Below, one piece after another: positions 1 to 64,000 of a stretch of 64,000 nucleotides of DNA. The notes under the pieces are model-generated. The model did not search any database and was not told the DNA's origin. It was given only the letters and a program-made list of their open reading frames with translations. Source of the DNA: Micromonospora yangpuensis (GTDB taxonomy: Bacteria > Actinomycetota > Actinomycetes > Mycobacteriales > Micromonosporaceae). The first letter of the stretch is position 1, and every line of letters begins with the position of its first letter. Location of the stretch: assembly GCF_900091615.1 (NCBI RefSeq), contig NZ_FMIA01000002.1:3658001-3722000 (forward strand), given 5' to 3'. The translations under genes and the position numbers were made by a program.

Positions 1-1
1 C

Positions 2-532
2 AGGCGGGCCCTGCTGCTCTCGGCCTCCATCGCCACCGGGGCCGCGCTGGGGCTCTCGACCACCGCCAGTCCCGGCCACGCCGGCCCGCCCGGTACTCCC
101 GACGGCAGTCCCGGCGGTGGTCGGGGCCGGGGCCGCGAGGAGCGCAACCGGCAGCTCGTCATGGCCGCCTTCGCCCGGCAGAACAGCGGTGGCAGCTTCT
201 ACGACATCCTCGCCGACGACGTACGGTGGAGCATCGTCAACGGCCGGACCTACGACAGCAGGGCGGAGTTCCTCGCGGAGGGCTCCGCACCGATCCTCGA
301 CCGGCTCAGGACCATCCTGCGCATGCGCCCCCTGCAGGTCTGGACCGACGGGGACACGGTGATCGTCCACTTCGAGGCCGACGCCGTCGCCCTGGACGGC
401 CTGGCGTACCACAACGAGTACTGCTGGATCCTGCGGATGCGGGCGAACCAGGTGTTCCGGGTGCATGCCTTCCTCGACATGGTGGCCGTCGCGAACCTCG
501 TCGACCGGGTGAAACTCCCCGCCGGACGGTAG
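2..532 (+). CDS. Secreted SnoaL/NTF2-like protein, 5' end cut by window
   Basis: The reading frame is open from base 2, so the true start lies outside the window; 176 residues are visible. The first residues (RRALLLSASIATGAALGLS, then TTASPGHA) form the twin-arginine-like and hydrophobic part of a Tat or Sec signal peptide, followed by a Gly/Pro-rich linker. From about residue 50 the sequence (AAFARQNSGGSFYDILADD, then VRWSIVNGRTYDSRAEF and later VHFEADAVALDGLAYHNEY) has the spacing of a SnoaL/NTF2-like alpha+beta cone domain. Such domains bind small molecules or act as isomerases or cyclases, so no substrate can be named. The fold assignment is by pattern only. Confidence 0.7.
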   Translation, partial: RRALLLSASIATGAALGLSTTASPGHAGPPGTPDGSPGGGRGRGREERNRQLVMAAFARQNSGGSFYDILADDVRWSIVNGRTYDSRAEFLAEGSAPILDRLRTILRMRPLQVWTDGDTVIVHFEADAVALDGLAYHNEYCWILRMRANQVFRVHAFLDMVAVANLVDRVKLPAGR

Positions 533-564
533 CCCGGCGGGTCTGCGGCGGGTCAGCGGGCGGG

Positions 565-1572
565 TCAGCGGGCGGCGGTGAGGCTGGCGCAGTCGGTCTC
601 GTCGGGCAGCAGGGGGCGGAAGGTCAGCGTCCAGCGCCTGCCGTCCGAGATCCACCCGGTGGCCGCGTTGGCCCCGGCAGCGGCCTGCCGTACCTGCTCC
701 AGCGCGGCCCCGGTGACCGTCACGCAGCCCAGGTCGCCGCTCGGTCCGATCTCCTGCCCGGGCAGGCCCGGACCGGGCCAGGCGAGGACCTGCGGTGCCG
801 CGATTCCCTCAGGCTCGACCCACGGCTGCGCGACGACCGCCAGCCCGGTCGCCTGGTACGCGGTCGTCTCGACCGGCTCAGCACCGCCGACGGTCGGCGG
901 CGTGGCCGGCGGGGCATCGCCGACGGTCGGCGGCGTGACCGGCGGGGCACCCTCGACGGTGGGCGGCGTGACCGGCGGGGTGCCCTCGACGGTCGGCGAA
1001 CCGGCCGGCGGGGCGTCCTCGGCGGTGGGCGGTGTGGTCAACGACTCCGCGAAGATCCGCAGTCGCTGGCGGGCCTGGCGTTGCGCGGCGGTCAGCTCGG
1101 TCTCCGCCTCCGGCCCGGCCAGCAGCGCCTCGACCTCGGTCTCCTCGACGCCGGTGGCACCGGACAGTTGGAACCTGGTGGTGGGCAGGTCGGTGACGTT
1201 CGGGCTGCCCAGGTCGGCGGCGCTGCCCACCCCGGCGGCACGGGCCCGGTCGACCAGGTCGGCCACCTGATCGGCACCGATCGTGGCCACCTGGACGTTC
1301 GGCAGGGCCGGGCCGGGGTAGATCTCGATCTGCGGCCCCTCGGTGATCACCCGTCCGTCGCCATACACGCTGACAGTGGGCAGCCGGGTCAGCATCATCG
1401 TCGGGGTGACGAAGCCGCCCACCTGGTCCACCCGCAGCACCACCGCGTCCGCCGGGTACGCCGGCGGCCCACCGTCCGCGCCCCCACCGGCGTCGTCCCG
1501 CGCGGCACAGGCCACGGTGGTCAGCAGCAGGGGCAGGAGCACCACGACGGGTACGGCGGGAAGCTTCGTCAT
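565..1572 (-). CDS. Lipoprotein with 11-residue Pro/Thr/Val repeats
   Basis: 335 residues. The start is set by an AGGAGG site just before the ATG at 1572; the frame is open further upstream, but only this start gives a proper lipoprotein signal (MTKLPAVPVVVLLPLLLTTV, then A-C with Cys23 as the lipidation site). The mature N-terminal half (GGFVTPTMMLTRLPTVSVYG, then DGRVITEGP) resembles actinobacterial surface proteins of unknown function. Residues about 180-230 are four imperfect copies of an 11-residue unit (PPTVEGTPPVT type), written in DNA as 33-bp tandem repeats at about 885-1030. The C-terminal part is globular with two cysteines. It is probably anchored outside the membrane with the repeat as a flexible stalk. 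No function recognised. Confidence 0.75.
   Translation of the reverse strand: MTKLPAVPVVVLLPLLLTTVACAARDDAGGGADGGPPAYPADAVVLRVDQVGGFVTPTMMLTRLPTVSVYGDGRVITEGPQIEIYPGPALPNVQVATIGADQVADLVDRARAAGVGSAADLGSPNVTDLPTTRFQLSGATGVEETEVEALLAGPEAETELTAAQRQARQRLRIFAESLTTPPTAEDAPPAGSPTVEGTPPVTPPTVEGAPPVTPPTVGDAPPATPPTVGGAEPVETTAYQATGLAVVAQPWVEPEGIAAPQVLAWPGPGLPGQEIGPSGDLGCVTVTGAALEQVRQAAAGANAATGWISDGRRWTLTFRPLLPDETDCASLTAAR
885..1030. repeat. 33-bp in-frame tandem repeat (about 4 copies)
   Basis: Four imperfect 33-bp units inside the lipoprotein gene encode the Pro-Thr-Val repeat. The unit length is a multiple of three, so copy changes keep the frame. Confidence 0.75.
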
Positions 1573-1816
1573 GCCTCCTGGGACGTCGGCGGCTGCCGAA
1601 CCGTTCCGTCCGATCCCTCGAAACCGCCCGCCATCCTGCGTCACCGCGCGCCCCGTTCTCGCCGCACCTCGCCACCTTCGCCGCTACCCGCCACCTCTCA
1701 CCGCACTTCGCCGCCACCGCTCGCCGCCCGCCGTTTCTCGCTCCGGTCCGCGCGGTGCACCGCCGCCCGCCGCGGTCGACGCTCCGCGGTGAGCGGGGTT
1801 CCCTTCTCTACCGAAG

Positions 1817-1841
1817 GCGTTAACAGGGGGCCCTTCCTTAC
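1817..1841 (+). repeat. Dispersed 25-bp repeat, copy 1
   Basis: Contains GTTAACAGGGGGCCCTTCCT, identical over 25 bases (GC in front, TAC behind, with shared GTTAAC) to copies at 40147 and 49947. Here it sits just upstream of the phosphatase -10 box. A diverged partial copy of the right half (GGGTTCCCTTCT) lies directly to its left. Confidence 0.85.
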
Positions 1842-1846
1842 CGGCT

Positions 1847-1858
1847 TAGGGTGGGCGG
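1847..1858 (+). promoter_or_regulatory. Leaderless promoter, -10 TAGGGT
   Basis: TAGGGT ends 6 bases before the ATG at 1859, so transcription should begin at or next to the start codon. No Shine-Dalgarno site is present. Confidence 0.6.
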
Positions 1859-2467
1859 ATGGGTGAGATCATGCTGATCCGACACGGCGAGACCGAGTGG
1901 AGCGCCAGCCGCCGCCACACCTCGTACACCGACCTGGGGCTCACCGACAACGGGGTCCGGCAGGCCCGCGCGCTGCGGGCCGCCCTCGCCGGGCACCGCT
2001 TCGCGGCCGTCCTGGCCAGTCCCCGCGCCCGTGCCCTGCGCACCGCCGATCTGGCCGGGCTGCGGGTGGACGACGTCGACGACGACCTCGTCGAGTGGAA
2101 CTACGGCCGGTACGAGGGGCGCACCACCGCCGAGATCCGCGGCGAACGCCCCGACTGGGTCATCTGGACCGACGGCTGCCCCGACGGGGAGTCGCCCGAA
2201 CAGGTAGGTGCCCGCCTCGACCGGATCCTGGCCCGGGTCACCGGGCTGCTGGAGCAGGGCGACGTGGCGCTGGTGGCCCACGCGCACAGCCTGCGGGTCG
2301 CCGGTGCCCGGTGGATCGGCCTGCCGGCGGCCGGCGGCGGGCTGCTGCGGCTGGACACCGCCACGGTCAGCGCCCTGGGGCACGAGCACGGGCGGCGGGT
2401 CATCCTGCGGTGGAACCAGGCTCCCCCGCCGGTCGGGTCCGGGTCCGCGGTGACGGCGCGGCACTGA
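1859..2467 (+). CDS. Histidine phosphatase family protein
   Basis: 202 residues, the normal length for a single-domain phosphoglycerate mutase-like phosphatase. The N-terminal catalytic motif is clear: LIRHGETEWS, with His9 as the phospho-acceptor, and the second catalytic His lies in LVAHAHSLRVAG. YTDLGLTDNGVRQA and WNYGRYEGRTTAEIR are further family blocks. It hydrolyses a phosphomonoester; the substrate cannot be read from sequence, since the family includes phosphoglycerate mutases and broad phosphatases. Its last 68 bases overlap, tail to tail, the 3' end of the Lrp-type gene on the other strand. The start is supported by the leaderless promoter. Confidence 0.9.
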   Translation: MGEIMLIRHGETEWSASRRHTSYTDLGLTDNGVRQARALRAALAGHRFAAVLASPRARALRTADLAGLRVDDVDDDLVEWNYGRYEGRTTAEIRGERPDWVIWTDGCPDGESPEQVGARLDRILARVTGLLEQGDVALVAHAHSLRVAGARWIGLPAAGGGLLRLDTATVSALGHEHGRRVILRWNQAPPPVGSGSAVTARH

Positions 2468-2903
2468 TCCGGGGCGGGCGGCTCTCGTACGGGGTGGAGA
2501 GCACCACCGTGGTCCGGGTGGTCACGTTCGCCGAGGTGCGGATCTCCTGCAGCACCCGTTCCAGGTCCACCGGGCTGGCCACCCGCACCAGCAGCAGGTA
2601 GAAGTCGTCACCGGCCACCGAGTAGCACGAGTCGATCTCGGGCAGGTGGGCGAGCCGTTCCGGGGCGTCGTCGGGTTGCGACGGGTCGAAGGGCCGGATC
2701 GCCACGAAGGCGGTCAGCGGCAGGTCGAGCGCCTCGAACGACACCCGCGCGGTGTAGCCCTTGAGCACGCCGCGCTGCTCCAACCGGCGGACCCGCTGGT
2801 GCACCGCGGACACCGACAGGCCGACCTTCTCCGCCAGGTCCGTGTAGGACAGGCGGCCGTCGGCGGTCAGCGCGGTGACGATGGACCGGTCGATCTCCTC
2901 CAC
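2400..2903 (-). CDS. Lrp/AsnC family transcriptional regulator
   Basis: 167 residues. The N-terminal winged helix-turn-helix (DGRLSYTDLAEKVGLSVSAV, then HQRVRRLEQRGVLKGYTA) and the C-terminal RAM ligand-sensing domain (FVAIRPF, DDFYLLLVRV, VLQEIRTSANV, TTVVLSTPYE) are in the usual order. Lrp/AsnC proteins sense amino acids or related effectors and act as dimers or octamers. The GTG at 2903 is chosen because a TAGGTT box ends 7 bases upstream; a TTG at 2912 lies inside that box. The C-terminal 25 residues, rich in Pro/Arg/Gly, are encoded where the gene overlaps the phosphatase gene and are probably not part of the fold. The adjacent acyl-CoA dehydrogenase gene is a possible target. Confidence 0.88.
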   Translation of the reverse strand: MEEIDRSIVTALTADGRLSYTDLAEKVGLSVSAVHQRVRRLEQRGVLKGYTARVSFEALDLPLTAFVAIRPFDPSQPDDAPERLAHLPEIDSCYSVAGDDFYLLLVRVASPVDLERVLQEIRTSANVTTRTTVVLSTPYESRPPRISAAPSPRTRTRPAGEPGSTAG

Positions 2904-2916
2904 GGCGTGCAACCTA
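2904..2916 (-). promoter_or_regulatory. Leaderless promoter, -10 TAGGTT
   Basis: On the minus strand TAGGTT lies 7 bases before the GTG at 2903. This decides between two possible starts of the Lrp-type gene. Confidence 0.6.
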
Positions 2917-2967
2917 CCCGGAAAAGCGCTCTCCCGCGACGACGTACCGCCGACCGGTGACCGGTGC

Positions 2968-4110
2968 TCAGCCCTTGGCCAGGGCCCGGGAGATGACCAT
3001 CCGCTGGATCTGGTTGGTGCCCTCGACGATCTGCAGCACCTTCGCCTCCCGCAGGTACCGCTCCAGCGGGTGGTCGGCGACGTAGCCGGCACCGCCGAGG
3101 ACCTGCACCGCGTCGGTGGTCACCCGCATCGCCACGTCGGTGGCGAACAGCTTCGCCTTCGCCGCCTCGGTCGAGTACGGCCGGCCCGCGTCGCGCAGCC
3201 GGGCCGCGTGCAGCGTCAGCGCGCGGGCGGCGGAGATCTGGGTGGCCGCGTCGGCCAGCAGGAACCCGAGTCCCTGGAAGGCGATGATCGGCTGGCCGAA
3301 CTGCTGCCGTTCGCGGGCGTACCCGACGGCGTAGTCGAGGGCGGCCTGGGCCAGGCCGACGGCGCAGGCGGCGATGCCGAGCCGCCCGGAGTCCAGGGCG
3401 GACATGGCGATGGTGAAGCCCGCCCCCGCACCGCCGATCAGCCGGTCGGCGGGGACCCGGGCGTCGTCGAAGGCGATCTGGGCCACCGGGGAGGCGTGCA
3501 GCCCCATGGTCTTCTCGGCGGCCTGCGGGACGATGCCCGGGGTGTCCCGGTCGGCCAACAGGCAGGAGATGCCCTTGGGGCCGGGTCCGCCGGTGCGGCA
3601 GAAGATGTTGTAGAAGTCGGCCACCCGGGCGTGGGTGATCCAGGCCTTGGTGCCGGTGACCAGGTACGCGTCGCCGTCGCGGACGGCCCGGGTGGTCAGG
3701 GCCGCGGCGTCCGAGCCGCCCTGGGGTTCGGAGAGGCAGTACGCCCCGATCAGCTCGCCGCCGATCAGCTCCGGCAGTCGGCTGCGCTGCTCGTCGCTGC
3801 CGAACTCGGCAAGCGGGTAGCAGGACAGGGTGTGCACGCTGACCGCCTCGGCCACCGCCAGCCAGCGGCTGGCCAGGATCTCCAGCACCTGCAGGTACAC
3901 CTCGTACGGCTGGGCGGCGCCCCCGTGCTCCTCGGGGTAGGGCAGCCCGAGCAGGCCGGCCCGGCCCAGCGTCCGCAGCACCTCGCGGGGGAACTCGGCG
4001 CGCTGTTCGTAGCCGGCCGCGTTCGGCGCGAGCTCCCGGTCGGCGAGTTCGGTGGCGAGGTCGAGCAGGTCGTGTGCCTCGTCGGTGGGTAGGATCCGGT
4101 CGACAGTCAT
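2968..4110 (-). CDS. Acyl-CoA dehydrogenase
   Basis: 380 residues, standard length for the FAD-dependent acyl-CoA dehydrogenase family, which makes the alpha-beta double bond of acyl-CoA thioesters. The three domains are visible: N-terminal helical (EVLRTLGRAGLLGLPYPEEH), middle beta (AYCLSEPQGGSDAAALTT, the FAD/substrate signature; GTKAWITHA) and C-terminal helical (RQQFGQPIIAFQ). The catalytic base is the Glu of IVEGTNQIQRMVISRALA near residue 362. Chain-length preference cannot be predicted. It ends 64 bases upstream of the Lrp-type gene on the same strand, so the regulator may be co-transcribed or may control it. Confidence 0.92.
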   Translation of the reverse strand: MTVDRILPTDEAHDLLDLATELADRELAPNAAGYEQRAEFPREVLRTLGRAGLLGLPYPEEHGGAAQPYEVYLQVLEILASRWLAVAEAVSVHTLSCYPLAEFGSDEQRSRLPELIGGELIGAYCLSEPQGGSDAAALTTRAVRDGDAYLVTGTKAWITHARVADFYNIFCRTGGPGPKGISCLLADRDTPGIVPQAAEKTMGLHASPVAQIAFDDARVPADRLIGGAGAGFTIAMSALDSGRLGIAACAVGLAQAALDYAVGYARERQQFGQPIIAFQGLGFLLADAATQISAARALTLHAARLRDAGRPYSTEAAKAKLFATDVAMRVTTDAVQVLGGAGYVADHPLERYLREAKVLQIVEGTNQIQRMVISRALAKG

Positions 4111-4286
4111 GGCGGGGTGAGCTCCGTGGGGTGTTGAGCCGTTGCCGGGGTGGCCGGTCGGGCAGTGGGGCCACCCGTCGTCGACAGCTTAACGTTCGTT
4201 CGGCATTCCTGGTCGGGTGGCCACCCGGACGGGACGCGACCACCGGGAGCCGGTTTTCGTCGGTGGGTTGTGCCAGGCTGTCGGGC

Positions 4287-5204
4287 GTGGCACACCGACC
4301 CCTGTTGCTCGTCGACGCGCCGAGCCTCTACTTCCGGGCCTACTTCGGCGTTCCCGAGTCGGCCGCCCGGGCCCCCGACGGCAGCCCGGTCAACGCGGTG
4401 CGCGGCTTCCTGGACATGCTCGCCTCGCTGGTGCGCAGCCGCCGACCGGACCGGCTGCTCTGCGCGCTGGACCACGACTGGCGGCCGGCGTGGCGGGTGG
4501 CGCTGCTGCCGTCGTACAAGGCACACCGGGTCGCCCCGGCCGGTGGCGAGGAGGTGCCGGACACCCTCACCCCGCAGGTCCCGGTGATCCTGGAGGTGCT
4601 CGCCGCGATCGGCATCCCGGCGGTCGGCGCGGCCGGTTACGAGGCCGACGACGTGCTCGGCACCCTGTCGGTGACCGAGCCCGCACCGGTGGAGGTGGTC
4701 TCCGGCGACCGGGACCTGTTCCAGCTCGTCGACGACGCCCGGGGGGTCCGGCTGCTCTACGTCGGCCGTGGGGTGGCCAAGCTGGACGACTGCGACGACG
4801 CGGCGGTGCGGGCCCGTTACGGGGTGCCGGCCGCGGGGTACGCCGACTTCGCGGCGCTGCGCGGCGACCCCAGCGACGGCCTGCCCGGGGTGCCCGGGGT
4901 CGGCGACAAGACCGCCGCCCGGCTGATCGACCGACACGGCAGCCTGGCCGGTGTCCTCGCCGCGCTGGACGAGCCGGGGGCGGGTTTCGCGCCGGGGCTG
5001 CGGGCCAGGCTGGTGGCCGCCCGCGACTACCTCGCCGTGGCACCGAAGGTGGTCGGGGTCGCCCGGGACGTGCCCCTGCCGGAGCTGGACACCCGGCTAC
5101 CCACCGAGCCGGCCGACCCGGAGCGATTGCTGGCCCTGGCGCAGCGGTGGAACCTGGCCGGCTCCTGCCGCCGCCTGGTCGACGCCCTCACCGACCAGGC
5201 CTGA
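4287..5204 (+). CDS. Stand-alone 5'-3' exonuclease (Pol I N-domain type)
   Basis: 305 residues. It resembles only the 5' nuclease part of DNA polymerase I: PIN-like core LLLVDAPSLYFRAYF, ALDHDW, EADDVLGTL, VVSGDRDLFQLVDD with the metal-binding acidic residues, then the H3TH DNA-binding region DGLPGVPGVGDKTAARLIDR. It should remove flaps or primers in repair and replication. The GTG at 4287 is preferred since it opens directly into the first strand (MAHRPLLLVDAP); a CAGGCT box lies 7 bases upstream, so this may be a leaderless start. M. tuberculosis has a homologue in the same syntenic position (Rv2090). It converges on the MHYT gene with only 14 bases between stops. Confidence 0.88.
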   Translation: MAHRPLLLVDAPSLYFRAYFGVPESAARAPDGSPVNAVRGFLDMLASLVRSRRPDRLLCALDHDWRPAWRVALLPSYKAHRVAPAGGEEVPDTLTPQVPVILEVLAAIGIPAVGAAGYEADDVLGTLSVTEPAPVEVVSGDRDLFQLVDDARGVRLLYVGRGVAKLDDCDDAAVRARYGVPAAGYADFAALRGDPSDGLPGVPGVGDKTAARLIDRHGSLAGVLAALDEPGAGFAPGLRARLVAARDYLAVAPKVVGVARDVPLPELDTRLPTEPADPERLLALAQRWNLAGSCRRLVDALTDQA

Positions 5205-5218
5205 CCCGGAGGCCGGCG

Positions 5219-6103
5219 TCAGCGGGGCGGCGGGTTGCGCCGGGACGGGAACGGGGTCCCCGGCTGCCCCAGGGTCGACCGGCCCCGCAGCCCGACCGGG
5301 TCGATCGGCTCCGGCGGCGCGGGGGTCTGTTCCGCCGCCGCGTAGCGGGAGTCCAGGTAGGCCGCGGCGGCCCGGTCCTCGTCGGTGGGGGCGGCGAGCA
5401 GGGCGTAGACCAGCCCGACCACCACGAAGATCACCGCCAGTACGATCGGGGTCAGCAGGGTACTCACCCCGGCCCCGCTCACCACGCCGGTACGCGGGTG
5501 CAGGTGCACCGAGAGCGCGCTCATGCCGGTGAAGTGCATGCCGTTGACCGCGACCCCCATCAGCAGCGCCGAACCGGCGATGGCCAGCGGACGCCGGACG
5601 GTCATCGCCAGCCAGAGCGCCACCGTGGCGGCCACCACCGCGATCACCACCGACAGCACCACCCGAAGCGTGTCGTAGCCGAAGGTGCCGTTGAGGCGCA
5701 TCGCCGCCATGCCGGTGTAGTGCATCGCCGCGACACCGGCACCGGTGAACAGGCCGCCGACGAGGAGCCTCGGGGCGGTGAGCCGACCGGTGCCGACGAT
5801 GGCCAGGCCGATGCCGACGGCGACCACGGCGATCACCGTGCTGGCGATGGTGATCGGCACGTCGTAGCGGATCCGGGTGCCGGAGACCGCGAAGCCGAGC
5901 ATCGCCATGAAGTGCATCGCCCAGATGGCGGTGCCCCCGAGTGCCCAGGCGCTCAGCGACCCCCACCAGATGCGTTGGCCGGTGCTGGACGCGGTACGGA
6001 TCCGGCCGGCGCAGACCAGCCCCAGCACCGACCCCAGCACCGACAGCGCGTAGCTGAGCGCCGGGGTGATCCACCCGTACTCGAAATGACTGATCTGCGC
6101 CAT
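5219..6103 (-). CDS. MHYT-domain membrane sensor
   Basis: 294 residues with about seven membrane helices. Three copies of the MHYT signature are present: AIWAMHFMAML, AAMHYTGMAAM and GMHFTGMSAL. In known MHYT proteins the Met/His pairs are proposed to bind copper and to sense O2, CO or NO. No GGDEF, EAL or kinase domain follows; after the last helix there is only a charged, Pro-rich tail of about 60 residues. It is therefore a free-standing sensor or metalloprotein without its own output domain. Start at the ATG preceded by GGGGAG at 8 bases. It occupies the place between the 5'-3' exonuclease and helY where mycobacteria carry a different membrane protein. Confidence 0.87.
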   Translation of the reverse strand: MAQISHFEYGWITPALSYALSVLGSVLGLVCAGRIRTASSTGQRIWWGSLSAWALGGTAIWAMHFMAMLGFAVSGTRIRYDVPITIASTVIAVVAVGIGLAIVGTGRLTAPRLLVGGLFTGAGVAAMHYTGMAAMRLNGTFGYDTLRVVLSVVIAVVAATVALWLAMTVRRPLAIAGSALLMGVAVNGMHFTGMSALSVHLHPRTGVVSGAGVSTLLTPIVLAVIFVVVGLVYALLAAPTDEDRAAAAYLDSRYAAAEQTPAPPEPIDPVGLRGRSTLGQPGTPFPSRRNPPPR

Positions 6104-6184
6104 GACAGAGATCTCCCCACGGATCAAACTTCTCGTCGGCGCTCCCCAGGCCGTGTCCATGATGGCGGCCCCTCTGAACAGGCC

Positions 6185-6221
6185 AAACGGCACCCCCCGA
6201 AAGTTTCGGGGGGTGCCGTTT
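6185..6221 (-). terminator. Terminator after helY (18-bp perfect stem)
   Basis: Two 18-base arms, AAACGGCACCCCCCGAAA and its exact reverse complement, are separated by one base. The structure begins 23 bases beyond the helY stop and ends in TTT on both strands. It should end helY transcription and may also insulate the MHYT gene. Confidence 0.8.
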
Positions 6222-6244
6222 CGGTGACAGACGGGTGCGTCGTT

Positions 6245-9028
6245 TCAGGTCGCGGCGTGGTAGGCGAGCACCCCTCGGTTGACGGTGGCGATCGCCTGCC
6301 GGGCGGTGGCCCGCAGCTCGGTCGAGGCCCCACCGGAGTCGGCGAGCTGACCCAGCAGGTCGACGACCTGCCGGGCCCACCGGACGAAGTCACCGGCGGG
6401 CATCTCACCGTCGATCTCGTGGCCGCTGGCCAGCACCTTCGCCAGCGTCTCGCCACGGGCCCACCGGTAGATCGGCCAGGCGAAGCCGAGATCCGGCTCG
6501 CGGGTGACGGTCAACCCCCGGGCGGCCTCGTCGGACTCGATGCCGCTCCACAGCTTCAGCGTCTCCTCCACCGCCTCGGCCACCCCGCCCCGGGGCAGCG
6601 AGGCGCGTTCGTCGACGTCCCGGCGTGCCTCGAAGACGATCACCGAGACGGCCGCGGCCAGCTCCGCCGGGGCCAGACCGTCCCAGACGCCACCGCGCAG
6701 ACACTCGGCGACCAGCAGGTCCGCCTCGGTCCAGATCCGGCTCAGCATCCGCCCGGCGGCGGTGACCTCACCGTCGGCGGTGAGGTAGCCCCGGGCGGTC
6801 AGCAACGCCACGATCCGGTCGAAGGTTCGGGCCAGCGAGCCGGTCCGGCCGGAGACCCGTTGCCGCAGCTCGTCGGTGTCACGCTCCAGGCGGCGACGCC
6901 GCTCCGCCCAGCGGGCGTGCTCCTCCCGGTCCGGGCAGGCGTGGCAGGGGTGCCGGCGCAGCTCGGCCCGCAGCTGGGTGAGCCGGTCGTCCTCGCCGTT
7001 GCCGCGTCCCCGGGCCCCCCGCCGGCTGCGCCGGTCCAGACCGGTGCCGCTGACCTGCGCGGCGAGGTCCCGGCGGGCGGCCGGCGACCGGTGGTTGAAG
7101 TGCTTGGGCACCCGGATGCGGGTGAGCACCTCGGCCGGGGTGGTGAAGTCACCGGGGCTGACCCGGCCGGCCCAGCGGTCCTGGGTCAACACCAGCGGGC
7201 GCGGCTCACCGAACCCGCCGGTGGCCGGATCGAGCACCACCGCCAACCCGGCCCGGCGGCCGGCCGGCACCCGGATCACGTCGCCGACCCGCAGCCGTTC
7301 CAGGGCGGCCACGGCGGCCGCCCGGCGCTGGCTCTGCCCCTGCCGGGCGATGGACCGCTCCCGTTCGCCGATGGCCACCCGCAGGGCGAAGTACTCGTCG
7401 AAGTCACCGTGGTGGCACTCGGCCTCCACGCCGTACGCCTCGATGGTCTCGGTGTTGCGCTGCACCTGCCGGGCCAGGCCGACCACCGACCGGTCGGCCT
7501 GGAACTGGGCGAACGAGGACTCCAGCAGCTCCCGTGCCGGCGCGGTGCCGACCGTACCGACCAGGTTGACCGCCATGTTGTACGACGGCCGGAAGCTGGA
7601 CCGCAGCGGGTAGGTGCGGGTGGAGGCCAATCCGGCCACGTGCCGGGGATCGGTCTCCGGTGACCAGACCACCACGGCGTGGCCCTCGACGTCGATGCCC
7701 CGCCGCCCGGCCCGGCCGGTGAGCTGGGTGTACTCCCCCGGGGTCAGGTCGACGTGCGCCTCGCCGTTGTACTTGACCAGCCGTTCCAGGACCACACAGC
7801 GGGCCGGCATGTTGATCCCCAGCGCCAGGGTCTCGGTGGCGAAGACCGCCTTGACCAGGCCCCGGACGAACAGCTCCTCGACGACCTCCTTGAAGACCGG
7901 CAGCATGCCGGCGTGGTGGGCGGCCAGGCCGCGCTCCAGGCCGTCGAGCCACTCCCAGTAACCGAGCACCGTCAGGTCCTCGCCGGGGATCGCGGTGACC
8001 CGCGACTCCACCACCCGGCGGATCTCCGCCCGCTCCTCCGGCGAGGTCAGTCGCAGCCCGGCGGCGAGGCACTGCTGGACGGCGGCGGCGCAGCCGGCCC
8101 GGCTGAAAATGAACAGGATCGCCGGCAGCAGGCCCTCCCGGTCCAGCCGGTCGACGATGTCGGGACGCAACGGCCCCCGCCACCGGGGACCCCGACGGCC
8201 CCACCCGCCGCCGCGGGTGTCGCTGACCTCCAGCCGGCGCAGCGTGTCCCGGGTGTAGCGCAGCAACTCGGGGTGGACGTCGTGCTTGCGGGCGGCGTCG
8301 GCGTCGTGGAACAGGTCGAACATCCGCTTGCCGACCAGCATGTGCTGCCACAGCGGCACCGGACGGTGCTCGCTGACCACCACCGCGGTCTCGCCGCGCA
8401 CGGTGACCAGCCAGTCGGCGAACTCCTCGGCGTTGGAGACGGTGGCCGACAGGGAGACCAGGGTGACCGAGGCCGGCAGGTGGATGATCACCTCTTCCCA
8501 CACCCCGCCCCGGAACCGGTCGGCCAGGTAGTGCACCTCGTCCATCACCACGTAGGCCAGGCCGTCGAGGGTGGCCGAACCGGCGTAGAGCATGTTGCGC
8601 AGCACCTCGGTGGTCATCACCACCACCGGCGCGTCGCCGTTGATCGCGTTGTCGCCGGTGAGCAGCCCGACCTGCTCGGTGCCGTAGCGCTCCACCAGGT
8701 CGTGGTACTTCTGGTTGGACAGCGCCTTGATCGGGGTGGTGTAGAAGCACTTGCGCCGCGCCGGTGCCGGGCCGTCGGCGACCGCCGGGCCCGCAGGGGC
8801 ACCCCGCAACGCCAGATGTACGGCGAACTCGCCGACCACCGTCTTGCCCGCGCCGGTGGGGGCACAGACCAGGACCCCGCTGCCCTTCTCCAGGGCCTGG
8901 CACGCCTCGCGCTGGAAGTCGTCGAGGTCGAACCCCACCCCGAGGGCGAACTCGTCAAGCGCCGGGAACTCGGAGGCCTGCGCGGCCCGGCGGCGCGCCG
9001 CGGCGTAGCGCTCGGCGGGACTCGACAT
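6245..9028 (-). CDS. helY: DEAD/DEAH-box helicase, Ski2/Mtr4-like (HelY)
   Basis: 927 residues. Motif I APTGAGKTVVGEF (near residue 59), motif II DEVHYLADR (near 161), motif III LSATVSNAEEFADWL, the HHAGMLP loop and motif VI QLTGRAGRRGID give a superfamily 2 helicase of the Ski2 class. The C-terminal part has the DSHCT-type helical domain. A cysteine pair in RRHPCHACPDREEHARWAE is a feature of the actinobacterial HelY group. The likely role is RNA unwinding in turnover or ribosome-associated processes. The ATG at 9028 has TAATCT 7 bases upstream, so a leaderless start is likely, and it matches the usual N-terminus (SSPAERYAAARRR). Confidence 0.9.
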   Translation of the reverse strand: MSSPAERYAAARRRAAQASEFPALDEFALGVGFDLDDFQREACQALEKGSGVLVCAPTGAGKTVVGEFAVHLALRGAPAGPAVADGPAPARRKCFYTTPIKALSNQKYHDLVERYGTEQVGLLTGDNAINGDAPVVVMTTEVLRNMLYAGSATLDGLAYVVMDEVHYLADRFRGGVWEEVIIHLPASVTLVSLSATVSNAEEFADWLVTVRGETAVVVSEHRPVPLWQHMLVGKRMFDLFHDADAARKHDVHPELLRYTRDTLRRLEVSDTRGGGWGRRGPRWRGPLRPDIVDRLDREGLLPAILFIFSRAGCAAAVQQCLAAGLRLTSPEERAEIRRVVESRVTAIPGEDLTVLGYWEWLDGLERGLAAHHAGMLPVFKEVVEELFVRGLVKAVFATETLALGINMPARCVVLERLVKYNGEAHVDLTPGEYTQLTGRAGRRGIDVEGHAVVVWSPETDPRHVAGLASTRTYPLRSSFRPSYNMAVNLVGTVGTAPARELLESSFAQFQADRSVVGLARQVQRNTETIEAYGVEAECHHGDFDEYFALRVAIGERERSIARQGQSQRRAAAVAALERLRVGDVIRVPAGRRAGLAVVLDPATGGFGEPRPLVLTQDRWAGRVSPGDFTTPAEVLTRIRVPKHFNHRSPAARRDLAAQVSGTGLDRRSRRGARGRGNGEDDRLTQLRAELRRHPCHACPDREEHARWAERRRRLERDTDELRQRVSGRTGSLARTFDRIVALLTARGYLTADGEVTAAGRMLSRIWTEADLLVAECLRGGVWDGLAPAELAAAVSVIVFEARRDVDERASLPRGGVAEAVEETLKLWSGIESDEAARGLTVTREPDLGFAWPIYRWARGETLAKVLASGHEIDGEMPAGDFVRWARQVVDLLGQLADSGGASTELRATARQAIATVNRGVLAYHAAT

Positions 9029-9041
9029 GTCACCAAGATTA
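9029..9041 (-). promoter_or_regulatory. Leaderless promoter of helY, -10 TAATCT
   Basis: TAATCT ends 7 bases before the helY ATG. It faces away from the HAD gene promoter 60 bases to the right, forming a divergent pair. Confidence 0.55.
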
Positions 9042-9101
9042 GTGCGTCCTGCCACGGGCCACCCGGCAAGGCCGTGCGGGCGGGTGGTCGGGGGCGGTCG
9101 G

Positions 9102-9114
9102 TAGGGTGCACGGC
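9102..9114 (+). promoter_or_regulatory. Leaderless promoter, -10 TAGGGT
   Basis: TAGGGT ends 7 bases before the GTG at 9115, which favours that start over the GTG at 9106 that overlaps the box. Confidence 0.55.
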
Positions 9115-9864
9115 GTGCCGGACCATGCCGAATCTCCCACGACCCGTGCCGCCGAGCCACACCGCCGGTCCGTCGCGGCGGTCCTCTTCGACTTCCACGG
9201 CACCCTCGCCCAGGTGGAGGAGCCCCACGAGTGGGTGCTCGCCGCCGCGGCGGCGTGCGGGGTCACCCTCGACCGGATCCGGGCCACCTCGCTGGCCGAC
9301 CGGCTGGTGATGGCCGGCCGGGCGGGCGGACCCCTGCCGGCCCGGGTGCCGCCCCGGCTGGCCGAGCTCTGGGCCGACCGGGACCTGTACGAACACGCCC
9401 ACCGGGCGGCGTACACCGGGCTGGCCGAGACGGTCGACACCGGCATCGACGGGTTGGCCGAGGCGCTGTACCAGCGGGTGCTGGTCCCCGAGGGCTGGGT
9501 GCCGTACCCGGACACCGGGCCGACCCTGACGGCGCTGCGGCAGGCCGGCGTGAAGGTCGCGGTGGTCAGCAACATCGGCTTCGACCTCCGGCCGCTCTTC
9601 GTCGCCTGGGGGCTCGACGAGCTGGTCGACGCGTACGCGCTCTCCTACGAGGTGGGGCGCTGCAAGCCCGACCCGGGGATCTTCCTGCGGGCCTGCGGGA
9701 TGCTCGGGGTGGACCCGGAGGAGACGCTGATGGTCGGCGACACACCTGCCGACGCCGGCGCGGTCGCGGCCGGCTGCGCGGCGCTGGTGCTGCCGGCGGT
9801 CGGACCGGGGCGGCGCAGCGGCCTCGGCGCAGTGCTCGACCTGGCGCTAACCACCTCCCGTTAG
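9115..9864 (+). CDS. HAD-superfamily hydrolase with Asp-x-His in motif I
   Basis: 249 residues. Motif II (VAVVSNIGFD), motif III (GRCKPDPGIF) and motif IV (LMVGDTPADAGA) are normal for a haloacid dehalogenase-like phosphatase with a C1 cap. Motif I reads VLFDFHGTLA: the nucleophile Asp is present, but the second Asp, the usual general acid/base, is His. The enzyme may therefore be a weak phosphatase, use His in its place, or act on an unusual substrate. The gene is divergent from helY and is followed at 47 bases by a TetR gene on the same strand. Its last codons lie inside an inverted repeat that may be the TetR operator. Confidence 0.85.
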   Translation: MPDHAESPTTRAAEPHRRSVAAVLFDFHGTLAQVEEPHEWVLAAAAACGVTLDRIRATSLADRLVMAGRAGGPLPARVPPRLAELWADRDLYEHAHRAAYTGLAETVDTGIDGLAEALYQRVLVPEGWVPYPDTGPTLTALRQAGVKVAVVSNIGFDLRPLFVAWGLDELVDAYALSYEVGRCKPDPGIFLRACGMLGVDPEETLMVGDTPADAGAVAAGCAALVLPAVGPGRRSGLGAVLDLALTTSR

Positions 9865-9881
9865 CACCGTCGGTTAGCGCC
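9843..9881. promoter_or_regulatory. Candidate TetR operator (10-bp inverted repeat)
   Basis: GGCGCTAACC at 9843-9852 and GGTTAGCGCC at 9872-9881 are perfect inverted copies 19 bases apart. A third half-site, GTTAGC, lies between them at 9860-9865. The right arm is 16 bases upstream of the TetR gene's -10 box, a usual place for autoregulation. A terminator for the HAD gene is the alternative, though the loop is long. Confidence 0.5.
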
Positions 9882-9897
9882 GCTGTGACGATCGGGT

Positions 9898-9910
9898 TAT
9901 CGTCGCTGCC
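9898..9910 (+). promoter_or_regulatory. Leaderless promoter, -10 TATCGT
   Basis: TATCGT ends 7 bases before the ATG of the TetR gene and no ribosome-binding site is seen. Confidence 0.5.
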
Positions 9911-10615
9911 ATGATCACCGAGGTGGGTCCGGCCCGGGACCGCATCGTGCGGGCCGCCGCCGCGCTGCTGGCCGAGGGCGGCCGGGAGGCGGTCACCACC
10001 CGGGCGGTGGGCCGGGTCGCCGGAGTGCAGGCCCCGACCATCTACCGGCAGTTCGGCGACATGCGGGGCCTGCTCGACGCGGCGGCCAGCTACCGATTCG
10101 CCGCCTACCTGCACGCCGAGTCCTCCGGCGAGCTGACCGGCGACCCGGTAGACGACCTGCGCCGGGGCTGGGACGTCCAGGTCGGCTTCGGCCTGACCAA
10201 CCCGGCCTGCCACGCCCTGATGTACGGCGACCCGCAGCCGGGCCGGACCCCCACCGCCGCCCGGGTCGCCGCCGACATCCTGCACCACCTGGTCCTGCGG
10301 GTGGCCGAGGCGGGCCGGCTGCGCACCGGCGTGCCCGAGGCGACCGGCATGCTGCACGCCGCCGCCTGCGGGGTCACCCTCGCCCTGATCCGGGCGGACC
10401 CGGCGACGCGGGACCCCGACCTGTCCGCCCGGACCCGCCAGGCGCTGTTGGCCACGCTGGTAAGCGACTCCGTGGCCGCCCGGGCGCTGCCGGCCGCCGC
10501 CGACCCGGTCCGGCACGCGGTCGCCCTGCGGGCCGCCCTGCCCCAGTGGGCCACCGCCCTCACCGACGCCGAACGCGCCCTGCTCACCGAGTGGCTGGAC
10601 CGGCTGGCGGCCTGA
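9911..10615 (+). CDS. TetR/AcrR family transcriptional regulator
   Basis: 234 residues. The N-terminal helix-turn-helix (RIVRAAAALLAEGGREAVTT, then RAVGRVAGVQAPTIYRQFGD) is typical of TetR repressors. The C-terminal ligand-binding domain is all-helical and not assignable to an effector. The inverted repeat just upstream suggests autoregulation. No drug pump or enzyme is divergently encoded, so the regulated gene may be the preceding HAD hydrolase or something distant. Confidence 0.9.
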   Translation: MITEVGPARDRIVRAAAALLAEGGREAVTTRAVGRVAGVQAPTIYRQFGDMRGLLDAAASYRFAAYLHAESSGELTGDPVDDLRRGWDVQVGFGLTNPACHALMYGDPQPGRTPTAARVAADILHHLVLRVAEAGRLRTGVPEATGMLHAAACGVTLALIRADPATRDPDLSARTRQALLATLVSDSVAARALPAAADPVRHAVALRAALPQWATALTDAERALLTEWLDRLAA

Positions 10616-10623
10616 CCGCCCCA

Positions 10624-10686
10624 GCGGGCCAGCGGGCCACCGGCCCACCGGCCCACCGGCCACCGGGCCACCGGGCCACCGGGCCC
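10624..10686. repeat. Imperfect 9-10 bp tandem repeat between convergent genes
   Basis: About seven copies of a CCACCGGCC/CCACCGGGC unit fill the gap between the TetR gene and the lipid kinase gene. The two halves are complementary, so the run can fold into a strong hairpin and may act as a terminator for both. Confidence 0.6.
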
Positions 10687-10697
10687 GACGGTGGCGG

Positions 10698-11621
10698 TCA
10701 GCGCAGCAGGTGGGCGGCGGCGGGCACGGCGGTGACGGTGACCGGCAGGTCCAGCACCCGCTCCCCGTCGGCGTAGCCGGTGATCCCCTCGGCGGTGAGC
10801 TGCACGCTACGGGCCCGGAAGCAGCGCACCAGCGGATGCCGGACGTGGGTGCCCCGGTAGATGCTCGGCTTGACCCGCATCAGGGTCCGCCTGTCGAACC
10901 GGCCACCCACCACCACGTCCAACAGCCCGTCGGTCGGGTCGGCGTCCGGGCAGATCCGCATCCCACCGCCGTAGCTGGCGCAGTTGCCCACCGCCACCAG
11001 GACCGCGTCCAACTCGTGCACCACCCCGTCGAGCCGCAGCGTGTACCGGCGGGCACGCAGCCGGGCCAGCTCGACCAGGATCGCCAGATCGTAGCGGCGG
11101 GGACCACGGGGCCACCGCATCCGGTTGGCCCGCTCGTTGACGATCGCGTCGAAGCCGGCGGCCAGCACCGCCCCGAACCACCGTGGTGCGCCCGCCGCCC
11201 CGGTCAGCCGGGCCAGGTCGACCGGGCGGGTCCGGCCCGCCCGCAGGGCCGCCACGACCGCGTCGGCCGCGGCGAGCGGATCGGTCGGGAAGCCGGTGTC
11301 CGCCGCGAAGTCGTTGCCGGTGCCGACCGGCAGCACCCCGAACGGCACCCCGGTGCCGGCCACCGCCTGCAACGCCCGGTGCACCGTGCCGTCACCGCCC
11401 ACCGCGACCAGTGCGCCGGCGCCCTCGGCGACCGCCCGCCGGCAGGCCGACTCGGCCCCGGCACCACCGTCGGCGGTCAGCACCCGGACCGGGCGGTCGA
11501 CCGCCGCCAGCCGGTGCAGCAGGTGGGGCAGCAGGTCACGATGGCGACCCCGGGACGCCGACGGGTTGACCAGGACGGCCAGGGGGCCGTCGGGAGGCGA
11601 CGGTCGATCGGGGACGGTCAC
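10698..11621 (-). CDS. Diacylglycerol/lipid kinase family protein
   Basis: 307 residues. The DAGK catalytic domain shows the nucleotide-binding motif VAVGGDGTVHRALQ near residue 77 and GVLPVGTGNDFAADTG. The C-terminal half (AGFDAIVNERANR, GNCASYGGGMRICPDADPTD, DGLLDVVV) matches YegS/DgkB-like lipid kinases. It should phosphorylate diacylglycerol or a related lipid with ATP. GTG at 11621 is preferred because TACGGT ends 7 bases upstream; a GTG at 11630 would overlap that box. The gene follows tatC by 28 bases and could also be read through from the tat operon. Confidence 0.88.
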   Translation of the reverse strand: MTVPDRPSPPDGPLAVLVNPSASRGRHRDLLPHLLHRLAAVDRPVRVLTADGGAGAESACRRAVAEGAGALVAVGGDGTVHRALQAVAGTGVPFGVLPVGTGNDFAADTGFPTDPLAAADAVVAALRAGRTRPVDLARLTGAAGAPRWFGAVLAAGFDAIVNERANRMRWPRGPRRYDLAILVELARLRARRYTLRLDGVVHELDAVLVAVGNCASYGGGMRICPDADPTDGLLDVVVGGRFDRRTLMRVKPSIYRGTHVRHPLVRCFRARSVQLTAEGITGYADGERVLDLPVTVTAVPAAAHLLR

Positions 11622-11634
11622 GGCCAGCACCGTA
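11622..11634 (-). promoter_or_regulatory. Leaderless promoter, -10 TACGGT
   Basis: TACGGT lies 7 bases before the GTG at 11621, in the short gap between tatC and the lipid kinase gene. Confidence 0.45.
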
Positions 11635-11649
11635 CCCGTCCCCGACCGG

Positions 11650-12600
11650 TCAGGTCATGTCGTCGTACCGGCGCTCGATCGGCGTCGGTGCCGCGATCGG
11701 CTCGGGCGCGGTGATCGGATCGGCGGCCTCGATGCGCTGCCCGGCGACCACCGGCTCGCGGTCGTCGGACAACGGCGACGCCTCGTCGTCGTCGACACCC
11801 GCGTAGATCTCCTTGCCGCGGCCCCGACGTCTGTCGTTGACGAACGCCACCCCCACCGCGATGAAGTAGAGCAGGCAGAGGCAGAGCGCCAGCAGCGTCA
11901 TGCCGAACGGGCCCGGGTCCGGCGTGGCCACCGCCGCGAAGGCGAAGCAGATGAAGACCACGACCCGCCACCAGCTGAGCAGCCGACGGGCGCTCACCAC
12001 CCCGGTGAAGTTGAGCATCAACAGGGTCAACGGGAACTCGAACGCCACCCCGAACAGCAGGATCATGTTGGTGACGAAGGAGATGTACCGGGTCACCTCC
12101 AGCTGCGAGTCGGTGCCGGTGACCCCGGCCTCCAGCAGGAAGGCCAACCCCTTGTCGACCACGAAGTACGCCAGGATCGAGCCGGCGGCGAACAACGGCG
12201 CCGCGATCGCCACGAAGACGTAGGCCCACTTGCGTTCGTGCCGGTGCAGACCGGGGGCGATGAACGCCCAGAGCTGGTAGAGCCAGACCGGGCCGCCGAG
12301 GATCAGCCCGACCCACAACGCGATCTTGAGCTTGAGGACGAACCCGTCCGCCGGCGAGAGCATCAGGAAGTTCTGACACTCGCCGTCGACCATCATGCCG
12401 GGCAGCCGGCAGTACGGCTGCGCCAGCAGGTCGAACACGTCCTGGGCGACCACGAACCCGGCCACCAACCCGATAAGGATCGCCAGCGAGGCGCGGAACA
12501 GCCGGGTGCGCAGCTCGCGCACGTGCTCGATGAGGGTCATCGAGCCGTCGGCGGCCCGTTCGAACGTGCTCGGACCGCGTTTACGGAGGGCGAAGGCCAC
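11650..12600 (-). CDS. tatC: Twin-arginine translocase subunit TatC
   Basis: 316 residues with six membrane helices. Family marks are the N-terminal MTLIEHVRELRTRLFRA (the conserved Glu that contacts the twin-Arg signal) and the loops around FVLKLKIALWVGLILGGPV and LLMLNFTGVVSARRLLSWWR. The last 70 residues are an acidic, Pro/Ala-rich cytoplasmic tail not needed for transport. It recognises folded exported proteins together with TatA. GTG start; the gene lies 18 bases after tatA in the same operon. Confidence 0.95.
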   Translation of the reverse strand: MAFALRKRGPSTFERAADGSMTLIEHVRELRTRLFRASLAILIGLVAGFVVAQDVFDLLAQPYCRLPGMMVDGECQNFLMLSPADGFVLKLKIALWVGLILGGPVWLYQLWAFIAPGLHRHERKWAYVFVAIAAPLFAAGSILAYFVVDKGLAFLLEAGVTGTDSQLEVTRYISFVTNMILLFGVAFEFPLTLLMLNFTGVVSARRLLSWWRVVVFICFAFAAVATPDPGPFGMTLLALCLCLLYFIAVGVAFVNDRRRGRGKEIYAGVDDDEASPLSDDREPVVAGQRIEAADPITAPEPIAAPTPIERRYDDMT

Positions 12601-12618
12601 GGTCTCGGGGCCCTTCGG

Positions 12619-12981
12619 TCAGTTGTCGCGGACGCGCTGCACCGGGTCGCTGACCGGGGGTGCGTACGGCTGCTGCTGACCCGGGGCGGCGTACTGCTGC
12701 TGCGGGGGCGGCGCGTACTGCTGCTGACCCGGGGCGTACGGCTGCTGGCCCGGAGCGTACTGCTGCTGGGCGGCGTTGGGCGGCAGCGGCTGGTAGCCGG
12801 TCTGCGCGTCGGCCTTCTCGGCCAGGTCGCGGTCGTCGTCCTGCAGGCTCTTCGTCTCGGCCTTGATGATCCGCAGCGAACGGCCGAGCGAGCGGGCCGC
12901 GTCGGGGAGCCGCTTCGCGCCGAAGAGCAGGATCAGCACGACCACGAGTACGGCGATGTGCCACGGCTTGAGGGCACCCAT
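12619..12981 (-). CDS. tatA: Twin-arginine translocase subunit TatA
   Basis: 120 residues. A single N-terminal membrane helix ([20 protein letters not shown]) is followed by the amphipathic helix [18 protein letters not shown], the TatA pattern. The C-terminal tail is a low-complexity run of Gln/Tyr/Ala/Pro/Gly units (QQYAPGQ) longer than in enteric TatA. Start at the ATG with GGAG at 6 bases. TatB is not adjacent, as is usual in actinobacteria where it lies elsewhere. TatA multimerises to form the pore for folded substrates. Confidence 0.95.
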
Positions 12982-13187
12982 GGGAAGCTCCAGTCGCTCT
13001 GTGTGTCTGCCGGGGTGGGTCGCAACCCATCGTACGTCCGTCACGGGCCGTTGCCACCCGCCGGGCGGTGGTGATTCGTCCCGGCCGGTGAAGTCTCGGC
13101 CAACCCGGGTTGTCCCGTCAACCACCTGCGCGGACCCTTTCCCCGGTCGGGCCGGGTCGGGTCGGCGGCCGCGACGACCGCGATCGA

Positions 13188-13436
13188 TCAGCCGCCGCGC
13201 CGGGCGTTGATCACGGCCATCCGCTGCTGGGCGGTGGCCAGCCGCTCCTGGAGCGACTCGGCCCGCGACTGCAACGCCTCGGCGGAGTCGCGCAACTGCT
13301 CAGCCTCGGCGGCCCGCCGTTGCAGGGCCAGCGCCGCCCGGCGCAGCCGGGGCAGCCGGGTCAGCACCGACCGGACGGCCAGCGCCAGCACGACCAGCGC
13401 GAACAGCAACACCGCGAGCACGATCCACGTCACCAC
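13188..13436 (-). CDS. Small membrane-anchored coiled-coil protein
   Basis: 82 residues: one N-terminal membrane helix ([20 protein letters not shown]), then a basic stretch and a heptad-rich helix ([31 protein letters not shown]). The C-terminus would lie in the cytoplasm. Such proteins recur next to tatA-pafC in actinobacteria; I do not recognise a function. The GTG start has TAGGCT 6 bases upstream. Confidence 0.75.
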
Positions 13437-13448
13437 GGCGTCAGCCTA
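13437..13448 (-). promoter_or_regulatory. Leaderless promoter, -10 TAGGCT
   Basis: TAGGCT ends 6 bases before the GTG at 13436. Confidence 0.55.
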
Positions 13449-13572
13449 CCGGCCGTCGCCACAGACCGCCGGAGCGGCGGTGCCGGTGACCGCCACCGGC
13501 CGCCACCGGCGCTGATGCCGGCCCGGCGGGGGCCGGGGTGACAGCGACGGTGCCGGCCCGGGGTGGCTGCCC

Positions 13573-14562
13573 TCACCCGGCGGCGGGCGCGGGGGACGCG
13601 TAGGCGTCGAGCGCGGCGACCGCCTGGGCGCGTACCTGCTCGACCAACTCCGTCGGAGCGACCACGGTGACGTTCGGCCCCAGGCCCAGCACGAACCGGC
13701 GGGCCCAGTCCAGGTCGGTGACCCGCAGCGAGACCAGCCACCGGTCGCCGTCGCCGGGCTCGACCGACTCGCACGGGTAGTACTCGGTGATCCACCGCTC
13801 CCCACGACCGATCCGCAGGGTGATCAACGGCAGCTGCGGCGAGGGCCGGAACACCCCGTCACTCAGATCGTGCGGACGGGCCCGCGGCGGTGCCGCCGCC
13901 GGCTCGGCCAACTCGGTGAACGCGTCGATCCGGTCGGCCCGGAACAGCCGTACCTCCTCCGCCCGGCGGCACCACGCCTCGACGTACGCCCGGCCGCCCA
14001 CCGAGAGCATCCGCAGCGGGTCGATGGTCCGTTCGGTGGTCTCGTCCCGGGCCGCGGTGTAGTACGTGATCCGCAGGGCCCGCCCCCGCTGCACCGCGTC
14101 GCGCAGCTCACGCACCTGCGGGCTGTCCCCGGCCAGCCGGACCGCCACCGGGGCGCCGACCAGGTCGCCGGCCGCGTCCTCGATCTTGGCCAGGGCCCGC
14201 TCCACCGCCTCCCGGTTGGCCACCCCGGGCGTCTCGGCGAGCATCCGCAGCGCCACCACCAGCGCCAACGCCTCGTCCGGGGTGAGCCGCAGCGGCCGGT
14301 CGATCCCCGCGTCGTAGGTGATGGTCACCCGGTCGCCGTCGAAGGCCATGTCGATCAGGTCGCCGGGGCCGTAACCGGGCAGTCCGCACACCCAGAGCAG
14401 CTCCAGGTCCTCGCGCAGCTGCCGCTCGGTGACCCCCAGGTCGCCGGCGGCCTCGGCGATCTCGATACCGGGCCGGGCCAGCAGGTAGGGCACCAGGTTG
14501 AGCAGCCGGGCCAGCCGGTCGGCCGAGGCCCGGGAGCCGCCCCGGGCGGCCGGGCGGGTCAC
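13573..14562 (-). CDS. pafC: PafC, WYL-domain transcriptional regulator
   Basis: 329 residues. N-terminal helix-turn-helix (IEIAEAAGDLGVTERQLRED), central WYL domain (ALRITYYTAARDETTERTID, then PLRMLSVGGRAYVEAWCRRA) and C-terminal WCX domain. With PafB it activates DNA-damage genes in mycobacteria independently of RecA/LexA, and it is also required for normal proteasome-linked stress responses. The GTG overlaps the pafB stop codon (GTGA), so the two are translationally coupled and made in equal amounts. Confidence 0.93.
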   Translation of the reverse strand: MTRPAARGGSRASADRLARLLNLVPYLLARPGIEIAEAAGDLGVTERQLREDLELLWVCGLPGYGPGDLIDMAFDGDRVTITYDAGIDRPLRLTPDEALALVVALRMLAETPGVANREAVERALAKIEDAAGDLVGAPVAVRLAGDSPQVRELRDAVQRGRALRITYYTAARDETTERTIDPLRMLSVGGRAYVEAWCRRAEEVRLFRADRIDAFTELAEPAAAPPRARPHDLSDGVFRPSPQLPLITLRIGRGERWITEYYPCESVEPGDGDRWLVSLRVTDLDWARRFVLGLGPNVTVVAPTELVEQVRAQAVAALDAYASPAPAAG

Positions 14563-15557
14563 CGCGGGCTCCCGGCGGGCACCAGCTCGTCGTGCCGGGC
14601 GGCGATCTCCTTCAACCGTTGGATCACCGCGTCGCGGACCTCCGGCGGCTCCAGCACCCGCACCTGCGGGCCGTACCCGACGAGCTGACCGGCCAGCGAG
14701 TCCGGATCGGCGTACGGCAGCACCAGCCGGTCACCGTCCGGGCCGCCGCGGCACTCCACCGCCCAGCGGCGCAGGCCGGCGGCGCGCCCCGGGGCCACCA
14801 GGACGGTGGCCCGCCCGGTGCGCTCCACCGGCCCGGACCAGCGGGCGACGTGGCTGATCAGATCCAACCCGGCCGGCGGCTGGTAGGCCCCCGGGGGGCC
14901 GGTCACCCGGACCGCGCCCACCACCCGGGAGAGCCGGAAGCACCGGGTGGCGCCCCGGTCCAGGTCGTGTCCGACGACGTACCAGCGGCCACGCCAACAG
15001 ACCACGCCCCACGGCTGCAGTCGGCGGCGGGTGGGCGCGTCGTCGTCGGGTACCCGGTAGTCGAAGCCGACCACCCGGCGGTCCCGGGCGGCGGCGGTCA
15101 ACGGCGCGAACGCCGGGTCGACGGTGACCATCGGCTCCAGGCCGAGGGTCGCCTGCGGGTCCACGTCCACCCCGGCGGCGCGCAGCTTGGCCAACCCGGA
15201 GGAGGCGGCGGCGGCCAGCCCGGCGTGCTGCCACAGCCGGGCGGCGATGCCCACCGCGGCGGCCTCGTCCGGTTCCAGGGGGATGTCGGGCAGCGCGTAC
15301 TCGCGGTGCGCGATGCGGTAGCCCGGCTCGGCGTCGAAGATGCTCGCCGTGCCGGTCTCCAACGGCACGCCCAACTCCCGCAGCTCGGCCTTGTCCCGCT
15401 CGAACTTGCGCTGGAAGGCCTCGTGGTCCCGGGGATCGTCGGGGTCGTGCTCGTAACCGGGCACGGTCGCGGCGATCTGCGCGGCGGTCAGGAACCGTCG
15501 CGTGGACAGCAGACAGATCACCAGGTTGACCAGGCGTTCGGTGCGGTTCCGCGACAC
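14559..15557 (-). CDS. pafB: PafB, WYL-domain transcriptional regulator
   Basis: 332 residues with the same plan as PafC: winged helix (LVNLVICLLSTRRFLTAAQI), WYL domain (WGVVCWRGRWYVVGHDLDRG) and C-terminal WCX domain. Start at GTG 15557 (SRNRTERLV), because TAGCGT ends 6 bases upstream; a TTG at 15563 would sit between box and start. It forms the heterodimeric DNA-damage regulator with PafC. Confidence 0.93.
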   Translation of the reverse strand: MSRNRTERLVNLVICLLSTRRFLTAAQIAATVPGYEHDPDDPRDHEAFQRKFERDKAELRELGVPLETGTASIFDAEPGYRIAHREYALPDIPLEPDEAAAVGIAARLWQHAGLAAAASSGLAKLRAAGVDVDPQATLGLEPMVTVDPAFAPLTAAARDRRVVGFDYRVPDDDAPTRRRLQPWGVVCWRGRWYVVGHDLDRGATRCFRLSRVVGAVRVTGPPGAYQPPAGLDLISHVARWSGPVERTGRATVLVAPGRAAGLRRWAVECRGGPDGDRLVLPYADPDSLAGQLVGYGPQVRVLEPPEVRDAVIQRLKEIAARHDELVPAGSPR

Positions 15558-15569
15558 GTGCAAACGCTA
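15558..15569 (-). promoter_or_regulatory. Leaderless promoter of pafBC, -10 TAGCGT
   Basis: TAGCGT lies 6 bases before the pafB GTG. Only 105 bases separate pafB from the divergent DUF3866 gene, so both promoters share this gap. Confidence 0.55.
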
Positions 15570-15649
15570 GCAGGCCGACCGGGCGCGGCGCGCACCCACG
15601 CCGCCGCCCCGGCGCCGACCCCGGGCACCGGCGCGCGGGGGGTCGAGGC

Positions 15650-15662
15650 TAGCGTGCCGGGC
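15650..15662 (+). promoter_or_regulatory. Leaderless promoter, -10 TAGCGT
   Basis: TAGCGT ends 7 bases before the ATG at 15663. Confidence 0.55.
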
Positions 15663-16748
15663 ATGGTGCGATGGCGGTCCGGCACGGTCACGACGGTACG
15701 GCGGCAGTGGGCCGGCGCGGTGGAACTCGACGTCGCACTGCCCGACGGCGCCACCATGCGGGCCCTGGCCTACCCCGACCTGGTCGGCCGGCCGGAGCCC
15801 GGCGACCGGGTGCTGCTCAACGCCGGGGCACTGCTGATGGGCCTCGGCACCGGCGGGTACGCCCTGGTCGTGGCGGTGCCGGACCGGCTGCCGGCCGACC
15901 CGCCGCAGACCGTCGACACCCGCGACGCCGGGCACCTGGTCAAGGCCCGATACACCCCGCTGCAGCCGATCCTGCTCGGGGTGGACGAGGAGGCCTCCCC
16001 GCACCACGGCCTGCTCGCCGCCGCCGAGAGCCTCGACGGGATGCCGGTGGTCACCGCCGACCTGCACTCCGCGCTGCCGGCCATCCTCGCCGGCGTCCGC
16101 GCCGACGCGCCCGGTTGCCGGGTGGCGTACCTGCTCACCGACGGTGGCGCGCTACCGGCCTGGTTCTCCCGCACGCTGGCCGGGCTGCACGACCAACTCG
16201 CCGGCACGATCAGCGTCGGGCAGGCCTTCGGCGGCGACCTGGAGGCCAGCACCCTGCACAGCGGACTGCTGGCCGCCCGGCACGTACTCGCCGCCGACCT
16301 CGCGATCGTCGCCCAGGGGCCGGGCAACCTCGGCACCGGTACCCGGTGGGGTTTCTCGGGGGTCGCGGTCGGTGAGGCGGTCAACGCCGTCGCCGTGCTC
16401 GGCGGCCGGCCCGTCGGCTCGCTGCGGATCTCCGCCGCCGACCCCCGCGCCCGGCACCGGGGGGTGTCCCACCACAGCGTCACCGCCTACGGTCGGGTCG
16501 CGCTCGCCCCCGCCGACCTGGTCGTCCCCGCCGGCCTGGCCCCGGAGCTGGCCGCCGAGGTCGACGCCGCGCTCGCCCCGCTGGCCGAGCGGCACCGGAT
16601 CGTGCGGGTACCCGCCGACGGCCTCGACGCCGCGCTGCGCGCCAGCGCGGTCCCGCTGTCCACCATGGGTCGTGGCCTGGACGCCGACCACGCCTACTTC
16701 CTCGCCGCCGCCGCCGCCGGCCGGCACGCCGCCGGCCTCATCGCCTGA
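15663..16748 (+). CDS. DUF3866 family protein
   Basis: 361 residues. A small N-terminal beta domain (VRWRSGTVTTVRRQWAGAVE) precedes a larger alpha/beta domain with Gly-rich loops (VAQGPGNLGTGTRWGFSGVA) and a conserved His pair (RHRGVSHHSVTAYGRVAL). The family is conserved beside paf genes in actinobacteria and has no established reaction. The two His and the Asp-rich loops could bind metal, which is inference only. Family name from memory. Confidence 0.7.
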   Translation: MVRWRSGTVTTVRRQWAGAVELDVALPDGATMRALAYPDLVGRPEPGDRVLLNAGALLMGLGTGGYALVVAVPDRLPADPPQTVDTRDAGHLVKARYTPLQPILLGVDEEASPHHGLLAAAESLDGMPVVTADLHSALPAILAGVRADAPGCRVAYLLTDGGALPAWFSRTLAGLHDQLAGTISVGQAFGGDLEASTLHSGLLAARHVLAADLAIVAQGPGNLGTGTRWGFSGVAVGEAVNAVAVLGGRPVGSLRISAADPRARHRGVSHHSVTAYGRVALAPADLVVPAGLAPELAAEVDAALAPLAERHRIVRVPADGLDAALRASAVPLSTMGRGLDADHAYFLAAAAAGRHAAGLIA

Positions 16749-16769
16749 CCACCGGGGCCCGCGCGGGAG

Positions 16770-16961
16770 TCAGAGCAGGAAGATCAACGCCAGCCAGGCA
16801 CCGATCATGGCCACCAGCGCGACGGTCAACACCCAGGTCGGCACGGTGTACTCGCCGCGCCGGTTGCGCTCGATCTCGGCGCGGACCTTCTCCCGACGGC
16901 GCTCCAGCCAGTTGCGCGGTCGGGTGTCCTCGGATCGCCCGGAGGGCTCGGAACTCGTCAT
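16770..16961 (-). CDS. Small single-pass membrane protein
   Basis: 63 residues. The first half is highly charged (NWLERRREKVRAEIERNRRG) and the second half is one membrane helix (VPTWVLTVALVAMIGAWLAL). The topology should be N-terminus in. It lies directly downstream of pafA, 71 bases away on the same strand, a place where short membrane proteins recur in actinobacteria. Function unknown. Confidence 0.75.
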   Translation of the reverse strand: MTSSEPSGRSEDTRPRNWLERRREKVRAEIERNRRGEYTVPTWVLTVALVAMIGAWLALIFLL

Positions 16962-17032
16962 GACCAGGCAAGCGTACCGGTGGGCTCTCGACCGCCCACC
17001 GGTACGCCGGTGCCACCTGCCGGCGGCGCCGC

Positions 17033-18391
17033 TCACATGCTGGCGATCAGCCGCTCCACCCGCTCGTCGTAGGCCCGGAACGGGTCCTTGCAGAGCACCG
17101 TGCGCTGCGCCTGGTCGTTGAGCTTCAGGTGCACCCAGTCGACGGTGAAGTCCCGTCGCTTCTCCTGGGCGTGCCGGATGAACTCGCCACGCAGCCGGGC
17201 CCGGGTGGTCTGCGGCGGGGTCTCCTTCGCCTCGAAGATCTCCGGATCGGTCGCCACCCGGTCCACCTCGCCGCGCCGCTCCAACAGGCCGTACAGGCCG
17301 CGACCCCGGCGCACGTCGTGGTAGGCCAGGTCCATCTGCGCCACCCGGGGGTGCGACAGCGGCAGGTCGTGCTTGCGCTGGTACCGCTCGATCAGCCGCA
17401 ACTTCGTGACCCAGTCGATCTCGCGGGACACCGGCTCCAGGTCGCCGGACTCCACCGCGCTGAGCACCCGGCCCCAGAGCTCCACCACCCGCTTGGCGGT
17501 CTGGTCCCCGCCGCGGCGCTCGACGAACTCCGTGGCCTTGGCGAGGTACTCCTGCTGGATGTCCAGGGCACTGACCTCCTTGCCCGAGGTCAGCCGCACC
17601 TTGCGCCGGCCGGTGATGTCGTGCGACACCTCCCGGATCGCCCGGATCGGGTTCTCCAGCGACAGGTCCCGCATCACCACACCGGCCTCGATCATCCGCA
17701 GCACGATGTCGGCGGTGCCGACCTTCAGCAGCGTGGTGACCTCGTTCATGTTGGAGTCACCGACGATCACGTGCAGCCGCCGGTACCGCTCCGCGTCGGC
17801 GTGCGGCTCGTCCCGGGTGTTGATGATCGGCCGGCTCCGGGTGGTCGCCGAGGAGACCCCCTCCCAGATGTGCTCGGCCCGCTGGGACAGGCAGTAGACA
17901 GCGCCCCTGGGGGTCTGCAGCACCTTGCCCGCGCCGCAGATCAACTGCCGGGTGACCAGGAACGGGATCAACACGTCGGCCAGCCGGCCGAACTCACCGT
18001 GCCGGGAGACCAGATAGTTCTCGTGGCAGCCGTACGAGTTGCCGGCGGAGTCGGTGTTGTTCTTGAACAGGTAGATCTCGCCGGCGATACCCTCGTCGTG
18101 CAGCCGCTTCTCCGCGTCGACGAGCAGCCCTTCCAGGATCCGTTCACCGGCCCGGTCGTGGGCCACCAGGTCCACCACCGAGTCGCACTCCGGGGTCGCG
18201 TACTCCGGATGCGACCCGACGTCCAGATACAGCCGGGCCCCGTTGCGGAGGAACACATTGCTTGACCGGCCCCACGACACCACCCGCCGGAACAGGTACC
18301 GCGCGACCTCGTCGGGGGACAGTCGACGTTGCCCGCGGTAGGTGCAGGTGACGCCGTACTCGGTCTCGAGGCCGAAGATTCGCCGCTCCAT
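17033..18391 (-). CDS. pafA: Pup--protein ligase PafA
   Basis: 452 residues, the normal length. It joins the gamma-carboxylate of the C-terminal Glu of Pup to a target lysine with ATP. Visible family features: N-terminal GLETEYGV, the catalytic Asp57 in [18 protein letters not shown], the Lys/Asn block [38 protein letters not shown] and a C-terminal helical domain. It is a homologue of Dop but lacks Dop's long N-terminal loop. Its ATG has TAATGT 6 bases upstream, so it appears to have its own promoter rather than depend on the prcBA transcript 216 bases away. Confidence 0.97.
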
Positions 18392-18403
18392 GATGTGACA
18401 TTA
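18392..18403 (-). promoter_or_regulatory. Leaderless promoter of pafA, -10 TAATGT
   Basis: TAATGT ends 6 bases before the pafA ATG. Confidence 0.55.
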
Positions 18404-18607
18404 GCCGCCCGAGGCCCCAGATGGGCACTGCTCACCCCGCCGGAAACCGGCGTGCCCCCGCGGCCGGGCGCACAGCGCGCTGCCCGGGCCTGGTCGGGCC
18501 CGGGCAGCACCTGGTCACCGCTGGTGCCACCGCGATCCGACCGGCTCGGCGGGCCGGGACAGGAGGCACCGCCCACCGGGTGGCTCGGTGCGCGGGTGCG
18601 CGGCGGG

Positions 18608-19435
18608 TTACGGGGTCGGCGGCTGGGGCTGCTGGCCCTCCAGGTCGGCCGAGCCCGCCGAGGTCGTCGGCTTGCCGGCCTCCTCGGTCGGAGTCGGCGG
18701 CGTGTCGTCGGTGGCCGGGGCCTCGGCCGTGGCCGCGTCCCCGTCGAGCAGAGCGGTCAACGCGGCACCGGTGATCCGGCGGAACGTCCGACCGACCCGA
18801 CGGCGGTCCAGCACCGCGACCTCAAGCTGGTCGGCGGCGATGGTACGGGCCGCGCCACCCTCCCCGCCGACGCTGCTCAACGCCCGCATCGCGACCTTGA
18901 CCGCCTCGCCGAGGGACATGTCCGGGCGGTGGTGGGACTTCAACACCCCGGTGATCGCCTCGGCCTGCCCGCCCATGGCCATCCGGCCCGGCTCGTCGTT
19001 GACCGAGCCGTCGTAGGTCAACCGGTACAGCTCGTCGTCGGCGGCGGTGGCACCCACCTGGGCCACGCAGATCTCCACCTCGAAGGGCTTGGACTGCTCG
19101 GTGAAGATCGCCCCCAGGGTCTGGGCGAAGGCGTTGGCCAACGCCCGACCGGTGACGTCGCGCCGGTCGTAGCTCAGGCCGTTGAGGTCGGCCATCCGCA
19201 CGCCGGCGCGGCGCAGGTTCTCGAACTCGTTGTACCGACCGACGGCGGCGAAGCCGATCCGGTCGTAGATCTCACTTACCTTGTGCAGGGCACTGGAGAG
19301 GTTCTCGGCGGCGAAGAGCACCCCGTCGGCGTAGCTCAGCACCACCGCGCTTCGACCCCGGGCGATGCCCTTGCGGGCCAGCTCGGAGCGGTCGCGCATG
19401 ATCTGCTCGGGCGAGGCGTAGAACTGCATGGCCAC
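18608..19435 (-). CDS. prcA: Proteasome subunit alpha
   Basis: 275 residues. N-terminal [20 protein letters not shown] forms the gating helix region of the outer ring; the core ([40 protein letters not shown]) is typical. Alpha subunits are not proteolytic and form the rings that bind the Mpa/Arc ATPase. The last 45 residues are an acidic Pro/Thr-rich tail. GTG start with AAGGAG upstream; an ATG two codons later is the alternative. The gene follows prcB by 65 bases. Confidence 0.97.
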
Positions 19436-19500
19436 GGCGGCGGTTCTCCTTCTGGGGCGCGGTGACGAACGACTGCTTCGGGTGGAGGTCGGCTGGGCGG

Positions 19501-20340
19501 TCAGCCGCCCGGGTTCTCCCGGCGGGCCTCGACCACGCTCTGGGCCAGCGCGGAGACCTCCTCGTCGGTGAGCCGGTGGGTGCCCTCCGCCGTCGCCGTC
19601 ATCACCACCGGGTAGATCCGGCGGATCAGGTCCGGGCCACCGGTGGCGGTGTCGTCGTCGGCCGCGTCGTAGAGCGCGTCCACCGCCAACCGGACGGCCT
19701 CGTCGACCGCGACCCCGGGGCGGTAGCGCTTCTTCAACGCGGACTTGGCGAAGATCGAACCGGACCCGACGGCGTCGTACCCCTGCTCCTCGTAGGGGCC
19801 GCCGGTGACGTCGAAGCTGAAGATCCGGCCGGCGCGCTGCGGGTCGCTGGCGGCCAGGTCGAAGCCGGCGAAGAGCGGCACCACCGCGAGGCCCTGCATC
19901 GCCGCACCGAGGTTGCCCCGGATCATCGCGGCGAGCCGGTTGGCCTTACCGTCCAACGAGAGCATTGCGCCCTCGATCTTCTCGTAGTGCTCCAGCTCCA
20001 CCTGGAACAGTCGCATCATCTCCAGGCCGATGGCGGCCGAACCGGCGATGCCGACCAGGGAGTACGCGTCAGCCGGGTGCACCTTCTCCATGGTGCGCTG
20101 GGCGATCATGTTGCCCATGGTGGCCCGCCGGTCGCCGGCCAGCACCACGCCACCGGCGGCGGCGATGGCCACGATGGTGGTCGCGTGCGGCGACAGGTCG
20201 GCGGCGATGCCCGGCGGCAGCGGCCGCCGTCCGGGCAGCATCTCGGGAGCAGCCTTGCTCAGGAACGTGGTGAAGGAGGACGTCCCCGCGTTGGTGAACA
20301 CATCTGGTAGACGCCCGGATGGATCAAAAGCCGCTGCCAC
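19501..20340 (-). CDS. prcB: Proteasome subunit beta
   Basis: 279 residues. The 53-residue propeptide is removed at [10 protein letters not shown], leaving Thr54 as the N-terminal nucleophile. Counting from it, Asp17 and Lys33 of the active site are in place ([14 protein letters not shown]). It forms the inner heptameric rings of the 20S core. The GTG at 20340 has GAGAGG upstream and gives the expected N-terminus ([14 protein letters not shown]). Its first 82 bases overlap, in another frame, the remnant of an endonuclease VII-like gene. Confidence 0.97.
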
Positions 20341-20545
20341 GTGGTTCCTCTCAGGTACGTGATGGCCCTGGCCAGCCTCACCGGACTGTCCCGGAACTGA
20401 CCAAGACCACCGTTGCAGTTGAAGCAGAGTATCCCGCGCACCCACCCGGTGCGATGATCGTGGTCCGGACGTCACGGGCCCGCGCCCGGCCGAACGGACC
20501 CCGGGCACGCCATGATCGAGCGGCCCGACAGAACGGACATGTTGC
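20259..20545 (-). pseudogene. Broken endonuclease VII-like (HNH/zinc) gene between pup and prcB
   Basis: From 20471 to 20259 the frame reads [20 protein letters not shown], then [20 protein letters not shown] and ends with a PGVYQ-containing tail. This is the His-Asp-His plus Cys-x2-Cys core and C-terminus of recombination endonuclease VII-type proteins, which several actinobacteria encode here. The only start codon in this frame (GTG 20441) lies after the His residues. The other zinc Cys pair ([19 protein letters not shown]) lies at 20545-20474 in the frame of pup, directly after its stop codon and without a start. One missing base near 20472 would join the two parts. A relic is the simplest reading; frameshifting or a sequencing error are alternatives. 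Confidence 0.65.
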
Positions 20546-20761
20546 CTATTGCCCACCTTTTTGCACATAGCCCCGCACGAACTCCTCGGCGTTCTCCTCC
20601 AGCACGGAGTCGATCTCGTCGAGCAGGTCGTCGACGTCCTCGGTGATCTCGGCGTGCCGCTCGGCGACCTCCGGATTCGCCTCGGTGGTGACGTCCTCGG
20701 TCTCCTCACCCTGGCGGGACTTGCCCGACTGCGACTGCCCGCCGCTGTCACGAGTGGCCAT
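20546..20761 (-). CDS. pup: Prokaryotic ubiquitin-like protein Pup
   Basis: 71 residues, acidic and mostly disordered, with the Arc-binding helix region in [20 protein letters not shown] and the C-terminus VQKGGQ. The final Gln must be deamidated to Glu by Dop before PafA can use it. Start at the ATG with GGAGGAGG at 6 bases; upstream in-frame codons are less likely. The operon runs pup, broken endonuclease, prcB, prcA. Confidence 0.97.
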
Positions 20762-20812
20762 TGCTGCCTCCTCCACGATCGCCTGCGATGAACTTACCTC
20801 GCACCGGTGACG

Positions 20813-20843
20813 AAAACCCGCCCCGCCGGTACGCCGGGCGGGG
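20813..20843 (-). terminator. Intrinsic terminator after dop
   Basis: On the minus strand CCCCGCCCGG and CCGGCGGGG pair around a short loop with one bulge, followed within a few bases by TTTT. It starts 2 bases after the dop stop. It would separate dop transcription from the pup-prcBA operon downstream. Confidence 0.7.
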
Positions 20844-20845
20844 TG

Positions 20846-22363
20846 TCAGCCCCCGGTCAGGGTCTCCAGCAGATCCTTGGCGCTGGCACACCTGTCGAAC
20901 AACGCGCCGACGTGCGCCCGGGTGCCCCGCTCGGGCTCCATCATCGGCACCCGGACCAGCGACTCCCGCCCCACGTCGAAGATGACCGAGTCCCAACTGG
21001 CGGCCACCACCTCGGAGGCGTACTGGGCCAGGCAGCGGCCCCGGAAGTAGGCCCGGGTGTCCGCCGGCGGCTCGGTCATCGCGGTGCGGGTCTGCTCGTC
21101 GGTCAGCAGCGTCTTCATCGCCCCCCGGGACACCAGCCGGTGGTACAGCCCCTTCTCCGGACGTACGTCGGAGTACTGCAGGTCGACCAGCTGCAGCTTG
21201 TGCGAGCCCCAGCCGAGCTTCTCCCGCTCCCGGTAGCCCTCCAACAGCCGCAGCTTGGCCACCCAGTCCAGCTCGTCGGCGCAGGACATCACGTCCCGGC
21301 CGAGCTTGTCCAGCACCGCCTCCCAGCGGGCCAGCACGTCGGTGGTCTGCTCGTCGACGTCGGCGCCGTACCGCTCGTCCACGAAGGACCGGACCCGCTC
21401 GTAGTACGCCCACTGCACGTCCAGCGCGGTGAGTCGCCGGCCGTCGCGCAGCCGCATCCGGTGGGTCAGCGACGGGTCGTGGCTGACCGCCCGCAACTCG
21501 GCGACCGGGTCGGCGATGCCCAGGTCACCCCCGAGCGCCTTCTCCTCGATCATGGTCAGGATCAGCGCCGTGGTGCCGAGCTTGAGATAGGTGGAGATCT
21601 CCGACAGGTTGGCGTCACCGATGATGACGTGCAGCCGGCGGTACTTGTCGGCATCGGCGTGCGGCTCGTCGCGGGTGTTGATGATCGGCCGCTTCAGGGT
21701 CGTCTCCAGCCCCACCTCGACCTCGAAGAAGTCGGCACGCTGGGAGATCTGGAAACCGCTCTGGCCGCCGTCCTGGCCGATGCCGACCCGGCCGGCCCCG
21801 CAGACGATCTGTCGGGTGACGAAAAACGGTGTCAGGTACGCGACGATGTCGGCGAACGGGGTCTGCCGACGCATCAGGTAGTTCTCGTGGGCACCGTAGC
21901 TGGCGCCCTTGTTGTCGGTGTTGTTCTTGTAGAGGTGGATCGGCTGCGTGCCGGGGATGGTGGCGGCCCGGCGGGAGGCCTCGGCCATCACCCGTTCACC
22001 TGCCTTGTCCCACCGGACCAGGTCCAGGGGGTTGGTGACCTCGGGGGTGGAGTACTCCGGGTGGGCGTGGTCGACGTAGAGCCGGGCCCCGTTGGTGAGT
22101 ATCACGTTGGCCAACCCCAGGTCCTCGTCGGCGAGGGCCTCGGCGGGGTCGTAGGCGGCGCCGGAGTAGGTGAACCCCCGGGCGTCGCGCAGCGGCGACT
22201 CCTCCTCGTAGTCCCAGCGGGCCCGGCCGCCCCGGTTGAGCTCCGGGCGGGCCCCGTAGGCGTTGACCACCTGCGAGGAGGTGACCATCGGGTTGGCTCC
22301 GGCCTGGCCGGGCACGGAGATGCCGTACTCGACCTCGGTACCCATGATCCGTCTTACGCTCAT
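20846..22363 (-). CDS. dop: Depupylase / Pup deamidase Dop
   Basis: 505 residues. A PafA homologue that deamidates the C-terminal Gln of Pup and removes Pup from tagged proteins. N-terminal [19 protein letters not shown], the long Dop-specific loop (about residues 40-80, [20 protein letters not shown]), catalytic Asp98 in [16 protein letters not shown], and [20 protein letters not shown] are all present. The ATG at 22363 is the standard N-terminus (MSVRRIMG). Dop lies between arc and pup, as is usual. Confidence 0.97.
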
Positions 22364-22514
22364 CGAATTACCCGCTTCGCTCGCCCGACCCGGTCCCCCG
22401 TCATGTCGAGCGTAGTCGGCCCGGCACGCGATGGTGGTGCCGCGACGCGACGGCGGGTCGCCGGTACGCGCCGGGCCCACGGCGTGGCACGCCGCGGGCC
22501 CGGAACGGTGACCG

Positions 22515-24296
22515 TCAGAGGTACTGGCCGGTGTTGCTGGCGGTCTCGATGGACCGGCCGGCCTCGGCGCCCTTGCCGCCGGAGACGAGCGTACGGATGT
22601 AGACGATCCGTTCGCCCTTCTTGCCGGAGATGCGGGCCCAGTCGTCGGGGTTGGTGGTGTTGGGTAGGTCCTCGTTCTCGCGGAACTCGTCGACGCAGGC
22701 GTCGAGCAGGTGCTGCAGGCGCAACCCCTTGCGGCCGGAGGTGAGGAACTCCTTGATGGCCATCTTCTTGCCCCGGTCGACGATGTTCTGGATCATCGCG
22801 CCGGAGTTGAAGTCCTTGAAGTAGAGGACCTCCTTGTCACCGTTGGCGTAGGTGACCTCGAGGAAGCGGTTCTCCTCGGTCTCGGAGTACATCCGCAGCA
22901 CGACCGCGTCGATCATGGCCGCCACGGTGCTCTGCGCGTCGCCACCGTGCTCGGTCAGGTCGTCCGGGTGCAGCGGCAGCCCGGAGAGGATGTACTTGGA
23001 GAAGATGTCCTTGGCCGCCTCGGCGTCCGGCCGCTCGATCTTGATCTTCACGTCCAGTCGGCCCGGCCGCAGGATCGCCGGGTCGATCATGTCCTCCCGG
23101 TTGGAGGCGCCGATGACGATGACGTTCTCCAGCCCCTCCACCCCGTCGATCTCGCTGAGCAGCTGCGGGACGATGGTGTTCTCCACGTCGGAGGAGACGC
23201 CGGAGCCCCGGGTACGGAAGATCGAGTCCATCTCGTCGAAGAACACGATGACCGGGGTGCCCTCCCCGGCCTTCTCCCGGGCCCGCTGGAAGATCAGCCG
23301 GATGTGCCGCTCGGTCTCGCCGACGTACTTGTTGAGCAGCTCCGGGCCCTTGATGTTGAGGAAGAAGCTGGTGTGCCTGTCCTTGCCCAGCCGCTCGGCG
23401 ATCTTCTTGGCCAACGAGTTGGCCACCGCCTTGGCGATCAGCGTCTTGCCGCAGCCCGGTGGGCCGTAGAGCAGGATGCCCTTCGGCGGGCGGAGCTGGT
23501 GCTCACGGAACAGGTCGGCGTGCAGGAAGGGCAGCTCCACCGCGTCGCGGATCTGCTCGATCTGCGACTGGAGACCACCGATGTCGGTGTAGTCGACATC
23601 CGGCACCTCCTCCAGGACCAGCTCCTCGACCTCACTCTTCGGGATCCGTTCGTAGGCGTACGCCGAACGGGGCTCGATCATGAGCGAGTCGCCGGCCCGG
23701 ATCGCGCTGCCGATCAGGGTCTCGGCCAGATGCACGATCCGTTCCTCGTCGGAGTGGGAGACCACCAGCGCCCGGTCGGCCGGGCCACCGGAGGGGTTCT
23801 CCAGCATCTCCTTGAGCATGACCACCTCGCCGACCCGCTCGAACCCGAACGCGTCGACGATGTTGAGCGCGTCGTTGAGCAGGACCTCCTGCCCACGGCG
23901 CAGCTCGGTGGCGTCCAGCGAGGGCGAGACGGCGACGCGGAGCTTGCGTCCGCCGGTGAAGATGTCCACCGTGCCGTCGTCGTGCCGCGCCAGGAAGACG
24001 CCATAGCCACTCGGCGGTTGCGCGAGGCGGTCGATCTCCTCCTTGAGCGTCACGATCTGCGCGCGAGCCTCCTTGAGGGTGCTCACGAGCCGGTCGTTGT
24101 TCTCGGTCAGCCGCGCCAACTGGGCCTGGGTGGCCGCCAGCCGCTCTTCGAGCTGCCGGACGTGTCGGGGGCTTTCGGTCAACTTGCGCCGCACCAGAGC
24201 GAGTTCCTCTTGGAGAAACGCGACCTGCGTGGAGAGATCGTGGGCCTCCTTCTCCCACCGTGCGGCGCGCGAGTCCGCGTCGTCGCTGCGTGCCAC
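22515..24296 (-). CDS. arc: Proteasomal AAA ATPase Arc/Mpa
   Basis: 593 residues. Order: N-terminal coiled coil (about 10-95) that binds Pup, OB-fold interdomain, then one AAA module with Walker [16 protein letters not shown] near residue 279, Walker [13 protein letters not shown] and arginine finger region [11 protein letters not shown]. The C-terminus is NTGQYL; the penultimate Tyr docks into pockets of the alpha ring. The hexamer unfolds pupylated proteins into the PrcAB core. The GTG start has GGGAGG at 6 bases. Called mpa in mycobacteria. Confidence 0.97.
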
Positions 24297-24768
24297 GTCC
24301 CACCTCCCCGGGGGGCTTGAACGTTCTTGCCTAACACTAGCCGCTGTGAGGCCGATTCGGTCCCACGCAACGCCCTCGTCACTGAACCTTGATCGCCGCG
24401 ACCTGATCGGCCGGCCGGCCGACCGCCCTCGGGCCGGTACTGCCACCGACGGTCCACCGGCCCCACCTCCGCCCCGTCCGGCCGCCGTGACCTGCGGCTG
24501 AGGGCCGCGGCGAGCGGACCGACACGCCGGGTGCCGGGCCCGCCACCCGGCGCGCCGACACCACCGGGCCCACCGGCGACCGGCCGGATGATCACGCCAG
24601 GGATCAATGTCATACCGCGTCGGGGTTTCGCCCCGACGACCGGACCACGGTGTGCCGGGTGCCGCCGCGTCCCGGACGTCGGGCCGGTCGGGGCCGGCGG
24701 GGTGCGGACGGGCGTGGGCACCGGGGTACCGTCGAGGTCGTGGGACGGACGAAGATGGGGGTACGTCG
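24297..24768. other. 472-bp divergent intergenic region
   Basis: No convincing gene. A TAGTGT box (complement at 24338-24343) is a possible -10 of arc. A perfect 8-bp hairpin, CGTCGGGG with a TTTCG loop, lies at 24618-24638, about 130 bases before the ferredoxin start, and might be a regulator site or attenuator. The rest is C-rich with no repeats that I can see. Confidence 0.45.
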
Positions 24769-25065
24769 GTGACCGAGGTCGCGACCGATCAGTTGCAGGT
24801 CTGGGTGGATCAGGAGCTCTGCACCGGAGACGGGCTCTGTGTGCAGTACGCCCCGGAGGTCTTCGAGTTCGACGTCGACGGCCTGGCCTACGTCAAGGCC
24901 GCCGACGGTGAGCTTCGGCTGGCCCCGGGCAGCCGGGTCGACGTCCCCGAGCACCTGCGCCTGGAGGTGATCGACTCGGCCAAGGAGTGCCCCGGTGAGT
25001 GCATCCACGTGGTGCGGGGCAGCGACGACGTCGAGGTGGCCGGCCCGGACGCCGCATCGGACTGA
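24769..25065 (+). CDS. Ferredoxin, single Fe-S cluster type
   Basis: 98 residues, strongly acidic. The cluster cysteines are in [17 protein letters not shown] (Cys-x5-Cys) and [11 protein letters not shown]. The spacing is that of the small 3Fe-4S/4Fe-4S ferredoxins of actinobacteria that feed electrons to cytochromes P450 and other oxidoreductases. The first group lacks one of the usual four cysteines, so a 3Fe-4S cluster is likely, though the extra Cys in CPGEC may substitute. GTG start with a G-rich site upstream. Ferredoxin genes are common next to arc in actinobacteria. Confidence 0.87.
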
Positions 25066-25161
25066 GCACCGCGGCGCCCGGCCACACCTCTCCCCCGCAC
25101 CTTTCTCCGCCGGCCTACAGCCACCGCCGGCCACGTGCCACTACCGGCGCAGGGCGACGCC

Positions 25162-25246
25162 GGCCCGGGTCCACAGCCGGCCCGGGTCCACAGCCGGCCC
25201 GGGTCCACAGCCGGCCCGGGTCCACAGCCGGCCCGGGTCCACAGCC
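25162..25246. repeat. 17-bp tandem repeat, 5 exact copies
   Basis: Five exact head-to-tail copies of GGCCCGGGTCCACAGCC, ending 3 bases before the stop of the leftward gene at 25250. It lies between two convergent genes and is not coding. Confidence 0.92.
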
Positions 25247-25249
25247 GGC

Positions 25250-25825
25250 TCAGAGCAGTGGCCGGCCCACCACCGAGGCGACCAGTCGGGCGAACTCCTC
25301 CAGTCGGGCGATCTGGCCGGCGCCGCCGTCGTCGAGGGTCTTGCCGAACCGCAACGCGTCGTGCCGGGGCGCGCCGAGCGCTGCCTCGTCGCCCGGCGGC
25401 GCCTCGTCCAGCGAGGTCAGCAGCAGGTAGACATCGATGCTGTCGACCCGGACACCGCCGTTGTCGGCCCGGGTGAGCCGCCGTCGGCAGCCGACCTCGG
25501 TGACGGTGGAGACCGGCACCACCCGCAACGAGGAGGTCATCGCCCCGGGTGGCCCCTCCCCCGGTGGAACGTCCTCGCCGTGCCAGAGGATCAGGCGGCT
25601 GCCGTCGCAGACCACCACCTCCTGCCACACCCCGTTGACCTCGTTGACGAAGCGTTCCAGGGTGAAGCCGAGCACCGACGCACCACGCAGCACCCCGCCG
25701 AGCGCCTCCAGGGCCACATCCGGGTCCCGCAGGTAGGCGCGGGTCGCCGATTCCAGGTCCTGGTACGGCGACCAGTCGGGAAAGACCGCCGGCACGTCGC
25801 CGCCGTCGAAGCCGGGCAGGGTCAT
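25250..25825 (-). CDS. Conserved actinobacterial protein (DUF5998-like)
   Basis: 191 residues, no membrane segment. The sequence (RFVNEVNGVWQEVVVCDGSR, LILWHGEDVPPGE, SIDVYLLLTS) suggests a compact beta-rich domain. I believe it belongs to DUF5998, a family found next to trmI, but I am not certain. It follows trmI by 93 bases on the same strand and is likely part of a site-2 protease-trmI-DUF operon. GGAGGG precedes the ATG. Confidence 0.6.
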   Translation of the reverse strand: MTLPGFDGGDVPAVFPDWSPYQDLESATRAYLRDPDVALEALGGVLRGASVLGFTLERFVNEVNGVWQEVVVCDGSRLILWHGEDVPPGEGPPGAMTSSLRVVPVSTVTEVGCRRRLTRADNGGVRVDSIDVYLLLTSLDEAPPGDEAALGAPRHDALRFGKTLDDGGAGQIARLEEFARLVASVVGRPLL

Positions 25826-25918
25826 CGGGTGCCCTCCGCCCGGCCGGTGTGTCGTCCCTGCCCGGCCCCGCGGGGTCCGGTGATCCGCCCGCTCATGCCG
25901 GGCCGTCCAGCGCGCCGG

Positions 25919-28311
<2,393 letters not shown>

Positions 28312-28320
28312 CCCGCCGAT

Positions 28321-28475
28321 GCTACGGACCGCCCGGCCCCGGCCGGCAGCATGGACCACCGCCGGCCCCGGGCGGCACGGGCCACCTCTCGGCCCCGGCG
28401 GCACGGACCACCCCCCGGCCCCCGCGGCACCGGCCACCGCCGGCCCGGCGGCACGGACTACTGCCCGGTCCCGTC
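28321..28475. repeat. About 26-bp imperfect tandem repeat, five copies
   Basis: Units begin CGGCACGGACCACC or close variants and end in CGGCCCC, at roughly 26-bp steps. They fill the gap between the divergent site-2 protease and RecB-like genes, upstream of both starts. Confidence 0.7.
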
Positions 28476-28509
28476 GGCGGGGTACGCCGACAGTGTCGGA
28501 CCGGTGGCC

Positions 28510-28522
28510 TAACCTTCCGGAC
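28510..28522 (+). promoter_or_regulatory. Leaderless promoter, -10 TAACCT
   Basis: TAACCT ends 7 bases before the ATG at 28523. Confidence 0.55.
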
Positions 28523-29440
28523 ATGACAGCGGATCCGGTGACGACCCGACAGCCCGTGCCCGCTGCGCAGGTGCCCGCCACGGTCCGGGCGTCCCTGTCG
28601 CCGTCGCGGGCGGCGGACTTCAAGACCTGTCCGCTGCTCTACCGGCTGCGCAGCATCGACCGGCTGCCCGAGCGCACGAGCGTGGAGCAGGCCCGGGGCA
28701 CCCTGGTGCACGCGGTGCTGGAGCGCCTGTTCGACCTGCCGGCGGCCGACCGTACCCCGACCGCCGCCGGGGACCTGGTGGCTCCGCAGTGGGACCGGCT
28801 GGTCACCGAGGAGCCCGAGTTGGCCGAGCTGTTCGCCGAGGCCGACCCGCAGGCCGCGGCGGATTTCCTGCGGTCGGCCACCGAGCTGTTGGGGGGGTAC
28901 TTCGCGGTGGAGGACCCGCGCCGGTTGGAGCCGGCGGAGCGGGAGGCCCTGATCTCCGCCGTGGTCGACGACGAGCTGCTGATCCGGGGTTACCTGGACC
29001 GGCTCGACGTGGCCCCCGACGGCGCGCTGCGGGTGGTGGACTACAAGACCGGCGGGGCGCCCCGGGAGGCCTTCGAGGCCCGCGCGCTGTTCCAGCTGAA
29101 GTTCTACGCGCTGGTGCTGTGGCGGACCCGGGGGGTGGTGCCCCGGGTGCTGCGGCTGCTCTACCTGCGCGACGCCGAGGTGTGCGACTACACCCCCGAC
29201 GCCGAGGAGCTGGCCCGCTTCGAGCGCACGGTGGTGGCGTTGTGGCGGGCCATCGAGCAGGCCACCGAGCGGCAGGACTTCCGGCCCCGGCCCAGCCGGT
29301 TGTGCGACTGGTGCAGTCACCATGCGCACTGTCCGACCTTCGGCGGTACGCCACCGCCGTTCCCGGTCGGCGCGGTGTCGGCCGGTCCGTCGCCGGATTC
29401 CCGGTCCGCCTCGCCGGTCCACCCGGGCGCGGACGAGTGA
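28523..29440 (+). CDS. RecB-family PD-(D/E)XK nuclease with Fe-S cysteines
   Basis: 305 residues. The nuclease motif is GALRVVDYKTGGAPREAFE (Asp and Lys of the PD-(D/E)XK fold); QLKFYALVLWR follows. A Cys near the N-terminus (DFKTCPLLYRLR) and three near the end (LCDWCSHHAHCPTF) match the four-Cys Fe-S staple of AddB/RecB-type nucleases. It is a stand-alone nuclease without a helicase part and probably acts in DNA repair. M. tuberculosis Rv2119 is in the equivalent place. Confidence 0.9.
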   Translation: MTADPVTTRQPVPAAQVPATVRASLSPSRAADFKTCPLLYRLRSIDRLPERTSVEQARGTLVHAVLERLFDLPAADRTPTAAGDLVAPQWDRLVTEEPELAELFAEADPQAAADFLRSATELLGGYFAVEDPRRLEPAEREALISAVVDDELLIRGYLDRLDVAPDGALRVVDYKTGGAPREAFEARALFQLKFYALVLWRTRGVVPRVLRLLYLRDAEVCDYTPDAEELARFERTVVALWRAIEQATERQDFRPRPSRLCDWCSHHAHCPTFGGTPPPFPVGAVSAGPSPDSRSASPVHPGADE

Positions 29441-29504
29441 CCCTCCTCCTCACGGAGGATGGCCGAGTCACCGCCGGCGACGATCTCAGTGGCGTGCGGG
29501 CGGT

Positions 29505-29516
29505 TAGCGTCACGGT
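29505..29516 (+). promoter_or_regulatory. Leaderless promoter, -10 TAGCGT
   Basis: TAGCGT ends 6 bases before the ATG of the histidine kinase gene. Confidence 0.55.
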
Positions 29517-30737
29517 ATGACCGACGCGCCACGGGTGTTCCTGCGCCGGCATCCGGTCGCGGCGGATGCCCTGCTCGCGGGTGCCCTGGTGCTGTTCGAC
29601 GTGCTGTTCACCCTGCTCAGCCCGCGGGACTTCTGGCCACGGCAGCTTCCGTCGGCGCTGGGTCTGAGCGTGCTGTGCGCGGCACCGGTGGTGCTGCGCC
29701 GCCGCGCGACCCGGTGGGCGGTGGGCGCGGCGGCGGCCACCCTGGTCCTGCCGGCGCTGTACGAATCCGCTCCGAGCACGCAGGGGCTGACCTTCGTCGT
29801 GCTTACCTACACCGTGGCGGCGACCTGGCCGGCGCGCCGGGCGGTGCTCGCCTCGGTGGGGTTGTGGGTGCCGGTGATGGTGCTCAACGTCACGGCGCCG
29901 TTGGAGAGCCGGTTGGACGTGGGCACCGGCTACCTGGTCCTCAACAACCTGCTCACCGCCGTGGTGTCGTACGCGGTGGGTCGGGCGGTGCACGCCCGCC
30001 GGACCTCGATCGAGGCGTTGCGGGAACGGGCCCGGGTGGCCGAGGAGAACCAGCGGGCGCTGGCCGAGCAGGCGGTGGCGCAGGAGCGTCGCCGGATCGC
30101 CCGGGAGCTGCACGACATGGTCGCCCACCAGGTGAGCGTGATGGGGGTGTTGGCCACCGGGGCGCGGCGGGTGTTGCGCAGGGACGCGGACGCCGCCGAC
30201 GCCGCGATCGCCACGATCGAGGGCACCAGCCGGGCCACCCTGCGGGAGATGCGCCGGTTGCTGGACGTGTTGCGCACCGACGCCGAGCCGGCCGCGGAGC
30301 TCGCCCCGCAGCCGGACCTGGCCGGCATCGAGGCCCTGGTCGACCGGGCCCGTGACGCCGGGCTGCCGGTGGCGTTCCAGGTCGTCGGCGAGGTGACGCC
30401 GGTGCCCGACGGGGTGGCCCTGGCGGTGTACCGGATCGTGCAGGAGGCGCTGGCCAACAGCCTGCGGCACGCCGGGACGGCCACCGGGCAGGTGCGGTTG
30501 ACCTTCGGTGGCACGTTCCTGTCGGCCGAGGTGACCGACACCGGACGGGGGCCGGGGCCGCAGCCGCCCCGACCGGGGCACGGGCTGGTGGGGATGCAGG
30601 AGTGGGTGGGCCTCTACGGTGGGACCCTGCACACCGGCCCACGACCCGGCGGCGGGTTCCGGGTGTACGCGAGCATCCCGGTGGAGCAGGCGGACGGGGT
30701 TCCGGCGGCAGCCGGTGCGGACAGGGAGACGCGATGA
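29517..30737 (+). CDS. Sensor histidine kinase, NarL/DesK type
   Basis: 406 residues. Four to five N-terminal membrane helices without a large outside domain suggest sensing in the membrane. The HisKA_3 motif ERRRIARELHDMVAHQVSVM carries the phosphorylated His; the ATPase domain has QEALANSLRHA (N box) and GHGLVGMQEWVGLYGG. It should phosphorylate the response regulator encoded next, whose ATG overlaps its stop codon (ATGA). Confidence 0.93.
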   Translation: MTDAPRVFLRRHPVAADALLAGALVLFDVLFTLLSPRDFWPRQLPSALGLSVLCAAPVVLRRRATRWAVGAAAATLVLPALYESAPSTQGLTFVVLTYTVAATWPARRAVLASVGLWVPVMVLNVTAPLESRLDVGTGYLVLNNLLTAVVSYAVGRAVHARRTSIEALRERARVAEENQRALAEQAVAQERRRIARELHDMVAHQVSVMGVLATGARRVLRRDADAADAAIATIEGTSRATLREMRRLLDVLRTDAEPAAELAPQPDLAGIEALVDRARDAGLPVAFQVVGEVTPVPDGVALAVYRIVQEALANSLRHAGTATGQVRLTFGGTFLSAEVTDTGRGPGPQPPRPGHGLVGMQEWVGLYGGTLHTGPRPGGGFRVYASIPVEQADGVPAAAGADRETR

Positions 30738-31435
30738 CCGACCACGCGATGACCGATCAGGCGACGTCAGCGCGACCGGTACGGATCCTGCTCGTCGACG
30801 ACCAGCCGTTGCTGCGTACCGGGTTCCGGATGGTGTTGGGCGCGGAGGACGACCTGGACATCGTGGCCGAGGCCGGCGACGGCGCGGAGGCGGTGGACCT
30901 GTCGCGTCGGCTGCTGCCGGACGTGGTGCTGATGGACATCCGGATGCCCCGGATGGACGGGGTGGCGGCGACCCGGGCCATCGTCGAGGCCCGGTTGCCG
31001 GTCCGGGTGCTGATCCTGACCACCTTCGACCTCGACGAGTACGTGGTGGGCGCCCTGCGGGCCGGGGCCAGCGGGTTCCTGGCCAAGGACGTCCCGGCGG
31101 AGGACCTGGTGACGGCGATCCGGACGGTGGCCGCCGGTGACGCGGTGGTGGCCCCCCGGATCCTCAAACGGCTGCTGGACCGGTTCGCCGGTGCGCTGCC
31201 CGACCCGGCGGCAGCGCCACCGCGGACGCTCAACGCGCTCACCGAGCGGGAACGGGAGGTGCTGGTGCAGGTCGCCCGGGGGCTGTCCAACGCCGAGATC
31301 GCCCGGGAGCTGACGGTCAGTGAGACCACGATCAAGACCCACGTCGGGCACGTGCTGACCAAGCTGGGGCTGCGCGACCGGGTCCAGGCGGTGGTCCTGG
31401 CGTACGAGACGGGCCTGGTCCGGCCCCGGGCGTAG
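30734..31435 (+). CDS. LuxR/NarL-type response regulator
   Basis: 233 residues. Receiver domain: VRILLVDDQPLLRTGF (acidic pair), phosphorylated Asp in PDVVLMDIRMPRMDG, Thr in LILTTFD and Lys in GFLAKDVPAED. C-terminal LuxR helix-turn-helix: LTEREREVLVQVARGLSNAE, then IARELTVSETTIKTHVGHVL. GGGAG lies 6 bases before the ATG. Regulators of this class often control an adjacent ABC exporter; the one downstream begins 292 bases later, after a nested dyad that could be the binding site. Confidence 0.94.
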   Translation: MTDHAMTDQATSARPVRILLVDDQPLLRTGFRMVLGAEDDLDIVAEAGDGAEAVDLSRRLLPDVVLMDIRMPRMDGVAATRAIVEARLPVRVLILTTFDLDEYVVGALRAGASGFLAKDVPAEDLVTAIRTVAAGDAVVAPRILKRLLDRFAGALPDPAAAPPRTLNALTEREREVLVQVARGLSNAEIARELTVSETTIKTHVGHVLTKLGLRDRVQAVVLAYETGLVRPRA

Positions 31436-31481
31436 CCGGCCACCGGCGGCGGCGTGGTGATGGGCTTCACCTACGGTGATG

Positions 31482-31524
31482 GGTGACGGTCGACTGTGAC
31501 GTGGCGTCAGGTCCTACCGTCACC
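31482..31524. promoter_or_regulatory. Nested inverted repeats upstream of the ABC exporter
   Basis: Outer arms GGTGACGGT (31482-31490) and ACCGTCACC (31516-31524) enclose an inner dyad TGACG-TGG-CGTCA (31497-31509). It lies 203 bases before the exporter ATPase start. It could be an operator for the response regulator or a terminator for the two-component operon. The remaining sequence between 31436 and 31726 shows no gene. Confidence 0.4.
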
Positions 31525-31726
31525 GACAGTGGCGCCGCCGACGGCGGGCCGGATCGCTCAGGGGTAACCCTGAGTCGGTCTCCGGGCCGACCCGCAGCGG
31601 GAAATCCGCGCCGGCTCCCCCCGGAGTCGGACGGTCCGCTGCTTGCGGTGACCGAAGATGACGAGGTACCGCGCCGACCAGCGGGGGCGGCGCGGATCGC
31701 TGGTACCCAGACATGAGGGAGATGAC

Positions 31727-32494
31727 GTGACCGCGACGGTGGGACAGGCGCAGGCCGCGGCCCGGGCGGACGAGGTGTGGAAGGTCTACGGCAGCGGCGA
31801 GGCACAGGTCGTCGCGCTGCGGGGGGTGAGCGCCGAGTTCGAGCGGGGCCGGTTCACCGCGATCATGGGCCCCTCCGGGTCGGGCAAGTCGACGCTGATG
31901 CACTGCCTGGCCGGGCTGGACTCGGTCAGCCGGGGCACGGTGTCGATCGGGGACACCACGGTGACCGGGCTGGGTGACGCCGGTCTGACGAAGCTGCGGC
32001 GGGACAAGGTCGGCTTCATCTTCCAGCAGTTCAACCTGCTGCCCACGCTGACGGCGAAGGAGAACGTGCTGCTGCCGATGTCGATCGCCGGGCGCAAGCC
32101 CGACCCGGCCTGGTACGACACGGTGATCGACACCGTAGGCCTGCGGGACCGGTTGGACCACCGGCCGGCACAGCTCTCCGGTGGCCAGCAGCAGCGGGTG
32201 GCGTGTGCGCGGGCGCTGGTCGCCCGCCCCGAGGTGATCTTCGCCGACGAGCCGACCGGCAACCTGGACTCGCGCTCCGGCGCGGAGGTGCTCAACTTCC
32301 TGCGGAACTCGGTACGCGAGCACGGCCAGACGATCGTCATGGTCACCCACGACCCGAGCGCGGCGGCGTACGCCGACCGGGTGGTGTTCCTGGCCGACGG
32401 ACAGATCGTCACCGAGCTGATCGAGCCGACCGCGGACACCGTGCTGGACACCATGAAGAAGCTGGACACCACCGCCGCCGAGGTGGGTCACTGA
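31727..32494 (+). CDS. ABC transporter ATPase, LolD/MacB type
   Basis: 255 residues. Walker A AIMGPSGSGKSTLMHCLAGL, Q loop IFQQFNLLPTLTA, signature AQLSGGQQQRVACARAL, Walker B VIFADEPTGNLDSR and switch His in IVMVTHDP are intact. The class drives mechanical-type exporters that handle lipoproteins, peptides or antibiotics at the membrane rather than classic import. GTG start with GAGGGAG upstream. The stop overlaps the permease start (TGATG). Confidence 0.95.
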   Translation: MTATVGQAQAAARADEVWKVYGSGEAQVVALRGVSAEFERGRFTAIMGPSGSGKSTLMHCLAGLDSVSRGTVSIGDTTVTGLGDAGLTKLRRDKVGFIFQQFNLLPTLTAKENVLLPMSIAGRKPDPAWYDTVIDTVGLRDRLDHRPAQLSGGQQQRVACARALVARPEVIFADEPTGNLDSRSGAEVLNFLRNSVREHGQTIVMVTHDPSAAAYADRVVFLADGQIVTELIEPTADTVLDTMKKLDTTAAEVGH

Positions 32495-35043
32495 TGCTGC
32501 GGGCAACCCTGAAGAGCCTGCTGGCACGCAAGGTCCGGCTGATCCTGTCCGGGATGGCCGTGGTGCTGGGCGTCATGTTCGTCTCCGGCGCGTTCGTGCT
32601 CACCGACACCCTCAGCCGCACCTTCGACCAGGTCTTCGCCGACGCGTACGCCGAGGTGGACGTCAACGTGGCGGGCAAGCCGAAGGTGACCGTCTCCGAG
32701 GCCGAGGGTTCGGCGGTCGCCCCGCCGTTCGCGGCCTCGACGGTGGAGCAGGTCCGGGCGGTGCCGGGGGTGGCCGACGCGGTCGGGGTGGTCTCCGCCG
32801 ACGGGGCCAGGCTGATCGGCAGCAACGGCAAGGTGGTCACCTCGTTCGGCCCGCCGCAGCTGGGCCAGAACTGGGTGGGCGAGAGCGACCTGCTGCGGCT
32901 GCGCCAGGGCCACGAGCCCCGCGCCGACGACGAGATCGTGGTCAACGCGGCCCTGGCCGAGGCCGCGAAGGTCAAGGTCGGCGACCGGGTAGGCGTGCTC
33001 ACCCTGGCGCCGAAGCGGGAGTTCACCCTGGTCGGGATCTTCGGCTACAGCGGTGGCCGGGACTCCATCGGCGGCTCGCACGAGGTCTACTTCACCACGC
33101 CGGTGGCGCAGGAGCTGATGCTCGGCGAGGCCGGCACGTTCAACAGCGTGACGGTCACCGCCGCCGACGGGGTCGCCGACACCGCGCTGCGCGACGAGGT
33201 GGCCGCCGCCCTCGGCGACGACTTCGTGGTACGCACCGGTGCGGAGCTGGGCGAGGAGATGTCCGCCGCGTTCGACGAGGGGCTGACCTTCTTCAACCGG
33301 ATCCTGCTCGGTTTCGCCGCGGTGGCGCTGCTGGTCGGCACCTTCCTGATCCTCAACACGTTCTCGATCATCGTCGCCCAGCGCACCCGGGAGCTGGCGT
33401 TGATGCGGGCCATCGGGGCCAGCGGCCGGCAGATCATCGGCTCGGTGGTGCTGGAGGCGGTGGCGGTGGGCCTGCTCGCCTCGGTGTTCGGCCTGGCCGC
33501 CGGGATCGGTGTCGGTGCCCTGCTGGCGTACCTGTTCGGCACCTTCGCCGGCGGGTTGGAGCTGGCCGGTGTCGGTGTGCCGCCCAGCGCGGTGATCAGC
33601 GCCTTCGCCGTCGGTCTGCTGATCACGGTGGTGGCGGCGCTGCTGCCGGCGCTGCGGGCGGCCCGGATCCCGCCGATCGCCGCGATGCAGGACGTGGCCA
33701 CCCCGGACCGGCCCCTGACGAAGATCACCATCGGCGGCGCGGCGGTCACCGCGGTCGGCGCGGTGCTGCTGGCCCTCGGGTTGACCGGCAACGCCGGCGG
33801 CAGCACCCTGCCGGTGATCCTCGGTGGGGTGCTGTTCACCTTCATCGGGGTGGCGCTGCTGACCCCGCTGCTCAGCCGGCCGGTGGTGTCGTTGCTGGGC
33901 GCGGTCTTCTCCTGGTCGGTGCCGGGCAAGCTGGGCCGGCTCAACTCCGGCCGCAATCCGCGCCGCACGGCGATCACCGCCGCCGCGCTGATGGTGGGCA
34001 TCGCGCTGGTCACCGGCGTGACGGTGATCCTGGACTCGGCCAAGAGCAGCCTCAGCGCCATGGCCCGGGACAACGTCACCGCCGAGCTGGTCATCGCCGG
34101 GGCGCAGAGCGGCCCCCGGTCGCCGAGCTTCGACCGGGAGGTGCTGACCCAGACGGCGGCGCTGCCCGGGGTCCGGCTGGCCGACGGCGAGTACGGCGAC
34201 CTGGCGCTGGTCGACGGGGAACGCACCTGGGTGGCGGCCAGCACCGAGCCCGCCGCGCTGCGACAGATCTTCAACGCCGAGCAGGTGGCCGGGGACATCA
34301 GCCAGCTCGGGCCGGACCAGATGCTGGTCCGCAAGGAGAGCGCCGAGTCGCGTGGCTGGTCGGTCGGGTCGACGGTGCCGGTGCAGCTGACCCGCGGCGA
34401 GGAGCGCACCTTCACGGTCAGCGGCATCTACGCCAGTGAGGTCTACACCAATCCGGTGGCGTTGCCGCAGAGCGTGGCGAGCGACTTCGCGATCCCGCAT
34501 CCGATCCAGGGGTTCATCCAGCTGGAGCCGGGCACCCGCAGCGCGGACGTGCTGCCCCGGGTGGAGGCGCTGCTGGCCGACAGCCCCGAGGTGTCGGTGG
34601 CCGACCGGGACGCGTTCATCGACCAGCAGGCCAGCCAGTTCGACACCCTGCTGACGATGATCCAGATCCTGTTGGCGTTGGCGATCGTGATCGCCGTACT
34701 CGGCATCGTGAACACCCTGGCCCTGTCGGTGCTGGAGCGGACCCGCGAGCTGGGGCTGTTGCGGGCGATCGGGCTGCGGCGCGGGCAGACCATGCAGATG
34801 ATCACGGTCGAGGCGGTGGTGATCTCGGTGTTCGGCGCGCTGCTCGGGGTGGCAGTCGGCCTCGGCCTCGGCGCGGCGGTGGTCCGGGCGCTGCGCGACG
34901 ACGGCATCACCGACCTGGTGCTGCCCTGGTCGCAGATGGGGATCTTCCTCGGCCTGGCGGCGTTCATCGGGGTTGTCGCGGCGGCGCTGCCGGCGATCCG
35001 GGCCGCCCGGATCAACGTCCTGGGAGCCATCGCCCACGACTGA
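32494..35043 (+). CDS. ABC transporter permease, FtsX/MacB-like, duplicated
   Basis: 849 residues. Two FtsX units: an N-terminal membrane helix (ILSGMAVVLGVMFVSGAFVL), a large outside domain (about 50-250), three membrane helices (about 265-400), then a second outside domain (about 530-690) and three more helices at the end (ALAIVIAVLGIVNTLALSVL; TMQMITVEAVVISVFGALLG). ERTRELGLLRAIGLRRGQ is the cytoplasmic coupling helix. It works with the ATPase encoded just before it; the outside domains suggest a lipoprotein or antibiotic-peptide substrate. Confidence 0.93.
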   Translation: MLRATLKSLLARKVRLILSGMAVVLGVMFVSGAFVLTDTLSRTFDQVFADAYAEVDVNVAGKPKVTVSEAEGSAVAPPFAASTVEQVRAVPGVADAVGVVSADGARLIGSNGKVVTSFGPPQLGQNWVGESDLLRLRQGHEPRADDEIVVNAALAEAAKVKVGDRVGVLTLAPKREFTLVGIFGYSGGRDSIGGSHEVYFTTPVAQELMLGEAGTFNSVTVTAADGVADTALRDEVAAALGDDFVVRTGAELGEEMSAAFDEGLTFFNRILLGFAAVALLVGTFLILNTFSIIVAQRTRELALMRAIGASGRQIIGSVVLEAVAVGLLASVFGLAAGIGVGALLAYLFGTFAGGLELAGVGVPPSAVISAFAVGLLITVVAALLPALRAARIPPIAAMQDVATPDRPLTKITIGGAAVTAVGAVLLALGLTGNAGGSTLPVILGGVLFTFIGVALLTPLLSRPVVSLLGAVFSWSVPGKLGRLNSGRNPRRTAITAAALMVGIALVTGVTVILDSAKSSLSAMARDNVTAELVIAGAQSGPRSPSFDREVLTQTAALPGVRLADGEYGDLALVDGERTWVAASTEPAALRQIFNAEQVAGDISQLGPDQMLVRKESAESRGWSVGSTVPVQLTRGEERTFTVSGIYASEVYTNPVALPQSVASDFAIPHPIQGFIQLEPGTRSADVLPRVEALLADSPEVSVADRDAFIDQQASQFDTLLTMIQILLALAIVIAVLGIVNTLALSVLERTRELGLLRAIGLRRGQTMQMITVEAVVISVFGALLGVAVGLGLGAAVVRALRDDGITDLVLPWSQMGIFLGLAAFIGVVAAALPAIRAARINVLGAIAHD

Positions 35044-35063
35044 CCGGTACCCCACCTGTCCCC

Positions 35064-35105
35064 CACCGGGCCCCGCCGTCGCAGCGTCGACGGCGGGGCC
35101 CGGTG
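35064..35105. terminator. Strong bidirectional terminator (18-bp perfect stem)
   Basis: CACCGGGCCCCGCCGTCG and its exact reverse complement flank a 6-base loop, followed by TTT. It starts 21 bases after the permease stop and also faces the end of the leftward HAD gene. Confidence 0.85.
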
Positions 35106-35235
35106 TTTCCGGCGGCCTGGCCGACCAGGCAGGGCTCTCGGGCCAGGCCCGACCAGGCAGGCTCTCGGCAGGCACCGCCCGGTTTCCGCGGCGGGTTCGG
35201 CCGGCCGGGTAGGGCCCGGCGGACACCGGGGCGGG

Positions 35236-35916
35236 TCAGCGCGGGGTGGGGCGGGGCGCGCGGGCCAGGGTGGCGAGCAGGTGCAGGTCGACGCCGGTCA
35301 GGTCGGCCAACTGATGGACGCCGTCGATCGGGTCGAGGGGCACCTCGGCCGGCACGGCCAGTACCGCCGCGCCGGCGGCGAGCGCGCTGGCCACCCCGGT
35401 CGGCGAGTCCTCGATCGCCACGCACCCCCCGATCGGCACGCCCAGCAGCCGGGCGGCGGTCAGGTACGGCTCGGGGTGCGGCTTGGCCGAGGTGACCTCG
35501 TCGCCGCAGACGACCACGTCGAAACTGTCCCGGCCCAGGGTGTCCAGGGCCACCTCGACCAGCGCCCGGCCGCTGGAGGTGACCAGGGCGGTCGGGATGC
35601 CGGCCGCGCGTACCGCCGTGAGCAGGGCCGACGCCCCCGGCCGCCAGGGCAGGCCGGCCCGGAACAGGGCCAGGATGCGGGCGTCGACCCAGGCCGCGCT
35701 GCGTACCGGGTCGAGGTCGGGCTGGTCCAGGTCGGCGTGCAGGATCCGCATCGCCTCGGCCATGGTCTTGCCGACGATCGCCTGCCGGCCCGCCGGGGAG
35801 AGGGTGGCACCGTACTCGGCGGCCAACTCCTGCAGCGCGACGTCCCAGAGCCGCTCGCTGTCGACCAGGGTGCCGTCCATGTCGAAGAGCACGGCGGCGG
35901 GGTGGGGGCTGCTCAG
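35236..35916 (-). CDS. HAD phosphatase (beta-phosphoglucomutase-like), probable CTG start
   Basis: 226 residues. All four HAD motifs are present: VLFDMDGTLVDSE, VTSSGRALVEVAL, SAKPHPEPYL and GCVAIEDSPTGVASALAAGA, with an alpha-helical C1 cap. It should act on a small phosphosugar or similar compound. The first ATG/GTG in frame (GTG 35892) would cut into the first beta strand. Eight codons upstream a CTG at 35916 stands 5 bases after a perfect AGGAGG and gives a proper N-terminus (SSPHPAAVLFDMDG). I therefore place the start there. Confidence 0.88.
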   Translation of the reverse strand: MSSPHPAAVLFDMDGTLVDSERLWDVALQELAAEYGATLSPAGRQAIVGKTMAEAMRILHADLDQPDLDPVRSAAWVDARILALFRAGLPWRPGASALLTAVRAAGIPTALVTSSGRALVEVALDTLGRDSFDVVVCGDEVTSAKPHPEPYLTAARLLGVPIGGCVAIEDSPTGVASALAAGAAVLAVPAEVPLDPIDGVHQLADLTGVDLHLLATLARAPRPTPR

Positions 35917-36067
35917 CGGGTCCTCCTGACCTCGGGCGATCCTGACGGCTCGCCAATGGGAGTCGTCGGTCGGCGACCCGGGTCACGGGCACCGACACGG
36001 CGACCCGGACGATCCTGTCAAGCCCGCCGGGACCCCGCCACCGCCGGGCGTACGGGGGTGACCCAGG

Positions 36068-36847
36068 TCAAAGGTCGCAGGCCGCCAGGGACCGCTGGTA
36101 GCCCCGGAAGAACGCGTCGACGCGCTGCTCGGGGGTGCCGTGGGCACCCTCGGCGAACCACGGCTGGTCGGGGCTGTCCCCCACGGCGAGCAGTCCGTCG
36201 CGGAACTCCTCCAGGTCACCGTCGTCGAGGGTGAGCACCCGGTCGCGCACCGAGTCACCCAGGTACGCCCCGGCCATGCAGTCGGCCTGCAACTCCTGCT
36301 GGATGGTGAACTCGTAGCGGATGCCGAGCCGGATCTGGACCCCGTGGGCGTACTCGTGGCCGAGCAGGTAGAACACGAACGCGTCGCCGACCTGGCGGAA
36401 CGCCGAGAACGACCAGTTGATGTCGTAGGCGATGAAGTCCCCGACCGAGCAGTAGACCGCGTTGTTCGCCGGCACCGCCTGCCCGCCGCAGGTGACCTCC
36501 CCGTCGCGCTGGTAGGTGAGCACCCGCCGGACCGGCTGGAACCGCTGTCCGGAGGCCTGGAACTGCCGCGACCAGTACCGTTCGGCGAGCCGCTGGGCGT
36601 CGGCGATGTCCTGCTGGAACTCCTCCGGGGTGTCGGTGCCGTCGGCCCGGGTGGTCTGCGCCCCCGGCGAACGGTCCTGCTGCGCCTGCGACCGTGGCGG
36701 CTGCTGCTCCTGCGACTGCTGCGGGGCCCGTGGCGGGGCCGCGCCGTCGTCCCCGGGCACCTCGCCGACGACACAGCCGGCGGCGATCAGGGCCGCCACC
36801 AGACCGACCAGCGAGCCTCGTCGTCGAGGTCGAACCGATGCCGTCAC
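36068..36847 (-). CDS. Lipoprotein zinc metallopeptidase, YpfJ-like
   Basis: 259 residues. A lipoprotein signal (SLVGLVAALIAAGC, Cys30 of this form) is followed by a Gln/Pro-rich linker and a catalytic domain with the zinc motif YLLGHEYAHGVQ (HExxH) and the third ligand region QQELQADCMAGAYLGD. This matches the neutral zinc metallopeptidase family of YpfJ, here tethered outside the membrane. Two Cys pairs (VTCGG and VYCSVG) may form a disulfide. The GTG at 36847 has GGGGAGG at 6 bases. Confidence 0.87.
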   Translation of the reverse strand: MTASVRPRRRGSLVGLVAALIAAGCVVGEVPGDDGAAPPRAPQQSQEQQPPRSQAQQDRSPGAQTTRADGTDTPEEFQQDIADAQRLAERYWSRQFQASGQRFQPVRRVLTYQRDGEVTCGGQAVPANNAVYCSVGDFIAYDINWSFSAFRQVGDAFVFYLLGHEYAHGVQIRLGIRYEFTIQQELQADCMAGAYLGDSVRDRVLTLDDGDLEEFRDGLLAVGDSPDQPWFAEGAHGTPEQRVDAFFRGYQRSLAACDL

Positions 36848-36972
36848 GTGTGCCTCCCCGGCGCTCGGGCGGTGGGTCAGCTGGTACCCCGACGGCCGAT
36901 CCGCCATGCCCGTCGAGATGATCTACGCGAGGCGGCACCGGATGGTTCAGTGCCGCCGGCCGGTCGCGGGCG

Positions 36973-37086
36973 GGCCGTCCGGGACCGGCGGCTGGTCAGG
37001 GTTGACGGCTGGCCGTCCGGGACCGGCGGCTGGTCAGGGTTGACGGCTGGCCGTCCGGGACCGGCGGCTGGTCAGGGTTGACGGCT
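36973..37086. repeat. 38-bp tandem repeat, 3 exact copies
   Basis: Units start at 36973, 37011 and 37049 with GGCCGTCCGGGACCGGCGGC and end GACGGCT. The block ends 5 bases before the stop of the antiporter gene (37092) and is not coding. The stretch 36848-36972 shows nothing else. Confidence 0.93.
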
Positions 37087-37091
37087 GGGCG

Positions 37092-38468
37092 TCAGGGGCT
37101 GGCGGCGAGGAAGATGAACGCGCCGAGGATCACCAGGTGCACGCCGCCCTGCAGCAGGGTGGCCCGGCCGGGTACGACGGTGAGCACGCCGGCCACGGCG
37201 GTCAGCGCCAGCAACGCCATCTGGGTGCCACCCAGGCCCAGCAGCAGCGGACCCTCCAGCCAGATCGAGGCGACGGCGATCGCCGGGATGGTCAACCCGA
37301 TACTCGCCATCGCCGAGCCCAGGGCCAGGTTGAGGCTGATCTGCACCCGGTCGCGCCGGGCCGCGCGGGCTGCCGCGAGGGTCTCCGGCAGCAGCACCAG
37401 CAGGGCGATGAGCACGCCGACGAACGACGGCGGCAGGTTCGCCGCCGCCACGCCGGCCTCCAGCGCCGGTGAGACGGTCTTGGCGTCACCGACCACCGCC
37501 ACCAGCGCCACGATCAGCAGCGCCAGGCTGGTCAGGGCGGCCCGCTTCGACGGTGGATCGGCGTGCTCCTCGACGTCGTCCCCGGCTTCGACGGCAGGCC
37601 CGGCTTCGACGGCAGGCCCGGACCCGATGGCGGTGTCGGTCGCGCCGGGGCGATCAGCGCTATCGGTCACGGCGGCGGTATCGGTCACGGCGGCGGGACG
37701 GTCGGCGGTAGCGGTCACGGCGGCGGTGTGCCGGCCGGCTGCGGGGTCGGCGGCCCCGGCGGCGCTGCCCGGCGCGGCGCTGCCCGGCGCGGTGCCGCCC
37801 GGCGCGGTGCCGCCCGGCGCGGTGCCGCCCGGCGCGGTGCTGGGGCCGGGCGGGGCGGCGTGCGGCACCGGCAGGAAGTAGTCCCGGTGCCGACCGGTCT
37901 GCACCATCACGAACAGCAGGTACAGGGCGAGTGAGGCGACCGCCGCGAAGGCCAGCTGGGCCGGGCTGAACTCGGGACCGGGACGGCTGGTGGTGAAGGT
38001 GGGCACCACCAGGCCGAGCGTGGCCAGCGTCGCCACCGTGGCCAACGCCCCACCGGTGCCCTCCGGGTTGAACGACGCCACCCCCCGGTGTAGCGCCCCG
38101 AGCAGCAGCGACAGGCCGAGGATGCCGTTGCAGGTGATCATCACGGCGGCGAAGACGGTATCCCGGGCCAGGGCCTGGGTCTTGTCCCCGCCGCTGATCA
38201 TGAGGGTGACGATCAGCGCCACCTCGATCACCGTGACCGCCACCGCGAGCACCAGCGACCCGTACGGCTCACCGACCTTGTGCGCCACTACCTCGGCGTG
38301 GTGCACCGCCGCGAGCACCGCCCCGGCCAGGAAGAACGCCACCACCGCCACCACCGGTCCGGGCAGCGCCCGGTTCCAGGTCAGCACGAGCAGGACCACC
38401 GCCAGCAGCGGCACCACGACGGTCCAGAGGTGCATCCGGGAACGGGCGGCGGCGATCACCCACCCCAC
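37092..38468 (-). CDS. Ca2+(cation)/H+ antiporter, ChaA/CaCA family
   Basis: 458 residues, 11 membrane helices in two inverted halves. The alpha-repeats carrying the ion-binding Glu are GSLVLAVAVTVIEVALIVTL and VLIALLVLLPETLAAARAAR. Between the halves is a loop of about 110 residues, much longer than usual and built of low-complexity repeats (APGGTAPGGTAPG, then Ala/Thr/Asp units). It should extrude calcium or sodium in exchange for protons. GTG start; a second GTG three codons later is possible. Confidence 0.9.
   Translation of the reverse strand: MGWVIAAARSRMHLWTVVVPLLAVVLLVLTWNRALPGPVVAVVAFFLAGAVLAAVHHAEVVAHKVGEPYGSLVLAVAVTVIEVALIVTLMISGGDKTQALARDTVFAAVMITCNGILGLSLLLGALHRGVASFNPEGTGGALATVATLATLGLVVPTFTTSRPGPEFSPAQLAFAAVASLALYLLFVMVQTGRHRDYFLPVPHAAPPGPSTAPGGTAPGGTAPGGTAPGSAAPGSAAGAADPAAGRHTAAVTATADRPAAVTDTAAVTDSADRPGATDTAIGSGPAVEAGPAVEAGDDVEEHADPPSKRAALTSLALLIVALVAVVGDAKTVSPALEAGVAAANLPPSFVGVLIALLVLLPETLAAARAARRDRVQISLNLALGSAMASIGLTIPAIAVASIWLEGPLLLGLGGTQMALLALTAVAGVLTVVPGRATLLQGGVHLVILGAFIFLAASP
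37640..37845. repeat. In-frame repeats in the antiporter loop (15-bp and about 21-bp units)
   Basis: Five 15-bp units of the type GTGCCGCCCGGCGCG lie at about 37766-37841, and units around GCGGTATCGGTCACGGCGGC at about 37655-37730. Both encode parts of the cytoplasmic loop. Confidence 0.7.
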
Positions 38469-38594
38469 CCTGCCAGAACCCCCGATCGACCGGCCGGGAA
38501 CGCCGGCGAGCCACGCGGACAGGTAACGCCCGTGGCCCGGTTTCGCCGTCCATCGTTAACCCGATCGACCTGGCTGCCCAATTCCAGCCCGGTC

Positions 38595-38602
38595 TATATA
38601 TA
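38595..38602 (+). promoter_or_regulatory. Possible promoter -10, TATATATA
   Basis: An unusually AT-rich octamer in this GC-rich window, 38 bases before the ATG of the secreted nuclease gene, leaving room for a normal leader with GGAG. A clear -35 box is not evident. Confidence 0.45.
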
Positions 38603-38640
38603 CGGCAGGCACCACGCCCGCTGACCTGGACGGAGCCATC

Positions 38641-39294
38641 ATGACCCGTACCCTGCGCGCCGCCGCGACCACCCTCGTGGCGATCGTGGCCGTCGGTCTC
38701 GCCCACCCGGCGACCGCCGCCGGCTACTCGGCACCGCTGCGTACCGCCGTGGCCGACCTGCCGGTGGCCACCGAGGTCCGCACCGGCTACGACCGGGACC
38801 TCTTCCCGCACTGGACCGACGCCGACGGCGACGGCTGCAACACCCGGTACGAGGTGCTGATCGCCGAGGCCGTCACCGCCCCCACCGTCGGCAGCGGTTG
38901 CACGCTGTCCGGCGGCCGGTGGTACTCCTACGTCGACAACGCCTACTGGACGCTCCCCGCCGACCTCGACATCGACCACCTGGTCCCGCTCGCCGAGGCG
39001 TGGGACTCCGGTGCCCGAGGTTGGACCACCAGCCGCCGCCAGTCGTTCGCCAACGACCTCGGCGACGCCCGCGCCCTGGCCGCCGTCACCGACAACGTCA
39101 ACCAGGCCAAGGGCGACCAGGACCCGGCCACCTGGCTGCCGCCGTACGCACCGGCCCGCTGCCGGTACGTCAACGAGTGGGTGGCCACCAAGATCCGCTG
39201 GCGGCTGACCGTGGACACCGCCGAGAAGAACGCCCTGACCAGCTGGGCGAACAACTGCACGAACGTGACCATCTCGGTGACCTACGCGTACTGA
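38641..39294 (+). CDS. Secreted HNH-type nuclease (DUF1524-like)
   Basis: 217 residues. A Sec signal peptide (AAATTLVAIVAVGLAHPATA, cleaved after ATA-A) leads to a domain with DLDIDHLVPLAEAWDSGARG, the His-Asp-His core of the GmrSD C-terminal/DUF1524 HNH family, and NVNQAKGDQDPATWLPP, which supplies the Asn and His/Lys partners. Four cysteines may form disulfides outside the cell. It is likely an extracellular DNase for nutrient use or competition. An immunity protein is not adjacent. Confidence 0.88.
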   Translation: MTRTLRAAATTLVAIVAVGLAHPATAAGYSAPLRTAVADLPVATEVRTGYDRDLFPHWTDADGDGCNTRYEVLIAEAVTAPTVGSGCTLSGGRWYSYVDNAYWTLPADLDIDHLVPLAEAWDSGARGWTTSRRQSFANDLGDARALAAVTDNVNQAKGDQDPATWLPPYAPARCRYVNEWVATKIRWRLTVDTAEKNALTSWANNCTNVTISVTYAY

Positions 39295-39560
39295 TCCACC
39301 GGTCCGGGCCACTCGACCCCCAGGTGCGTGCGGTGGTGGACGGGAGCCTCGATCTCGTCCACCACCGCCACGGCCAGATCGGCGTACGAGATCCGGCTGG
39401 CCGCGTCCGCCGGGGCCACCAGGTACCGCCCGGTACGCGGACCACCGTGGTCGAAGTCGCCCGACGGGCTGACGATCAGCCAGTCCGGCACGTCGGTGGT
39501 GGCACGCAGCACCGCCGCCCCGGCCGCGTGCGCGAGGTAGAACGCGCGGTACTGCTCCGG
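39282..39560 (-). pseudogene. 5'-truncated NAD(P)-binding oxidoreductase (YwnB/NmrA-like)
   Basis: The frame reads QYRAFYLAHAAGAAVLRA, DWLIVSPSGDFDHGG, ASRISYADLAVAVVDEIEAP and HHRTHLGVEW, the C-terminal third of a roughly 210-residue NAD(P)H-binding epimerase-like protein. A stop codon at 39561-39563 precedes it and no Gly-x-x-Gly-x-x-Gly nucleotide motif is found in any frame upstream, so the first two thirds are missing. The 3' end overlaps the secreted nuclease gene by 13 bases. Confidence 0.72.
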
Positions 39561-39574
39561 TCAGATGCGCCGCG

Positions 39575-40146
39575 CCGTCGCGCTCACCGATCGCCAACTG
39601 CGCGACGGCAAGCTGACACCCGTAGGTGCCGGTCCCGTCGACCGACGCCGAGCCGGCGTCCGGACCGCCACACCCCGCGGTCACCTCCGCCCGACACCGA
39701 CGATGCCACCTCGTTTGGGGAGAGTTGTGGTCGCCATGGCGACCACAACTCTCCCCAGAACCCAGCGCTGGTGAAGCAGTCGATCAACATCCGTACCGGG
39801 TGCCGCAAGAACCGCGGACAGCAGGCTCCGACAGCACCGCCACCTTGTCCTACCTGCGGCACTGCCCCCGAGCTGCCATCACTGTCTGCCGTCGGTCCGC
39901 CCTCCGGGCAGCAGGCCGCAGCCCGGCCCGCAACGTCAAGACGGCTGGTACGCCGGTACGGACGCTGGCGGGTCGCGGTCGGTCGTCTACCCGGCCCGCC
40001 CGGGTCGACGATGGGCGGGACGGCTTCCCACCCCGACCACCCACAGCCGACAACCCGCCGACGGCACCGGTGTGCGCTCCCCTTCTCCCGACGGCCCACC
40101 TGATCCTCACCAGGGACGGTGAGAGGGGTGACCTGCTATACCGGAG
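39575..40146. other. Gene-poor scar region
   Basis: About 570 bases without a believable gene: open frames here lack codon bias and known motifs. It contains the 42-bp palindrome and lies between the truncated oxidoreductase and a dispersed repeat beside metH, which suggests a past deletion or insertion. Confidence 0.6.
39716..39757. repeat. Perfect 42-bp palindrome without loop
   Basis: Left arm TGGGGAGAGTTGTGGTCGCC plus A and its exact reverse complement meet at a central CCATGG. It could be a mobile repeat end, a protein-binding site or a bidirectional terminator; no T-run follows. Confidence 0.9.
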
Positions 40147-40171
40147 GCGTTAACAGGGGGCCCTTCCTTAC
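40147..40171 (-). repeat. Dispersed 25-bp repeat, copy 2 (after metH)
   Basis: Same 25 bases as copies 1 and 3. It begins 2 bases downstream of the metH stop. With copy 3 the match extends to about 29 bases. Confidence 0.85.
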
Positions 40172-40173
40172 AC

Positions 40174-43100
40174 CTATTTGGCGTTGAAGTAGCTGGCTTC
40201 GGGGTGGTGGACGACGATGGCGTCGGTGGCCTGCTCCGGGACCAGCTGGAACTCCTCGGACAGCTCCACGCCGATGCGCTCCGCGCCCAGCAGGTCCACG
40301 ATCTTCGCGCGGTCCTCCAGGTCGGGGCAGGCCGGGTAACCGAACGCGTACCGGCAGCCCCGGTAGTCGGTGCGCAGCAGGCCGGCCAGGTCACCCGGGT
40401 CGTCGGCGGCCACGCTACGCCCGCCGGGCAGGGTCAGCTCGGTGCGGATCCGGCGGTGCCAGTACTCGGCGAGAGCCTCGGTCAGCTGCACGGACAGACC
40501 GTGCACCTCCAGGTAGTCGCGGTACTCGTTGGCGGCGAACATCTTCGCGGTGTACTCGCTGATCGGCTGGCCGACGGTGACCAGCTGCAGGGCCACCACG
40601 TCCGGCTGGTCGCCCTTGGGCTTGAAGAAGTCGGCCAGGCAGAGCCGCCGCTCCTGGCGCTGCCGGGGGAAGGAAAAGCGGGCCCGCTCGGCGTGACCGT
40701 TCTCGTCCAGCACCACCAGGTCGTTGCCCTCGGAGTAGGCCGGGAAGTAGCCGTAGACCACGGCCGCCTCCAGCACCTTGTCGGCGATCAGCCGGTCCAG
40801 CCAGTACCGCAGCCGGGGCCGCCCCTCGGTCTCCACCAGCTCCTCGTACGACGGGCCCTGGCCGCCCCGGGAGCCGCGCAGCCCCCACTGGCCGAGGAAG
40901 GTGGCCCGCTCGTCCAGCAGCGACGCGTAGTCGGCCAGCGGCACCCCCTTGACCACCCGGGTGCCGAAGAACGGCGGGGCGGGCACGGTGACGTCGGTGG
41001 CCACGTCGGAGCGGACCGAGGCGTCGTCCAGCTCGGGCAGCGCCTCGCGGACCACGGTGCGCTGGCGTTCCCGGCGGGCCCGCCGGGCGGCCAGGGCGGC
41101 CTCCCGTTCGGGGTCGACCACCGGCGCGCCGCCGCGCTTGGCGGCCATCACCCGGTCCATCAGGGACAACCCCTCGAAGGCGTCCCGGGCGTAGTGCACC
41201 TGCCCCGGGAACATGGCCCGCAGGTCGTCCTCGACGTAGGAGCGGGTGAGCGCGGCCCCGCCGAGCAGCACCGGCCAGCGCTCGGCGACGCCCCGGGAGG
41301 CCATCTCGGCGAGGTTCTCCTTCATGATGACGGTGCTCTTGACCAGCAGCCCGGACATCCCGATCGCGTCGGCGCGGTGTTCCTCGGCGGCCTCCAGGAT
41401 CGCGTTGATCGGCTGCTTGATACCGATGTTGACGACCTCGTAGCCGTTGTTGCTCAGGATGATGTCGACCAGGTTCTTGCCGATGTCGTGCACGTCGCCC
41501 CGGACGGTGGCCAGCACGATGCGGCCCTTGCCGCCGTCCTCGGCGGTCTCCATGTGCGGCTCCAGGTAGGCCACCGCGGTCTTCATCACCTCGGCCGACT
41601 GCAACACGAACGGCAACTGCATCTGGCCCGACCCGAACAGCTCGCCGACGACCTTCATGCCGTCCAGCAACAGGTCGTTGATGATCGACAACGGGGTACG
41701 CCCACCGGCCATCGCCGCGTCCAGGTCGGCCTCCAGGCCGTTGCGCTCACCGTCGACGATCCGCCGCTTGAGCCGCTCCTCCAACGGCAGCGCCGCCAGC
41801 TCCTCGGCCCGGGTGGCCCGCGCCGAGGCGGCGTCGACGCCCTCGAAGAGGTCGATGAACCGCTGCAACGGGTCGTAGCCCTCGCGGCGGCGGTCGTAGA
41901 CCATGTCGAGGGCGACCTCGCGCTGCTCGTCGGGGATCTTCGACATCGGCAGGATCTTGCTGGCGTGCACGATCGCCGAGGTCAGTCCGGCCTGGACGCA
42001 CTCGTGCAGGAAGACCGAGTTGAGCACCTGCCGGGCCGCCGGGTTCAGCCCGAAGGAGATGTTCGAGATGCCCAGGGTGAAGTTGATCCCCGGGTACCGG
42101 CGGGCGATCTCCCGGATCGCCTCGATGGTCTCGATGGCGTCGCGGCGGGTCTCCTCCTGGCCGGTGGAGATCGGAAAGGTCAGCGTGTCGATCATGATGT
42201 CGGGCAGGGCCATGCCCCAGCGGCCGGTCAGGTCGTCGATGGTCCGGGCGGCGATCCGGACCTTGTCCGCCGCCGTACGGGCCTGGCCCTCCTCGTCGAT
42301 GCACATCACCACGACGGCCGCGCCGTGCTCGCGGATCACCGGCATCACCCGGCCGTACCGGGACTCCGGTCCGTCGCCGTCCTCGAAGTTGACCGAGTTG
42401 ACCACGCACCGGCCACCGAGCATCTCCAGCCCGGCCTCGATGACCTGCGGCTCGGTGGAGTCCAGCATGATCGGCAGGGTCGAGGCGGTGGCGAACCGGC
42501 CGGCCAGCTCCCGCATGTCCTGGGTGCCGTCCCGGCCGACGTAGTCGACGCAGAGGTCCAGCACGTGCGAGCCGTCGCGGGCCTGGCCCCGGGCGACCTC
42601 CACACAGGCCTGCCAGTCGGCGGCCAGCATCGACTCCCGGAACGCCTTGGAGCCGTTGGCGTTGGTCCGTTCCCCCACCATGAGCACCGAGGCGTCCTGA
42701 GCGAACGGCACCGGGTGGTAGATCGAGGAGACCCCGGCCTCGGGGCGCGGGTCGCGGGGCGTCGGGGCGAGCCCGGCCATCCGCTCGGCCAGCACCCGGA
42801 TGTGCTCCGGCGTGGTGCCGCAACAACCGCCGACCAGCGCCACCCCGTACTCGGTGACGAACCGCTCCAGGGCGTCGGCCAGCTCCACCGGGCTCAACGG
42901 GAAGTACGCGCCGTCGGCGGTCAGCACCGGCAGGCCCGCGTTCGGCATCACCGACACCGCGATCCGCGAGTGCTGGGACAGGTAGCGCAGGTGCTCGCCC
43001 ATCTCGGCCGGGCCGGTCGAGCAGTTCAACCCGATCAGGTCCACCCCCAGCGGCTCGATCGCCGCCAGCGCCGCCCCGATCTCGCTGCCCACCAGCATCG

Positions 43101-43689
43101 TGCCGGTGGTCTCCACGGCCACGTGGCAGATGATCGGCACCGTCCGGCCGAGCTGGGCCATCGCCCGCTTCGAGCCGACCACGGCGGCCTTGACCTGGAG
43201 CAGGTCCTGACAGGTCTCGATGATCAGCGCGTCCGAGCCACCCTCGATCAGACCGGCGGCGTTCTCCTGGTACGCGTCGCGCAGCGTGGCGTACGGGGCG
43301 TGACCGAGGGTGGGCAGCTTGGTGCCGGGGCCGATCGAGCCGAGCACGAACCGGGGGCGCTCCGGCGTGCCGTACGCGTCGGCGGCCTCCCGGGCGATGC
43401 GCGCCCCGGCCGCCGACAGCTCCCGGATGCGCTGCGGGATGTCGTACTCGGCGAGGTTGGCCAGGTTGGCGCCGAAGGTGTTGGTCTCGACCAGGTCCGC
43501 CCCGGCGGCGAGGTACGCCTCGTGCACGCCCCGCACCACGTCCGGGCGGGTGACGTTGAGGATCTCGTTGCAGCCCTCCAGCCCCTCGAAGTCGTCCAGG
43601 GTCAGGTCGGCTGCCTGCAACATGGTGCCCATCGCGCCATCGGCGACGAGAATCCGACTGGTCAGCGCGTCGAGCAACGAAGTCTGCAC
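40174..43689 (-). CDS. metH: Cobalamin-dependent methionine synthase MetH
   Basis: 1171 residues. Homocysteine domain (1-310) with zinc ligands Cys223 (GLNCSTGP) and Cys289/Cys290 (VGGCCGTTPEH); methyltetrahydrofolate domain (about 330-600, NFTLGISNISFGLNPAARQ); cap and B12 domain with cobalt-ligand motif DVHDIGKN near residue 733; C-terminal AdoMet reactivation domain (RYAFGYPACPDLEDRAKIVD). It transfers methyl from folate to homocysteine through cobalamin. The GTG has TAACCT 6 bases upstream. I saw no cobalamin riboswitch in front of it. Confidence 0.97.
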   Translation of the reverse strand: MQTSLLDALTSRILVADGAMGTMLQAADLTLDDFEGLEGCNEILNVTRPDVVRGVHEAYLAAGADLVETNTFGANLANLAEYDIPQRIRELSAAGARIAREAADAYGTPERPRFVLGSIGPGTKLPTLGHAPYATLRDAYQENAAGLIEGGSDALIIETCQDLLQVKAAVVGSKRAMAQLGRTVPIICHVAVETTGTMLVGSEIGAALAAIEPLGVDLIGLNCSTGPAEMGEHLRYLSQHSRIAVSVMPNAGLPVLTADGAYFPLSPVELADALERFVTEYGVALVGGCCGTTPEHIRVLAERMAGLAPTPRDPRPEAGVSSIYHPVPFAQDASVLMVGERTNANGSKAFRESMLAADWQACVEVARGQARDGSHVLDLCVDYVGRDGTQDMRELAGRFATASTLPIMLDSTEPQVIEAGLEMLGGRCVVNSVNFEDGDGPESRYGRVMPVIREHGAAVVVMCIDEEGQARTAADKVRIAARTIDDLTGRWGMALPDIMIDTLTFPISTGQEETRRDAIETIEAIREIARRYPGINFTLGISNISFGLNPAARQVLNSVFLHECVQAGLTSAIVHASKILPMSKIPDEQREVALDMVYDRRREGYDPLQRFIDLFEGVDAASARATRAEELAALPLEERLKRRIVDGERNGLEADLDAAMAGGRTPLSIINDLLLDGMKVVGELFGSGQMQLPFVLQSAEVMKTAVAYLEPHMETAEDGGKGRIVLATVRGDVHDIGKNLVDIILSNNGYEVVNIGIKQPINAILEAAEEHRADAIGMSGLLVKSTVIMKENLAEMASRGVAERWPVLLGGAALTRSYVEDDLRAMFPGQVHYARDAFEGLSLMDRVMAAKRGGAPVVDPEREAALAARRARRERQRTVVREALPELDDASVRSDVATDVTVPAPPFFGTRVVKGVPLADYASLLDERATFLGQWGLRGSRGGQGPSYEELVETEGRPRLRYWLDRLIADKVLEAAVVYGYFPAYSEGNDLVVLDENGHAERARFSFPRQRQERRLCLADFFKPKGDQPDVVALQLVTVGQPISEYTAKMFAANEYRDYLEVHGLSVQLTEALAEYWHRRIRTELTLPGGRSVAADDPGDLAGLLRTDYRGCRYAFGYPACPDLEDRAKIVDLLGAERIGVELSEEFQLVPEQATDAIVVHHPEASYFNAK

Positions 43690-43701
43690 CCGTACAGGTT
43701 A
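43690..43701 (-). promoter_or_regulatory. Leaderless promoter of metH, -10 TAACCT
   Basis: TAACCT ends 6 bases before the metH GTG, leaving no room for a riboswitch leader if this promoter is the one used. Confidence 0.5.
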
Positions 43702-43847
43702 GTTCGCGCCTGACGGGCGGGCCCCGTACCCGCTGCGGTTCCCACAATGTGTCAGCGGGATCACGCCCGTCTGGTTCGTACCCAGATGTCCTTCCGGGGG
43801 CAGCGGTGGGCCGGCGCGGCCGACGGGCCGCATCCGGGCCTGGCACG

Positions 43848-43859
43848 TAGGCTACGGAC
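43848..43859 (+). promoter_or_regulatory. Leaderless promoter, -10 TAGGCT
   Basis: TAGGCT ends 6 bases before a GTG at 43860 that opens a 31-residue frame leading into the PAC2 gene. Confidence 0.5.
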
Positions 43860-43955
43860 GTGAAGGACAACAGGGACACCACCGCGCCCGGCGGGCGGAC
43901 CACCGGGCGGTGGCCCGGTACCGGCCCCGACGACCAGGGTGAGGTGACGGCGTGA
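43860..43955 (+). CDS. 31-residue leaderless small protein coupled to the PAC2 gene
   Basis: GTG at 43860 directly follows a leaderless promoter and the frame (KDNRDTTAPGGRTTGRWPGT, then GPDDQGEVTA) ends in a TGA that overlaps the GTG of the PAC2 gene (GTGA). The PAC2 start has only a weak ribosome-binding site of its own, so translation of the small frame may load ribosomes onto it. The peptide is polar and Gly/Thr-rich with no predicted fold. It may be only a leader. Confidence 0.45.
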   Translation: MKDNRDTTAPGGRTTGRWPGTGPDDQGEVTA

Positions 43956-44821
43956 CCGAGTTCGACGGACTGCCGGTGCTGCGGTCCCCGGTGGCGGTCG
44001 CCGCCTTCGAGGGCTGGAACGACGCCGCCGACGCCTCCACCGCCGTGGTCGAACACCTGGAGCAGGTCTGGCAGGCCCGGCAGGTCACCGAGCTGGACCC
44101 GGAGGAGTTCTACGACTTCCAGGTCAGCCGGCCGACGGTGACCATGACCGCCGGCGAGACCCGGCGGGTGCAGTGGCCGACCACCCGGTTCATGGTGGCC
44201 AGCCCCGAGGGCACCGAGCGCGACGTGGTGCTGATCCGGGGCATCGAGCCGAGCATGCGCTGGCGGACCTTCTGCGAGCAGGTGCTGGAGATCTGCCACA
44301 GCCTTGAGGTGGAGCGGGTGGTGCTGCTCGGCGCGCTGCTGGCCGACGTGCCGTACACCCGGCCGTTGCCGATCAGCGGCAGCGCCTCGGACGCCGGGGC
44401 CGCCGAACGTTTCCAGCTCACCCCCACCCGGTACGACGGGCCGACCGGCATCGTCGGGGTGCTGCACGAGGCCTGCGCCCGCGCCGAGGTCGACGCGGTG
44501 TCGTTCTGGGTGCACGTGCCGCACTACGCCAACAACCCGCCCTGCCCGAAGGCCACTTTGGCGCTGCTGCACCGGGTCGAGGAGGTGCTCGACCTGCCGG
44601 TGCCGATGGCCGACCTGGCCGAGGAGGCCGCCGAGTGGGAGCAGCGGGTCCGCAGTGCCGCCGAGCAGGACGCCGAGCTGGGCGAGTACGTCCGGGAGCT
44701 GGAGGAACGGGTCGGCGACGCCGGCATCACCCCGCTGACCGGTGACGAGATCGCCCAGGAGTTCGAGAAGTACCTGCGCCGCCGGGGCGGCTCCGCCGGC
44801 CCCACCGCCGGCTCCTGGTAG
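43952..44821 (+). CDS. PAC2 family protein (proteasome-assembly-chaperone-like fold)
   Basis: 289 residues. VAVAAFEGWNDAADASTAVV at the start and VVLLGALLADVPYTRPLPIS in the core define the PAC2 family, whose eukaryotic members help assemble proteasome alpha rings. The actinobacterial role is unproven, though its conservation together with the Pup-proteasome block is suggestive. The C-terminal third is a charged helical region (EEAAEWEQRVRSAAEQDAEL). Next to metH, as in mycobacteria (Rv2125). Confidence 0.9.
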   Translation: MTEFDGLPVLRSPVAVAAFEGWNDAADASTAVVEHLEQVWQARQVTELDPEEFYDFQVSRPTVTMTAGETRRVQWPTTRFMVASPEGTERDVVLIRGIEPSMRWRTFCEQVLEICHSLEVERVVLLGALLADVPYTRPLPISGSASDAGAAERFQLTPTRYDGPTGIVGVLHEACARAEVDAVSFWVHVPHYANNPPCPKATLALLHRVEEVLDLPVPMADLAEEAAEWEQRVRSAAEQDAELGEYVRELEERVGDAGITPLTGDEIAQEFEKYLRRRGGSAGPTAGSW

Positions 44822-44838
44822 CCGGCCCTCTTCGGCAA

Positions 44839-44867
44839 CGGCTGGTGCCCGGAACAGGCACCAGCCG
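44839..44867 (+). terminator. Hairpin after the PAC2 gene
   Basis: CGGCTGGTGCC and GGCACCAGCCG pair perfectly (11 bp) around a 7-base loop, 17 bases after the stop. No T-run follows, as is common in high-GC actinobacteria. Confidence 0.6.
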
Positions 44868-45348
44868 GCGGCCTGGGTGGTGTCGAAGGACCGGCCGTTG
44901 TCGAGCACGACCGGCAGCCCCGTGGGGACGCTGGGCGGCGTGCTGAACCTGCTCTTAGATCACCGGGAGTTGGACATGCAGGAACTCCGCCGGGCCGCCT
45001 TCCCGTCCCCATCGGTGCGTTTCTGTCCCACCTGGGAAACGGTGGGATAGCGAAGAAGAACACCGAACAGGTTCTGGTGGACGCCCTCGCGCGACACGGC
45101 CGGCGTTTCGAACAACACCCCACCCACCCCGACAAGTGGCGACTCCCACAGCGCACCGGCAGCGTCCCCACCCACGTCGCCGCCGCGCTGGCCGTTCCTC
45201 ACCACCAGGAACATCCCGGGACCGGCCCGTCGTGGACGAACGGGTCTCCCGCGGCCGAGCGAGCCGGGATGACGGCACCGGGGCGGGTCAATCCCGGACC
45301 CGGTAGGTGACCAGACCGGGTGTGTCCGGGGTGGCGGCGTCAACGACG
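44868..45348. other. Gene-poor region before the GntR gene
   Basis: About 480 bases with no recognisable gene. The most protein-like frame (GTG 45077 to stop 45310, with ALARHGRRFEQHPTHPDKWR) vaguely recalls small RNA-binding toxin folds, but the match is too weak to call. Base composition is slightly less GC-rich than in neighbouring genes. Confidence 0.4.
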
Positions 45349-45372
45349 CCTAGGGCATCCTAGGAACCTAGC
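45349..45372. promoter_or_regulatory. Candidate GntR operator with CCTAGG boxes
   Basis: CCTAGG at 45349 and 45359 and CCTAGC at 45367; the last two form the dyad CTAGG-AA-CCTAG (45360-45371), 20 bases before the GntR start. Likely autoregulatory site. Confidence 0.5.
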
Positions 45373-45391
45373 TGTAATCGTGGAGGTGGGC

Positions 45392-46183
45392 ATGCAGATC
45401 AATCCGGGGGCCGCCGAGTTCCCGCACCGGCAGATCGCCGCGCAGCTCAAGGCGCAGGTTCGCCGGGGCGACTGGGCGCCGGGCGAACGCCTGCCGTCCA
45501 TCCCGGCCATCGCCGAGATGTTCGGCGTGGCCAAGCAGACCGTGCAGCGCGCCGTCGACCAGCTGCGGGTCGAGGGCATCCTGATCACCAAGCCCGGCTC
45601 CGGTACGTACGTCAGGGGCACCCGCCGTCGCCTCAACCGACTCTCCCGGGGCCGCTACGGCGGCTTCCGCGGCTACCACACCGACCTGGCCGCCCGGTAC
45701 CGCCAACAGCTCGTCTCGGTCGGCCGGGCCCCCGCCCCACCGGAGGTGGCCGACGCGTTCGGCGTCGCCGACGGCACCGACCTGCTCTGCCGCCGACACC
45801 TGGTGCGCACCGAGGACTCCCCGGTCGAGGTGGGCGCGAGCTGGTTCCTGCCCACCGACACCGCCGGCACCTCGCTGGAGCGCACCGAGGCGTTCGGCCG
45901 GCCGCTCTACCAGGAGGCCGAGGAGGCCACCGGCCGCCGGTACGTCACCGCCACCGACACCATCACCGCCCGGCAGCCCAGCCGGGAGGAGGCCGAGACC
46001 CTGCAGATCCGCCCGGACACCCCGGTGCTGCACCTGCTGCACGTGGCCTACGACGAGCGGCGCAAACCGGTCGAGGTCGCCCAGGCCACCTGGCCCGGAC
46101 CGATGACCACCCTGACCGAGGAGTACCAGGTCCCGGCCCCCGCCGCCGACCCGGACCCGGACCCGGGACTGGTCCTCGGCTGA
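45392..46183 (+). CDS. GntR/HutC family regulator with UTRA domain
   Basis: 263 residues. N-terminal winged helix (FPHRQIAAQLKAQVRRGDWA, GERLPSIPAIAEMFGVAKQT, VQRAVDQLRVEGILITKPGS) and C-terminal UTRA ligand domain (GVADGTDLLCRRHLVRTEDS, PVEVGASWFLP, TARQPSREEAETLQIRPDTP). HutC-type regulators sense small sugars, amino-acid derivatives or other metabolites. Start at the ATG with GGAGG at 6 bases. No metabolic gene is adjacent, so the regulon is unknown. Confidence 0.92.
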   Translation: MQINPGAAEFPHRQIAAQLKAQVRRGDWAPGERLPSIPAIAEMFGVAKQTVQRAVDQLRVEGILITKPGSGTYVRGTRRRLNRLSRGRYGGFRGYHTDLAARYRQQLVSVGRAPAPPEVADAFGVADGTDLLCRRHLVRTEDSPVEVGASWFLPTDTAGTSLERTEAFGRPLYQEAEEATGRRYVTATDTITARQPSREEAETLQIRPDTPVLHLLHVAYDERRKPVEVAQATWPGPMTTLTEEYQVPAPAADPDPDPGLVLG

Positions 46184-46220
46184 GCACAGGTCACGCCGTT
46201 CCGGACCCGGTCACACCTCG

Positions 46221-46290
46221 GAGGCCGCTCGCGCTGTCGGCGGCCGCTCGCGCTGTCGGCGGCCGGTCAGGCTGTCGCGTTGTCGGCGGC
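46221..46290. repeat. 19-bp tandem repeat, about 3.5 copies
   Basis: Units of GGCCGCTCGCGCTGTCGGC type, the last ones diverged, lie between the convergent GntR and mshC genes and end 12 bases before the mshC stop. Confidence 0.65.
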
Positions 46291-46301
46291 CGGTCACACG
46301 C

Positions 46302-47540
46302 TCAGAGGCGGATGCCGAGCAGGGCGTCCACGGCCTCGGCGAACAGCGCCGGGGCGGCCGGATCGTCGGCGGCACCGGCCAGGGCCCGTTCGGCGAACTC
46401 GTCTGCCACCGCCAGCGCGCCCGGCGAGTCGAGGTCGTCGGCCAGCCGCTGGCGTACCCCGGTCAGGAAGGCCATGCCGGACGGCCCGGCGGGCGCGGCG
46501 GCGGCCCGCCGCCAGCGGGCCAGTCGCTGCTCGGCGGCGGTGAGCAGGTCGCCGGTCCAGGACCGGTCTGCCCGGTAGTGCCCGGCCAGCAGCGCCAACC
46601 GCACCGCCACCGGATCGACCCGGTCGGCCCGCAGCCGGGAGACGAAGACCAGGTTGCCCTGGGACTTGCTCATCTTCTCGCCGGCCAGGCCGATCATGCC
46701 GGCGTGCGCGTAGTGCCGGGCGAAGGGGACCACCCCGGTCAGCCGCTCGGCGTGCGCGGCGGAACACTCGTGGTGCGGGAAGATCAGGTCGTTGCCGCCG
46801 CCCTGCACGTCGATCCGGTCACCGAGCAGGTTCAGCGCGATCACCGCGCACTCGATGTGCCAGCCGGGCCGCCCCGACCCCAGCTCACCACCGGGCCAGG
46901 ACGGCTCGTCGGGCCGGGCACCCCGCCAGAGCAGCGGATCGAGCGGGTCGCGCTTGCCCGGCCGGTCCGGGTCGCCGCCGCGCTCACCGAAGAGCTCACG
47001 CATCCGCTCGCGGGTCAGGTTGGACTCGTAGCCGAACTGCGGCGCGGCGGCGATGTCGAAGTAGACGTCCCCGGTGCCGTCGTCCAACCGGTACGCGGCA
47101 CCGTCCTTGAGCAGCGCCAGCACCCGGTCGGCGATGTCCGGGATCGACTCCACCGCGCCGACGTAGTGCGCCGGCGGGATGATCCGCAGCGCCTCCATGT
47201 CCTCGCGGAACAGCGCGGTCTCCCGCATCGCCAGGACCTTCCAGTCCTCGCCGTCGCGCTCGGCCCGCTCCAGCAGCGGATCGTCGATGTCGGTGACGTT
47301 CTGCACGTAGCGCACCGGGTGGCCGTTGTCCCGCCAGACCCGCTGCACCAGGTCGAAGGCGATCATCGTCGCGGCGTGACCGAGGTGGGTGGCGTCGTAC
47401 GGGGTGATGCCGCAGACGTACATCGTCGCGGTGCCCTCGGGGCTGCTCGGGTGGGCACCCTGGCGGGCCGAGTCGTACAGCGCCAGGGGCTCGCCCCGGC
47501 CCGGCAGTCGTGGCACCTCGTGTCCCGCCCAAGACTCCAT
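46302..47540 (-). CDS. mshC: Cysteine ligase MshC (mycothiol biosynthesis)
   Basis: 412 residues. It couples cysteine to glucosaminyl-inositol with ATP in mycothiol synthesis. It is a cysteinyl-tRNA synthetase paralogue: HIGH-type motif [17 protein letters not shown], zinc Cys in MYVCG and GWHIECAV with [10 protein letters not shown], and KMSKSQGN near residue 291. The tRNA-binding C-terminal domain is shortened, and the [20 protein letters not shown] block is typical of MshC rather than CysS. ATG with TAGGCT 7 bases upstream. Confidence 0.96.
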
Positions 47541-47553
47541 GGTCCTCAGCCTA
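47541..47553 (-). promoter_or_regulatory. Leaderless promoter of mshC, -10 TAGGCT
   Basis: TAGGCT ends 7 bases before the mshC ATG. The intervening GAGGACC could also serve as a weak ribosome-binding site. Confidence 0.5.
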
Positions 47554-47607
47554 TCCAGCCGCACGGTACCGGCGCGGGCCCGCCCGGGTGACCAATGCGA
47601 CAACGGC

Positions 47608-48420
47608 TCAGATCGGCGGCCAGGGCATCGCCGGCCACTCCTGCGACGGCGGCGGGAAGCAACCGACCTCGCGCAGCCGGTCGATCCGGGTGCCCAGCGC
47701 GGCGATCTCGGCGATGGTGAGGTGCTCGGCCAGCTCCTCGCCCAGCTCCCCGCCCAGCTGGGTGGTGAGCGACGCCAACGCGGCCAGGGCGTCGGCGGGC
47801 AACTCCCGCCCGGCCCAGCCCCACAGAACGGTACGCAGTTTGCCCTCGACGTGGAAGCTGACCCCGTGGTCCACCCCGTGGACCCGGTCGTCCGGGCCGG
47901 TCAGCACGTGTCCGCCCTTACGGTCGGCGTTGTTGATCACCGCGTCGAGCACCGCGAGCCGGGCCAGCCGGGGGTCGTCGGCGTGCGCCAGGGCGTACGC
48001 GGTGCCGTCGTCGTCGCGGGCCGCCGCCACCGGCAGCCAACGCGGCGGCACCGCGTCGGCGGGCACGAAGCCGACCAGCGGCTCGGCATCGGCGGGCTCG
48101 TCGATCCAGAGCTGGCAGGAGCCGGGGCCCAGCGGGCCGTCGCGCAGCACGGTGGGCGGCACCAGGTCCCACCCGATCGCCGCGGAGACCAGGTACGCGG
48201 CGACCTCCCGGCCGGCGAGGGTGCCGTCCGGGAAGTCCCACAGCGGCCGCTCACCGCGCACCGGCTTGTAGACGCAGCGGGCGGTGGCGGTGTCCAGGGT
48301 CAACTCGGCACGCAGCGTGGTGTTGGAGGCGTCGACCAGCCGGCCCTCCAGGGCCAGGTCACCGTCGCGAAGCAGGCGCAGGACGGCAGCGCCGTCCCGG
48401 TGCAGCTCCACCGAGGTCAC
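47608..48420 (-). CDS. SCO1664-family protein with PI3/4-kinase-like fold
   Basis: 270 residues. [15 protein letters not shown] resembles the ATP-binding Lys region of phosphatidylinositol 3/4-kinase-like proteins; [15 protein letters not shown] looks like the catalytic loop with Asp and Asn, and [11 protein letters not shown] like the metal-binding Asp region. The family is conserved in actinobacteria beside mshC. A kinase activity is plausible but unproven. GTG overlaps the stop of the DUF3090 gene (GTGA). Confidence 0.82.
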
Positions 48421-49001
48421 CGATGGTAGCCGTTGTGCCGGGGGCAGAGATGCCCGGCGGGGTCCAGCGGCTGGCCACAGAGCGGGCAGGGCGGGCGACC
48501 GGCGTTGACCACCCGGCGGGCCCGCTCGATGAACTCGCGGGTCGCCTCGGGGGTCAGCCGGACCCGGAGCCGGTCGAGATCCTCGTCCGGCTCCTCGGTC
48601 TCCTCGTCGGCCTCCTCGGCCTCGGCCTCCGCGCCGAGCGCCACCTCGGCGTCGGCCTCACCGGTGGCGATCGCCTCGATCACCACGGTGGCGGTGTCCA
48701 CGTCGAAGGCCAGCCCGAGGGTGCCGACCCGGAACTCCTCGTCGACCGGGGTGTCCAGCGGCTCGTTGTCGCCAGCCACCGGGACCGCCTCGGGCAGCTG
48801 CACCCCGAACCGGCGCTGCGCCTCGGCGAGCAGCTCCTCCAGCTTCTCGGCGAGCAGGGAGACCTGCACCTTCTCCAGCGCGACGCTGACCAGCCGGCCG
48901 CCACCGCGGGCCTGCAGGAAGAACGTGCGCTCCCCCGGCGGCCCGACGGTCCCGGCGACGAACCGCTCCGGCGGCTCGAAGGCGTGCACCTGGTGGGTCA
49001 T
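48417..49001 (-). CDS. DUF3090 family protein with C-terminal zinc-finger-like motif
   Basis: 194 residues. Conserved start HQVHAFEPPERFVAGTVGPP and FFLQARGGGRLVSVALEKVQ, an acidic middle (ADEETEEPDEDLDRLRVRLT) and a C-terminal CPLCGQPLDPAGHLCPR with a following His, which could bind zinc. Always found with the SCO1664-type kinase-like gene and a histidine phosphatase, so the three probably act together. ATG with TAGGGT 7 bases upstream. Confidence 0.85.
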   Translation of the reverse strand: MTHQVHAFEPPERFVAGTVGPPGERTFFLQARGGGRLVSVALEKVQVSLLAEKLEELLAEAQRRFGVQLPEAVPVAGDNEPLDTPVDEEFRVGTLGLAFDVDTATVVIEAIATGEADAEVALGAEAEAEEADEETEEPDEDLDRLRVRLTPEATREFIERARRVVNAGRPPCPLCGQPLDPAGHLCPRHNGYHR

Positions 49002-49014
49002 ACCCACGACCCTA
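49002..49014 (-). promoter_or_regulatory. Leaderless promoter, -10 TAGGGT
   Basis: TAGGGT ends 7 bases before the ATG of the DUF3090 gene. Confidence 0.55.
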
Positions 49015-49077
49015 TCCGGCGCGCCACGGCGTCGCGCACCCCACCGACGCCCTTTTCGCCACGCCCGACCGACGGCG

Positions 49078-49782
49078 TCACCGCCGCGCTCCCGCTCCCC
49101 CACCGACGGCCGCGTCGCTGTCGGCCGCCCGGGCGGCCCGCCGACGTCGCTTGGCCGGCGGCGGGACCAGCCCGGCGAGGTCCCCGCCGGTGTCGTTGAG
49201 CCGGACCAGGAAGGGCCGCAGCGGCGTGTAACGGATCGCGGTGACCGACGCCGGGTCCGCGACGATCCGCTGGAAAAGATCAAGGTGTACGCCGAGCGCG
49301 TCGGCCACGATGGCCTTGATCACATCGCCGTGGCTGCACGCCAGCCAGACCGCCTCGGGGCCGTGTTCGGCGGTGACCCGGGCGTCCCAGGACCGCACCG
49401 CCGCGACCGCCCGGCCGGCCATCGCCGCCATCGCCTCGCCCTCGGGGAAGACCACGGCGCTGGGGTGCTGCTGGACCGCCGGCCAGAGCGGCTCCTTGGC
49501 CAGCTTCTTCAGCGGCTGGCCCTCCCAGCTGCCGTAGCCGCACTCGATCAGCCCGTCCTCCAGCACCGGGGTGACCTCCGGCAGCGCCAACTCCAGGGTC
49601 TGCCGGCAGCGGATCAACGGGCTGCTCACCACCGCGGCCAGGGGCACCGGACGCAGCCGCTGGCCCACCGCGGCGGCCTGGGCCCGACCGGTGTCGTCCA
49701 GCTCGACCGGCTGTCGCCCGGCCAGCCCACCGTCGGCGTTGGCCGTCGTCCGGCCGTGTCGCAGGAGCAGAAGGGTCGCCAC
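49078..49782 (-). CDS. Histidine phosphatase family protein (MSMEG_4193 type)
   Basis: 234 residues. Catalytic motif LLLLRHGRTTANADG and second His in WLACSHGDVIKAIVADAL. The family stays next to the DUF3090 and kinase-like genes across actinobacteria; a phosphatase and a kinase-like fold in one group suggest opposing steps on an unknown substrate. The last 30 residues are basic and Gly/Ala-rich. GTG with TAGGGT 6 bases upstream. Unlike the phosphatase at 1859 it has the RHGRT variant of the motif. Confidence 0.9.
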   Translation of the reverse strand: MATLLLLRHGRTTANADGGLAGRQPVELDDTGRAQAAAVGQRLRPVPLAAVVSSPLIRCRQTLELALPEVTPVLEDGLIECGYGSWEGQPLKKLAKEPLWPAVQQHPSAVVFPEGEAMAAMAGRAVAAVRSWDARVTAEHGPEAVWLACSHGDVIKAIVADALGVHLDLFQRIVADPASVTAIRYTPLRPFLVRLNDTGGDLAGLVPPPAKRRRRAARAADSDAAVGGGAGARR

Positions 49783-49794
49783 GGCACCACCCTA
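49783..49794 (-). promoter_or_regulatory. Leaderless promoter, -10 TAGGGT
   Basis: TAGGGT ends 6 bases before the GTG at 49782. Confidence 0.55.
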
Positions 49795-49918
49795 GTTCGC
49801 CACCGGCCCGGCCGTCCGCGACGCCCGACGCCCAACGCCCACACACCGCCCGGCCACGCGCGTCGGCCGGCCGCGCGCGTCGCCCGGCCGCGCGCGTCGG
49901 CCGGCGGGCCCGCGGGCG

Positions 49919-49970
49919 TTAGGAAGGGACCCCTGTACATCAGAAAGCGTTAACAGGGGGCCCTTCCTTA
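49919..49970 (-). terminator. Hairpin formed by the dispersed repeat after uppP
   Basis: TAGGAAGGGACCCCTGT on the left pairs with the inverted ACAGGGGGCCCTTCCTTA of repeat copy 3, around a 16-base loop with few mismatches. It lies 7 bases beyond the uppP stop and probably ends that operon. Confidence 0.6.
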
Positions 49971-49971
49971 C
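49947..49971 (-). repeat. Dispersed 25-bp repeat, copy 3 (after uppP)
   Basis: Same 25 bases as copies 1 and 2; on the minus strand it starts 6 bases after the uppP stop. Confidence 0.85.
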
Positions 49972-49977
49972 ACCTGG

Positions 49978-50814
49978 TCAGGTGGCGGGGATGGTGCCGG
50001 TCAGCAGGAGGGCGAGGACCAGGGTGCCGACGGCCACCCGGTAGAGCACGAAGACGTACAGGGTGTGGTGCGCCACGTAACGCAGCAGCCAGGCGATCGC
50101 CGCGTACCCGACCCCGAAGGCGATGATCGTCGCCACCACCATCTGGGCCACGCTCGGCGCGGAGGTGCCCTCGGCCGCCGGGGCGAAGACGTCCGGGATG
50201 CTGAACACGCCCGACATCACCACCGCCGGGATGGCCAGCAGGAAGGAGTACCGGGCGGCGGTCTCCCGGGTGAGATTCAGGAACAGGCCGGCGGTGAGCG
50301 TGCTGCCGGACCGGGACACCCCGGGGATCAGGGCCAGCGCCTGGGCCAGGCCCATCACCACACCGTCGCGCATCCGGAAGTCCCGCAGCACCCGGGTCTG
50401 CCGGCCCCAGTACTCGGCGAAGGCCAGGATGAAGGCGAAGACGATCAGGGTGGTGGCGACCACCCACAGGTTCCGGGCGGTCGCCCGGATCTGGTCCTTG
50501 AACAGGAACCCGAGCAGCCCGATCGGGATCGAACCGACGATGACGTACCAGCCCATCCGGTAGTCCAGGCTGCTGCGTACCGAGGAGTCCCAGATGCCCA
50601 CCACCCAGGTACGCCCGATGCGCCAGATGTCCTTGGCGAAGTAGAGCAGCACCGCCGCCTCGGTGCCGAGCTGGGTGACCGCGGTGAACGACGCGCCGGC
50701 GTCCTGGTCGAAGAAGATCGCCGAGGTGATCCGCAGGTGTCCCGAGGAGCTGATCGGCAGGAACTCGGTGAGCCCCTGCACGATGCCCAGGACGATGGCC
50801 TCGATCCAGCTCAC
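49978..50814 (-). CDS. uppP: Undecaprenyl-diphosphatase UppP (BacA)
   Basis: 278 residues, about eight membrane helices. Signature motifs [20 protein letters not shown] with GHL and [20 protein letters not shown] contain the catalytic Glu, Ser and Arg. It recycles the lipid carrier for peptidoglycan synthesis and gives some bacitracin tolerance. GTG overlaps the stop of the LLM oxidoreductase gene (GTGA). Confidence 0.96.
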
Positions 50815-51863
50815 TCGCCCACTCCGGCCAGCTCGAGCGCCTCGGCACAGGTCCGCAGGGTCTGCACACCGCTGTCGGCGTCGGCGACGAAGAGGGTGAC
50901 CGCCAGGGTGGTCACCCCGGCGGCGGCGTACTCGCGCATCCGCTCGGCGATGCGTTCCTTGGGCCCGAGCAGCGAGGTGCGGTCGATGAACTCCGTGGGT
51001 ACCGCGGCGGCGGCGTCGCGCTGCCGCTTGGCCAGGTAGAGGTCCTGCACCTCGCGGGCGGCGTCGCCGTAGCCCATCCGGGTGGCGAGCTGGTTGTAGA
51101 AGTTCTGCTGCCGGCTGCCCATCCCGCCGACGTAGAGTGCGGCGTACCAGCGGACCAGTTCGGCGCAGCTCTCCACGTCGTCGCCGACGACCACCGGCAC
51201 GGCGGGTACGACGTCGAAGCCGGCCAGGTCCTTGCCGGCCCGCACCCGCCCGGCGCGCACCGAGGCGAGCTGCTCGTCGGCGAACTCGGGGGCGTAGAAG
51301 ACCGCCAGCCAGCCGTCGGCGATCTCGCCGGCCAGCTCCAGGTTCTTCGGGCCGACGGCGGCCAGGTAGATCGGGATGTGCTCACGGGGCGGCCGGAAGC
51401 CCAGCCGCAGCGCCTTGCCCGGCCCGTCGGGCAGTGGCAGGGTGTGGAACTCGCCGTCGTAGGCGACCTCCTTGCGGGCCACCGCCAGCTTGACGATGTC
51501 GACGTACTCGCGGGTGCGGGCCAGCGGCTTGGCGAACCGTACGCCGTGCCAGCCCTCGGAGACCTGCGGGCCGGAAACGCCCAGCCCGAGCCGGAACCGG
51601 CCGCCGGAGAGCGCGTCGATGGTGGCCGCGGTCATCGCGGTCATCGCCGGGGTCCGGGCGGGGATCTGCATCACCGCGCTGCCCAGGTCGATCCGTTCGG
51701 TCTGGCCGGCCATCCAGGCGAGCATGCTTGGCGAGTCGGAGCCGTAGGCCTCCGCCGCCCACACCACCGAGTAGCCGAGACGGTCGGCCTCCCGGGCCAG
51801 TGCCAGGTGGTCGGCGGGTGTGCTCCACGCCGTCTGGTATCCGAGGCTGAGCCCGAGTCGCAC
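50811..51863 (-). CDS. LLM-class F420-dependent oxidoreductase
   Basis: 350 residues. The luciferase-like TIM barrel ([38 protein letters not shown] block at [40 protein letters not shown]) is that of actinobacterial enzymes that use cofactor F420, often numbered F420-dependent reductases. The substrate cannot be predicted. GTG 51863 has GGGGGAGG at 5 bases. Coupled to uppP downstream, as in M. tuberculosis. Confidence 0.92.
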
Positions 51864-52074
51864 TGGTCCTCCCCCATCCGTACCACAAGGTCGCATCAGG
51901 TTACGCAATGCCGACAGTCGGGCCGACCACCGGCTCACCCGCCCCGGGCAGGCGGCACTGACCTGCGCGAACCCCGCCGGCCAGGTGGCACCTCAGCCGA
52001 TCGGGACCCCCGCCGGACGGCCGGGGAGGCAGAGATGGCGGGCGTGAGGATATCGGTACGACCCCGGTTGCAAA

Positions 52075-52086
52075 TAAGGTTCACCC
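52075..52086 (+). promoter_or_regulatory. Leaderless promoter, -10 TAAGGT
   Basis: TAAGGT ends 6 bases before the ATG of the aldo/keto reductase gene. Confidence 0.55.
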
Positions 52087-53058
52087 ATGCAGCAGCGACC
52101 GCTCGGCCGCAGCGGGCTGGCGGTCTCCCGGCTCGCGCTCGGCACCATGACCTGGGGCCGGGACACCGACGCCGACGACGCTGCCGCCCAACTCAAGAGC
52201 TACCTCGACGCCGGTGGCAACCTGGTCGACACCGCCGACGTGTACGCCGACGGCGACGCCGAGTCGGTGATCGGTTCGCTGCTGGGCAGTCTGGTCGAAC
52301 GCGAGGAGTTGCTGATCGCCACCAAGGCGGGGCTGCGGCCGGGCAGCCGACGCCGCCGCGACGGCTCCCGCGGGCACCTGCTGCGGACCCTCGACGCGTC
52401 GCTGCGGCGGCTCGGCACCGACCACGTCGACCTGTGGCAGGTGCACGGGTACGACCCGGAGACCCCGCTGGAGGAGACCCTGTCGGCGCTGGACCACGCG
52501 GTGGCCAGCGGCCGGGTCCGCTACGCCGGGGTGTCGAACTTCTCCGGCTGGCAGACCGCCCGCGCCGCCGCCTGGCAGACCGCCTGGCCGGGTCGGGCCC
52601 CGGTGGTCGCCACCCAGGTGGAGTACTCGCTGCTGGAGCGGGGGGTGGAGCGGGAGGTGCTGCCGGCCTGCGCGGCGCTGGGGCTGGGGGTGCTGCCCTG
52701 GTCCCCGCTGGGCCGGGGGGTGCTGACCGGCAAGTACCGCCACGGCCGGCCGGCGGACTCCCGGGCCGCCTCGGCGCACTTCGAGCCGTTCGTCGCCACG
52801 TACCTGGAACCGCGCTGCTCCAGCATCGTGGAGGCGGTGGTGATCGCCGCCGGCGGGCTCGGGGTGTCGCCGCTGGAGGTGGCGCTGGCCTGGATCCGGG
52901 ACCGCCCCGGGGTGACCGCGCCGATCCTCGGGGCCCGGACGGTGGGGCAGCTGCTCGGGGCGTTGCAGGTGGAGCGGATGACCCTGCCGGCGGAGATCGT
53001 CACCGCCCTGGACGACGTCTCGGCGGTGCCGGTCGGCTACCCGGAACGCGACGGCTGA
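52087..53058 (+). CDS. Aldo/keto reductase
   Basis: 323 residues, (beta/alpha)8 NADPH-dependent oxidoreductase. The catalytic tetrad is present: Asp in NLVDTADVYADG with the Tyr, Lys in LLIATKAG and His in LWQVHGYDPETPLEE; the cofactor region is LAWIRDRPGVTAPILGARTV. Of the subgroup related to potassium-channel beta subunits and YghZ-type reductases. No neighbours hint at the substrate. Confidence 0.93.
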   Translation: MQQRPLGRSGLAVSRLALGTMTWGRDTDADDAAAQLKSYLDAGGNLVDTADVYADGDAESVIGSLLGSLVEREELLIATKAGLRPGSRRRRDGSRGHLLRTLDASLRRLGTDHVDLWQVHGYDPETPLEETLSALDHAVASGRVRYAGVSNFSGWQTARAAAWQTAWPGRAPVVATQVEYSLLERGVEREVLPACAALGLGVLPWSPLGRGVLTGKYRHGRPADSRAASAHFEPFVATYLEPRCSSIVEAVVIAAGGLGVSPLEVALAWIRDRPGVTAPILGARTVGQLLGALQVERMTLPAEIVTALDDVSAVPVGYPERDG

Positions 53059-53163
53059 CCGGATCCGCGCGGCACCGCTGCGCCGAATCGGCCCACACGG
53101 CACCACCGCCGACTTGCCGGAGACCGCCGTCGGGGTGGCGGATCACCGCCAGGAAGGCGCAGC

Positions 53164-53364
53164 ATGGATGCCATGGACTACGAGTACGCGCCGCTGCGGC
53201 TGCCGCCGAACGTCGACCGGGCGACCGCCGCGGCGCAGCTGGCGATCCAGGCGGAGTTCTCCGGGTGGGAGCTGGCCCGGGTGCAGCTGTTCCGGGACGG
53301 CACCCGGCAGGTGGTGCTGCGGCGTCGCCGGGTCAACCAGCCCCAACCGGGCCTGTCCTACTGA
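53164..53364 (+). CDS. DUF5703 family small protein
   Basis: 66 residues, predicted alpha/beta (DYEYAPLRLPPNVDRATAAA, QLAIQAEFSGWELARVQLFR, DGTRQVVLRRRR). The family is limited to actinobacteria and has no known function; family name from memory. AGGAAGG precedes the ATG; an ATG three codons later is possible. It converges with the next gene at 48 bases. Confidence 0.75.
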   Translation: MDAMDYEYAPLRLPPNVDRATAAAQLAIQAEFSGWELARVQLFRDGTRQVVLRRRRVNQPQPGLSY

Positions 53365-53412
53365 CCTTCCGGCACACCACACCACCGGAAGGCCAGCAGG
53401 CACACGTGGTGG

Positions 53413-54075
53413 TCAGGCGGTGCGGTCGGCGGTCTCGGTCTCGCCGTCGGCCAGGAACGGGTGCTCGTCGAGCCGGCCCACCAGCCGGTCGTCGGCCCCC
53501 GGCTGGAACGGGCCCAGCGGGTCCTCGTCGTCGAAGGCCTCCAGGTCGACCGCCTCGGTGACCTCGCTGACCATCACCACCCCGTCGAGTGGCTCCAACT
53601 CGGGCACGTCGAGTGCGCTCAGCGAGCCGTCCCCGCCCTGCAGCAGCTCCAGCACCGCCTCGCCGACCCCCTCGACCGGGGCCGGCTCGTCCTCGGCCGG
53701 GGTGCCCTCCCGGCGGGCCGCCTCGGCCGCCTTCAGCAGCGCGGCGACGCTGGGCACCCGGAAGTCGCGGCGCTGGCGTACCGAGAGGATCCTCGGGTGC
53801 GGGTCGTCGGCGACCGCGCCGCCGCCCCCCGCGCCGAAGTGCTCGTCGGCCTCGTCGGGGTCGATCGAGTCCACGTCCCAGGGGGTGACCTCGCCGTGGG
53901 CGGCGAGCAGCCGCTGGTCGTAGTCGTACGAGGCGTTGTTCAGCGTGACGTAGGCCTGCCAGACGTCGTCGTCGTCGACCCGGCCCTCGCCGGCCCGGAC
54001 GGCGGCCAGGTGGGCGCGTGCGGCCTCGATCACCCGTTCCAGGGCAACCTCCAGCTCATCGTGCTGGTCGGTCAT
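53413..54075 (-). CDS. Acidic conserved actinobacterial protein
   Basis: 220 residues, strongly acidic, no membrane segment. A helical N-terminal domain (LEVALERVIEAARAHLAAVR, DDDVWQAYVTLNNASYDYDQ) is followed by a disordered half rich in Asp/Glu (EAVDLEAFDDEDPLGPF). It lies just downstream of the M20 peptidase (43 bases, same strand) and may be co-transcribed. Not recognised. Confidence 0.65.
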   Translation of the reverse strand: MTDQHDELEVALERVIEAARAHLAAVRAGEGRVDDDDVWQAYVTLNNASYDYDQRLLAAHGEVTPWDVDSIDPDEADEHFGAGGGGAVADDPHPRILSVRQRRDFRVPSVAALLKAAEAARREGTPAEDEPAPVEGVGEAVLELLQGGDGSLSALDVPELEPLDGVVMVSEVTEAVDLEAFDDEDPLGPFQPGADDRLVGRLDEHPFLADGETETADRTA

Positions 54076-54118
54076 TGTGCAGTCCCTTTCGCCTTGGAGG
54101 TGCGAGCCCGGGCCACGC

Positions 54119-55447
54119 TCAGCAGCTGCGGAGGAAGCGGTCGAGTACTCGCACGCCGAACTGTAGCCCGTCCACCGGTACCCGCTCGTCGATGCCGTGG
54201 AACAGGGCGGAGAAGTTCAGGTCCGCGGGCAGCCGCAACGGGGCGAAGCCGAAGCAGCGCATGCCGAGCTGGGCGAAGGCCTTGGCGTCGGTGCCGCCGG
54301 AGAGCATGTACGGCACCGGCCGGGCGGCCGGGTCCTCGGCCCGCAGGGCGGCGGACATCGCCTCGACCAGGGCCCCGTCGAAGGTGGTCTCCAGGGCCGG
54401 TTGCCGCTGCACGTACTCGATGTCGATGTCCGGGCCGACCAGCTCGCGCAGCTGTCGTTCCAACAGCTCCGACTGGCCCGGCAGGCTGCGGCAGTCGATG
54501 GTGGCGGTGGCCCGGCCGGGGATGACGTTGTCCTTGTAGCCGGCCGCCAGCCGGGTCGGGTTGGCGGTGCTGCGGATGGTGGCCCCGATGATGTTGGCGA
54601 TCGGGCCGAGTTTGGCGATGGCCACCTCCGGGTCGTCCGGGTCCAGCTCGACGCCGAGGACCTCGGAGATCTCCGTCAGGAAGGCCCGCACGGTCGGGGT
54701 GACGGTGAGTGGGAACCGGTGCCGGCCCACCCGGGCGACCGCCTCGGCCAGCGCGGTGACCGCGTTGTCGTCGTGCACGAACGAGCCGTGCCCGGGTCGG
54801 CCCCGGGCGTGCAGCCGCAGCCAGTCCAGCCCCTTCTCGGCGGTCTGGATCAGGTAGAGCCGGGCGTGCTCGTCGACGGTGTACGAGAAGCCGCCGACCT
54901 CACCGACGGCCTCGGTGCAGCCGTCGAAGAGCCCCCGGTGCCGCTGGGCCAGGAAGTGCGCGCCGTAGTCGCTGCCGGCCTCCTCGTCAGCGGTGAACGC
55001 CAGCACGATGTCGCGGGGCGGCCGGACGCCGGTGCGTTGCCAGTGCCGCACGACCGCCAGCACCATCGCGTCGAAGTCCTTCATGTCGATCGCGCCCCGA
55101 CCCCACAGGTAGCCGTCGCGGATCTCACCGGAGAAGGGGTGCACGGACCACTCGGCGGCGTCGGCGGGCACCACGTCCAGGTGGCCGTGCACCAGCAACG
55201 CCGGCCGCTGCGGGTCGCTGCCGGGGATCCGGGCGACCAGGTTGGCCCGCCCCGGCGCCGACTCCTGGATCTCGGCGGCCACACCGACCTCGGCCAGTCG
55301 CGCGGCCACGTACTCGGCTGCCGCGCGTTCCCCGGCGCTGGTGTCGTTGTCCCCGGTGTTGGTGGTGTCGATGCGCAACAGATCACGGCAGATGTCGACC
55401 ACCTCGTCGGTGGGCTCGGGTCCGGTGGTGGCGGCGTCGCTCGTCAT
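54119..55447 (-). CDS. M20 family metallopeptidase / deacylase
   Basis: 442 residues. Catalytic features: PALLVHGHLDVVPAD with His and Asp, WGRGAIDMKDFDAM with the bridging Asp, and AFTADEEAGSDYGAHF with the catalytic Glu. The inserted dimerisation domain lies at about 190-300. Members hydrolyse dipeptides, acylated amino acids or related amides with two zinc ions; this group is close to actinobacterial CPG2-like dipeptidases. Start at the ATG with AAGGA at 5 bases. Confidence 0.92.
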   Translation of the reverse strand: MTSDAATTGPEPTDEVVDICRDLLRIDTTNTGDNDTSAGERAAAEYVAARLAEVGVAAEIQESAPGRANLVARIPGSDPQRPALLVHGHLDVVPADAAEWSVHPFSGEIRDGYLWGRGAIDMKDFDAMVLAVVRHWQRTGVRPPRDIVLAFTADEEAGSDYGAHFLAQRHRGLFDGCTEAVGEVGGFSYTVDEHARLYLIQTAEKGLDWLRLHARGRPGHGSFVHDDNAVTALAEAVARVGRHRFPLTVTPTVRAFLTEISEVLGVELDPDDPEVAIAKLGPIANIIGATIRSTANPTRLAAGYKDNVIPGRATATIDCRSLPGQSELLERQLRELVGPDIDIEYVQRQPALETTFDGALVEAMSAALRAEDPAARPVPYMLSGGTDAKAFAQLGMRCFGFAPLRLPADLNFSALFHGIDERVPVDGLQFGVRVLDRFLRSC

Positions 55448-55529
55448 CGGTTCCTTATACCAGCACGTCGTTGCGGTGTCGGTTTGCCGGTCGGTCCGCC
55501 CGGGTACCGGCGGCGTCGAGGAGGTCACC

Positions 55530-56135
55530 GTGACCGTTCACCTACCGCCCCTACCGCCCGGCCCCGACGAGGGGTACCGACCTGGCGGGCGAAGCCTGGT
55601 CGACATCGTCGACGACGAGCACCGTCACCTGCTGGAGCTGCTGGACGCGGCGCTCGCCCCGGACACGCCGCAGCCGCGGCGCCGGGAGCTGCTGGACGTG
55701 TTCACCGCCATGCTGTCCCGGCACCTCTCCGGTGAGGAGCAGTACGTCTTCCCCGCCACCCGGGTCGCGGTGCCCGACGCCGCGGCGCGCATCGACCGGG
55801 AGCTGACCTGCGACGCCGAGCTGCTCGCCGCGGTACGCGGACTGACCGAGCACTCGCTGCCCGAGGTCACCGACCGGCTGCGCCGGCACGTCGAGGCGGT
55901 CGACGCGCTGGTCGGGTCGTTGCGGGCGCACGCCACCGACGAGGAGCTGATCCGGTTGGGCAACCGGATGGAGATCGCCGAGGAGGCGGCACCGACCCGC
56001 CCTCATCCGGGCAACCCGCACACCCCGCCGTGGAACCGCATCGTGGACCCGGCGGTGGGGGTGCTGGACAAGGTCCGTGACGTGGTCAGCCGACGGCACA
56101 CCCGGCTGTCGGATCTCCGCCCGCCACGCGACTGA
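55530..56135 (+). CDS. Hemerythrin HHE domain protein
   Basis: 201 residues. SLVDIVDDEHRHLLELLDAA, MLSRHLSGEEQYVFPATR and LTEHSLPEVTDRLRRHVEAV supply the His/Glu ligands of a di-iron HHE site. Such proteins bind O2 or NO or sense iron and redox state. The last 70 residues are a Pro-rich linker and a basic tail (VRDVVSRRHTRL). GTG with GAGGAGG at 6 bases; divergent from the peptidase gene by 82 bases. Confidence 0.87.
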   Translation: MTVHLPPLPPGPDEGYRPGGRSLVDIVDDEHRHLLELLDAALAPDTPQPRRRELLDVFTAMLSRHLSGEEQYVFPATRVAVPDAAARIDRELTCDAELLAAVRGLTEHSLPEVTDRLRRHVEAVDALVGSLRAHATDEELIRLGNRMEIAEEAAPTRPHPGNPHTPPWNRIVDPAVGVLDKVRDVVSRRHTRLSDLRPPRD

Positions 56136-56227
56136 CGGGAGGGCGACTGGTCCGTTCGTGCACGTTCTGCAGGTCACTGCTTGGTTTCCGGTCCGTTTCA
56201 GGACTTTCGGCCAGTCCGTCATGGTCA

Positions 56228-56240
56228 TACCGTCACGGTT
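56228..56240 (+). promoter_or_regulatory. Leaderless promoter, -10 TACCGT
   Basis: TACCGT ends 7 bases before the ATG of the LysR gene. Confidence 0.45.
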
Positions 56241-57245
56241 ATGAATCTGGAGTTGCGTCACCTGAAGGTGGTCTGCGCGATCGCGGAGACGGGGAGCGTG
56301 ACCAAGGCGGCCTCCACTCTCGGTCTTGCCCAACCCGCTCTCACCGCCCAGCTCCAGCGCATCGAACGGACGCTGGGCGGGCCGTTGTTCGAGCGGGACC
56401 GGCGGGGCGCCCGGCCGACCGCGCTGGGCGAACTGGTGCTGGCCCGGGCCCGGGTGCTGCTGCCGGCGATGAAGGGTCTGCAGGACGAGGCGGCGCGGCT
56501 GGCCGGTGCGGTCGACGCGCCACGGCGGTACCGCTTCGGCGGGGTCAACAGCCCCATCCTGGGCCGACTGGTGCACCGGCTCGCCGCCGAGCAGCCCCAG
56601 GCGCAGATCACCACGTACGCGTCCTGGTCGGTCGACGAGCTGGCCCAGCTGGTGGCCGGCGGTCGGCTCGACTTCGCGCTGGCCGGGGTCTGCGGCGACT
56701 CGACCCCGCCGACGGAGTCCGGGCTGGGTTGGCGGGAGGTCGCCGTCGACCCGGTGGGGGTGCTGCTGCCCGAGCGACATCCGATGGCCGGGCGGGACGA
56801 GGTGGGCCTGGTGGACCTGGGCCGGGAGCAGTGGGTGGCGGCACCGGGCGACGGTTGCTTCGGTGACTGTTTCGCCGCCGCCTGCGCCCGGGCCGGCTTC
56901 ACCCCCCGCAAGGTCTTCGAGACCGACATCCGGGCCGGCTTCGACCTGGTCGAGGCCGGTGTGGCGGTGGCGTTGTGCCAGGCCACCTTCCGGCCGGTGG
57001 CCGGGCTGGTGACCCGCCGGCTGGCCGGTTCGCCGCTGCGCTGGCGGTTGATGCTGGGGTGGCACCCGGACTCCCCGGCGGCCGACGTGGCCGACCTGGT
57101 GCTGGAGGCGGCGGTGGCCTCGTACACCGACTCGCTGGCCGCGCACCCGGACTACCAGGCCTGGTTGACCCGCAACCCCGAGTTCGGGGTACGACTGCCC
57201 GCGCCCGTCCCGCCGATCCCCGGCACCGGGGTGCGAACGGCGTGA
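56241..57245 (+). CDS. LysR-type transcriptional regulator
   Basis: 334 residues. Helix-turn-helix LRHLKVVCAIAETGSVTKAA, then STLGLAQPALTAQLQRIERT; the C-terminal periplasmic-binding-like sensor domain has FDLVEAGVAVALCQATFRPV. The effector is unknown. The next gene starts 20 bases downstream on the same strand. Confidence 0.92.
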   Translation: MNLELRHLKVVCAIAETGSVTKAASTLGLAQPALTAQLQRIERTLGGPLFERDRRGARPTALGELVLARARVLLPAMKGLQDEAARLAGAVDAPRRYRFGGVNSPILGRLVHRLAAEQPQAQITTYASWSVDELAQLVAGGRLDFALAGVCGDSTPPTESGLGWREVAVDPVGVLLPERHPMAGRDEVGLVDLGREQWVAAPGDGCFGDCFAAACARAGFTPRKVFETDIRAGFDLVEAGVAVALCQATFRPVAGLVTRRLAGSPLRWRLMLGWHPDSPAADVADLVLEAAVASYTDSLAAHPDYQAWLTRNPEFGVRLPAPVPPIPGTGVRTA

Positions 57246-57264
57246 CGACGGGTAACCAGCGACC

Positions 57265-57501
57265 ATGACCGACCTGTACCCGCCCGCCGACGAGCGGGAA
57301 GACGTGCGCCGCACCGCCGCGGCGCACACGGCCGCCTCCCGGGACGTGGAGGCCTTCGTGCGACGACTGCCCGGCACGCCCGGCGCGGCCGACGTCGCCG
57401 AGTACGCCGCCCTGCTGGCCCGGGAGGAGCTGCTGCGGGTGGAACGTCAGGCCGCCGCGGACGCCGCCGGGCTGATGCTGCCCAGCCTCGACCAGAGCTG
57501 A
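57265..57501 (+). CDS. Small helical protein, unrecognised
   Basis: 78 residues, mainly helical (EDVRRTAAAHTAASRDVEAF, ADVAEYAALLAREELLRVER), no membrane segment. It follows the LysR gene by 19 bases and is probably co-transcribed. Codon use resembles real genes of the window (GC-rich third positions). No family recognised. Confidence 0.6.
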   Translation: MTDLYPPADEREDVRRTAAAHTAASRDVEAFVRRLPGTPGAADVAEYAALLAREELLRVERQAAADAAGLMLPSLDQS

Positions 57502-57505
57502 CCCA

Positions 57506-57541
57506 CCGGCGCGCCGGTGCCGGCCGGCACGCGCCGGCCGC
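57506..57541. terminator. Palindromic cluster between convergent genes
   Basis: CCGGCGCGCCGG and GTGCCGGCCGGCAC are adjacent perfect palindromes just after the stop at 57501, with further inverted copies to the right. They probably end transcription from both sides; no T-run. Confidence 0.4.
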
Positions 57542-57615
57542 CGCGCGCACCGGCCCCCGCACGCTGCGGCCCGCAGCGGCCTCAGCGCGCCCCGGACCCC
57601 GGCGCGCAGCGGGCC

Positions 57616-57966
57616 TCAGCGGTCGGCGAGCGGGTCGTGGCCGAGGTCGAGCAGCGCGTGCCGCCACCGGTCGTCGGCGTTGCCGGCGGCCGGCCGTTCG
57701 TCGAGCAGGCCCTCGATCCGCTCGACGGCCTCCCGCATCACCTGGATGTCGGCCGGGGTGAGGTCGACCTTGCGTTTGCGCAGTACGGCGAGGATCTGCC
57801 GGCCCGGCTCGGGCAGGTCCAGGTCCGGGTCCGGCCCGAAGGACTCCTCCCCCGAGCCACGGGTCAACAGCCAGCTGCGCAGCTGTTCGGACGGGACGTT
57901 GACCTGGGCGTGGAAGTCCGCCCAGAGCGTCTCCACCTCGGCGTCGACGCGCTGCTCGCGGGCCAT
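57616..57966 (-). CDS. DUF3140 family protein
   Basis: 116 residues. VDAEVETLWADFHAQVNVPS, SEQLRSWLLTRGSGEESFG and QILAVLRKRKVDLTPADIQV match my memory of DUF3140, a small family of DNA-binding-like proteins in actinobacteria. Two adjacent ATGs (57969, 57966) follow AGGAGG; the second has better spacing, the first overlaps the stop of the upstream gene (ATGA). Function unknown. Confidence 0.72.
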   Translation of the reverse strand: MAREQRVDAEVETLWADFHAQVNVPSEQLRSWLLTRGSGEESFGPDPDLDLPEPGRQILAVLRKRKVDLTPADIQVMREAVERIEGLLDERPAAGNADDRWRHALLDLGHDPLADR

Positions 57967-58130
57967 CATGCCTCCTTGACGGGTGGGGCCCCGGAGACCG
58001 GGGCACCGGTGTCGGTGTCACTGCCCAGGCCCTCCGGTGGCACCCGTACCCGGGACGGGTTCGCGGTCGGTGGGGCCTCGATCGGATCGGCCGGTTCGGC
58101 CTCGTCGGGCACCTGCTCGGGCTCGGTCAT
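57966..58130 (-). CDS. 54-residue acidic, Pro-rich protein coupled to the DUF3140 gene
   Basis: ATG at 58130 with GGAGG at 6 bases opens a frame (TEPEQVPDEAEPADPIEAPP, PTANPSRVRVPPEGL) whose TGA overlaps the first ATG of the DUF3140 gene. The peptide is acidic and Pro-rich, likely disordered. It is too short for usual gene calling but has a proper ribosome-binding site, coupling and codon bias. It may serve as a partner or as a leader. Confidence 0.6.
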   Translation of the reverse strand: MTEPEQVPDEAEPADPIEAPPTANPSRVRVPPEGLGSDTDTGAPVSGAPPVKEA

Positions 58131-58242
58131 CGGATTCCTCCGGGTCCTGGGCGACGTCCGGTGGCGGTCGGACCCCGGCGGCGCGGTCGGCCGGCGCGTC
58201 CCGGGCGGTCGCGGCGGACGGTCGGCCGCCGGCCGACGGTGG

Positions 58243-60795
58243 TCACCGGGGATGGGTCGAGACGCCGGCCCGATGGGTACCGGTCCCGGCGTTGACCTCG
58301 ACCTGCAGCGCGCCGTCGCGGGCGTCGACGACCACCCGCTGCCCCGGTGACATCGCGCCTTCGAGCAGCATCCGGGACAGCCGGTTGTCCAACTCGCGTT
58401 GGATCACCCGACGCAGCGGCCGGGCGCCGAACTCCGGCTGGTAGCCGTGCTCGGCCAGCCAGTCCACCCCGGCGGTGGTGACCTCGATGGTGATGTCCTG
58501 GGCGTGCAGCCGACGCCGGGTCTCCTCCAGCAGCAGCCCGGTGATCTGGCGCAGCTGCTCGGCCTCCAGCCGCCGGAAGATGATCACCTCGTCGACGCGG
58601 TTGAGGAACTCCGGCCGGAAGTTCTCCTGCAGCCGGCGCATCAGCCGCTCGCGCAGCTCGTCGGACTCCTGGCTGCTGCCCGGCTCGCCGGCGCCGAACC
58701 CGACCGGCCGCTGGCTGCCGGTGATCAGCTCCGAACCCAGGTTGCTCGTCATGATCAGTACGGTGTTCTTGAAGTTCACCGTACGGCCCTGGCTGTCGGT
58801 GAGCCGGCCGTCGTCGAGCACCTGGAGCAGGATGTTGAACACGTCCGGGTGGGCCTTCTCGATCTCGTCGAGCAGCACCACCGCGTACGGGCGACGGCGC
58901 ACCGCCTCGGTGAGCTGCCCGGCCTCCTCGTACCCGACGTAGCCGGGTGGGGCGCCGACCAGCCGGCTGATGGTGTGCCGTTCCTGGAACTCGCTCATGT
59001 CCACCCGGACCATCCGGTCGGCCTCACCGAAGAGCGCCTCGGCCAGGGCCCGCGCCAACTCGGTCTTGCCCACGCCGGTCGGGCCGAGGAAGAGGAAGCT
59101 GCCCATCGGCCGGTTCGGGTCGGCCAGCCCGGCCCGCGAGCGGCGGACCGCCTCGGCGACCGCGCCGACGGCGTCGTCCTGACCGACCACCTTCTCGTGC
59201 AGCTGCCCCTCCAGTCGCAGCAGCCGGTCCCGTTCCTCCTCGGTGAGCTGGGCGACCGGGATTCCGGTGGCCCGGGAGACCACCTCGGCGATCTCCGCCG
59301 GGCCCACCTGCGGCACCTGCGGGGAGTCCCCCTCGCCCCGGGCCCGCCGGATCCGCTCCTCAACCTCGGCCAGCCGGTCACGCAGTGTCGACGCGCGCTC
59401 GTACTGCTCGTCGGCGACTGCCTGTTCCTTCTCCCGGCGTACCTCGTCGAGTTGTTGTTCCAGCTCCCGCACGTCCGAGGCGGGGGTCCGGGTGCGCAGC
59501 CGGACCCGGGCCCCGGTCTGGTCGATCAGGTCGATGGCCTTGTCCGGCAGGAAGCGGTCGGTGACGTACCGGTCGGCGAGTTCGGCCGCGGCGACCAGCG
59601 CCTCGTCGGTGAAGCGGACCTGGTGGTGGGCCTCGTAGCGGTCGCGCAGGCCACGCAGGATCGCCACCGTGTCGTCGACGCCGGGCTCGGGCACCAGCAC
59701 CGGCTGGAACCGGCGGGCCAGCGCGGCGTCCTTCTCGATGGTGCGGCGGTACTCGTCAAGCGTGGTCGCGCCGATCACCCGCAGCTCGCCCCGGGCCAGC
59801 GCCGGTTTGAGCATGTTGGAGGCGTCCATCCCGCCCTCGCTGCCGGCACCGCCCGCGCCGACCAGGGTGTGGATCTCGTCCAGGAAGATGATCAGCTCCT
59901 CCCGGTGGGCGCGGATCTCGTCGATCACCTTCTTGAGGCGTTCCTCGAAGTCACCCCGGTACCGGGTGCCGGCGACCAGGCCGGCCAGGTCCAGTTGGAT
60001 CACCCGCTTGCCGAGCAGGGTCTGCGGCACGTCGCCGTCGCAGATCCGCTCGGCCAGCCCCTCCACGATCGCGGTCTTGCCGACCCCGGCCTCGCCGATC
60101 AGCACCGGGTTGTTCTTGGTCCGCCGGGACAGGATCTCCACGGCCTGTTCGATCTCGTCGGCGCGCCCGATCACCGGGTCGATCTGGTCGTTGCGGGCCA
60201 GGTCGGTGAGGTCCTGACCGTACTGGTCGAGGGTGGGGGTCCCGCGGTCCGGTTTCGGGCCGGGCATCGGCCCACGTTCGGCGTTGGCCGCCTGCAACGA
60301 CTCGGGTTGGATCCGCCCGGCCGACAGCATCCGCCCGGCCGGTGACTCCGGGTTGAGCGGCAGGGCCATCAGAATGTGCTCCGGGCCGATGTAGTTCGCG
60401 CCCATCGCCCGGGAGAGCTGGTGGGCGTCGAGCAACGCCCGCTTCGCCGCCGGGGTGAGCGACAGGTTCGGCGGCACCTCGCCCGCCGGTGCGCCGTCCG
60501 CGCGCCCACCGAGGGCGTTGACCAGGGCGTCCGGGTCGGCCCCGGCCCGCCGGACCAGGTCCCGCAGGGGCTCGCGTTGCAGCGCCGCCCAGAGCAGGTG
60601 GTCGGTGTCCAGGTCGGTGCTCTGCCGCTGGGCGGCCCGGCGCGCCGCGTCGGCCAGCAGTTCCCGGGCGTCGGCGGTCATCAGCCGGGTGATGTCGACC
60701 CGGTGCGCCGGCCGGCGCCCGCCCTCACCCCGGCCGAAGTACCGGGCCAGGAACTCGTCCCACGGATCGGCGCCGAAGTCATCGGGTCCCAACAT
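58243..60795 (-). CDS. Clp ATPase, ClpC-like (HSP100 class 1)
   Basis: 850 residues. N-terminal repeat domain about 35-170 ([40 protein letters not shown]), first AAA module with Walker [17 protein letters not shown] near 235 and second with [16 protein letters not shown] near 572. The middle has only a short UVR-like segment ([20 protein letters not shown]), so it is closer to ClpC/ClpE than ClpB. An Asp/Phe/Arg-rich extension ([20 protein letters not shown]) precedes the N domain; together with the lack of the long M domain it marks this as a paralogue of ClpC1. It may act as a disaggregase or unfoldase for ClpP or on its own. GGAGG at 6 bases. Confidence 0.93.
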
Positions 60796-60882
60796 GCGCG
60801 TCCTCCGGGTTCGGGCAGGGTCGACGCGCTGGGCTACCCGTCACTCGGGCCGGCAAACGCCCCCAGATGGCAGGCTGCGGGG

Positions 60883-61263
60883 ATGACCGAGACACCGTTG
60901 CTGATCGTGGACGCCGCCAACGTGGTGGGTTCACGCCCCGACGGGTGGTGGCGGGACCGGGCCGGGGCCACCGCCCGGCTCCGCGACGCGTTGGCCCCGC
61001 TGGCCGAGCGGGGCCGCCCACCCGAGCTGGCACCACCGGCCGAGGTGGTGCTGGTGGTGGAGGGCGCGGCCCGGGGTGTGCCGGGCCGCGCGGAGGTCCG
61101 GGTGGTGGCCGCCGAGGCCTCGGGGGACGACGCCGTGGTGGCGCTGGTCGACGCCGCCGCGGGACGTCGCCGGCTGGTCGTCACCGCCGACCGTGAGTTA
61201 CGGCAGCGGGTCCGGGCCCTGGGTGCCGAGGTGTACGGGCCCCGCTGGCTGCGCGGCGACTGA
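60883..61263 (+). CDS. NYN/PIN-like RNase domain protein
   Basis: 126 residues. LLIVDAANVVGSRPDGWWRD gives the first acidic residues and RRLVVTADRELRQRVRALGA the later Asp pair of the NYN nuclease fold, related to PIN toxins and to RNA-processing enzymes. A stand-alone single domain. A CAGGCT box lies 6 bases before the ATG. It stands directly upstream, on the same strand, of the three-gene FtsK-type unit. Confidence 0.82.
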   Translation: MTETPLLIVDAANVVGSRPDGWWRDRAGATARLRDALAPLAERGRPPELAPPAEVVLVVEGAARGVPGRAEVRVVAAEASGDDAVVALVDAAAGRRRLVVTADRELRQRVRALGAEVYGPRWLRGD

Positions 61264-61431
61264 GCGTGGGCCGCTGCGGTGCGATGCGCGGTAGACGGGA
61301 CTGGCGCGAACGGGACTCCCGGGCCGGCCAGCCAACCGGACACGCGGGCAGGAACACCGACAGGGCGGATGTTCTCTCACCGACCGGGATAGGCTGTAAT
61401 GGAGGCCTCCCCGCCCCCAGGAGGTTCCACA

Positions 61432-61692
61432 GTGGCGAGCGTCGCCGAGCTGAAGGCAGCCATCGATGTCGCCCTCCAACAGATCGGCGACGGCCAGACC
61501 GCCGTGCAGGCGGCCGGCGAGAAGCTGGCCGAGGCGCAGCAGACCCTGGCCGGCGCGCTGGAGGGCAGTGGGCACGAGACAGTGGAGGCCGCGCAGGCCT
61601 CGTTGACGCAGGCCAGCCAGGAGTTGGAGGAGTGCCTCGCCGCCACCCTCGTCGCGGTGGAGCAGGCTCAGCTCTACGTAGCGACGCTCTGA
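61432..61692 (+). CDS. 86-residue helical protein, first gene of an FtsK-type unit
   Basis: Almost entirely alpha-helical: two helices (SVAELKAAIDVALQQIGDGQ to LAGALE; then HETVEAAQASLTQASQELEE, CLAATLVAVEQAQLYVATL) joined by a GSG turn. Length and hairpin shape recall WXG100/ESX secreted proteins, but the central Trp-x-Gly is absent and there is no C-terminal Tyr-x3-Asp/Glu export motif. AGGAGG precedes the GTG at 61432. A TAGGCT box at 61390-61395 probably drives the operon. The next gene starts 10 bases later. Confidence 0.7.
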   Translation: MASVAELKAAIDVALQQIGDGQTAVQAAGEKLAEAQQTLAGALEGSGHETVEAAQASLTQASQELEECLAATLVAVEQAQLYVATL

Positions 61693-61702
61693 GAGGCGGG
61701 TC

Positions 61703-62803
61703 GTGTCCATCGTCGAGGACATCGGCGCGCAGGTGCGGGCCGCCGCCGAGGACCTGCCGCTCGGCCTGCTGGCGCAGGCCCTGGAGAAGTTCGGGCAGGC
61801 CGCCGAGCGGCTGCGCTGGGTGCGGCAGGAGTCGGCGAACCCGATGGGGGTGCCGGAGCTCTCCGCGGCCACCGAGCACGCCGAGACCGCCGGATACGCG
61901 CTGCGGGTGGCCCAGGAGCAGTTGGCGGCGTACCTGACCACGCTGGGCCTGACCGCCGACGGCGCGCCGGCGCCGCGCCCGCAGCAGCGTCAACCGAAGC
62001 ACGACCAGCCCCGCGACGATGCGCCCCCGGCCGCCGGCGAGGGCCCGCAGCAGGCCGCCGACCCGACGGTGCGCCGCTGGTGGGCGGTGCGGGTGACCGA
62101 GCTGACCGGCGGCACCACCGCGCCGACCGGTGAGCCGGACGCGCAGATCGGCGACGCCCGGGAGCTGCTGCGCCGGGTGACCGGCGGGGTCCGCTCCGGC
62201 GACCGCGACCGGGTACGCGCCGAGCTGTGCCGCGCCCACGCCGACGTCGGTCTCGGCCTGGCCGCGCTGGCCCCGCCCCTGCTGCGCGAGCTGGCCGGGG
62301 AGCTGCTCGGCCACCCGCCCCGTGCCGAGGACCTGCCCCGGCTACGCAGCCAGCTCGACGGCCGGGTCCGGGACCTGCTGCCCAACCTGCCCCCGCCGGT
62401 GCTGGAGACCCTGCTCAGCCGGGTCTGCCGGATGCCGCCGCCCCGAGGCGGTGAGCAGCCGCACGCCGCCGACTCGGCGGTGACCTCCGGGGTGCTGGCC
62501 GGGGTCCTGCTGGACCGGCTCGGCCGGGACCTGCCACCGGAGTCCTCCGGTTCCCCGCAGCGCCCCGGGGCCGCCGACGGGTCCACCCCGGACGGGCAGC
62601 GGTCCACCCGGGACGGCGGTGCGCCACCGCCACGCGACCCTCGACCCCGACCGGGTACCGGCTCCGGCGGGTCCACCCCGCGCAGGACCACCGGCCCGAC
62701 CCCACGGACCGGCCCCGGCGGACCGGCCGGCCCGGTCCCGCGCGGCGGCACCGCGCCCCGGCGCGGCGACGGCCCGGCCCGTCCCGGGAGAGCCGATGGC
62801 TGA
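61703..62803 (+). CDS. 366-residue helical protein with Pro-rich tail, second gene of the unit
   Basis: N-terminal helical hairpin (LGLLAQALEKFGQAAERLRW, HAETAGYALRVAQEQLAAYL) similar in shape to the preceding 86-residue protein, a Pro/Gln/Asp-rich linker (about 85-120), a second helical domain (about 120-270, LRRVTGGVRSGDRDRVRAEL, LPNLPPPVLETLLSRVCRMP) and a disordered Pro/Gly/Arg-rich C-terminal 90 residues. No enzyme motif found. Its stop overlaps the start of the ATPase gene by 8 bases. Probably a structural or substrate-binding partner of the ATPase. Confidence 0.7.
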   Translation: MSIVEDIGAQVRAAAEDLPLGLLAQALEKFGQAAERLRWVRQESANPMGVPELSAATEHAETAGYALRVAQEQLAAYLTTLGLTADGAPAPRPQQRQPKHDQPRDDAPPAAGEGPQQAADPTVRRWWAVRVTELTGGTTAPTGEPDAQIGDARELLRRVTGGVRSGDRDRVRAELCRAHADVGLGLAALAPPLLRELAGELLGHPPRAEDLPRLRSQLDGRVRDLLPNLPPPVLETLLSRVCRMPPPRGGEQPHAADSAVTSGVLAGVLLDRLGRDLPPESSGSPQRPGAADGSTPDGQRSTRDGGAPPPRDPRPRPGTGSGGSTPRRTTGPTPRTGPGGPAGPVPRGGTAPRRGDGPARPGRADG

Positions 62804-64000
62804 CCGTCGCGCCCAACTGGTGACCCGGGTGCGCGGCATGCTCTCCGACGCGCTGGGCGCCACCCGGGCCCGGCTGGCCGCCGCCGACGCCGAGCTGACC
62901 GCCGGCCAGCAACGGCTGACCAAGGTACGCCGGGCCGCCGACGCCGTACCCGAACGGGTAGGTGCCGAGCGGGACCGGCGACTGGCCCAACTCGACACCG
63001 GGCAGCAGGCCCGGATCGCCGACCTGGCCGAGCGGGCCGCCGAGGCCGCCCGGCGGGAGGCCCCCGGCGCGGCCTCGGCGGACTGGTCGGGGTGGCAGCC
63101 GACACCGAGCGGGCCGGCCGAGCCCCCGGGTGCGGTACGCGTCGGCACGCTGCGGATCCCCGGCACGGTGCCGGTGCCCGCGCTGGTGCCGCTGCTGGAC
63201 GCCGGACACGTGCACCTCTCCGGCGCCGACCTGGCCGGTGACGAGGCGGTGGTGCCGGCGCTGCTGCTACGCAGCCTCGGCCGCACCGACCCCGGGGCGG
63301 TCCGGCTGATCGGGTACGACCCCGAGCACCTCGGCGGCGGGCTGGCCGGGTTCGCCCCGCTGACCGCCGCCGGGCTGCTGACCTTCGTCGGGCCCGGTGG
63401 GCTCGGGCGGCTCCTGGACGACCTGGTCGAACAGATCCGCCGGATCAACGAGACGGTGCTGGCCGGCGAGTACGGATCGCTGCGGGAGCTGGCCGCGGCG
63501 ACCGGCCGACGGCCGGAGCCGTGGCGGGTGGCGGTGCTGCTCGGCGGGGACGAGCTGAACCGCCACGAACGCGGCCAACTCGACCGGGTGGTGCGCACCG
63601 GCACGGCCTGCGGGGTGCATCTGGTGGTGCGCGGGGTGCCGCTGCCGGAGCACCCGACGGTGACCCGGATCGTGATCGGGCGCGACGGTGCGCGCATCGG
63701 CGGGCCGCCCGGACTGGCCGCCCGGCTGGACCCACCCCCGCCCGCTCCCCTGGTGACCGAGACCTGCCGGACGCTGGCCGCCACGGTCAACGCCGGCCCG
63801 GCCCCGGCGCCCTTCGCCGAGCTGCTGCCGCCGGTGGAGCAGATGTGGCAGGACGACTCCGCCACCGGGCTGACCGCCCCGATCGGGTCGGCGGCCAACG
63901 GCCGGCAGGTGCAGCTCACCCTCGGCGACTATCCGCCGCACGCGCTCATCGGCGGGCCGTCGGGCACCGGCAAGACCAACCTGATCTTCGCCTGGATCGG
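62796..64000 (+). CDS. FtsK/SpoIIIE-type ATPase, 3' end cut by window
   Basis: 401 residues visible. An N-terminal coiled coil (about 10-90, RQQRLTKVRR-like; ERDRRLAQLDTGQQARIADL) is followed at about 110-280 by a degenerate FtsK-like domain without Walker A (LRSLGRTDPGAVRLIGYDPE, LLTFVGPGGLGRLLDDLVEQ, VAVLLGGDELNRHERGQLDR). The second domain has an intact Walker A, HALIGGPSGTGKTNLIFAWI, at about 386-394, then the window ends. The double-domain plan resembles large FtsK/SpoIIIE proteins and EccC-type secretion ATPases. It could move DNA or protein. Confidence 0.85.
   Translation, partial: MADRRAQLVTRVRGMLSDALGATRARLAAADAELTAGQQRLTKVRRAADAVPERVGAERDRRLAQLDTGQQARIADLAERAAEAARREAPGAASADWSGWQPTPSGPAEPPGAVRVGTLRIPGTVPVPALVPLLDAGHVHLSGADLAGDEAVVPALLLRSLGRTDPGAVRLIGYDPEHLGGGLAGFAPLTAAGLLTFVGPGGLGRLLDDLVEQIRRINETVLAGEYGSLRELAAATGRRPEPWRVAVLLGGDELNRHERGQLDRVVRTGTACGVHLVVRGVPLPEHPTVTRIVIGRDGARIGGPPGLAARLDPPPPAPLVTETCRTLAATVNAGPAPAPFAELLPPVEQMWQDDSATGLTAPIGSAANGRQVQLTLGDYPPHALIGGPSGTGKTNLIFAWI

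Follow-up and report, generated by a model that had tools for sequence, protein, structure and literature searches.

Organization of the operon

Toward the end of the 64,000-nucleotide stretch of M. yangpuensis DNA that was analyzed (the window) begins a unit of four genes, A86, B366, an FtsK-superfamily ATPase gene and D219, all carried by the forward strand of contig NZ_FMIA01000002.1. The first gene (61432..61692, GTG start) encodes A86, a predicted helical hairpin protein of 86 aa. After a gap of 10 bases it is followed by the gene of B366 (61703..62803, 366 aa), which in turn overlaps by 8 bases the gene of the 892-aa ATPase (62796..65474). As the window ends at position 64000, the remainder of the ATPase was read from the genome contig, where a 4-base overlap leads into the gene of D219 (65471-66130, 219 aa), a coiled-coil protein with three C-terminal hydrophobic segments. 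The first-pass annotation of the window had described an NYN-like gene followed by a three-gene unit; all these genes, the gap and the 8-base overlap were confirmed, and D219 has to be added as the fourth member.

The TAGGCT sequence previously pointed out as a promoter box is present at 61390..61395 (+ strand), about 37 bases 5' of the A86 gene. It is a candidate -10-like element, TAnnnT being found at this position in 9 of 11 aligned upstream regions, and the AGGAGG ribosome-binding site of the A86 gene (61419..61424) was kept in all 11. A simple sigma-70 scan detected no promoter in the 5100-10400 region of locus L009. In three other loci of the same genus A86 was 94-99% identical, with dN/dS values of 0.01-0.03, and the A86-B366-ATPase order recurred across Micromonosporaceae; for these reasons, the three genes are considered as more than chance open reading frames.

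The NYN-like gene (60883-61263, + strand), initially associated with the unit, was rejected as a part of it, since BLASTP detected a homologue in only 15 of 40 loci, 168 bases separate it from the A86 gene and the promoter-like box lies in between. Its family assignment is itself uncertain (PIN_9, 17.1 bits for a cut-off of 26.3). The other contig neighbours of the operon are genes for a ClpC-type ATPase, a JmjC protein and a DUF2267 protein. No EccB, EccD, EccE, mycosin, EssA, EssB, EsaA, EsaB or ubiquitin-like gene was seen beside the operon, and no ESX operon or chromosomal FtsK gene appeared on the contig beyond the window. The earlier remark that no other type VII genes accompany the unit is thus valid for its surroundings but not for the genome, in which two loci with EccC and EccD are located away from the operon.

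The hairpin proteins A86 and B366

In a single-sequence AlphaFold2 model, A86 was predicted to fold as a hairpin of two helices (residues 4-45 and 48-85; mean pLDDT 91.8). The turn glycine G45 was invariant in an alignment of 24 sequences, of which only one (WDG, locus L045) displayed WxG at the turn and none contained YxxxD/E. When compared with the Pfam WXG100 family, A86 scored 16.2 bits, under the cut-off of 27.3. Kinship to WXG100 by profile was rejected, the scores being near noise both with two ESX-locus proteins, which matched no NCBIfam model, and with a profile of 27 WXG100 sequences (15.4, barely above the 15.2 of the shuffles). Furthermore, a PDB fold search with the A86 model gave no significant match, and no WXG100 structure stood among the best 50 listed.

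The A86 profile scored 26.0 with the hairpin proteins of the distant loci described below (maximum of 60 shuffles, 17.1) and 25.8 with the N-terminus of B366 (shuffle maximum, 14.3). Judged by these profiles, A86 is homologous to the N-terminal hairpin of B366 and lies nearer to a hairpin family distinct from WXG100 than to WXG100 itself. Two controls were considered: with the coiled coil of the ATPase, the A86 profile scored 8.8, and with the coiled coil of D219 it scored 18.6 (shuffle maximum, 13.7), on 18 columns only. As the latter value exceeds the shuffles, the hairpin signal may be in part one of composition, and the matches that count are those over about 80 columns. The first reading of the two small proteins as ESX substrates without Trp-x-Gly was therefore retained for the predicted hairpin of A86 but not for the affiliation, nor for a general absence of the motif.

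In B366, the hairpin is followed by a conserved helical domain (residues 121-273, approximately) and a Pro-rich tail. The model of the protein gave block pLDDT values of 87-98 over most of residues 121-280 (78 for one block) and of about 42-52 after residue 281; a PDB fold search with B366 revealed no significant match. In 2 of 31 loci (L024 and L029), B366 and the ATPase are naturally fused in one reading frame. The evolution of A86 is much slower than that of B366 or D219. The hydrophobic segments of D219 lie at about 124-151, 153-185 and 197-219 on the Kyte-Doolittle scale. BLASTP detected a D219 homologue in 21 of 40 loci, the assignment in paralogous loci being made by position.

An EccC-like ATPase

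The ATPase consists of three RecA-like domains (N, M and C), and examination of the sequence and of a 20-sequence alignment located the single intact Walker A motif, GGPSGTGKT, in the middle one (63951..63977, + strand). The first and third domains are degenerate and lack it. The Walker B motif, DEFQ, falls just beyond the end of the window. Consequently, the double-domain ATPase first proposed has a further domain, also without Walker A, and the loss of this motif from the first domain was confirmed. D419, G423, D502, H813 and W817 were invariant in the alignment, while F420, K421, E422, E503, F504, Q505 and W818 were present in at least 90% of the sequences; these residues outline the motifs DFKEG and DEFQ and, in the C domain, H-x3-WW. 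The paralogue at L016 is devoid of Walker A, DFKEG and DEFQ.

In a Pfam scan, the ATPase matched FtsK_SpoIIIE (1.9e-19). Residues 347-543 matched EccCa (2e-25), but the score of 89.6 bits fell short of the family cut-off (509). The ATPase profile was colinear with columns 233-1057 of the 1340 of an EccC profile built from two sequences (198.7, versus a maximum of 18.5 in 5 shuffles). The match extends to the second ATPase domain; the EccC transmembrane (TM) region and last domain (D3) are missing. With the active domain, EccC scored 160.9 and chromosomal FtsK, represented by the one such protein of M. yangpuensis, 114.5. The N domain alone scored 57.1 with EccC D1 and 21.8 with the EccC DUF for a noise of 20.0, so that its correspondence to the DUF is drawn from the colinearity, the isolated domain not being above noise. 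No hydrophobic segment was found in the ATPase on the Kyte-Doolittle scale, and neither the FtsK gamma winged-helix domain nor an N-terminal TM region was detected by this analysis and the Pfam scan. On sequence grounds, the protein is not a chromosomal FtsK but an EccC-like ATPase.

Distribution in Micromonosporaceae

The operon is common in the family, Micromonospora and Salinispora included: an ATPase relative was found in 105 of 121 genomes and an A86 match in 96 of 121. Almost all the strong A86 matches (93/98) were directly upstream of an ATPase relative, confirming the conservation of the small proteins with the motor, and 9 of 30 weak ones were directly downstream of an ATPase paralogue. 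By BLASTP, A86 was absent from 8 of 40 family loci, and the M. yangpuensis paralogues L010 and L016 have no hairpin gene. In a gene-by-gene reading of 13 listed family loci, L055 excepted, no neighbour of the operon was noticed to be effector-like. Two phylum-wide ATPase searches of the same draw yielded 5/396 and 6/396 relatives.

Hsp70-linked and plasmid relatives

Sixteen distant loci, from Bifidobacterium, Thermophilibacter, Lachnospiraceae and others, were compared. In all 16, two to four hairpin genes stand right behind the ATPase gene; nine of the loci also carry DnaK and GrpE genes, and 13 encode a J-like protein. At locus L063, for example, the matches reached 2e-120 for HSP70 and 4e-14 for GrpE. 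One of the three J-proteins tested (L076) lacked a hydrophobic segment. In the tree, the Micromonosporaceae and Hsp70-linked branches were separated with moderate support.

A Rhodococcus plasmid carries genes for Hsp70, a J-like TPR protein, GrpE, the ATPase, a coiled-coil protein with a C-terminal hydrophobic segment, a hairpin protein and a 272-aa protein. The C-terminal domain of the latter recurs on Streptomyces and Rhizobium plasmids, on each of which it precedes a homologue of the next Rhodococcus gene (134 aa). The 272-aa/134-aa pair is effector/immunity-like, a layout observed in this relative only; the hairpin-like start of the 272-aa protein is weak (13.8 bits to the A3 alignment, near zero to A1 and A4). 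On a Caballeronia plasmid, a remote relative lies near a WXG100 protein exceeding the Pfam cut-off and is accompanied by a Card1-like CARF nuclease, a kinase and a PP2C phosphatase.

Comparison with known systems

Like type VII secretion (ESX; EccC/EssC with WXG100 proteins), in which EsxB binds ATPase3 of EccC, the operon combines a colinear EccC-like motor with small helical-hairpin partners encoded alongside, and its two adjacent hairpin genes, one of them extended, recall PE/PPE. Unlike in that system, the motor has no TM region or D3, the membrane part is a separate protein, and the hairpins mostly lack WxG and do not have YxxxD/E. The T7SSc-T7SSj systems (Garrett et al. 2024, PMC11217815) likewise vary in the genes that surround an ATPase of the EssC/EccC type and a hairpin protein; as described there, however, their ATPases are membrane-bound, they have WXG100 proteins and mostly also TsxB, and the main text does not mention DnaK, Hsp70 or DnaJ. 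In the literature searched, we found no description of an FtsK/EccC-like gene together with Hsp70 and hairpin genes.

Discussion

Of the three functions first suggested for the unit, a reduced secretion machine fits best, since the ATPase is EccC-like and has hairpin genes as neighbours in most of the lineages sampled. We slightly favour the view that the operon encodes an EccC-like motor, tethered to the membrane, by which hairpin proteins are moved or remodelled, and that it is distinct from the described T7SS types. Judging from gene adjacency and homology, A86 probably heterodimerizes with the N-terminal hairpin of B366, as Esx or PE/PPE partners do with each other. B366 would then join the A86 dimer to the soluble ATPase, a contact supported by the natural B366-ATPase fusions. 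The hydrophobic segments of D219 would anchor the assembly in the membrane and may form a passage, while the middle domain, the only intact one, would hydrolyse ATP to move or remodel the hairpin cargo in the manner of type VII secretion. The DnaK-GrpE-J set of the sister lineage would keep the cargo unfolded or deliver it. Against this view speak the rarity of WxG and the lack of YxxxD/E in A86, its near-shuffle similarity to WXG100, the missing EccC parts and type VII core genes, and the loci in which no A86 or other hairpin gene was detected.

A rather unlikely alternative is a housekeeping membrane machine that secretes nothing, the ATPase building, loading or dissolving a hairpin scaffold or filament during division, hyphal growth or spore septum formation. 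The wide occurrence of the ATPase and A86 in the family and the lack of a noticed effector-like neighbour in the loci read are in agreement with this, the slow evolution of A86 is expected of a self-assembling subunit, and Hsp70 sets could aid assembly as well as export. However, the EccC-type domain order and the plasmid effector/immunity-like pair point to translocation.

A role in anti-phage defence or conflict, with a motor sensing or pumping invader DNA, appears improbable. The FtsK-type domains of the defence proteins SspH and mad8 match the ATPase at about 1e-18, and relatives of the ATPase match them in PADLOC at up to 3e-23, but these matches cover the shared ATPase domain only and the partners differ: no Ssp or MADS partner gene occurs in the operon, and the ZorA, JetC, LmuB and ZorF matches were weak (0.0015 or worse). 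The company of the Caballeronia relative also speaks for defence, as do the GTPase-centred GAP1-N2 conflict systems, in which HSP70, GrpE and a DnaJ-domain or TPR protein are linked near the membrane (Kaur et al. 2020, PMC7159879); these are centred on GTPases and GAP1, and the section of that paper describing the set names no FtsK-type motor or hairpin genes. In Micromonosporaceae, the defence system envisaged by the first-pass annotation found no support: the spread is common, not patchy, the operon holds no nuclease, methylase or sensor, no phage matched the ATPase query at 1e-20, and a single plasmid record did at 1e-30.

Least probable is a SpoIIIE/FtsK-like DNA translocase working at septa, with a small placement partner like that of Streptomyces SmeA-SffA. 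In the latter, a member of the FtsK/SpoIIIE family pairs with a small membrane protein, which recalls the ATPase with D219. The FtsK_SpoIIIE domain and the adjoining membrane-type protein suit this reading, but the active domain is nearer to EccC than to FtsK, the Pfam scan revealed no gamma domain, and the hairpin genes are left unexplained. The earlier DNA-pump proposal likewise found no support. SmeA-SffA is not known to include hairpin genes.

Returning to the EccC-like motor with hairpin cargo, we propose from the sequences a new hairpin/EccC-like motor family, to which the M. yangpuensis operon and most of the loci would belong. More tentatively, this family may represent an unnamed type VII-like translocation branch spanning Actinomycetota and Bacillota, with a soluble EccC-like motor, GS-turn hairpins, a detachable anchor and often a private Hsp70 machine handing over the cargo; it would exist in a plasmid form with swappable effectors and, in most Micromonosporaceae, in a stripped-down core form. 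If so, type VII-like transport would take in more than has been described, with motors not necessarily built into the membrane, hairpin cargo that can do without WxG or YxxxD/E, and Hsp70 chaperones that can be wired in. As the Micromonosporaceae form comprises four genes and is common, it lends itself to deletion analysis of motor, anchor and hairpins.

Operon organization and conservation

The window (G000:C2:3658001-3722000) lies within a genome of 6.5 Mb. The first-pass annotation had described a three-gene FtsK/SpoIIIE-type unit, and its placement of the genes was borne out by the sequence: the 86-residue hairpin protein A86 is encoded at 61432-61692, the 366-residue protein B366 at 61703-62803 and the ATPase from 62796, with the NYN-like gene before them. 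The ATPase gene (892 residues) ends past the window, at window position 65474, and is overlapped by four bases by a fourth gene, located beyond the window end (65471-66130 in window numbering). The latter encodes D219, a coiled-coil protein of 219 residues with three hydrophobic segments, and is followed by a convergent JmjC gene. A stretch of 168 bases separates the NYN-like gene from the A86 start; it contains a TAnnnT box shared by 9 of 11 aligned loci and an AGGAGG site shared by all 11. Because these elements separate the NYN-like gene from A86, the operon is read as A86-B366-ATPase-D219. A ClpC-type AAA+ protein is encoded divergently from the NYN-like gene, on the other strand, at 58243-60795; such a gene adjoins the operon in many Micromonospora-like loci and may be a chance neighbour.

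The four-gene layout is conserved. An ATPase relative, orthologue or paralogue (E<=1e-30), was present in 105 of the 121 Micromonosporaceae genomes, and an A86 match (E<=1e-6) in 96 of them. In a draw across the phylum, the ATPase relative was detected in just 5 of 396 genomes, two of them of the same genus as the query, and A86 matched at E<=0.01 in 16/396, strongly in two same-genus genomes solely. Strong A86 matches (E about 1e-27 or better) numbered 98, in 93 genomes; at least 93 of the 98 lay 697-1880 bases upstream of a same-strand ATPase match, and the remaining five (G510, G471, G453, G412, G422) were on contigs without an ATPase among the matches listed.

When 40 ATPase loci fetched from the matches listed were searched by BLASTP for operon partners, the number of loci with a match was 32 for A86, 31 for B366, 21 for D219 and 15 for the NYN gene. 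A86 was not found by this search in L042, L044, L046, L051, L053, L055, L056 and L057; for six of these eight loci, the A86 of the genome adjoins another ATPase copy, and for the other two (genomes G422 and G412) it is on another contig. In comparisons with the same-genus loci L018-L020, A86 had a dN/dS of 0.01-0.03, the ATPase of 0.22-0.26, B366 of 0.38-0.45 and D219 of 0.43-0.52; with L021, which is more distant, the values in this order were 0.28, 0.27, 0.50 and 0.74. Furthermore, B366 and the ATPase are fused in one reading frame in L024 and L029.

An EccC-like motor

Pfam FtsK_SpoIIIE covered residues 356-542 only, and profile comparison with column-shuffled controls revealed three RecA-like domains in the ATPase. 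The N domain (112-300) matched the active middle domain (65.2; maximum of 30 shuffles, 21.8), the middle domain matched EccC D1 (155.9; 17.1 shuffled), and the C domain (682-850) matched EccC D2 (49.1; 19.4 shuffled) and, more weakly, the middle domain (25.7; 18.1 shuffled). The middle domain was closer to EccC (160.9) than to the chromosomal FtsK of the query genome (114.5), against which the C domain scored at noise level (21.2 vs 20.1). The whole family profile aligned with columns 233-1057 of an EccC profile built from two sequences (198.7; maximum of 5 shuffles, 18.5). By colinearity, the domain order corresponds to the DUF, D1 and D2 of EccC, minus the TM region and D3. Taken alone, the N domain fitted EccC D1 and not the EccC DUF in profile comparison; PMC11154593 describes the DUF of EccC5 as an ATPase domain that has degenerated.

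Marker motifs of the family are DFKEG, DEFQ and, in the C domain, H-x3-WW. In a tree of ATPase cores with several long branches and some moderate supports, the family was separate from EccC D1-D3 and FtsK. The motor is EccC-like and has no TM region. Canonical type VII genes are located elsewhere in the genome (EccC and EccD in L059; EccC, EccD and mycosin in L060).

The hairpin proteins

Predicted alone and without an alignment, A86 formed a hairpin of two helices (residues 4-45 and 48-85; mean pLDDT 91.8). In the B366 model, the hairpin region had lower confidence, the helical domain was confidently predicted and the tail was disordered. The A86 profile scored 25.8 against the N-terminal part of B366 (maximum of 60 shuffles, 14.3) and 26.0 against the hairpins of distant loci (shuffle maximum, 17.1); with WXG100 it reached just 15.4 (shuffle maximum, 15.2). 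Pfam WXG100 gave A86 16.2 bits, under the cut-off of 27.3, and a PDB fold search returned no significant match for A86 or B366. Since the turn glycine G45 was invariant in the 24 aligned sequences, one of which (L045) carries WDG at the turn, a remote common origin of A86 and WXG100 is possible.

Paralogues in the query genome

Two more pairs of ATPase and TM protein, L010 (ATPase 44% identical) and L016 (Walker A lost), occur in the same genome without a hairpin gene. The L016 pair adjoins a locus judged by eye VirB4-like and peptidase-like. This chromosomal locus (G000:C2 about 6119000-6129700) is common to two species of the genus (L013 in G204); its VirB4-like ATPase gene and its peptidase-like gene are neighbours of the third paralogue of the ATPase and of folE/ftsH/hpt-like genes. 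L016-type loci of other genera (L109, L110) encode an ATPase, a coiled-coil protein whose C-terminal half is hydrophobic and an 86-residue hairpin. Of 30 weak A86 matches, 9 lay 678-824 bases downstream of an ATPase and one other lay upstream.

In the query genome, the A86 profile matched the query itself and two copies in L058 (G000:C2:4868500-4888000), and no others. These related hairpin proteins of 100 residues (L058:7773-8075 and 13801-14103; 35.1 bits each) are about 6 kb apart, each gene being followed by a similar gene of 211-212 codons. An ATP-binding-type protein and a gene RloB-like by eye lie between them, and the region may be a conflict island. G074, a genome of the same taxonomic order, encodes an ATPase relative of 1151 residues (L015:7903-11358) with its own coiled-coil neighbour and small proteins of unknown function.

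Distant loci and plasmid forms

Through a relative in G310, 16 named distant loci were reached, including Thermophilibacter, three Bifidobacterium, two Propionibacteriaceae, Buchananella, a Bifidobacteriaceae, Lachnospiraceae, Ruminococcaceae, Blautia and others; one labelled Saccharibacteria may be a misbinned contig, and L071 and L072 are near-identical. All 16 carry 2-4 hairpin-family genes directly 3' of the ATPase, mostly of about 85 residues, the first being longer in L070 (204-residue frame), L074 (200) and L073 (437). On the scanned ATPase strand, DnaK and GrpE were found in 9/16 loci and a J-like protein in 13/16; the three loci that lack a J gene are truncated at the start of the ATPase or close to it, and in L069, L074, L075 and L077 the J-like gene was present and DnaK/GrpE were not found on that strand. 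In L063, the Pfam hits for HSP70 (2.3e-120), GrpE (3.6e-14), zinc ribbon and TPR passed their cut-offs, and DnaJ (6e-5) fell short of its own. By hydropathy, the J-like proteins of L063 and of a Rhodococcus plasmid have hydrophobic segments, the first J-like protein of L076 has none, and the L063 ATPase has one borderline segment. The sister branch has Hsp70 partners, most lineages sampled have hairpin partners, and the membrane-type proteins are separate.

The Rhodococcus pseudokoreensis plasmid encodes Hsp70, a J-like TPR protein, GrpE, the ATPase, a 203-residue protein with a C-terminal hydrophobic segment, an 86-residue hairpin (45.6 bits to profile A4), and proteins of 272 and 134 residues. 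The 272-residue protein is weakly hairpin-like in its N-terminal region (13.8 bits to profile A3, about 0-4 to A1, A4 and A6), and its C-terminal part was found again in one Streptomyces, one Rhizobium and four Escherichia records. The matching stretch of the Streptomyces and Rhizobium plasmids carries no gene annotation, and the gene after it encodes a homologue of the 134-residue protein (E 2e-13 and 1e-10, respectively, in two-sequence comparisons). The arrangement is that of exchangeable, putative effector and immunity genes.

A more remote ATPase relative, on a Caballeronia plasmid, lies with a WXG100 protein (30.8 bits, over the cut-off of 27.3); a Card1-like nuclease, a PP2C phosphatase, a kinase and VWA proteins are also encoded there. 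On this plasmid (Caballeronia sp. SBC2 pSBC2-5, L114:5142-17491), WXG100, the FtsK-type ATPase, the Card1-like CARF nuclease, VWA, phosphatase and kinase genes and a helicase-type gene form one run, so placing a Pseudomonadota WXG100 gene beside signalling and nuclease genes on a proteobacterial plasmid.

Relation to known systems and proposed mechanism

In the sections concerned of PMC11217815, the type VII types have an ATPase bound to the membrane, and the main text makes no mention of DnaK, Hsp70 or DnaJ. The section concerned of PMC7159879 places HSP70, GrpE and DnaJ in GTPase-centred systems and names no FtsK motor. A literature search found no description of the present gene set.

Most probably, the unit moves hairpin cargo, which may leave the cell: A86 would pair with B366, which would tie the pair to the ATPase motor; D219 would anchor the assembly and movement would be driven by ATP. 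The main rival explanation is a role in assembly without secretion. The EsxB tail reportedly docks on D3 of EccC. That both D3 and YxxxD/E are missing here fits a changed recognition step.
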